Origin: a virus | IMG/VR virus record: IMGVR_UViG_3300037070_001176 | Coordinates: 1-23,036 of that record | DNA: 23,036 nucleotides | Reading direction: 5' to 3' (one strand) | Shown: piece by piece, positions 1 through 23,036 of the stretch | Layout of the letters: each line of letters opens with the position of its first letter | Position numbering within the stretch: the first letter of the stretch is position 1 | The notes under the pieces: model-generated | What the model was told of the DNA's origin: nothing | What the model saw: only the letters and a program-made list of their open reading frames with translations | Database searches by the model: none | Program-made: the position numbers and the translations under genes

Positions 1-881
1 CTAGAGATTATTTTCTTAACTCTCTTGTATCCAGTGTCAGATACATCTTTCATGAAAGTTACATACTGTCTCTCTTCAAACTCTTTTTCTCTCTTAGAGA
101 CTTTATCTTCTCTTTCATCTTTCTTACCGGGAGTAAAGCCTTCATCTTTCTCTACATCAAGATTCTTCCATAAGAAATAATTAATATTCTTTGCAGACTG
201 ACGAATATTCTCATCATCAGAAGCTAAAGCGGCTCTTAACATCCTCTTAAATTCAGGCTGGATAATCTCTAAATAAGTATCCTTATCCAGCTTCATCAGA
301 GAGGGAAGGAAATTACCAGAGAACTCTTTAAGAGTATCTGCACCTAAAGATTTAGTGGCCTCTAAGAAAGTTTCAGCATTACCAGACTCAATATCTTCCT
401 GAAACTTAATGAACGTCTCTGCTATCTCTTTAGATTCTCTGGCTTCATCTATAGAATGATAAACTTTTGTAAATTCCTGTTCACGGAACAAGATACCACG
501 TAATTCAGGAATCTTCTTATAAATCTCTTTATAGTCTTTCTTTAGCTTCTGATGCACTGACGTTTCATCATCATCATCATCTAAGTCTAGACCATCTTCT
601 TCATCTTCTGTTTCTTTTTCTTTGTCATCTTCCTTATCATCTTCATTCTCATCTTCATCTAAATCTTCTACAGATTCTTCTTCCTCTTCATCTTTCTTAT
701 CATCTTCACTTTCATCGTTATCTTTATCATCATCCTTAGAATCATCTTTCTCAGAGTCATCCCCAGAATCAAGAATCTCAGCATCAGTCTTAGATGCATC
801 TCCTACAGATGAAGTGTCATAGTAACGATCGTAGATAGAATCTAACTTGCCGATCCAGTTAAAAACATGAAACTTAAACAT
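1..881 (-). CDS. Acidic scaffold-like head protein, 3' end cut by window edge
   Basis: The frame stays open from an ATG at 881 to the left edge, giving 293 residues and no stop. An AAAGGA Shine-Dalgarno precedes the ATG, which overlaps the portal stop by 8 bp. Residues about 35-107 are almost entirely Asp, Glu, Lys and Ser. A charged, probably helical part follows, ending in the Lys/Glu-rich stretch KDEREDKVSKREKEFEER. A highly acidic, helix-rich protein encoded just after the portal fits a scaffolding protein, or a head protease-scaffold fusion, but I see no protease motif in the visible part. The role rests on position and composition rather than a recognised family. The serine-rich reading on the other strand at 622-822 is a shadow of the acidic tract. 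Confidence 0.8.
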   Translation of the reverse strand, partial: MFKFHVFNWIGKLDSIYDRYYDTSSVGDASKTDAEILDSGDDSEKDDSKDDDKDNDESEDDKKDEEEEESVEDLDEDENEDDKEDDKEKETEDEEDGLDLDDDDDETSVHQKLKKDYKEIYKKIPELRGILFREQEFTKVYHSIDEARESKEIAETFIKFQEDIESGNAETFLEATKSLGADTLKEFSGNFLPSLMKLDKDTYLEIIQPEFKRMLRAALASDDENIRQSAKNINYFLWKNLDVEKDEGFTPGKKDEREDKVSKREKEFEERQYVTFMKDVSDTGYKRVKKIIS

Positions 882-3150
882 TTTCCTTTACCTGTTCCTT
901 CTTAGCTCCAGGAGCTGAACCTGATTCAGGATTATTTTCCATTTCCTGAGCAGCCTTTTGAGCCATACTATCCATATGCATTTGAAGATGCTGCATACAA
1001 GCACCAAATCCTTCTTCACTTAGGCTTTCACCTAACGGGCCCTCTAAGATAAACTGTAACACCTCAATATGAACTTGTTCATTATCAACTAATGGATTAA
1101 TTGGAACTGGCATTCCCTGAGATAACTGCTGGAATTCTTTATACTGTTTAATGCGCGCCTCTTCACCAGGAACATAAATATCACTTAAACCGATAGCATT
1201 CTTCATCATGCCTGCATTATTAGGGTGGGTAAGAACTGCTAATATCTCAGGAACACCAGCCTGCAATAACTGGAATATAGCATCCTTCTTCTGTGACCAA
1301 GATTGAGGCAACTGTTCTGATGCTTCTGGTTCTACGCGGCCGACTTTACCATTTAATGAAGATTTACGTATCCAGACATTGACAAAATTACCATTGCCTT
1401 CTTGTTTCGTAAATCTTTCATCTTTATCTAACTCTTTAATAATATTAGCATATTCTACGGCGGACTTACTTTGAACCTGAGTCCAAAACTCACATACAAT
1501 CTTCCAGGTAGTTCCAAGGCGCTGTAATGCCATTGCCTTAGACTGAGTATATTCAGTAGCGGTATTAGACCCGCCAGTTTGCAATCCACCATATATAGAA
1601 GGGAATGCGCTAGATACTAATTGCGCATCCTGGTCCATGCTTTGTTTAAGTGGACTAATTTCCTGTGATAAAATTGCAGTCTTAGTAGTATAAAATGCAT
1701 CAGCAATTGATTTTCCAGCTCTAGGCTTAACTGGCGTAACCATTCCAGGCTTAGCTTGACCTTGACCGTATGTCTGAAAGTCAAGAACTTGAGAGTCTAC
1801 AAATGTCTCAGGAATACCATATTCAGCAGTCTGAATTTCAATTTCAACTAACTGTGCTCTAATATCCTGAACAGTAGCTAAGTTCTCACCTAATGGCCTA
1901 GCATATATAAAAGAACCCATAGGATTCTTAGATATAGACCAATGCTCATCCATATTCTCAGATTGAGCAACCATCGGAACATCATTTACAAAGATGCAAT
2001 AACAGCCATCAGGATACTTCTTTAATAGTTGTTCAACAATAACAGCCGAACTGTTACCTAACTGATAATATTGCCAAGGACGTAACCATAAACATGCAAC
2101 ATTAGCTGCATTGTCTGGCTGTTCACCTAAATACTGAATAGGTAATTTAGAGAATGACTCGAAAGAATTATCATACTTAGCTTCTATATCAATTCCACCT
2201 TCAACATCTTTAAAGATAGAACGCAACATCGCGGCCGACTGTGCAAATTCTAATAAAAGATAACCACAATTAGCTTGATCTTTAGCATAAGCTGGCACTT
2301 TAACATTAAGGCCAGAATACATCTCTCTGCAAATAGTACCCTTAGGTGTATTATCCCATCCTACTATCTGAGGAAACTTTTCTAATGATGTAGATAATTC
2401 GGCCGGGCCAGAATAGCCACAAGTAGGGCACTGATAGATTTCTTCTTCTTTGCCTTGAATACCAGCATCTAAACCTTCACCACACTGAGGGCAATATGCT
2501 TGAAATGTAGAAATATCTTTAAATTCAATCTTATCAGTCTTGATAGTTCCGAACTTAGGGTCTGTATGATAGTAATTATATGCAAATACAGTTCCCTGAT
2601 TGAACAAAATCATCAATGCCCTGATAAAGAGCATCGTATCATCATTATGGGATGCTACTAACCCATTAATCGCGCGGTAGGCTTTAGCTGTTTCAATATC
2701 ATCAGGATTATCTGCATCGTCAGGATGATAAACAACAGCAGGAACTTGAACAGATAGCGCCGCAATTACTGCTTCTCCTAAAGGCCTATAAATATTAATT
2801 AATCTAGGAGGAACTTCTCCTGATTCTTCTAGCATTCCCCAATCAGGAATACGCCAATCTTTAGAAACTTGATCAAAAAAGATATCTAAAATGTTATTCC
2901 AGTAATGTTCTAACTTTTTCCATAAAAGTAATTGATTATCTCTAACAAATCTATCTTCTTCTCTTGCTGACTTTAATAGATCTGTTAGAGCTTTCTTTAT
3001 CTCTTCACTAAATTCAATTGGATCTTCTTCATTAACTTCACTATCAGCAGAAACTGAATCAGAAGCAGACTCATCCTCAACTAATGGAACTTCTTCTGGA
3101 AGCTCTACATCAGGAGTAAATTCATCTACTTCTGAACTTGGAGGATACAT
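874..3150 (-). CDS. Portal protein with inserted zinc ribbon
   Basis: This 758-residue protein would form the dodecameric ring at the capsid vertex through which DNA enters and leaves. Evidence is its place two short genes after the large terminase, its length, and portal-like stretches: PPRLINIYRPLGEAVIAAL near residues 114-131, and a later segment with FPSIYGG and SNTATEYTQSKAMALQRL, as in podovirus-type portals. Residues 1-50 and the tail are acidic or low complexity. A zinc ribbon is inserted at C220/C223 and C241/C244 (CPQC and CPTC). An AAGGA Shine-Dalgarno lies 8 bases before the ATG. The gene begins immediately after the stop of the 45-residue gene. The portal call is confident. The zinc ribbon is read directly, but its role is unknown. 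Confidence 0.88.
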   Translation of the reverse strand: MYPPSSEVDEFTPDVELPEEVPLVEDESASDSVSADSEVNEEDPIEFSEEIKKALTDLLKSAREEDRFVRDNQLLLWKKLEHYWNNILDIFFDQVSKDWRIPDWGMLEESGEVPPRLINIYRPLGEAVIAALSVQVPAVVYHPDDADNPDDIETAKAYRAINGLVASHNDDTMLFIRALMILFNQGTVFAYNYYHTDPKFGTIKTDKIEFKDISTFQAYCPQCGEGLDAGIQGKEEEIYQCPTCGYSGPAELSTSLEKFPQIVGWDNTPKGTICREMYSGLNVKVPAYAKDQANCGYLLLEFAQSAAMLRSIFKDVEGGIDIEAKYDNSFESFSKLPIQYLGEQPDNAANVACLWLRPWQYYQLGNSSAVIVEQLLKKYPDGCYCIFVNDVPMVAQSENMDEHWSISKNPMGSFIYARPLGENLATVQDIRAQLVEIEIQTAEYGIPETFVDSQVLDFQTYGQGQAKPGMVTPVKPRAGKSIADAFYTTKTAILSQEISPLKQSMDQDAQLVSSAFPSIYGGLQTGGSNTATEYTQSKAMALQRLGTTWKIVCEFWTQVQSKSAVEYANIIKELDKDERFTKQEGNGNFVNVWIRKSSLNGKVGRVEPEASEQLPQSWSQKKDAIFQLLQAGVPEILAVLTHPNNAGMMKNAIGLSDIYVPGEEARIKQYKEFQQLSQGMPVPINPLVDNEQVHIEVLQFILEGPLGESLSEEGFGACMQHLQMHMDSMAQKAAQEMENNPESGSAPGAKKEQVKENV

Positions 3151-3288
3151 CTATTTATCCTTACTCAAACTTTTGAGAAATCTAGTTTTCTTTACGTCTT
3201 TTTTCTCTAAATCAGAAAGATTACCAAAGCCTTTAATATCTTTAAAAGCTTGAATAAATCCTGGCTTTTCCTTAGATTGCTTTTTCAT
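3151..3288 (-). CDS. 45-residue basic protein between TerL block and portal
   Basis: ATG at 3288, TAG at 3151-3153, 45 residues beginning MKKQSKEKPGFIQAF and ending LKSLSKDK. It overlaps the end of the upstream small gene by 17 bases and stops one base before the portal ATG, so it fills an otherwise empty gap in a tightly packed operon. This packing is the main support. It is Lys-rich with one predicted amphipathic stretch and no recognisable domain. The Shine-Dalgarno is weak (AAAG). I do not recognise it. Confidence 0.6.
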   Translation of the reverse strand: MKKQSKEKPGFIQAFKDIKGFGNLSDLEKKDVKKTRFLKSLSKDK

Positions 3289-3571
3289 TATCTTTAATCT
3301 TTTGCAATCTGTCTGCATGCTCTTGCATTGATCTCTGAACTAACCTAACTCTTTGCTGTGCCCAAGACTTAGATGGCCGCGATTCTTTTATTTCATTGAC
3401 ATCCGTATCATCTAAATGCTGATTCTGGCCGGTTATAGTCTTGATTAATTCATTAACTCTTTCTCTTTCAATGTCTAGCTGCTCTTCCAAAACGCGACAT
3501 TGACGACATTGAACCGAATCTTCTACCTTGCTTACGAATACTGAAATCTTTCCTTTCAAGAGCTTCAGCAT
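3272..3571 (-). CDS. Small CxxC coiled protein after large terminase
   Basis: The part beyond the terminase stop (below 3468) is clearly coding. It reads CRQCRVLEEQLDIERERVN, then a polar linker, then a Lys/Arg/Glu-rich helical end. Small phage proteins made of a CxxC pair followed by a coiled helix often sit next to terminase or portal genes; their function is unknown. The ATG at 3571 (99 residues) overlaps the terminase end by about 100 bases in another frame. A longer reading from 3736 exists, but it only mirrors terminase codons. No start has a good Shine-Dalgarno, so the N-terminus is uncertain; the C-terminal 65-70 residues are secure. Confidence 0.6.
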   Translation of the reverse strand: MLKLLKGKISVFVSKVEDSVQCRQCRVLEEQLDIERERVNELIKTITGQNQHLDDTDVNEIKESRPSKSWAQQRVRLVQRSMQEHADRLQKIKDNEKAI

Positions 3572-5210
3572 GTTCACAAGCACGATAGAAAGCCGTTTGA
3601 TCATTTGTTTGCTCAAGTACTTTAGCCGCCATACCAATCTTTTGAAGCTTTGCTTGTTCATTAGTGGCTTCACCAAAATAATCACGGAGACGATAAAGAC
3701 CAATTCTAAGGCAGTCATACGGATCATCTCCGTCAAATTCTTTTACATCTTCTTTTTTGACTTCATCATAAACACAAGCAGGAATGCATTCAATAAGAAG
3801 ATCAAGTGCAGTATTGCACTCTGAGATATTTTCATAATCTTTAGCGAATATTTGTAATTTAGGAAGATTATATTCTGGTTCTTCAGGAGCAAAATACTTT
3901 ACATACTCTTCTAATGCTTTAGAACCATGCATTCTTTCTATCTTACTAGCTAAATTCGTATCATAGTCACCGATGATCTGTTTAATAGATGGTAAAGGTT
4001 TCCACCTTAGATACTCATGAACTAACTGCTTACCGCCTACTCGGTTCCTATCCCCTAATGTTAAAGAGCAATTAAAGCCGCTTTCACTTAAAGCTTCTGC
4101 TATCTGTTCATAGATAGTCTGATCTTGACCTCTATCTTGATTAGCAGAGAAACAAATTCCAATATCTCGAACTTGCTCTTTATAATCAGTTAACTGAGCC
4201 ATATCGCGCGCCCACTGTCTAATCTTAACCTTCTTCACTGCATAACAACGATAAATGAAAACTCTACCTTCTGGTGATATTGCCCACCATATGATGAAAG
4301 TATAAGCCTTCATTCCCCAATCTATAGAAATGAGCCGCGGCCACCATGAAGGAATCTTAAAAGACTCTACTACATGTCTAGCATTATCCGGCTCACTTAA
4401 ATCAGGTCTAGTAGGATTGATAAGTGGCTCTAATCTAAATTCTTCAAATACCTGACCTTCAAATGTATACCAATCCCCCAGAATCATTGCCCTACGTTCA
4501 GCTTCTGAGGTTATTTCATTCAGCCGTTTGAAATACTTAGGATTCTCTTCTCTAGCATGAGGATTATCCTCTGCTGTAGCTGGTATGAATATCCTTTTAG
4601 AACCAGTCCTCTTATCATGAATAATCTTACCACCGGTCTTACAAGGATCTATGAATCTCTTACGGAAATATACGTGCCCAACATTTCCTGGATTTGATCC
4701 CCACCTAGTAAATGAAGGTAATCCTGAACCCACTGGAGCACGATTACGTCTGATGGTAATATACTCATACTGGAATCCAGTAAAAGATGTTGCTTCGTCC
4801 CATCTAATAAGTGGAAACTGACCGGTATCATATTTCTTGACATCTTTCTCATCTTTAAGATGTCCAAAAGTGTCCATCGCACCATTAGGCCATTCCCATC
4901 TATGTCGGCCTATATTATAAGTAGCTCCAGTTGAAGGATAATACTCCTGAGAGCGCGGTATAATCTCCTGCTCTAATTCCGGGAATGTTCGTCTAAGGAA
5001 TAAACCTTTAAATCTAGGATTTTCATGGAACTGATAAATCAGTGGCATTAGCATTAGCACATCTGATTTGCCAGCCATTAATGCCCCGCCATAACCTGCC
5101 TCATCTACATCAAAAGGAACAGCAAGGAACCTCTCCTGTTTAAGAGTAGGTTTCCAAGTCTTGCTCTGTTCTTCTACTACAGATTCTAGCGGGCTATTGA
5201 CGGTTATCAT
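3468..5210 (-). CDS. terL: Terminase large subunit
   Basis: This 580-residue packaging motor pumps DNA into the prohead and cuts concatemers. The N-terminal ATPase shows a variant P-loop GGALMAGKS (41-49), LRRTFPEL (72-79), Walker B LIRWDEA (134-140) and a coupling motif RWGSNPG (169-175). SEAERRAMILGDW (235-247) is the usual junction before the nuclease domain. The RNase H-like nuclease shows acidic residues at IDWG (D297) and DGDDPYDCLR (493-502). The ATG abuts the stop of the upstream membrane gene (TAGATG). The small-terminase candidate lies four genes upstream rather than adjacent. Function is secure. Confidence 0.95.
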   Translation of the reverse strand: MITVNSPLESVVEEQSKTWKPTLKQERFLAVPFDVDEAGYGGALMAGKSDVLMLMPLIYQFHENPRFKGLFLRRTFPELEQEIIPRSQEYYPSTGATYNIGRHRWEWPNGAMDTFGHLKDEKDVKKYDTGQFPLIRWDEATSFTGFQYEYITIRRNRAPVGSGLPSFTRWGSNPGNVGHVYFRKRFIDPCKTGGKIIHDKRTGSKRIFIPATAEDNPHAREENPKYFKRLNEITSEAERRAMILGDWYTFEGQVFEEFRLEPLINPTRPDLSEPDNARHVVESFKIPSWWPRLISIDWGMKAYTFIIWWAISPEGRVFIYRCYAVKKVKIRQWARDMAQLTDYKEQVRDIGICFSANQDRGQDQTIYEQIAEALSESGFNCSLTLGDRNRVGGKQLVHEYLRWKPLPSIKQIIGDYDTNLASKIERMHGSKALEEYVKYFAPEEPEYNLPKLQIFAKDYENISECNTALDLLIECIPACVYDEVKKEDVKEFDGDDPYDCLRIGLYRLRDYFGEATNEQAKLQKIGMAAKVLEQTNDQTAFYRACEHAEALERKDFSIRKQGRRFGSMSSMSRFGRAARH

Positions 5211-5531
5211 CTACTTCTTAGAAGGATCAATAATATTGACACTAGAGCCAATAGTCAGATTCTTAACTATTTCTTGCATAGTATGTAATGATTCAGTATC
5301 CACTATAGCTTTCTTTTCCATAGCTTCAATCTTAACCATTAATCTAGATAAATTGCCATTGGTAGAAGTATGAATTTCTTCTAATTTAGATGCATTTACA
5401 GCTTGATTAGTATCACGTTTTGTAGATGCAATATCTAACTTAGTAGACACTTTAAATGCAGATATAATACTAGTAATAGCTACACTCATAGCTCCTATAA
5501 TTAGGACTATATCTGTTGCACTAAAATTCAT
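5211..5531 (-). CDS. Holin-like small membrane protein, copy 2
   Basis: 106 residues: one hydrophobic segment at the N-terminus (IVLIIGAMSVAITSIISAF, about 8-26), then a long coiled-coil region and a polar tail. A motif KLEEIHTSTNGNLSRL follows the membrane part. The neighbouring gene has the matching KLDRIEGQTNGTLNRL, so the two are paralogues. Small phage membrane proteins with a similar stretch after the membrane helix are often annotated as putative holins. The ATG overlaps the previous stop as ATGA, implying translational coupling. A lysis role is inferred. No endolysin is visible in the window. Confidence 0.75.
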   Translation of the reverse strand: MNFSATDIVLIIGAMSVAITSIISAFKVSTKLDIASTKRDTNQAVNASKLEEIHTSTNGNLSRLMVKIEAMEKKAIVDTESLHTMQEIVKNLTIGSSVNIIDPSKK

Positions 5532-5833
5532 TTAGTACTTCCACCATTACCGTTTTTCTTAGGCTTAGACTTTCTACTACTAACTCTATTCCTTCTATCA
5601 CCAGCTAAACGACTATTAGCTATATCTAATCTATGATTTTCAGCTTTTAGAGCTTCATTTTCAGTCTTTAACCTATTAAGCGTCCCATTAGTCTGACCTT
5701 CAATTCTATCTAATTTTTGGCCTGCAACTGCTTCTTTCCTGGAAGCTCTAATTGCAGTAATAATAGAAACTGTGGCCGCCGTTACAGCTGATATTAGAGT
5801 TAGAATTGATGCTAAATTACCATTAAGGTCCAT
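5528..5833 (-). CDS. Holin-like small membrane protein, copy 1
   Basis: 101 residues: N-terminal membrane segment ASILTLISAVTAATVSIITA (8-27), the motif KLDRIEGQTNGTLNRL, a Leu/Ala/Glu-rich coiled coil (TENEALKAENHRLDIANSRL), and a strongly basic C-terminus rich in Lys, Arg and Ser. The membrane segment, the shared motif and the coiled coil make it a paralogue of the next gene. It could be a holin, one half of a holin/antiholin pair, or a spanin-like helper; the sequence does not decide. It starts shortly after the propeller-like gene ends and overlaps its paralogue by 4 bases. Confidence 0.75.
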   Translation of the reverse strand: MDLNGNLASILTLISAVTAATVSIITAIRASRKEAVAGQKLDRIEGQTNGTLNRLKTENEALKAENHRLDIANSRLAGDRRNRVSSRKSKPKKNGNGGSTK

Positions 5834-5835
5834 TT

Positions 5836-7311
5836 TTAACCTATGGGTGCATTCTGTTCGTGCTTAATCATATCTTCTAACAACCAAGCATCTTCACCTG
5901 GAGGTAAACCAGACCCATAACGTCTACATGTTTGAAACGCTGCCCATGAATAATCAGGATCTCTATTCTGTCTGTCCTGAAATGCTTTAACAACTTGTGG
6001 AAATTCATTATCCATCCAATCTCCTAAATCCTTAGGACCTACATAATTAGAAGGATATGTAATTGGATGCACATTAGGGGGAAGATCAGGATTAGGATCA
6101 GTACCTCCACCGCCATTACCAGAATCATCAATAGGTTCAGCAGGTGCCCAATAACCATTTTCGCCGGCACTAAATGCTCCATAATTTTCCCATGAAGCTA
6201 ATCTATCTGATCCTGGTGGAATAGGTTCATCATCTCCATCCCATCCATTAATAGCATCAATAATTTCAAATCGGTTATCATCCAGAAGATAAGTTAGGCC
6301 ATCAGTATTCTTATTACTTCCATCAGAATTGCGCGCCTTCCTTCCCCAAGGATAATTTTGCCCTTCTGGATTTTCTTCATCACAGAAATAATCTAAAATC
6401 TTAGCGCGCTCTTCTTCGTGAGAAGTATCAATCTCAGGATGTTCGCGCATGATACGCTTAACAGTTTCAATTCTATTCGGTGCATAAAACATAGGTGGCT
6501 CCACTGGAGGTTCAATTGGTGGTTCTATAGGAGGTTCAACTGGATTAGCTAAAGTCAAATCAACTCTTGGTAAATTAATATCAATTTCAATATTAGTAGG
6601 ATTGCCATTGCCATCAGAGCAAGCTACTAATATCTTACCATTAACGAATAAAGCATCCGGACTCCAACATGGGCTATTGAAATGATATCCAAATTTCTCA
6701 CCCCAAGGATGAGCATTCATTGTATCGTCATGTAGACGAGAAATGATCCAAGGAAACTGTCCATCTACATCTACTAAGATAGCTTCTTCCCATTTGACTA
6801 ATGATAACTTAGCTACAGGCCCACCTGCTAGCTTACCATAAATATCTCTACCACCTCCATTAGCAACAGACCAACAAACTGCATTCTTGCATGAAGATGT
6901 ATTGAATACTAATCCTGAACCAACTTTAGTAGCATTGACAATAACATCAACATTATCTTGAAAGTATGGCGTGGCATAAGTAATTACATTCCCATCTTTA
7001 GAAATGGACGGCGCCGTTCCTTCAATTATCTTATTTCCGTTGATGTAAATATCAGGATTAGAGAATCCAATAACTTTACGATTACCAGCACATAAGAGAT
7101 TGTATTTAACTGACGATACTTTAACTAACCCAGTACCATCCTTATCAATCATCCAAAGATAATCATTCTGGCCAATGAAGATAATAGTATTATCATCATA
7201 CCAACCAGGATATGTACCAGGCGATGCGATCTGGCTACCATTAAACCAGATAGAGCCGGCACCCGATACAATTTCACCTAAAGAATTAATCTTTGGAAAC
7301 CAACCATTCAT
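5836..7311 (-). CDS. Propeller-like two-domain protein, possible adsorption protein
   Basis: 491 residues. Residues about 1-245 consist of short repeated beta-strand units with WY/WM/WS dipeptides and phrases such as ISKDGNVITYATP and CWSPDALFVNGKILV, like TolB or WD-type propellers. A proline linker, EPPIEPPIEPPVEPP, separates a C-terminal domain starting near RIETVKRIMREHPEID. That domain contains an acidic NGWDGDDEPIPPGSD stretch, a Gly/Pro linker and a Trp-rich end. GGAGG lies 7 bases before the ATG, inside the end of the preceding gene. Between the fibre-like and holin-like genes, an adsorption or receptor-binding accessory role is plausible, but I do not recognise the family. No signal peptide is seen. 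Confidence 0.8.
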   Translation of the reverse strand: MNGWFPKINSLGEIVSGAGSIWFNGSQIASPGTYPGWYDDNTIIFIGQNDYLWMIDKDGTGLVKVSSVKYNLLCAGNRKVIGFSNPDIYINGNKIIEGTAPSISKDGNVITYATPYFQDNVDVIVNATKVGSGLVFNTSSCKNAVCWSVANGGGRDIYGKLAGGPVAKLSLVKWEEAILVDVDGQFPWIISRLHDDTMNAHPWGEKFGYHFNSPCWSPDALFVNGKILVACSDGNGNPTNIEIDINLPRVDLTLANPVEPPIEPPIEPPVEPPMFYAPNRIETVKRIMREHPEIDTSHEEERAKILDYFCDEENPEGQNYPWGRKARNSDGSNKNTDGLTYLLDDNRFEIIDAINGWDGDDEPIPPGSDRLASWENYGAFSAGENGYWAPAEPIDDSGNGGGGTDPNPDLPPNVHPITYPSNYVGPKDLGDWMDNEFPQVVKAFQDRQNRDPDYSWAAFQTCRRYGSGLPPGEDAWLLEDMIKHEQNAPIG

Positions 7312-7313
7312 AT

Positions 7314-8612
7314 TTAACCTCCAATTGATTTACAAAGATAAGTATCAGATGCAGTGAAATCTTCAGTCAACCCAGTAACCCTATCATATGAAGTTAACAC
7401 TACAGCAGTAGTAGAAGTTGCTCTTCCTATAACATAATTAGTAGCTTGTGCGGCATCTGATGTATTATTATCACAAGAAACAGACCAAAAATGAGCTGCT
7501 GCTGGCATTGTAAGAGTAAATGATTTAACACCAGTGCAGCTAGTTCCTATTGTTACTAGAAATGAAGCCGTACCATTATTCCAAGTAACGGCGGGAGTAG
7601 TACATCCACCAGAAGCTATAGTTGGTGCTGTAACACTTATCGTTAAAACTGTATTTAATCTGTATGCCTGATTAGCCGAGACTCCATTTTCATCTACCCT
7701 AAAACGTTCAGCTGGGCCACAACCACTAGCTTCTGTAGCTGTTAAGAAATTAATATAACCACTAATATTAGTAGTAGTAACTGTATTAGCAAATAATCCT
7801 ATATTGGCAATAGGGCACCTTGAGGTTCCATTAAATGCTTCAGCTTCAAGAAATGTAATTAAGTCTCCAGCATTTACAATAGTAGGAATAGCAAATGTAC
7901 CTCTTGCGCGCACCGATCTAAGATATAATCCTGGAAAATGAGCAGTTACATTATTAGCTACTACACCTATAATACTACCAGAAGTAGTAGTGCCGCTCAT
8001 CATTACCTGAACACCATTAGGACTCATTGCGCTTAACGGTGAACCATTTCCGTCCGAAATATGTAATGATCTTAGTGGATTAGTAGTACCAATCCCTACT
8101 TTGCCAACAGTAGAAAACTTAGCTGTAGCCCCACCTGATGTTTCAGTTCCATTCTGTAGAATATTAGCTGATGTAGTAATATCTCCAGAAATGATGCCAC
8201 CATTGAAAAGAGAGGCATTAGAAGTAGGCTGGGCCTTAGCTATTAACGTGACAGTAGTGTTGAATGTCCCAGTCTTAGCAGTAATCTGTGCTCTAATAAA
8301 TTTGATAGCTGTAATGACAGTTCTGATTTCACCGGCGGTAGATGTTGATGTATCAATAGTATTATAAGTACTATTGTCCATTGACCCTTGCAGTAGAACT
8401 GTGATAGCTGTAGGAGTAGATGAATAGATAGTCTGCCAGGTAACTACGGCCGCCGGATTTCCTGGTAATGCATAAGCAGTACCTGCCGTAGTAGCACCAG
8501 AAGATGATGCTGTAAAGGAATCCTGTGCAAATCCAAATGAAAGAGTAGACTGAGCTTGTATATTTGAGGATAAAGAGAGAATTAATAGGAGTCCCAATAA
8601 AATCTTTTTCAT
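7314..8612 (-). CDS. Fibre-like protein with secretion signal
   Basis: 432 residues, rich in Thr, Ser, Ala and Gly with little Lys, as in trimeric beta-structured fibres. The start MKKILLGLLLILSLSSNIQAQ is a classic Sec signal peptide with a likely cleavage after AQA or AQ. Mid-protein it has VGIGTTNPLRSLHI (about residues 173-186), a motif common just ahead of or inside phage tail-fibre and spike regions. The C-terminal part is Thr/Ala-rich with CTTP, SCTG, SCDN and YLCK cysteines. A strong GAGGGGAG Shine-Dalgarno lies before the ATG. A signal peptide on a phage structural protein is odd, because virion proteins are normally assembled in the cytoplasm. It may instead be an exported surface protein. 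Confidence 0.8.
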   Translation of the reverse strand: MKKILLGLLLILSLSSNIQAQSTLSFGFAQDSFTASSSGATTAGTAYALPGNPAAVVTWQTIYSSTPTAITVLLQGSMDNSTYNTIDTSTSTAGEIRTVITAIKFIRAQITAKTGTFNTTVTLIAKAQPTSNASLFNGGIISGDITTSANILQNGTETSGGATAKFSTVGKVGIGTTNPLRSLHISDGNGSPLSAMSPNGVQVMMSGTTTSGSIIGVVANNVTAHFPGLYLRSVRARGTFAIPTIVNAGDLITFLEAEAFNGTSRCPIANIGLFANTVTTTNISGYINFLTATEASGCGPAERFRVDENGVSANQAYRLNTVLTISVTAPTIASGGCTTPAVTWNNGTASFLVTIGTSCTGVKSFTLTMPAAAHFWSVSCDNNTSDAAQATNYVIGRATSTTAVVLTSYDRVTGLTEDFTASDTYLCKSIGG

Positions 8613-8621
8613 ATACTCCCC

Positions 8622-9173
8622 TCAGACATCAATAACATCATACTCATTAACATCTTTCATTCTAGGCCGATAAATGTGTAAATGTAATGCCTTAGAACCT
8701 AAGCCATCCTTATCATCTGAATTATTCATTTGATTGGCAATGCCGGCCAAATCTTTAGCCACAGATGATAGGTCTTTTGCTTTTGTAGTATTAGCAATTG
8801 CAGAAGGAAGGACTTTAAGAGCTTGAAGTAAAGTAGATATAGCAGAAGATTCGGCGGTTTCTCTATTTAATTGATTCTGATTCTTAGTAGATTGGACTAC
8901 TTCTTTTAATTCTGGTATAGGTAATTCTCCATGACTAGTACCTATTCCTTTACCATATCTAGTAATAGCAGAATTATCAATACCAAAAGCTTTAGAGACT
9001 TCTTTATTAGTTCCACCAGAATTAACTATAATAGCAGCAACTTTTTTAATTTCTATAGGAACATTAGGAGAACCGCCTCTACCACGCTCAATCTCATGAA
9101 TATGTAATTTATTCACAAGATTCTCAGGAGATGAGACTCTATCTTCTATTTCTTTATCAGAATATAACTTCAT
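8622..9173 (-). CDS. Small-terminase-like helix-turn-helix protein
   Basis: 183 residues. Residues about 40-76 (IKKVAAIIVNSGGTNKEVSK, then AFGIDNSAITRYGKG) form a helix-turn-helix of the kind found in small terminase subunits and related phage DNA-binding proteins. Residues about 85-150 are helical (TAESSAISTLLQALKVLPS), and the end is HLHIYRPRMKDVNEYDVIDV. First place in the late operon, ahead of the large terminase, supports a small terminase that recognises the packaging site. A late-gene regulator is the alternative. The promoter at 9218-9236 lies directly upstream, and the Shine-Dalgarno is weak. Confidence 0.65.
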   Translation of the reverse strand: MKLYSDKEIEDRVSSPENLVNKLHIHEIERGRGGSPNVPIEIKKVAAIIVNSGGTNKEVSKAFGIDNSAITRYGKGIGTSHGELPIPELKEVVQSTKNQNQLNRETAESSAISTLLQALKVLPSAIANTTKAKDLSSVAKDLAGIANQMNNSDDKDGLGSKALHLHIYRPRMKDVNEYDVIDV

Positions 9174-9210
9174 GATCTTATTATCCGCATGTCCACTTCA
9201 ACCGGCGCTC

Positions 9211-9236
9211 TACATCTATTATAACATGATTGTCAA
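9211..9236 (-). promoter_or_regulatory. Late-operon promoter with extended -10
   Basis: Read on the minus strand, TGTTATAAT (9218-9226) is a perfect extended -10 element (TGn plus TATAAT). A TTGACA lies at 9231-9236, but only 7 bases away, too close to act as the usual -35 box. Extended -10 promoters can work without a -35. Transcription would begin near 9211, about 40 bases before the first late ATG. The close TTGACA could be a binding site for a regulator or a remnant. Confidence 0.55.
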
Positions 9237-9566
9237 GGGCCTATGTAAGTCATTGCAAATAAAGCACTTAGCGCGCCCTACATCAACCAAAGCACTAAAA
9301 ATTGAAAATTTTAATATTAAAAATTTATATTTGAAGTATTGAAAATATGGAACCTTAGTATTGTAGCTTAATATAGGACCCTATTCATATATAAGTAGTG
9401 AAGTCGTGAGTCATCAAGCAAGCAAAATCCATGCCATTTAGGAGTCCCATATTTTGGGGTATACGGGGGTACTCATACTATATATGGTGGTTGTATGGTC
9501 GTCAATACATGTCTGCTTACTTTTAGTTAGTTAATTACTTGGCATGCTTTGTGTTAGAGAGTAAGT

Positions 9567-9626
9567 GGTATTACCTCTTAGAAGTGGTATGACCAATTGG
9601 TATGACCAATTCAAAGTGGTATTACC
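9567..9626 (+). repeat. Four GGTATKACC operator-like repeats
   Basis: GGTATTACC occurs at 9567 and 9618, and GGTATGACC at 9586 and 9599. Start-to-start spacing is 19, 13 and 19, a symmetric layout. The middle pair is a perfect tandem of GGTATGACCAATT. Each unit is a short inverted repeat (GGTA-T-TACC), and ACCAATTGGT at the join is also a perfect palindrome. The cluster ends 66 bases before the -35 box of the rightward promoter. Such spacing suits a dimeric repressor or activator binding cooperatively. The protein that would bind is not identifiable. Confidence 0.7.
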
Positions 9627-9691
9627 ATTAATAAGGTCCGGCATTGATGCTCTTGACCTTATAATGAATACAAATGTATATAAGATTGTGC

Positions 9692-9719
9692 TTGACAGGA
9701 TGGCCGGGTATGATATGAT
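9692..9719 (+). promoter_or_regulatory. Early promoter P1 (TTGACA, 16 bp, TATGAT)
   Basis: TTGACA at 9692-9697, 16-base spacer, TATGAT at 9714-9719 preceded by TGA (extended -10). The stretch GGGTATGATATGATGT around the -10 is nearly repeated at the promoter at 12241-12270 (GGGTATGATACGATGT). That similarity supports both as real promoters under shared control. It would transcribe the three tiny genes that follow. Confidence 0.75.
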
Positions 9720-9739
9720 GTTAGTGGAGGTATTGAGTT

Positions 9740-9829
9740 ATGGCTTTTCTTTGGTTAATTTCACTGATGGTTGCATTTGCTTTTGGGTTTGCTTTTGCTC
9801 AGGAGTATGATATCATTCGTAGAAAGTAA
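9740..9829 (+). CDS. 29-residue hydrophobic micro-protein
   Basis: ATG at 9740, TAA at 9827-9829. The product MAFLWLISLMVAFAFGFAFA plus a polar tail QEYDIIRRK is a single predicted membrane helix. A perfect GGAGG lies 9 bases before the ATG, and the early promoter ends only 20 bases upstream, so this is probably the first translated gene of the early transcript. Short membrane proteins at this position can act in superinfection exclusion or host membrane effects, but nothing in the sequence shows which. It could also be read as a signal peptide cleaved after AFA. Confidence 0.6.
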   Translation: MAFLWLISLMVAFAFGFAFAQEYDIIRRK

Positions 9830-9834
9830 ACATC

Positions 9835-9993
9835 ATGCACAAAAGCGTAACATCAAACCGTAAGGTCGTATTCCATCATCATCAGTGGATGCGTCTCTTG
9901 ACCTTATCATGCGGTCATAGACAGCTATCTAATCCTAGCTGTATTAGGCCGGTTTTGGTTTCATGTAACAAGTGTGTTAAGAAAGGGCATTAA
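9835..9993 (+). CDS. 52-residue zinc-ribbon-like protein
   Basis: ATG at 9835, TAA at 9991-9993. The sequence has a histidine cluster (FHHHQWMRLLTLSCGH) and then VSCNKCVKKGH. SCGH followed about 20 residues later by CxxC is a frequent layout in tiny phage proteins thought to bind one zinc ion. It starts 5 bases after the micro-protein ends. No Shine-Dalgarno is obvious (AGAAAG upstream). Function unknown. Confidence 0.6.
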   Translation: MHKSVTSNRKVVFHHHQWMRLLTLSCGHRQLSNPSCIRPVLVSCNKCVKKGH

Positions 9994-9995
9994 TC

Positions 9996-10169
9996 ATGTT
10001 TATTGTTTACTCACAGACGCTAGACACGAATAGAGTGTATGATGTTACTCTAGCTAAATCATTCAATGCAGCACAAATTCAAATTAGAGCTAGATTTAAA
10101 GCTAGACCTGATGATTGGCATTCTACTAGACAAATTTTGAAAGTGTCTGATATTGAATGGATTAAGTAG
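9996..10169 (+). CDS. 57-residue hypothetical protein
   Basis: ATG at 9996, TAG at 10167-10169, beginning 2 bases after the previous stop. The product starts MFIVYSQTLDTNRVYDVTLA, is followed by an Ala/Arg-rich helix (AAQIQIRARFKARPDDW), and ends SDIEWIK. It has no known domain. Tight spacing and a clean terminator 8 bases after the stop support a real gene ending a short early unit. Confidence 0.55.
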   Translation: MFIVYSQTLDTNRVYDVTLAKSFNAAQIQIRARFKARPDDWHSTRQILKVSDIEWIK

Positions 10170-10177
10170 ATTTAGAC

Positions 10178-10209
10178 ATGTCCACTTAATGCCAAAAGTG
10201 GACATTTTT
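10178..10209 (+). terminator. Rho-independent terminator
   Basis: A perfect 10-bp stem ATGTCCACTT/AAGTGGACAT (10178-10187 with 10196-10205) and an 8-base loop, with five T at 10205-10209. It closes the first early unit. The stem half ATGTCCACTT also occurs at 9189-9198, in the leader of the late operon. Confidence 0.8.
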
Positions 10210-10231
10210 AAACCTATTGATTGGAGTGTGT

Positions 10232-10411
10232 ATGACTATCAAAATTCAATACATGGACGGCACATATATTGAACTACAGCATGTTAAAACCATTACCTTA
10301 ATCGGTATTGGCCCTATCATGATTGCAGGTTCAATATTTGAAATTACCTGTTTTGGTAATGAGCCAGTCTTACATAAGTCTGTAGCTAATCTTGACATCA
10401 TTGGATGGTAA
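10232..10411 (+). CDS. 59-residue hypothetical protein
   Basis: ATG at 10232 with a TTGGAG Shine-Dalgarno 6-8 bases upstream. A TTG 15 bases earlier is less likely. The product starts MTIKIQYMDGTYIELQHVKT and is rich in beta-branched residues, suggesting a small beta protein. TAA at 10409-10411 is followed one base later by the next ATG. No family is recognised. Confidence 0.6.
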   Translation: MTIKIQYMDGTYIELQHVKTITLIGIGPIMIAGSIFEITCFGNEPVLHKSVANLDIIGW

Positions 10412-10412
10412 A

Positions 10413-10784
10413 ATGCTGACATCCTCACGTAACAGAAACGATTGCGCCATTACTGCTATTAGTAACCTTACTGGCTTATCTTACGAGCAAGTGTGGCAAG
10501 CTAGAGAGGACTGTAAGGTAGTTGCTAAGAACGGCGGCACTATCACTGTCGGCATACATGCAATTTGTATTAAGCTTGGATTTAGGCCAGTCGTAGATAA
10601 TGGCACTAATCCTGCATCTAATATGAATTGTTTGTTTAACTTTTTCTACAGTCCTAAAGGTCTAACTGGTCATATGGTAGCTGTAATAGATGGCGTGTGT
10701 ATTGAATCCAATGGAGTAACGTGGAAGCCAGCTAGTAAGAGATTATGGCGTAAAGCCTGCACTTACCTCTATCCAATAGAATAG
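10413..10784 (+). CDS. Papain-like or C39-like cysteine peptidase fold protein
   Basis: 123 residues from the ATG at 10413. Near the N-terminus NDCAITAISNLTGLSYEQVW places a Cys at the start of a helix, the usual nucleophile position. Later GHMVAVIDGVCIESNG supplies the His-containing strand with a possible Asp partner. The distance between them fits small papain/C39-like domains found in many phages. Whether it is an active protease, an amidase or an inactive relative cannot be told. The gene follows the 59-residue gene by one base with no clear Shine-Dalgarno, so it is probably coupled. An upstream TTG reading at 10392 is unlikely. Confidence 0.65.
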   Translation: MLTSSRNRNDCAITAISNLTGLSYEQVWQAREDCKVVAKNGGTITVGIHAICIKLGFRPVVDNGTNPASNMNCLFNFFYSPKGLTGHMVAVIDGVCIESNGVTWKPASKRLWRKACTYLYPIE

Positions 10785-10792
10785 ATTGTAAC

Positions 10793-10812
10793 CTGTCCAT
10801 TACGGTGGACAG
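10793..10812 (+). terminator. Hairpin CTGTCCA/TGGACAG, weak terminator
   Basis: A perfect 7-bp stem (10793-10799 with 10806-10812) and a 6-base loop, followed by only three T and later TTTT at 10824. It lies between the peptidase-like gene and the strong promoter at 10833. It shares the GTCCA/TGGAC core with the terminator at 10178. It could be a weak terminator or a protein-binding site. Confidence 0.5.
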
Positions 10813-10832
10813 TTTAGAATCTGTTTTAATGT

Positions 10833-10861
10833 TTGACATTAGTTCTAAACCGTGATACACT
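10833..10861 (+). promoter_or_regulatory. Strong sigma70-type promoter P2
   Basis: Consensus TTGACA at 10833-10838, exact 17-base spacer, TACACT at 10856-10861 preceded by TGA (extended -10). It is the best promoter in the window and drives a single gene bounded by hairpins on both sides. Confidence 0.8.
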
Positions 10862-10868
10862 CTCTCTA

Positions 10869-10884
10869 GTCGCAATCAAGCGAC
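10869..10884 (+). promoter_or_regulatory. Hairpin at predicted 5' end of mRNA
   Basis: GTCGC (10869-10873) pairs with GCGAC (10880-10884) across a 6-base loop. The predicted start of transcription from P2 is near 10868, so this hairpin would sit at the very 5' end. Hairpins there are known to protect mRNA from decay. The AAAGGA ribosome site begins about 8 bases further on. Confidence 0.45.
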
Positions 10885-10904
10885 ACTCATTAAAGGAAAA
10901 CGCA

Positions 10905-11573
10905 ATGCTTTCACTTGTTACCGCTCGCGCACGGACGAAAGGTAAGACGCCTAAGGAATTCACGTTTCAGGCAGTAGGCCGCCTGTCACCGCGAAAGGTC
11001 AATGATAAGGATAATAACCCTATCCTTGTAGATGCAGAAGGCAATCAGGTTAAGTATACATTGGTCAAGAAAGACGGTAAGGATGTTCTGCCGTTTGACG
11101 TGAACAGTGATAAGGAACCGATTGCACCGGAAGGAACGCGATTTATTGAAGTGGACGATATCCTCACTACGGATGTTACTGAGAAGTTTGAGGATGTTCT
11201 TGAACTGTTTGGTTCTCTGAGTGAGGATGAGCGCGGCTACAAGAACGTCACTGATGCTGAAGGCAAGGTTACTAAGGTAGCCGTTACTCCGCTTCAGATG
11301 GTCATCAATTCCGCTCTTGATGGCTACAACTACAATAGCCGTAAGAATGCCGCTCCTGTCACTGAGCAGGTTACCGAGGATGAACTGACGCCTATTACTC
11401 TCGCTCTTGTCGCTAAGGGTATCCTTAACGAACAGGATGCTACTACTTGGCGCCGGAACATTACCGGTGGAGCAAAGCTGATGGAGCAGAATCGTCTGGA
11501 ATTCGCTCAGTCTAGCCCGCAGTATAAGCGTCTCATTAAGGCCGGGTGGGCTCCTACTGAAACTGCCGCGTAA
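10905..11573 (+). CDS. 222-residue early protein, likely highly expressed
   Basis: The start at ATG 10905 is chosen because AAAGGAAAA lies 5-13 bases upstream and the region before it is promoter and leader. The product starts MLSLVTARARTKGKTPKEF. A central acidic part follows (EVDDILTTDVTEKFEDVLEL), and the C-terminus reads SSPQYKRLIKAGWAPTETAA. No family is recognised. Its codons (CGC, CTG, GTC, GAG, ACT) and base composition are clearly richer in G+C than the neighbouring genes. With the consensus promoter, 5' hairpin and terminator this suggests strong, separate expression, such as a structural-like or host-interacting early protein. Recent acquisition would also explain the composition. 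The long reading on the opposite strand is a shadow. Confidence 0.8.
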   Translation: MLSLVTARARTKGKTPKEFTFQAVGRLSPRKVNDKDNNPILVDAEGNQVKYTLVKKDGKDVLPFDVNSDKEPIAPEGTRFIEVDDILTTDVTEKFEDVLELFGSLSEDERGYKNVTDAEGKVTKVAVTPLQMVINSALDGYNYNSRKNAAPVTEQVTEDELTPITLALVAKGILNEQDATTWRRNITGGAKLMEQNRLEFAQSSPQYKRLIKAGWAPTETAA

Positions 11574-11602
11574 CTGATTCATATCGTTAATCTAATTCAT
11601 AA

Positions 11603-11641
11603 ATAGCCACTAGGACTAACAATCTTAGTGGCTATCTTTTT
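11603..11641 (+). terminator. Rho-independent terminator after the 222-residue gene
   Basis: ATAGCCACTA (11603-11612) pairs perfectly with TAGTGGCTAT (11626-11635), extendable by a few pairs, and a T-run follows at 11637-11641. It ends the monocistronic unit begun at P2. Confidence 0.85.
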
Positions 11642-12067
11642 GCTTTGAAACGGCATACTTTAGCTATCAATTGGAACTGCATAGTTGAAGTAGGTAACGC
11701 TCAGTTTAGCCGTTAAGGATTAGTCCGTCTTTATCTGTCCAAGTCAACTACGGTCAAGCTAGAGCCATTAACAGGCATCCTTAGACGGTTAGCCGATTCA
11801 CTTTCACTAGAATTCAAGACTAAGCCGGAATTAAGTCAGTTTAATACTAAAGGTTCAATTCAGGAGAATATTAAAAATGGTTGATGCCTTTAACCTGACT
11901 TTAATCTTGATTTAAGCTGACATTATCCTATCCTTTAAACTGGATATGAACGTTAACGGAAACCGCGTGTTTTCAGCACTTTAGCACTAAAGACCCTCTC
12001 TCCCCGACTATGTTAAAGCTTCTGTTTCTGTCGATTCAGGTTTTTGGAGTGTGTCAATGGTTTGACA

Positions 12068-12240
12068 GTGTAGTTTTTTCATACATTAGTATAATAATTA
12101 TATATATAAATAATACATATATAGAAAATATTACATACTAAAAATTACATAGGAAACAAACTACACACAGAGCAAAAATTACACACTGTCCTCCGTAGGC
12201 TACAATTACAATTTTCGTCAGACATGTAAAAACTACACAC
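12068..12240 (+). repeat. Iteron-like AAAAAYTACAYAC repeats beside A/T-rich DNA
   Basis: Forward copies of the core YTACAYA start at 12131, 12145, 12161, 12179 and 12233; the last three read CTACACA, TTACACA, CTACACA after A-runs. One inverted copy (GTGTAGTTTTTT) lies at 12068-12079. The A/T-rich tract TATAATAATTATATATATAA lies between the inverted and forward copies. Repeats beside an easily opened tract are typical where an initiator protein binds a replication origin. No initiator is recognised nearby, so the role is inferred. Confidence 0.6.
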
Positions 12241-12270
12241 TTGACTATAGGGGGGAGGGTATGATACGAT
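12241..12270 (+). promoter_or_regulatory. Early promoter P3 (TTGACT, 18 bp, TACGAT)
   Basis: TTGACT at 12241-12246, 18-base spacer containing a run of six G, TACGAT at 12265-12270 preceded by TGA. GGGTATGATACGATGT matches the -10 region of P1 in all but one base. It begins right after the last iteron-like repeat and probably drives the long rightward operon; transcription across an origin could also prime replication. Confidence 0.65.
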
Positions 12271-12416
12271 GTAAGTGCGTGTATTTTCAGTGGTTAGCGA
12301 CACGGAAACGTCCAGTTTAAAGGGCAGGTTAAAATCAGGTTAAATCAAGATTAATGGTAGGGCATAGGATGGATGCTTTGGATTAGAAGATAGAAATTGA
12401 TATTGGAGGAGAACAT

Positions 12417-12437
12417 ATGACCCGCAAACTATATTAA
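12417..12437 (+). other. Six-codon micro reading frame with strong ribosome site
   Basis: GGAGGAG lies 5 bases before an ATG that opens only MTRKLY before TAA. The ribosome site is better than that of most genes here, yet the frame is tiny. It may be a leader peptide for the transcript from P3, or the remains of a gene start. It lies 80 bases before the 51-residue gene. Confidence 0.35.
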
Positions 12438-12467
12438 TTAGTGAACTAGAATAATAAATCTTGCAAT

Positions 12468-12504
12468 CTATCTATGATTTATATATAATAGGACTCATAG
12501 ATAG
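12468..12504 (+). promoter_or_regulatory. Hairpin just before the ribosome site of the 51-residue gene
   Basis: CTATCTATGA (12468-12477) and TCATAGATAG (12495-12504) form a perfect 10-bp stem with a 17-base A/T-rich loop. The AGAGG ribosome site starts 4 bases after the stem and the ATG follows at 12518. Position suggests RNA processing or control of translation. There is no T-run, so it is not a classic terminator. Confidence 0.55.
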
Positions 12505-12517
12505 GTTAGAGGATTTT

Positions 12518-12673
12518 ATGGTTATGACTAATAAGTGCTACTGGGTAGTTGGTAATGAAAAATTTACTAACTATATTGACGCTGATAAGCGTAGAACAGA
12601 AACAGGTAAGGATTTATTTCTTATCACTACTAAAGAAGATAAGGTATTTATTCCTTATCCAGACAGAAGCTAA
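12518..12673 (+). CDS. 51-residue hypothetical protein
   Basis: ATG at 12518 with AGAGG five bases upstream; a second ATG at 12524 is also possible. The product contains CYWVVGNEKFTNYIDADKRR and ends VFIPYPDRS, a short mixed beta protein with no known family. A TTG reading from 12461 would run through the upstream hairpin and is less likely. It is the first clear gene after promoter P3. Confidence 0.6.
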   Translation: MVMTNKCYWVVGNEKFTNYIDADKRRTETGKDLFLITTKEDKVFIPYPDRS

Positions 12674-12922
12674 AAATCAAAATGGCAAACAAACTAGTAA
12701 CCTGCGAAATTGATACTTTAATGGATTACTTGTGATACGAGATTAGCTAGAGTGTTTCTGATTTATTAATGTGATAAATCAGTAGGTCCATTGAATGGGC
12801 GTAAAAGACTCCGCAGATTGCAACTGTTGAATAAACTAATCAGTTTATAAATTACAAGTAATCCATTAAGTTATCAATTCTAAAGGATAGAAAATGAATA
12901 AGTTAGTAACCTGCGAAACTTG
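12669..12922 (+). repeat. Direct duplication of a gene start around a structured element
   Basis: About 44 bases from 12669 resemble those from 12880. Both hold CTAAA, an ATG, then NKLVTCE codons, with TAGTAACCTGCGAAA identical at 12695-12709 and 12904-12918. The downstream copy is the real start of the 244-residue gene and has AAGGA. The upstream copy has no Shine-Dalgarno and runs into a stop after 17 codons (MANKLVTCEIDTLMDYL). The hairpin element at 12708-12879 lies exactly between the two. Confidence 0.8.
12708..12879 (+). ncRNA. Structured RNA-like element with 29-bp closing stem
   Basis: Bases 12708-12736 pair with 12851-12879 over 29 positions with a single mismatch and two G-U wobbles. 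Inside are three further hairpins: CTGATTTAT/ATAAATCAG (12758-12766 with 12774-12782, perfect), GTCCAT/ATGGGC (12786-12791 with 12795-12800, one wobble), and ATAAACT/AGTTTAT (12831-12837 with 12842-12848, perfect). The closing stem ends 3 bases before AAGGA and 14 before the ATG of the next gene. It may be a cis-acting leader, a processed small RNA or a mobile-like element. No known RNA family is recognised; it lacks the motifs I would expect of a tRNA, hammerhead or group I core. Confidence 0.65.
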
Positions 12923-13628
12923 CCCGGCCCTAATTTTGGATAGCTTGTTAAAGGTTATCCAAACGACTAAAGGACCGATGAAAGTATGTAAGAAATGCTT
13001 TCAGGAGCATGAGTCTGGAACTGTTAAGAATGAGTTAATTACTAATCAAATACCAGAAGTCTTTCCGGAACAGAGAAAGAAGGATGAAGCACCGGAAGTG
13101 AATGCTTTCCTTCAATCTATCTCATACGTATCTAATCCGCAAGAAGTACCCCATCCTAAAGAACCATCTAAGAAGTTTACACAATCTGAATTGTTTGCAG
13201 AGTATCTCAGAGATGAGCAACTAAAAATCTCTGACTTATTTAAAGATGGACATGAGCCATTCATTGCTTATGCACAGCTAGAGGCAAGGATACAGTTGCT
13301 TGAATCAATTGTATTTGAAGCTAAAGTTAGAGCATCAGAAGCTACTAAAGTTAAACGCGAACTAGACGCTAAGTCAGGTAAGAATAGATGGGATAAGGAA
13401 CGTAGAGGAGAGAATAAAGCTAATCTAGTAGACCCTAGAGACGGTCATATGGATAGCCGTAAGGGTAAGGATAAACGGTCTATTCTTACTAAGGTTGAGA
13501 CAGTAGTTAAAGGTATGATGGATATTGGGACGGAGGATGAAGAGATTATAACTATGCTTAGTTCTAGTGGTAAGTTTAAAGGTATTGAAATTCGTAATGC
13601 TATTGAGAAGTTTAAGGTTAGTTCTTAG
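12894..13628 (+). CDS. 244-residue zinc-finger protein, putative DNA/RNA-binding
   Basis: ATG at 12894 with AAGGA 6-10 bases upstream. The N-terminus is a zinc finger (C7, C10, C32, C35; TCETC and VCKKC). A polar linker rich in Pro/Glu follows. A helical part (about 95-160) contains ELFAEYLRDEQLKISDLF and ARIQLLESIVFEAKVRASEA. A basic tract follows (KSGKNRWDKERRGENKAN), and the C-terminal stretch near GTEDEEIITMLSSSGKFKG looks like a small helix-turn-helix. A nucleic-acid-binding regulator is plausible. Its start region is duplicated upstream, which could matter if the protein binds its own mRNA. No named family is recognised. Confidence 0.75.
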   Translation: MNKLVTCETCPALILDSLLKVIQTTKGPMKVCKKCFQEHESGTVKNELITNQIPEVFPEQRKKDEAPEVNAFLQSISYVSNPQEVPHPKEPSKKFTQSELFAEYLRDEQLKISDLFKDGHEPFIAYAQLEARIQLLESIVFEAKVRASEATKVKRELDAKSGKNRWDKERRGENKANLVDPRDGHMDSRKGKDKRSILTKVETVVKGMMDIGTEDEEIITMLSSSGKFKGIEIRNAIEKFKVSS

Positions 13629-13642
13629 ATAGGAGTTAGCTT

Positions 13643-13912
13643 ATGAGTATATTTATTCCTATTATTCCACCTGGTTATATTTTCGTTACTAATCACGGAA
13701 ATATTACTAATGAGCTACAAGCAAATAGTGAAACAGCTAAATTCATTGGAGTGCCAATAGAGGATGTTATCTCATTAGCTAATATGATACCATCAGCTAA
13801 ATTTAGCTCATATTGTTTAGAAAAACATAAATCTATTGTAGATAGAAAAATCGCTAGTATTAAACATTTACTAGCTGAACTATCTAAGTTAGATGATGAT
13901 GATTTTGAATAA
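13643..13912 (+). CDS. 89-residue hypothetical protein
   Basis: ATG at 13643 with AGGAG 7 bases upstream. It begins with a hydrophobic stretch, MSIFIPIIPPGYIFVTNHGN, continues with mixed helices and ends in an acidic LSKLDDDDFE tail. It is not long enough or hydrophobic enough for a secure membrane call. It is followed immediately by a strong hairpin. Function unknown. Confidence 0.65.
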   Translation: MSIFIPIIPPGYIFVTNHGNITNELQANSETAKFIGVPIEDVISLANMIPSAKFSSYCLEKHKSIVDRKIASIKHLLAELSKLDDDDFE

Positions 13913-13964
13913 AAATCCTGCATCAGACTCTCTTAGAGATGAGAGGGTCTTATAGAGGATTTTT
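13911..13964 (+). terminator. Two-tier hairpin, terminator-like
   Basis: AAAAATCCT (13911-13919) pairs with AGGATTTTT (13956-13964). Inside, AGACTCTC (13925-13932) pairs with GAGAGGGTCT (13941-13950) with bulged bases. The A-run and T-run make it terminator-like in both directions. It overlaps the end of the preceding gene and lies just before the GGAG of the next, so processing or partial termination inside the operon is likely. Confidence 0.65.
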
Positions 13965-13979
13965 GATTCTGGAGTAATT

Positions 13980-14192
13980 ATGTTTCAAGTATTAGAAAAT
14001 GATATTCCATGTGAATATCCACTATTTAGAGTTCATCCTAGCTGGAATAAGTCTAGTTTTGACTCTTTACAGGATGCAATAGATTACGCTAAGAATTGGT
14101 TAGGGGTGTATGCTCCTGACACTCTCAATTTAAATGAACCATATGATTATAATGGTTACGGTGATTGCCTTTGTATCATTGAGAGAAACTAA
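13980..14192 (+). CDS. 70-residue acidic hypothetical protein
   Basis: ATG at 13980 with TGGAG 6 bases upstream. The product contains YPLFRVHPSWNKSSFDSL and AIDYAKNWLGVY and ends GDCLCIIERN. It is a small mixed alpha/beta protein with aromatic residues and no known domain. Its stop overlaps the next start by one base (TAATG), so the two are probably translated together. Confidence 0.65.
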   Translation: MFQVLENDIPCEYPLFRVHPSWNKSSFDSLQDAIDYAKNWLGVYAPDTLNLNEPYDYNGYGDCLCIIERN

Positions 14193-14416
14193 TGAACTAC
14201 TTCTGGCATCTAAGACAAGATTGGATAGCTGAAATGTTAGAGATTTATGGTTACATCAATCGTAAGCATCTAATGAGAAAGTTTAACATTTCAGAAATAC
14301 AGGCATCTAAGGATTTGACTCTCTATTCAAAAGCTAATCTTATTGAATATGATTTAGAGAAGAAATGCTATATTAACTCTAAGATATTTAATAAGGTTAA
14401 GATAGAAGAGATTTAG
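14192..14416 (+). CDS. Small winged-helix DNA-binding protein
   Basis: 74 residues. WIAEMLEIYGYINRKHLMRK and FNISEIQASKDLTLY form helix-turn-helix, and NLIEYDLEKKCYIN is the wing, as in the N-terminal domains of DeoR/WYL-type and phage winged-helix regulators. It has no extra domain, so it probably binds DNA as a dimer, possibly at phage operators. Coupled by TAATG to the gene before and followed 2 bases later by another small gene. The fold call is reasonable; the target is unknown. Confidence 0.65.
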   Translation: MNYFWHLRQDWIAEMLEIYGYINRKHLMRKFNISEIQASKDLTLYSKANLIEYDLEKKCYINSKIFNKVKIEEI

Positions 14417-14418
14417 TT

Positions 14419-14580
14419 ATGACTGTTAAAGATTTAATTGAAATACTTAAAACTATATCTAATCAGAATGCCATGGTTCATTATGAATATAATGGGCCTG
14501 ACAGTTTCCAGTATTCTGAAATTACTATAGTAGCGTTTAATCCATTAACTAATACTGTAGTTCTCATGGATAAAATGTAA
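14419..14580 (+). CDS. 53-residue hypothetical protein
   Basis: ATG at 14419, TAA at 14578-14580, overlapping the helicase start as TAATG. The product starts MTVKDLIEILKTISNQNAMV and ends FNPLTNTVVLMDKM, a helix followed by beta strands, similar in pattern to small phage proteins of unknown role. Packing between two genes with overlap supports it. Confidence 0.6.
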   Translation: MTVKDLIEILKTISNQNAMVHYEYNGPDSFQYSEITIVAFNPLTNTVVLMDKM

Positions 14581-16316
14581 TGCCAAAACTAACTAAATAC
14601 TGCCCCGTCTGCAACACACCGGCAGATGAAAAGTCATTTACTGTAATACCTCCGCCTATCAATTTAAAGGTTATCAATCTGAAATGCGGCCACTCCTATA
14701 CAGAGAAGATTGAAGAGTTAAAGGAATGGCAAAAGATTGAAACTTATGAAATGTATGGAAAGAAAATCAAACTATTTCCATATCAGGGTCTGGGATATGA
14801 GTTTGCTAGAGAATCAGGCTTTAGAGCACTAATAGCTGATGAGCCGGGACTAGGTAAAACATTCCAAGCTTATTCATGTCTTAGACTACATCCAGAAATT
14901 CTCACACCTTGTCTAGTAGTATGTAAGTCAGCTCTAAAGATACAGCAATTTAGGGCAGCTATGCAATTACTAGGCTCTGACTTTATGCCTGAGATTATCC
15001 AAAAGTCAAGTGATAGGCCATCAGGTCTATTTAATGTTACTATCGTCACTTATGACTTACTCTGGAGAATAGTTAAAAAACAAAATGAGGCGCGCGAGAA
15101 ATTAGAATTAGAGATAAGGGATAAGCTGCGACTAAGCGAATGGGATATCATTCCTGAAGAATACCAAAAAGACTTACCTGTAGTAGAAAATCCTTTCGCT
15201 ACTCATGGATTTAAGTTTGTTATTCTTGATGAATGCCAGCAGATTAAGAATCAATCATCTAGGCGAGCACAGCAAGTTAGAGAGATATGCCAGCATATCC
15301 CGCATGTAATAGCTACATCAGGTAGTCCGATTGAAAATCACGCAGGAGAATATTTTACTATTCTTAATATTCTTAGACCTGAAAGGTTTAGGAATTATAA
15401 AGATTATGTAATGAATTACTGCGATTATCAAGAGTCTGCATATGGGACTAAAGTAGGCGGTATTAGGGATATTGAGTATTTCAAACAACAGACTAAGGAC
15501 TTCATCATCCGTAGAAAGATGAAGGATGTCCAAGCTGATCTACCGCCGCTTCAAAGAAAGTTCATATCCTGTGAGTTTGCTACTGATAAACTCAAAAGAG
15601 AATATGAAGAAATGCAGCAGGAATTTTCTAAGTATTTCTATGAAAATGAAGGGACAGAGGATTTCCAGCAAGGTATTCTAGCTCGTATTGCTAAGATGAG
15701 GCATAAGACGGGTATTAGTAAAGTACCTTTCTGTGTAGAGTATGTCTCTGACTTCTTAAATGATACTAATGAGAAGTTAGTCATCTTCACTGAACATCTA
15801 GACGTAGCTGATGTTTTAGAGCTAAGGTTAATCTCAGAGCTAGAAAAAATGAGAGAAACCGGAAGTGAAATAGCTAATCCTCTAAGGTATAAAGCTGAGC
15901 TTAATTCACAGCAAAGAGATGAAGTAGTTACTGAATTTACTACTAATCCTCACCGCCGTATTTTCATTGCTAGTACTAAAGCAGCATCAGAGGGATTAGA
16001 TGGTCTACAGAAAGTCTGTAATCATGTAATCTTTCTTGAAAGGCAATGGAATCCTAAGAAAGAGGAGCAAGGTGAAAAAAGAGTGCAAAGAATTGGCTCT
16101 TATGGTACTGGTGTCGAAGATAGCCATATCAGTGCTGATTATATCCTTGTTACTAATTCAATTGATGAATATTTTACTGAGTTAGTAGAGATTAAGCGCG
16201 CTAACACTGACCAGACTCTTGATGGAGTTGAATATGATTTTAATGAAGCTTCGCTTGTTAAAGAATTATCGGCTGTATTGGCACAGAAAGGGAGTAAGAA
16301 GTGGAAGCTAAAATAA
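14580..16316 (+). CDS. SNF2-type DEAD/DEAH helicase with N-terminal zinc ribbon
   Basis: 578 residues. The N-terminus has CPVC (8-11) and CGH (36-38), probably one zinc site. The first motor domain carries PYQ (Q-like motif near 68), Walker A ADEPGLGKT (86-94), DECQ (217-220) in place of DEAH, and SGSPIEN (247-253). The second carries ASTKAASEGLDGL (464-476) and motif VI QRIGS (503-507). This is the SNF2/SMARCAL1-like group of superfamily 2, used by phages as replication or recombination helicases that remodel forks. No fused nuclease domain is present. The family is secure; the exact task is inferred from the nearby nuclease, RecA-like ATPase and ssDNA-binding candidate. Confidence 0.9.
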   Translation: MPKLTKYCPVCNTPADEKSFTVIPPPINLKVINLKCGHSYTEKIEELKEWQKIETYEMYGKKIKLFPYQGLGYEFARESGFRALIADEPGLGKTFQAYSCLRLHPEILTPCLVVCKSALKIQQFRAAMQLLGSDFMPEIIQKSSDRPSGLFNVTIVTYDLLWRIVKKQNEAREKLELEIRDKLRLSEWDIIPEEYQKDLPVVENPFATHGFKFVILDECQQIKNQSSRRAQQVREICQHIPHVIATSGSPIENHAGEYFTILNILRPERFRNYKDYVMNYCDYQESAYGTKVGGIRDIEYFKQQTKDFIIRRKMKDVQADLPPLQRKFISCEFATDKLKREYEEMQQEFSKYFYENEGTEDFQQGILARIAKMRHKTGISKVPFCVEYVSDFLNDTNEKLVIFTEHLDVADVLELRLISELEKMRETGSEIANPLRYKAELNSQQRDEVVTEFTTNPHRRIFIASTKAASEGLDGLQKVCNHVIFLERQWNPKKEEQGEKRVQRIGSYGTGVEDSHISADYILVTNSIDEYFTELVEIKRANTDQTLDGVEYDFNEASLVKELSAVLAQKGSKKWKLK

Positions 16317-16435
16317 ACTGGTGGTATAAATTTAGATTCATGCTACGTAATGGGTTTTGGCCTGAAGAATATCATTGTAATATGATTAGAAAAATTCTAT
16401 CTTATTCTAAAGAATTAGATAAGGTAACAAAATGA
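16301..16435 (+). CDS. 44-residue protein with GTG start
   Basis: The frame opens with GTG at 16301 inside the helicase end, with AAGGGAG 6 bases upstream, and ends at TGA 16433-16435. The product has a Trp/aromatic start (EAKINWWYKFRFMLRNGFWPE) and a Lys-rich end. An internal ATG at 16340 would give 31 residues but lacks a ribosome site. Overlaps on both sides fit the operon's packing. Function unknown. Confidence 0.55.
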   Translation: MEAKINWWYKFRFMLRNGFWPEEYHCNMIRKILSYSKELDKVTK

Positions 16436-16635
16436 ACCAAATCTTAAAGTCATACTACGACCAACTAGAAGTTCTACAAAAAGGTCACATACATGAGCTA
16501 TTAGATGTAAATGAAAAAGAGGCCGCGCTAGATTTCATTATAGACTTAAATCCTACATTGGATAGAATAAGGTGCAAGGACATCTTAGAGATGATTATCA
16601 GTGATAGAATTCATAATGGGATGCAGAGAGGTTAG
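16432..16635 (+). CDS. 67-residue helical hypothetical protein
   Basis: ATG at 16432 with AAGG 7 bases upstream, overlapping the previous stop as ATGA. Almost wholly helical: SYYDQLEVLQKGHIHELLDV, then AALDFIIDLNPTLDRI. No known family. Ala-Ala is coded GCCGCG, one of the GC islands discussed in the findings. Confidence 0.65.
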   Translation: MNQILKSYYDQLEVLQKGHIHELLDVNEKEAALDFIIDLNPTLDRIRCKDILEMIISDRIHNGMQRG

Positions 16636-16637
16636 AT

Positions 16638-16847
16638 ATGATATCCAATACTAGTAGAGATTTAAAGAATGAATTAGATACTTATGCATTCGTAATGGAT
16701 ACTAATTGCTTTAACATTATTAATAAAATCTTAGACAGGATGATAGAACTAGAAAACTTTATTAATGAAAAGGCTGATAAAGTTTCTGGTGGTAGGACTG
16801 TGATATATTCTAGATATAGTGAGGATTATAGGTATAGTGAGGATTAA
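16638..16847 (+). CDS. 69-residue helical protein with duplicated tail
   Basis: ATG at 16638 with AGAGG 6 bases upstream. The body is helical (NELDTYAFVMDTNCFNIINK and LDRMIELENFINEKADKV). The end, YSEDYRYSED, comes from an 18-base tandem duplication. No known family. Confidence 0.6.
   Translation: MISNTSRDLKNELDTYAFVMDTNCFNIINKILDRMIELENFINEKADKVSGGRTVIYSRYSEDYRYSED
16815..16846 (+). repeat. Tandem TATAGTGAGGATTA repeat
   Basis: TATAGTGAGGATTA occurs at 16815-16828 and 16833-16846, period 18 bases. It duplicates the C-terminal YSED of one gene and also the GAGGA ribosome site of the next. Confidence 0.8.
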
Positions 16848-16851
16848 ATAA

Positions 16852-17049
16852 ATGAGCAGAAATGTAAATGGGATTGTAATTATAGAAGTAGAACCTGATA
16901 ATGAATGTGAATTATGTGGAGCATTTGAAGAAACTAGACCTTATGGTCCTGGAGGAAAAAGAATTTGCTTTGATTGTGGACAAAAAGATAAAGAAAATAC
17001 TCAAAAAATGATGAATAAAGTATTATTTGGTGAAAAGGAACCAAATTAA
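16852..17049 (+). CDS. 65-residue zinc-ribbon protein
   Basis: ATG at 16852, with GAGGA in the tandem repeat 8-12 bases upstream. CELC and CFDC about 20 residues apart give one zinc ribbon, with TRPYGPGGKR between as the knuckle loop. A basic helical tail follows. Treble-clef or ribbon folds like this often bind nucleic acid or another protein; the target is unknown. Confidence 0.65.
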   Translation: MSRNVNGIVIIEVEPDNECELCGAFEETRPYGPGGKRICFDCGQKDKENTQKMMNKVLFGEKEPN

Positions 17050-17052
17050 TAG

Positions 17053-17217
17053 ATGAAACTAACAGTAACTAAGGCCGGCCGAAAAAAGGAATATGATATA
17101 GACTTCTTTCATTATCAAAAGGGAAATCCTATAATTCATTACAAAGTTATAGGAGTAAGTGGAATTAAGAATATGGTCCCTCAAGATTTTGACAAGATTG
17201 AATTGGAGAAGGATTGA
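17053..17217 (+). CDS. 54-residue hypothetical protein
   Basis: ATG at 17053, TGA at 17215-17217. The product starts MKLTVTKAGRKKEYDIDFF and ends FDKIELEKD, a likely small beta-rich protein. Start without a clear Shine-Dalgarno, 3 bases after the previous stop. The palindrome GGCCGGCC (17073-17080) lies in its first codons. Confidence 0.55.
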   Translation: MKLTVTKAGRKKEYDIDFFHYQKGNPIIHYKVIGVSGIKNMVPQDFDKIELEKD

Positions 17218-17218
17218 T

Positions 17219-17479
17219 ATGATTATTAATGTAACTCAAGAGCATATAGATAAAGGTGAAGCTGGACGATGCTCTAAATGTCCAATAGCTCTAGCTATCC
17301 AAGAACAAACAAAATATGTAGGAGCTAGAGTAGATAGAATTAAATTTTATAAATCAGAAATTGATCTATTACTTAGACTTGGAAAAGAATTACCAGTAGA
17401 GGCTGTAGAATTTATTTTATGGTTTGATTCTAGGATGCTACATAGAATTAAACCTTTTTCATTTGAGTTACATGTCTAA
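17219..17479 (+). CDS. 86-residue phage protein with CSKC motif
   Basis: ATG at 17219 is chosen because GGAGAAGG lies just upstream and TGATATG links it to the previous stop. The product begins NVTQEHIDKGEAGRCSKCPI and continues ALAIQEQ. Its second half has LPVEAVEFILWFDSRMLHRI and PFSFELHV. This pattern, an N-terminal xVTxxHI..G....C..CPIALAI and a C-terminal FD..PF.F.L, occurs in small uncharacterised proteins of many phages. Function unknown; one CxxC alone is not enough to claim zinc binding. Confidence 0.7.
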   Translation: MIINVTQEHIDKGEAGRCSKCPIALAIQEQTKYVGARVDRIKFYKSEIDLLLRLGKELPVEAVEFILWFDSRMLHRIKPFSFELHV

Positions 17480-17716
17480 ATGATAATCGACAACTACGAA
17501 TCAAACATTTCATATCCATTATATATTAGGCGCAAACCTAACGGAGAAGAGATATTTCATAAGTTAATTAATCATTTATATCAAATGAAAGGAGTAAATC
17601 TTACAATTAAGTGTATTAGTTGTGGAAAGGAATGTCATTCTAATGTATTTTATTGTGGGATTTGCTATTATTTGCTAACGAAAGAGATTAAAACTTCTAG
17701 TTCATTTAATAATTGA
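17480..17716 (+). CDS. 78-residue putative zinc-binding protein
   Basis: ATG at 17480 directly after the previous TAA. CISCGKECHSNVFYCGIC gives four to five closely spaced cysteines and a His, a probable single zinc site. The N-terminal half is polar and helical. Ends KTSSSFNN. Unknown role. Confidence 0.6.
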   Translation: MIIDNYESNISYPLYIRRKPNGEEIFHKLINHLYQMKGVNLTIKCISCGKECHSNVFYCGICYYLLTKEIKTSSSFNN

Positions 17717-17718
17717 TT

Positions 17719-18096
17719 ATGAATTTAAACCTAAACTATCAGTGTATATGCAAAGAGCATAGAACTATATCTTCAATGCTACCTAATTTAGTTTTGAATG
17801 AGTCAGGTAAAATTGAAGTAGAGTGTCCTAATTGCAAAGCATCTCTTTTAATAGAGATTAAGACAAAAGCCGCGCCCTCTAAGAGATTAACCATTGCAGA
17901 GCAACTAAATGGAAAGCCTGTAGATGGAACTAAAGTAGAAGGACCAATTCAGTTCAATCCTAATACTCTGATACATACATTTGATGATCTTTCTACAGCT
18001 AAGATTGTGCAGAGACAGGTTAAGTGTGATGCTTATCAAACTAAATCACTTTCTACTATGAGTCACAAATCAGAAGGGTATTGGGTGGCTTTATGA
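17719..18096 (+). CDS. 125-residue putative zinc-binding protein
   Basis: ATG at 17719, 2 bases after the previous stop; the upstream TTG at 17713 overlaps that stop and is less likely. The N-terminal part has CICKEH and later CPNCKASLLIEI, consistent with a zinc ribbon of about 35 residues. The remainder (KRLTIAEQLNGKPVDGTKVE and on) is polar with a conserved-looking TFDDLSTAKIVQ. No family recognised. It overlaps the next gene by 4 bases. Confidence 0.6.
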   Translation: MNLNLNYQCICKEHRTISSMLPNLVLNESGKIEVECPNCKASLLIEIKTKAAPSKRLTIAEQLNGKPVDGTKVEGPIQFNPNTLIHTFDDLSTAKIVQRQVKCDAYQTKSLSTMSHKSEGYWVAL

Positions 18097-18554
18097 TTTA
18101 TGGTATTGTAGGTAGTGAGCAAGCTAAATTTAACTCTATTACTGAACTAGTTGCTAGAAATACTATTAGAAATATCTTAACACAAAATGATTCAGTAGTA
18201 AGTGGAGAATGTCATTTAGGTGGAATTGATATCTATGTAAAAGAGATTGCATTAGAAATGAATATTCTGTACAAAGGATATCCACCACAAAGATTACAAT
18301 GGAGTCCAGGCTATAAAGAACGTAACGAGAAAATTGCAGAGAATAGTGATATTGTAATCTGTATTACAGTAGCTAAGCTACCAAAAGATTATACTGGAAT
18401 GAGATTTGTTAGGTGTTATCATTGTTCTGCTAATTCTTTAGAGCATGTTAAATCAGGCGGTTGTTGGACTACTAAATATGCTCGTAAGTTAGGTAAACAG
18501 ACTATTTTATTTGTAGTTAATGAAGATGGAACTGTTGATTCTCAATTTGGATAA
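18093..18554 (+). CDS. SLOG/DUF2493-like Rossmann protein
   Basis: 153 residues from ATG 18093. YGIVGSEQAKFNSITELVAR opens like a SLOG domain; DSVVSGECHLGGIDIYVKEI corresponds to the glycine-rich nucleotide loop; GYKERNEKIAENSDIVICIT matches the RN..ia..aD segment; GGCWTTKYARKLGKQTILFV matches the GT..Ti..A...gkP closing strand. SLOG proteins bind nucleotides or their derivatives and include LOG enzymes and components of bacterial immunity. In phages such genes are common but mostly uncharacterised. An insert carries RCYHCSAN. The fold call is by motif; ligand and role are open. Confidence 0.7.
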   Translation: MIYGIVGSEQAKFNSITELVARNTIRNILTQNDSVVSGECHLGGIDIYVKEIALEMNILYKGYPPQRLQWSPGYKERNEKIAENSDIVICITVAKLPKDYTGMRFVRCYHCSANSLEHVKSGGCWTTKYARKLGKQTILFVVNEDGTVDSQFG

Positions 18555-18557
18555 TTT

Positions 18558-18779
18558 ATGATCTTTGATTTAGGTAGTGATAAAATAATCATTAAGAAGG
18601 CTAATGCGTTAAATCTAGGTGGATTAATTTTATTGCCTATTTGTATGGGATGTATGGAACAAATTGAAGCTAATATTTCTTATTTCAGTAATGATTCTGG
18701 AGCTTTAATTTCTCATGCTAATGGTTGGTGTAGAGAAGCTGCTAAGAATAATCAATTACAATATTTAAATGCACTCTAA
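18558..18779 (+). CDS. 73-residue protein with CMGC motif
   Basis: ATG at 18558 with TTGGAT 7 bases upstream. LILLPICMGCMEQIEANISY gives a CxxC, with a later Cys in NGWCREAAKNNQLQYLNAL. It might bind a metal. No family is recognised. Confidence 0.55.
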   Translation: MIFDLGSDKIIIKKANALNLGGLILLPICMGCMEQIEANISYFSNDSGALISHANGWCREAAKNNQLQYLNAL

Positions 18780-18790
18780 ATGAGTAAATC

Positions 18791-18961
18791 ATGCTACACT
18801 TCAACAAAGTATATAATGAATATTATGACATAATTAGTGAATCTACTATTATAGGTTCTATCTCTAAGTGTAAAGGTAAATGGACTTCATTTACATACGG
18901 ATATAGAATTACTTTTGATGAGCTTGAAATGATTTATAGGTTTATGAAAGGTTTAGATTAA
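18791..18961 (+). CDS. 56-residue hypothetical protein
   Basis: ATG at 18791 (MLHFNKVYNEYYDIISEST) to TAA at 18959-18961. An ATG at 18780 in another frame stops after 17 codons and may be spurious or a coupling signal. Mixed helix/strand, Tyr-rich. It overlaps the next gene as TAATG. Confidence 0.55.
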   Translation: MLHFNKVYNEYYDIISESTIIGSISKCKGKWTSFTYGYRITFDELEMIYRFMKGLD

Positions 18962-19098
18962 TGGCTAAGAAAAAAGTTAAGAAGAAGAAAAAGAAAGTTA
19001 ATAAAGGCAAGCATTATAAAATAGATAATAATACTACAAGAGAAGAATTTCAGGAAGCAAGACAGGACTTATTTGACTTTCTAACTAAAAGATACTAA
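18961..19098 (+). CDS. 45-residue Lys-rich basic protein
   Basis: ATG at 18961, TAA at 19096-19098. The first 18 residues are almost all Lys (MAKKKVKKKKKKVNKGKH), followed by a helix EEFQEARQDLFDFLTKRY. A strongly positive tail plus a short helix suggests binding to nucleic acid or an acidic partner. Coupled to genes on both sides. Confidence 0.6.
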   Translation: MAKKKVKKKKKKVNKGKHYKIDNNTTREEFQEARQDLFDFLTKRY

Positions 19099-19100
19099 AA

Positions 19101-20051
19101 ATGTCCGATAACAAAGACAGAATCAACATAATCTTCGATTCACAGATACTTAACACACTACAATCATGCCCCTATAAAACATTTCTTAGATTCATACAGA
19201 ACTTAAACTCAGCAGAAGGAACTAATCCTAACTTTGAAGAAGGGGACTTATTGCATAGAATGTTTGAGTTCTATAATCTTGTCTTAAAAGAGTATAAAAC
19301 TGAAATATTATATGATAATGATAAGTTCCCACAGTTAGTAAAAGCGTGCTGTGAATATGGTCAGTGGGCATCTGTACAACTGAATATTACACCTACTGAA
19401 TGTAGTGAAGTTATCTATCAGTTTGATGCTTTCGTTAAACATAATAGAATGGATGGCGTTACTATCTTAGAAGTAGAGCGCCCGTTTATTATTGAATTAT
19501 ATAAAGATGATCAATTTTCAGTGCAATATACAGGTAAGATTGATCGTCTAACGGAAACTCCACAGTTTGGTATTATCCCTAGAGATTATAAGAAAGCTGC
19601 ACAGAAAAGAGATCCTGGTAGACTTTCTAATCAGTTTATGGGATATGCAATTGCAACTAATAGTGATTTTACATTCGTGGATCAAGTAGGATTCCAAAAG
19701 ACTCTGCCGCCGGATAAAAGGTTTATAGAGTATCAGCTTCATTATAATAAGTTCCAAAAAGAAGAATGGAAAAAGAATACTATCTGGTGGGCTAAGCAAT
19801 TGGCATTCTTCTTAGAAACTAATACGTGGCCTGAGAATAGAATGTCATGCCATCAGTTCTTTAGCTGTGACTTCATTCCAATCTGTGATGCAACTGATGA
19901 AGAAGTTAGACAGCATCTTATCAAGACTAAGTTTGTTATCGGAGATGATTGGGATCCTACTTCTGTTCTTGTTAGAAAGGAACAGAATGAAGAAAGAATT
20001 AAGATGGCTGAGATTGCCGGTAATTATGGGATTGATTTGAGGATTTTATGA
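19101..20051 (+). CDS. RecB/Cas4-type PD-(D/E)XK nuclease with iron-sulphur cysteines
   Basis: 316 residues. SQILNTLQSCPYKTFLRF (14-31) with C23, GDLLHRMFEFY (49-59) with H52, YTGKIDRL with D148, RDYKKA with D162 and K164, and NQFMGYA (Q178, Y182) give the RecB-type nuclease core. Three more cysteines (C250, C256, C262 in SCHQFFSCDFIPIC) with C23 make the four ligands of a 4Fe-4S cluster as in Cas4 and AddB. No Cas genes or repeats are nearby, so a phage recombination exonuclease is far more likely than CRISPR adaptation. It would produce ssDNA for the RecA-like ATPase and ssDNA-binding candidate encoded downstream. Confidence 0.88.
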   Translation: MSDNKDRINIIFDSQILNTLQSCPYKTFLRFIQNLNSAEGTNPNFEEGDLLHRMFEFYNLVLKEYKTEILYDNDKFPQLVKACCEYGQWASVQLNITPTECSEVIYQFDAFVKHNRMDGVTILEVERPFIIELYKDDQFSVQYTGKIDRLTETPQFGIIPRDYKKAAQKRDPGRLSNQFMGYAIATNSDFTFVDQVGFQKTLPPDKRFIEYQLHYNKFQKEEWKKNTIWWAKQLAFFLETNTWPENRMSCHQFFSCDFIPICDATDEEVRQHLIKTKFVIGDDWDPTSVLVRKEQNEERIKMAEIAGNYGIDLRIL

Positions 20052-20239
20052 GATATCATACTCATCATTATATTTTAGAATTTTGGGACAAAAGAACTAA
20101 AAGCTATAAAAATGGTGCTTCGAACAAAAATATTGAAAGACTTAGGATTTTGACTAAAAAGCCATACTTTAATTATTCTTATATGGGAAAGAAACGCATT
20201 ATTTGTATTCAAGTTACAAAGATATGGGAATCAAAATGA
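20048..20239 (+). CDS. 63-residue basic hypothetical protein
   Basis: ATG at 20048 overlapping the nuclease stop as ATGA. The product is basic and aromatic: MRYHTHHYILEFWDKRTKSY at the start and KPYFNYSYMGKKRIICIQV near the end. Probably a small beta protein. It overlaps the next gene as ATGA. Unknown. Confidence 0.6.
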   Translation: MRYHTHHYILEFWDKRTKSYKNGASNKNIERLRILTKKPYFNYSYMGKKRIICIQVTKIWESK

Positions 20240-20493
20240 AAGCCTACATCTCATTCGGTCAAGAGCATACACATAGAATTAACGGTCAAACATATGACTG
20301 TGACAGTTTAATGGAAGTGGAAGGGCCGGATGAATTTGCTATAAGATTAGCATTGAATAGAACGATTAAAAGGTGGTGTGGCTTGTATTATGAAAAAGAT
20401 ATGCATATGTTTCCTAAGTATTTTCCTAGAGGTGTAATTAATAAAGATAAGCCTATTTATATCTGTGAATTAGAAAAAGAAAATGGCACCTAA
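20236..20493 (+). CDS. 85-residue hypothetical protein
   Basis: Start at ATG 20236, which overlaps the previous stop (ATGA). An upstream TTG at 20203 is inside the previous gene and less likely. The product reads MKAYISFGQEHTHRINGQTY, then MEVEGPDEFAIRLALNR, and ends YICELEKENGT. Small mixed fold; similar HxHxINGxxxD openings occur in phage hypothetical proteins. Unknown role. Confidence 0.65.
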   Translation: MKAYISFGQEHTHRINGQTYDCDSLMEVEGPDEFAIRLALNRTIKRWCGLYYEKDMHMFPKYFPRGVINKDKPIYICELEKENGT

Positions 20494-20815
20494 AAAGCAC
20501 ACTCATCGTTATACCTATAAGAACATAGGCAAGATAGATAAGCCACGCTGGGTTTATGCCTGTGCTAGAGAAGATTGCTCTCACTTCATGCCAGAGGGGA
20601 GTGAATCTCTCTTAGTAGGTAAAAAGACTCAATGTCATTCTTGTTTGAAAGATACTATTCTTACTCAGATTATGATTAGTAAGAAGATACAGAGGCCGCG
20701 CTGTTTTGACTGTAAGGCTAAAGATACAAGACCGCGTGGGTTTAAAAAGAAGAAGCCAATAGAAGCTCAGAAGATGGATTCTGCTATTGATATGATTTTG
20801 AAGATGAGACTCTAA
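20483..20815 (+). CDS. 110-residue multi-cysteine zinc protein
   Basis: ATG at 20483, overlapping the previous gene by 11 bases. It opens HTHRYTYKNIGKIDKPRWVY, then CAREDCSHFMP, CHSC and RCFDCKAKDTRPRG, giving three CxxC/CxxxxC groups that could hold one or two zincs. The C-terminus is basic (FKKKKPIEAQK). The same layout occurs in uncharacterised phage proteins beginning H-x-H. It likely binds nucleic acid, by composition. Confidence 0.65.
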   Translation: MAPKKHTHRYTYKNIGKIDKPRWVYACAREDCSHFMPEGSESLLVGKKTQCHSCLKDTILTQIMISKKIQRPRCFDCKAKDTRPRGFKKKKPIEAQKMDSAIDMILKMRL

Positions 20816-20818
20816 AAA

Positions 20819-20986
20819 ATGAGCCACGATAACAAAGTCCACAAAGAGCCAGAATCAATCTCTATGACAGACTTAAAGATGGCCTTTAGAGACTATCTAA
20901 CAGCTAAAGGATTCCATCATGAGTCTGATAAGCAAATTCAATGGAGATTATTTTGGGATAAGGTTAAGAGAAGAATAAATGCATAA
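20819..20986 (+). CDS. 55-residue helical hypothetical protein
   Basis: ATG at 20819, TAA at 20984-20986, overlapping the next start by 8 bases. The product starts MSHDNKVHKEPESISMTDLK and ends RLFWDKVKRRINA. Charged and helical with a basic end. Unknown. Confidence 0.55.
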   Translation: MSHDNKVHKEPESISMTDLKMAFRDYLTAKGFHHESDKQIQWRLFWDKVKRRINA

Positions 20987-21350
20987 ATTCAATCCAGAGA
21001 AAGTAGAAGAATTAAAGGAACGCTATCCTTTAGCTATAGAAGATACATACATTCAACTAGATGTAGCTAGAGGTATAAGAGTAAGACCAGGGCTAAGGTC
21101 AGAACATAGGTTTGACTTCTATGATGGTATCAGGTTAATCATCTCTAAAGAGCAGGAACCTAATGGAAGATTAGTAATTCATATTAGTGGGTCTGCCACT
21201 AAGAATGATGAAATTCAAACAATGACAGATACTATTGCTCATCATATTGCTGAGCATTTTGCACTCCTAAGTGATAGCATGAAAGAATTAGATATTGTAA
21301 GTATTACAGAAGGGCAAGTTTTACATCTTTATTTAAGATTGGATAATTAA
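20979..21350 (+). CDS. 123-residue hypothetical protein
   Basis: ATG at 20979; AAGAGAAG lies 10-17 bases upstream. The product starts MHKFNPEKVEELKERYPLA and contains GLRSEHRFDFYDGIRLIIS and TMTDTIAHHIAEHFALLSDS. It has an alternating strand/helix pattern with a His-rich helix. I do not recognise the family. Overlaps the next gene by one base (TAATG). Confidence 0.65.
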   Translation: MHKFNPEKVEELKERYPLAIEDTYIQLDVARGIRVRPGLRSEHRFDFYDGIRLIISKEQEPNGRLVIHISGSATKNDEIQTMTDTIAHHIAEHFALLSDSMKELDIVSITEGQVLHLYLRLDN

Positions 21351-21547
21351 TGAAGATTAAATCTATTATTATTGAATTGACAGCCTCTGACCAAGAAAGA
21401 ACTAGAGAACAGTTTATTGAATCTAGAACTCTTATGCTAGGTAATGGAAAATGGTCAGTTAAAGGGGATAATGATGGATTATTTCCTGGAGAAGTTAGAC
21501 TAGTCAGTATGATTGAAGAAGTCAGAAGTAAAGTTGGGAGCATCTAA
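21350..21547 (+). CDS. 65-residue hypothetical protein
   Basis: ATG at 21350, TAA overlapping the next start (TAATG). The product contains IIIELTASDQERTREQF and GLFPGEVRLVSMIEEVRSK. Small alpha/beta protein. Placement directly before the RecA-like ATPase suggests it belongs to the recombination set, but no motif shows this. Confidence 0.65.
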   Translation: MKIKSIIIELTASDQERTREQFIESRTLMLGNGKWSVKGDNDGLFPGEVRLVSMIEEVRSKVGSI

Positions 21548-22377
21548 TGCCCGACGTATTTGATATCGATCCTATGTCAAAGTATATGGCTTTCTATGTA
21601 GGTCCAAATGGATGTGGAAAGTCTATTGCTATTGCATCCTGGAAAGAAGTTGGGCCAGTATATACATTTGACTTTGATGGTCGAATGAATAGTGTTGTTA
21701 ATTGGTATAAGGATAAAGGTCTAAAGAAAGGTGAACTAATCTATGATACCTACGGTCCCTCTAACCTTTATGATGCTTATACTAAACTTAAAGACCTAGT
21801 AGAAGTTCATTGTCCTTATTCAGCAGTATCATTAGACTCATTTACGGCCGCGACTATTACGGCTGTAACATACTCAATTTATAAGCGGATGGGAAAAGGT
21901 CCAAATAGTAAAGACTATCCTAAACTTTCTAAGGGAGAGATGCTTCTACCTGATTGGGATGAGTGGAACGCAGAGGCAATGTTCGTTACCATCATGCTAG
22001 ACCTTTGTAAGCAATTAGCGGCGCGCGGTATAGCAATATTCTGGACTGGCCATCCTGTTCAAAGAATGAATATTAAACAGGAAGGCAATACTCAAAAGAT
22101 TAGCTATCAGACTAAATTTGCAGCATTTGGCCATAAGAGTGATAGTTTAATTCCCATTTATTTTAATGAAATTTATCATTTTAGACCAGAAATTGATATC
22201 ATGACTAATACTGTCATGAGAAAGTGCCATACACAGCCTGCTGAAGATGTAGTAGCTAAGACAGCACTTAATCTTCCAAAAGTAATAGATTGGACAAATA
22301 GAAATTTCAGGGAGACTTTCCTCTCCTGTCTAGGAAAAAAGGAGCAGCCTATTGAAGTAAAAACAATTACTATCTAA
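21547..22377 (+). CDS. RecA-like AAA ATPase, Sak4-like candidate
   Basis: 276 residues. Walker A VGPNGCGKS (18-26) and a Walker B-like strand AVSLDSF (93-99) define a RecA-fold ATPase of the group often labelled AAA_24 or Sak4-like in phages. Such proteins, paired with an ssDNA-binding protein and a nuclease, promote strand annealing or exchange. GIAIFWTGHP near 160 matches the sensor strand. FAAFGHKSDSLIPIYFNEIY continues the typical C-terminal half. The neighbours (nuclease upstream, ssDNA-binding candidate downstream) support this. ATPase is secure, the Sak4 assignment is likely but not proven. Confidence 0.82.
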   Translation: MPDVFDIDPMSKYMAFYVGPNGCGKSIAIASWKEVGPVYTFDFDGRMNSVVNWYKDKGLKKGELIYDTYGPSNLYDAYTKLKDLVEVHCPYSAVSLDSFTAATITAVTYSIYKRMGKGPNSKDYPKLSKGEMLLPDWDEWNAEAMFVTIMLDLCKQLAARGIAIFWTGHPVQRMNIKQEGNTQKISYQTKFAAFGHKSDSLIPIYFNEIYHFRPEIDIMTNTVMRKCHTQPAEDVVAKTALNLPKVIDWTNRNFRETFLSCLGKKEQPIEVKTITI

Positions 22378-22436
22378 GTGTTGATCTCTAATTGTTTCGT
22401 TAGGTAAGTTAAGAGAAGAAGGAAAAGGTAAATCAA

Positions 22437-22868
22437 ATGAAGATTCGTGTTACTCCGGAAGACTTTCTTAAGGGTGGATTGGCTGAACTTGGTTGGCTTC
22501 CTGCACAGATTACTAAGTGGGATGAAAGTGGAGTTGCAGGACCAAATGCTAAGAATCCTGGTAGTCAGTTTACTAAGGTAGAGTTTACTGTTACTGTTGG
22601 TGGTTCTAAAGGTAAGATTGTTTATGCTAACTTTTCTGAGGTTGCAGGAGTCTTTGTCGTTCCTTTGATTGAAGCTATCAGTGGGCAGAAGGTAGATAAG
22701 GCGGCTATCCTTGAAATGGATGTCCGTAAGGAATCTATGGAAGGTAAATTGGTAGATATCCATACGATTGCAAGTTCTTACAATGGTAAGCCAGGTCGTC
22801 AGATTGACCTCTTCCGACCCTATACTGGACCTGCCATGAGTGCAGAAGTTGCTCAGGCTGGTGTCTAA
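22437..22868 (+). CDS. DUF669-like putative ssDNA-binding protein
   Basis: 143 residues from ATG 22437; AAGGAAAAGG lies 9-18 bases upstream. It begins IRVTPEDFLKGGLAELGWLP and AQITKW, with a beta-rich middle (TKVEFTVTVGG and KIVYANFSEVAG) and a Pro/Gly-rich end (DLFRPYTGPAMSAEV). The G-W-x-P-A-x-I-T-K opening followed by paired beta strands matches the DUF669/OB-like phage proteins that accompany recombinases. SSB function is inferred from this and from its position after the ATPase. It lacks the acidic tip of classic SSB. Confidence 0.6.
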   Translation: MKIRVTPEDFLKGGLAELGWLPAQITKWDESGVAGPNAKNPGSQFTKVEFTVTVGGSKGKIVYANFSEVAGVFVVPLIEAISGQKVDKAAILEMDVRKESMEGKLVDIHTIASSYNGKPGRQIDLFRPYTGPAMSAEVAQAGV

Positions 22869-22879
22869 TTAGCTAAAGT

Positions 22880-22990
22880 TTACTGCTAGGATGCCTAGAT
22901 TTACTAGGATGGTATTCTGATACTACGAAGTTATAAAGACTGGGAAGTATGTATCTACCCAAGAATACTAGACAAACATCCTAGCAGTAA
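22880..22990 (+). ncRNA. Second structured RNA-like element, 14-bp closing stem
   Basis: TTACTGCTAGGATG (22880-22893) pairs perfectly with CATCCTAGCAGTAA (22977-22990). The 83-base interior has hairpins CCTAG/CTAGG (22894-22898 with 22904-22908), GTAT/ATAC (22912-22915 with 22920-22923) and TGGG/CCCA (22941-22944 with 22958-22961). The layout is cloverleaf-like, but the T-loop and other tRNA hallmarks are absent. It sits between the stop of the DUF669-like gene and the ribosome site of the next gene. It has no terminal T-run. It resembles the element at 12708 in plan, not in sequence. Confidence 0.6.
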
Positions 22991-23007
22991 TTATTGATTG
23001 GAACATT

Positions 23008-23036
23008 ATGGATATTTTTAGTCAGTTACGTAGATC
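23008..23036 (+). CDS. Start of next gene, cut by window edge
   Basis: ATG at 23008 with TTGGAA 6 bases upstream opens MDIFSQLRR and runs off the end. It lies 17 bases after the structured element. Nothing more can be said of its product. Confidence 0.45.

Follow-up and report, generated by a model that had tools for sequence, protein, structure and literature searches.

Why should a long, strongly folded inverted repeat separate two copies of the start of one and the same phage gene? The locus that raises this question lies in a 23,036-base virus record of IMG/VR (IMGVR_UViG_3300037070_001176), which is referred to here, at its full length, as the window. TerL and other genes occupy the - strand in the left part of the window; the + strand carries an early operon from near position 12,460 onwards. 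The structured element is located between the first cistron of this operon, which found no family match in Pfam or PHROG, and a gene for a 244-residue zinc-ribbon protein (Table 1). A promoter-like site precedes the operon. As sites of this kind are about as frequent in the region as expected by chance, the role of this one as the early-operon promoter is suggested by its position. Further upstream, a 58-nt inverted repeat (11887-11944 / 12311-12368, 79% complementary) encloses an A+T-rich stretch of 366 bp in which no convincing gene is present, and is possibly an origin or control region.

Table 1. Coordinates of the early-operon features in the window, and of the stems that enclose open reading frames in related phages.
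Feature	Position	Strand	Basis
Promoter-like site TTGCAA-17-TATAAT, ahead of early operon	12461-12489	+	consensus match 10/12
First cistron of early operon, 51 aa	12518-12673	+	ORF list
Upstream copy of gene start, 17-codon ORF MANKLVTCEIDTLMDYL and stop	12682-12735	+	sequence; direct repeat
5' arm of closing stem (AATTGATACTTTAATGG...)	12708-12736	+	inverted repeat; stem type common to other phages
Core RNA, three-way junction	12750-12811	+	near-invariant in L057 and L061; P2 double changes; model match
P1	12750-12757 / 12804-12811	+	
P2	12758-12767 / 12773-12782	+	
P3	12783-12791 / 12795-12803	+	
Core hairpin P4, GCAG/CUGU, 7-nt loop	12813-12827	+	alignments; fold
Unpaired GAATA, conserved, end of core	12829-12833	+	alignment
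A+U hairpin between core and 3' arm, window only	12831-12850	+	fold
3' arm of closing stem, ending 14 nt before ATG	12851-12879	+	inverted repeat
Ribosome site AAAGGA of downstream copy	12882-12887	+	sequence
244-aa zinc-ribbon gene (CxxC...CxxC)	12894-13628	+	iterative profile search; alignment
ORF-enclosing stems, L004	3632-4068, 4073-4509		
ORF-enclosing stem, L013	7075-7370		
ORF-enclosing stems, L042	5667-5911, 5914-6193, 6197-6470		
ORF-enclosing stems, L053	5632-5955, 5975-6348, 6351-6627		

An earlier note, made from the letters alone, had described a structured element with a 29-bp closing stem and three internal hairpins. Our analysis bears out the element and its stem: the two 29-nt arms at 12708-12879 are 90% complementary and lie 114 nt apart. 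The RNA of the + strand from 12700 to 12890 folds at -61.3 kcal/mol (z -7.3), a value that none of 200 shuffled sequences equalled, and the fold of the element on the - strand is weaker (-50.6). Hairpins are indeed present in the interior, but in the light of the comparison with other phages described below they are more aptly seen as a three-way junction, in which P1 closes P2 and P3, followed by the hairpin P4 and a further A+U hairpin. The 17-codon upstream ORF crosses nearly all of the 5' arm.

The two copies of the gene start bracket the element in the way that the note had stated. They form a direct repeat (12688-12709 / 12897-12918) of 22 nt with 86% identity, 15 identical bases and a spacing of 209. 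The upstream copy reads MANKLVTCE from an ATG at 12682, stops at a TGA (12733-12735) after 17 codons and has no Shine-Dalgarno sequence, while the downstream copy, MNKLVTCE, alone has a ribosome site, AAAGGA, ahead of its ATG. The repeat score of 15 in the flanks was reached in none of 200 shuffles, and the other 15 elements that we compared score only 5-8, so that among the 16 the start duplication is confined to the window. The copies differ by one codon indel (GCA) and three substitutions, all of them synonymous; by our own count, over seven codons and with about 22% of the possible changes synonymous, three out of three would arise by chance in about 1% of cases. These 15 identical bases, three synonymous changes and one lost codon are what holds of the similarity of about 44 bases reported earlier, the rest being an A-rich stretch to which we attach little weight. 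There is modest support, from sequence comparison, for the view that both copies may have diverged as working gene starts.

The gene that follows the element belongs to a family with about 30 relatives directly upstream of a SNF2 helicase in this phage group, as found by iterative profile search. Many of these relatives have a start that overlaps the preceding stop codon or comes directly after it, without an evident ribosome site. The upstream copy in the window, which begins 8 nt past the stop of the first cistron, has a layout close to that of these relatives. Searched with the 244-aa protein alone, neither viral contigs nor phage records yielded a close relative, and a DNA search of phage records with 11600-13700 found no match.

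The interior of the element, at 12750-12833, is a conserved RNA composed of the three-way junction of P1, P2 and P3 and a hairpin. This core recurs in two distant phages, L057 and L061, whose helicases are 34-35% identical to that of the window, in the form GAGUGUUUC - P2 - GUAGGUCCAUUGAAUGGGCGUAAANGACUCCGC ... AACU..UGAAUA..CUA. The best local DNA alignment between the window and either locus is the core itself, a stretch of 58-62 nt with 84% identity (E 2e-10 and 1.7e-11); the next-best has an E of 7e-4, and the core match is stronger than any coding match between these loci. The longest exact DNA match, 25 nt, also falls inside the core. An identical block of this length in phages whose proteins have diverged to about 35% identity suggests strong constraint, comparable to that on ribozymes, antiterminators or factor-binding RNAs.

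The pattern of substitution within the core follows the proposed pairing. P1 is formed by GAGU-G-UUU and AAAN-G-ACUC around a GxG mismatch. P2 is variable: both sides are changed in seven of its 10 pairs over the three sequences, and sliding the P2 partners as a control abolishes the pairing. These are compensatory changes in relatives, the absence of which, according to the note, would have refuted its observation. P4 is GCUA/UAGU in L057 and L061, as against GCAG/CUGU in the window. P3 and the linker are invariant in sequence, and no variation occurs in the pairs of P1 or P3. Only three phages are known to have the core. Two of them, L057 and L061, are relatives, at about 80% in parts of their DNA, and therefore amount to one and a half witnesses instead of two; the covariation rests on P2 and P4. 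In both, the core sits directly 3' of a long stem instead of being enclosed by it.

A covariance model search, suggested in the note for the whole of 12708-12879, was made with the core. Among 83 sources (1.23 Mb) the core model matches only L057, L061 and the window (E 2e-20 for the window, which is one of the three source sequences of the model), the next match having an E of 5.9. The exact core pattern was found in IMG/VR only in the L057 and L061 contigs, and genome contigs held no match to the pattern. A looser pattern picked up nine further viral contigs, all of which fail the core model. Rfam release 15 gave no match at the gathering score, and permissive searches of it returned only weak, low-scoring matches or none. 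Because the nearest known elements differ in structure or lack a described core, we treat the core, which is absent from Rfam 15, as a candidate new RNA family.

The closing stem has a wider distribution than the core. Its recurrence and the near-invariant core, neither of which was visible to the author of the note, are our principal results. Using a helicase alignment, we assembled 80 loci of the same broad phage group, and a strand-neutral scan for long inverted repeats over 1.18 Mb found 51 stems of usable complexity, compared with 0-1 in shuffled sequence. G-U exceeds A-C in 34 of these stems and the reverse holds in eight (p 7e-5), an excess that reflects selection on the sense RNA strand. 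Of the 51 stems, 48 are situated within, or almost within, the 6 kb upstream of the helicase, and 49 within 10 kb; none occurs in the 425 kb that span the helicase start to 6 kb past the helicase. A stem of this type is found near the early-operon front of at least 12 related phages, in many cases immediately ahead of a start codon. Such a stem is present in 20 of the 42 relatives with enough upstream DNA, so that not every relative has one.

The arms share a short motif, whereas the stems have neither termini nor size in common. Across 13 aligned stems the motif shows a U-G wobble in 12, a U-A pair in 12 and a GxG mismatch, otherwise a pair, in nine; because the scan selected for inverted repeats, the percentages of pairing are partly by construction, a caveat that applies to the pairing and not to the wobble or the mismatch. 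The window stem carries GATACUU/AAGUUAUC, in which a U-A pair replaces GxG, as in L013. Stems with large loops, that of the window among them, escape a covariance model built on the arms (R1); a purpose-made motif scan was therefore used, which gave 22 matches on the + strand, five on the - strand and one in shuffles. Viral contigs searched for the exact window arms with a free interior held no match, because the arm sequences diverge. Of the 16 elements in the comparison, nine have their end 1-35 nt ahead of a start codon. The stems of the window, L013, L042 and L046, four of these nine, precede relatives of the 244-aa gene, and in L046 and L073 a GAGG within the 3' arm stands at ribosome-site distance from the ATG. 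As a separate observation, nine long stems each wrap one small sense-strand ORF that fills 81-95% of the loop, several of them in tandem (Table 1).

With moderate confidence, we interpret the element as a cis-acting structured RNA of the early operon, which would combine a processing or insulating stem with a factor-binding core and would bear the duplication as a trace of recombination. The 29-nt duplex would separate the upstream cistron from the next start and would be cut or bound as double-stranded RNA, an RNase III-like cleavage being its likeliest reader. RNase III processing stems are found in T7 early mRNA, in the lambda N leader and in pre-rRNA. Like these, the present stems are duplexes longer than 20 bp that lie close to ribosome sites and either separate cistrons or surround an RNA unit; the 29-nt arms of the window, with their sense-strand G-U bias, provide the duplex of about 20 bp or longer that characterizes such stems in a transcript. 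They differ in that the window stem is of the type with a conserved U-G / GxG motif, which to our knowledge is not an RNase III signature, and in that cleavage is here something that we infer. For the second module, the three-way-junction core (P1-P4), a conserved factor of the host or of the phage is the most likely binding partner, through which expression of the operon may be regulated in either direction. On the whole, we favour post-transcriptional control in cis through a stem of the RNase III type, and give less weight to an antiterminator of the put kind or an excised small RNA.

The duplicated start would not be a working part of this arrangement. It looks like the scar of an insertion that re-supplied a ribosome site and a start codon. 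A recombination may have joined the element, ribosome site and start codon, from a related allele, after codon 9 of the old gene; this gene would have been translationally coupled, and would have regained its start downstream of the element. More tentatively, the sequences allow the possibility that the front of the early operon is divided into units of RNA, every one of which has a closing stem of 25-34 nt and is excised or insulated as RNA, the unit in the window holding a new conserved ncRNA with a function of its own. Units with one small gene each stand three in tandem in L053 and L042, and two in L004.

Could the core be an antiterminator instead, binding the host RNA polymerase and allowing it to read through terminators? 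The put RNAs of HK022, of about 70 nt, form two stem-loops downstream of early promoters (PMC9378689), and the core resembles them as a short multi-hairpin phage RNA of similar place and size, close to where a long early operon begins, with sequence conserved beyond its pairing. By analogy this reading deserves consideration, yet we think it rather unlikely: the window has a three-way junction and a hairpin, not two stem-loops (the sequences themselves were not compared directly), Rfam revealed no resemblance, no intrinsic-terminator-like site occurs on the operon strand from the element to 16500, and the stems before many different start codons would stay unexplained. We are similarly doubtful, to a slightly greater degree, that cleavage of the closing stem excises the core to act in trans as a phage small RNA. 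The 29-nt duplex fully encloses the window core, in the layout of pre-rRNA processing stems, and the invariance of P3 and the linker would suit such a molecule; the cores of L057 and L061, however, lie outside the long stem.

The remaining readings had been raised in the note. It had proposed a mobile-like insertion that carries a copy of its target, and an insertion that brought a second gene start with it still accounts best for the duplication. A MITE-type DNA element with 29-bp terminal repeats is nevertheless improbable in spite of the inverted termini and the duplicated flank, because members of such a family share termini and show target-site duplications in several copies, while the present elements share neither termini nor size, keep to a fixed region in the operon, have mismatches biased to G-U on the sense strand and show a duplication in the window only. 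That the copied segment is the gene's own start, and that zinc ribbons can bind nucleic acid, might suggest a decoy or operator bound by the zinc-ribbon protein itself; as most of the approximately 30 phages with the gene have no such element before it, and the stem type also precedes unrelated genes, we regard this as very improbable. Least credible of all is a programmed translational bypass, in which ribosomes would leave at the first TGC-GAA and land at the second. The identical take-off and landing triplets around a structured gap do recall the bypass of T4 gene 60, but the landing copy in the window has its own AAAGGA and ATG and needs no jump, a bypass product would differ from the protein only by one additional residue, the first copy has no ribosome site and no stop at the take-off (its stop comes eight codons past the copied segment), and no other element of the stem type has the duplication. 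To all appearances the element is an undescribed regulatory RNA of the phage, and neither a site of ribosome jumping nor a simple decoy of the gene start.

The nearest described feature is the extended start-associated sequence (ESAS) of cluster K mycobacteriophages, an imperfect inverted repeat just upstream of start codons (PMC3203893). ESAS occur several times per genome, in the non-structural half only, have arms whose sequence differs between subclusters and are of unknown function (PMC3203893). The present stems are likewise often start-proximal and belong to the early region upstream of the helicase. However, ESAS have 17-bp arms and a 4-13 bp spacer beside a 13-bp SAS, GGGATAGGAGCCC (PMC3203893), whereas the recurrent stems have arms of about 25-30 nt, spacers of 41-118 nt and the conserved U-G wobble and GxG mismatch. 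The window stem, with 29-nt arms and a 114-nt spacer, falls within these ranges, and the SAS GGGATAGGAGCCC is absent between it and the ATG. The window element also holds a structured core, and none is described for ESAS. Together, the core and the recurrent stems suggest that, in a little-studied group of uncultivated phages, the early operon is subject to a layer of control by RNA processing or at start sites, and the core is compact enough to be accessible to in vitro testing.

In L057 (7337-7475), L061 (4366-4515) and L088 (560-640), the 3' arm GAGGTATCT can pair either with a downstream AGATACCTC or with its own 5' arm. The alternative pairing with AGATACCTC is a possible switch, but we mention it only as a lead, since another stretch scores best as partner of the 3' arm in L057.

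An alignment with relatives that lack the element might have exposed the empty site, as the note had anticipated. The nearest relative by TerL (68%), a 46,458-base contig covered by L005, L011 and L039, has no element, and its homologue of the 244-aa gene has no zinc-ribbon N-terminus; because both are missing, it offers no clean empty site. Genome contigs contain no relative of the helicase family, and no host is therefore named. The homologue (L039 8939-9349; also L005 311-724, - strand) is without the CxxC...CxxC N-terminus, and the zinc ribbon may thus be dispensable or modular. The TerL of the same relative (L005 8795-11533) has 912 residues, compared with 580 in the window, and carries an intein-like insert after its first 50 or so residues.

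Follow-up and report, generated by a model that had tools for sequence, protein, structure and literature searches.

The small stable RNAs C and D of phage T4 are encoded in its tRNA cluster. Two other families of structured RNA, ROOL and GOLLD, are found near tRNA islands, and many GOLLD members are longer than 800 nt, according to the available sections of PMC12286853. For the processing of phage messages, the precedent is the T7 R1.1 site, which is processed by RNase III and for which a 12-bp stem suffices with no strong consensus; the same enzyme excises intervening sequences of 100-200 nt (both as given in the available part of PMC8708148). Hammerhead ribozymes have also been proposed to cut phage transcripts, as stated in the available text of PMC3088659.

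The locus compared here with these systems belongs to the virus record IMGVR_UViG_3300037070_001176, the whole 23,036 bases of which were analysed as one stretch (the window) and whose gene content suggests a phage.

Location and gene context

The element (22880-22990, + strand) is found at the extreme end of the record, which stops 46 nt past it. It occupies the 139-nt gap between the stop codon of an SSB-like gene (22866-22868) and the next ATG (23008), beginning 11 nt past this stop and ending 17 nt before the ATG, as an earlier, sequence-only reading had stated when placing it between two genes. The upstream gene is a 143-aa ORF (22437-22868, +) without a family match, named SSB-like from its position after the ATPase only, and the ATPase-like ORF (276 aa, 21547-22377, +) was recognized by eye from a nucleotide-binding motif. 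Only the start of the following ORF is present (23008-23036, +), as it is truncated by the contig end. Genes for replication and recombination are located near the element.

The two arms of the element (22880-22893 and 22977-22990) form a perfect inverted repeat, 14 of 14 positions being complementary, and the perfect 14-bp closing stem described from the sequence is thus confirmed, as is the presence of TTCTGAT and AAAGACT inside it. It is very improbable that this repeat arose by chance in the non-coding gap. A stretch of 23 kb offers many places for such a repeat, and 6 of 200 shuffles of the whole window had at least one perfect 14-bp repeat with a loop of up to 200 nt, but shuffles of the 139-nt gap alone gave a perfect inverted repeat of at least 14 bp in 1 of 5000, and the 17 long repeats found between genes in the window and twelve related contigs have no counterpart in shuffled sequence.

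Predicted fold

The RNA fold predicted for 22876-22994 has an energy of -41.8 kcal/mol (z -6.2), and none of 200 shuffles was as stable. The best fold of 22880-22990 itself (-41.1 kcal/mol) is well defined and consists of the closing stem P1 (14 bp, supported by both the inverted repeat and the fold), the hairpin P2 (22894-22908, CCTAG-ATTTA-CTAGG, pairing probability >0.9) and a single long arm, P3 (22910-22970), all on the + strand. Within P3, a helix pairs 22910-22918 with 22962-22970, a second one pairs 22919-22926 with 22947-22949 and 22951-22955, and the tip hairpin pairs 22929-22932 with 22938-22941. In this prediction P2 directly abuts P1 and could stack on it. An alternative hairpin at 22940-22961 competes with the long arm and is about 2 kcal/mol less favourable. 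A GGG/CCC pseudoknot of the long arm was judged by eye to be sterically impossible.

The sequence-only reading had drawn the interior as a cloverleaf of three hairpins. Scored as reconstructed (the closing stem with CCTAG, GTAT/ATAC and TGGG/CCCA hairpins), this arrangement reaches -34.1 kcal/mol, about 7 kcal/mol worse than the best fold. P1 and the CCTAG/CTAGG hairpin are kept in the minimum-energy fold, while the other two hairpins are replaced by the long arm. When the closing stem was held fixed and the inner 83 nt were shuffled, 23 of 1000 sequences folded equally well (z -2.35); therefore, the signal lies mostly in the closing stem, and the interior is special only modestly.

The opposite strand of 22876-22994 folds more weakly (-36.2 kcal/mol, z -4.9). 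This bears on whether the repeat could act in the DNA, as a cruciform or as a replication or recombination site, which is compatible with its symmetry on both strands and with the replication and recombination genes nearby. The better fold of the + strand speaks against such a role, the branched interior and the filling of a co-directional gap suit an RNA, and the sister elements described below adjoin tRNAs, so that a DNA-level feature is considered unlikely to a high degree.

A translation switch, in which the ribosome-binding site of the next gene would be hidden until the upstream gene is translated, was likewise given a low probability. The sequences flanking the element can form an outer helix that takes in the stop codon of the upstream gene as well as bases preceding the ATG; however, this helix is equalled in 28 to 172 of 1000 shuffles, the number varying with the flank that was used, and the predicted accessibility of the ribosome-binding site moves only from 0.42 to 0.51 when the upstream stop region is blocked.

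Searches for related sequences and known families

The element has no match in Rfam 15 at gathering scores, and at E<=10 only one snoRNA family appears, far under its cut-off. No tRNA or tmRNA was called in the window by ARAGORN, no terminator-like site (a GC-rich hairpin with a T-run after it) was found in 19000-23036, and a second copy, as expected of a mobile repeat, is absent from the contig. A single-sequence covariance model of the element (R1), run against the window and its kin (772,913 bases in all), matched only the element itself and, at E 0.1, its own reverse strand. The exact arm is present in 61 other viral stretches, and in none of them do 8 or more bases of its partner lie within 250 nt. 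Furthermore, in INPHARED the element gave chance matches of 19 nt only, and the SSB-like and ATPase genes had no protein match; two scans of bacterial genome contigs, for the ATPase alignment and for the SSB-like protein, yielded no relative of either. A model (R2) of a separate conserved motif near SSB-like genes did not match the window. The element thus appears to be an orphan, with its exact form known from one occurrence.

None of the known ribozyme families in Rfam is found in the window at E<=10. An undescribed self-cleaving ribozyme, cutting the phage transcript itself, could be envisaged by analogy with hammerheads, which flank phage genes and are proposed transcript processors (available text of PMC3088659), and a related phage (G009, 5894-5948; locus L090, 2528-2582) has a twister-P5 above the Rfam cut-off, 14 nt before an ATG. 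Since the window lacks any such family and a conserved core is unrecognizable from a single sequence, we consider this explanation improbable.

The element had also been compared with a second one in the window, at 12708, from shared heptamers, position between genes and distance to the next start codon. A relationship between the two is not supported: model R1 does not detect the 12708 element, and sharing TTCTGAT and AAAGACT is at chance level, two or more common 7-mers being seen in 241 of 1000 shuffled pairs. The distance of 17 bases to the start codon holds for 22880-22990, while the 12708 element ends 14 nt before its ATG. At this second locus (12682-12918), the element is flanked by a near-repeated gene start (22 nt, 86% alike; MANKLVTCE.. 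at 12682, MNKLVTCET.. at 12894), an arrangement that resembles either an insertion that duplicated the start of the gene or the layout of a ribosome bypass.

The gap after the SSB-like gene in related phages

Related contigs were found via the ATPase-like gene. In the nearest relative (G001), the terminase is 69% identical over its main segment and the ATPase 52% identical. Its SSB-like gene (locus L002) is followed by two closed elements, at 7298-7427 and 7442-7535, with coding-strand z of -3.4 and -4.2 (-2.8 and -3.1 when the ends are set a little differently), and further downstream by a tRNA-Leu (8064-8151). Sequence conservation between the window and G001 is absent in this slot. Similarly, the slot of G004 contains a closed element whose 12-bp stem is perfect (L068, 6329-6418, z -3.6), that of G007 a structured stretch (z -3.2) followed by a tRNA-Leu, and in G002 a tRNA-Leu lies immediately after the SSB-like gene (L003, 7224). 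The window, ending so close to the element, has no tRNA of its own, and some kin have tRNA-Leu in or near this slot. The slots of L072, L082, L090 and L096 contain plain terminator-like hairpins (by eye), and the gaps of L004, L070, L073, L077, L083, L084 and L093 are no stabler than shuffles (all z > -1). Since closed elements or tRNA-Leu are present in some kin and plain hairpins or ordinary gaps in others, the slot carries a small structured RNA or a tRNA often, not always.

Short stretches are shared between L068 (6322-6700) and L081 (2919-3012) and between L093 (6328-6445) and L088, hinting at further conserved RNAs in this slot. Additionally, a conserved motif, GGTTGTGTGAATGCTT..GCGGTAARCACGTAAAATGACGGA, was observed in L070 (6352-6415), L073, L077, L081, L137, L143 to L146 and L153. 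Its 7-bp main helix covaries, with two-sided changes in 5 of 7 pairs among nine distinct sequences. The motif lies 3' of the SSB-like gene, but 5' of it in L145, and in L143 and L144 the start of an ORF falls within it. Rfam gave nothing at gathering scores for L070, L077 and L081, and nothing at E<=5 for the L081 slot. A tRNA-like sequence, uncalled by ARAGORN, was found in L084 (4498-4591), with the closing stem GCCGGGG..CCCCGGC and a GGTTCAAATCC arm.

The terminase of G001 (1526-4231, -) is a single 915-aa frame with a gap between its two matched parts, intein-like. Also, ORFs resembling free-standing homing endonucleases (by eye) adjoin structured elements in L004 (6824-7285) and in G002 and G003, downstream of their closed elements.

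Inverted repeats between and within genes

In the window and twelve kin, inverted repeats with a score of at least 12 and a loop of up to 200 nt number 17 in 33.3 kb of intergenic and 31 in 553 kb of genic sequence, with borders set by a simple ORF caller, and the shuffled counterparts number 0 and 11, respectively. Long inverted repeats are therefore about 9 times denser between genes than within them. Loops of at least 26 nt are found in 9 of the 17 intergenic repeats, spread over 6 of the 13 contigs.

Three sites recur: after the SSB-like gene (window and G001), upstream of the gene preceding the helicase (window 12708, G007 and G009) and after the exonuclease (G002 and G003). At the second of these, the neighbouring genes of G007 and G009 are homologous, and those of the window are not (BLAST at 1e-3). 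The coding strand was favoured in 10 of 11 cases in a set partly picked from + strand folds. In a strand-symmetric set, which omits the window element owing to the truncation of the ORF downstream of it at the end of the contig, the coding strand was favoured in 11 of 18 cases and in 5 of 6 with loops of at least 30 nt. The coding-strand preference across kin is mixed and weak. Long imperfect hairpins were also seen at gene borders of the window at 12456-12516, 13911-13964 and 10167-10216; on the coding strand, these are stabler than shuffles, with z of -5.1, -6.3 and -6.1.

Tandem RNAs E1 and E2 after the exonuclease gene

A search with the exonuclease of G002 gave 26 loci (L155-L180), most of which have two tandem closed elements, E1 and E2, downstream of the gene. 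Examples are L171 (E1 4383-4450, E2 4453-4510) and G002 itself (L103, - strand; E1 1942-2009, E2 1881-1938). E1 is about 68 nt long and combines a variable closing stem with inner helices of 4 bp and 5 bp; its invariant letters include GAAAG and TAGTG. In an alignment of 12 rows, where the outer stem of L158 is one position off register, two-sided changes are found in 20 of 22 pairs, with a covariation of 0.739 compared with 0.259 when shuffled. Of the 66 sources searched with the E1 model, 25 match at E<=1.4e-6, these being 23 of the 26 exonuclease loci (with G002 and G003 counted as L103 and L106) as well as L183 and L191. The window, G001 and the remaining kin contigs are unmatched by it, and the window element was therefore not assigned to E1.

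E2 is about 60 nt long. Its closing helix of 10 pairs has 190 of 190 cells paired, a percentage inflated by the selection of rows for having an inverted repeat, and 63 two-sided changes; the covariation score is 1.001, compared with 0.237 when shuffled. These counts refer to 19 rows, L156 and L164 having been removed from an alignment of 21. One outer pair was trimmed for register in L163, L165, L168 and L172; the copies of L169, L173 and L179, which look identical to those of L168, L172 and L164, were left out, as were L170 and L174. The two elements are often followed directly by tRNA-Leu or tRNA-Met, and a tRNA gene starts within 80 nt past E2 in 7 of 21 aligned loci. Membership of the window element in E2 was rejected, as it has 111 nt and follows the SSB-like gene, while E2 follows the exonuclease gene or its neighbour. 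Rfam scans of two E1/E2 loci (L003 and L004) returned nothing but the tRNA in L003. E1 and E2 show clear covariation, no Rfam match in the two scanned loci and a tRNA adjacent in a third of loci. They are arguably a larger result than the element 22880-22990, and of stronger novelty.

The conservation of E1 also bears on whether the window element is purely a hairpin for processing or stabilizing the message, with the stem being cut or blocking an exonuclease and the interior serving as filler. The statistical signal, found chiefly in the closing stem and not in the interior, would fit such a hairpin, as would the unconserved slot sequence between the window and G001, the further long hairpins that the window has at its gene borders and the requirement of RNase III for a helix and not a sequence (available part of PMC8708148). 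The sister E1, however, keeps interior letters and inner helices, unlike filler. A pure processing hairpin is considered a real but rather doubtful alternative.

Proposed mechanism

Here it is proposed, with moderate confidence, that the element forms a closed and structured RNA domain within the replication-operon transcript, most likely cut at its closing helix and belonging to a wider class of closed-stem RNAs in phages. The proposal is based on the predicted fold, the position, the enrichment of the class and the covariation in two other families. The RNA reading is supported by the strong fold, which is better on the coding strand, by the intergenic enrichment, by the closed elements that G001 and G004 have in this slot and by the covarying elements beside tRNAs. 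Of the functions listed in the sequence-only reading for a phage RNA family, a processing site or a small RNA agrees with this proposal, and the switch was set aside given the small predicted change in accessibility.

The element would be a domain of about 111 nt on the + strand of a polycistronic replication-operon transcript, in which the 14-bp end-to-end helix, next to the 5-bp hairpin, would close the branched interior. A cut at or beside the closing helix could be made most simply by a double-strand-specific nuclease, e.g., the RNase III of the host; P1, with 14 bp, perfect and with a high predicted pairing probability, has the length of helix (about 12 bp or more) used by this enzyme. 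Cleavage would part the SSB-like message from the following one and would free or cap a stable small RNA. The element would then be one of a wider class of closed-stem RNAs kept at gene borders and beside tRNA genes. From these observations we infer that the element is transcribed, that it is cleaved and by which enzyme, that it forms one functional class with the others, and that the released RNA might have a function.

A broader and more tentative possibility, which we would not put above a minority likelihood, is that this phage group encodes closed-stem small RNAs carried with tRNAs and swapped among fixed slots of the replication operon, with stems varying freely if paired. E1 and E2 would be two such families, and 22880-22990 would be a member in the SSB slot that has diverged or been replaced; jointly, they would form a phage small-RNA system, for host defence, translation or message maturation. 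If the proposed reading is right, uncultivated phages keep gene-border RNAs that are selected for pairing and not for sequence, and such RNAs would therefore escape sequence searches.

Comparison with known systems

Like the RNase III sites of the T7 type (R1.1 and others), the element is a structured helix between phage genes, for which no sequence consensus is needed (available part of PMC8708148). Unlike them, it has a closing stem around a branched 83-nt interior instead of one long hairpin, and its cleavage is proposed by analogy. The intervening sequences that RNase III excises from 23S rRNA are similarly pieces of 100-200 nt forming a stem (same source, available part); the window element is placed between phage genes and not inside an rRNA, and its excision is putative. 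With the hammerhead and twister ribozymes of phages, it shares a structured RNA ending just before a start codon, but it matches no described family at E<=10.

With T4 RNAs C and D, ROOL and GOLLD, the likeness is that of a structured phage RNA whose same slot in kin, or whose sister elements, adjoin tRNA genes, and the proximity of the sister elements to tRNAs recalls these RNAs. The element differs from GOLLD in its length of about 111 nt, compared with more than 800 nt for many GOLLD members (available sections of PMC12286853), and in lacking both a tRNA in the window and an Rfam match. A likeness in organization is also seen with E1 and E2 of the phages resembling G002 and G003, which also have a long closing stem and a small structured interior at a gene border in this phage group, beside tRNAs; they differ in their slot after the exonuclease gene, and the window element lacks the conserved interior letters of E1. 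No description of the window element or of E1 and E2 was found in the available portions of the literature searched, which is not proof of their absence from print. The element 22880-22990 itself is new and an orphan, and its kind is already known.
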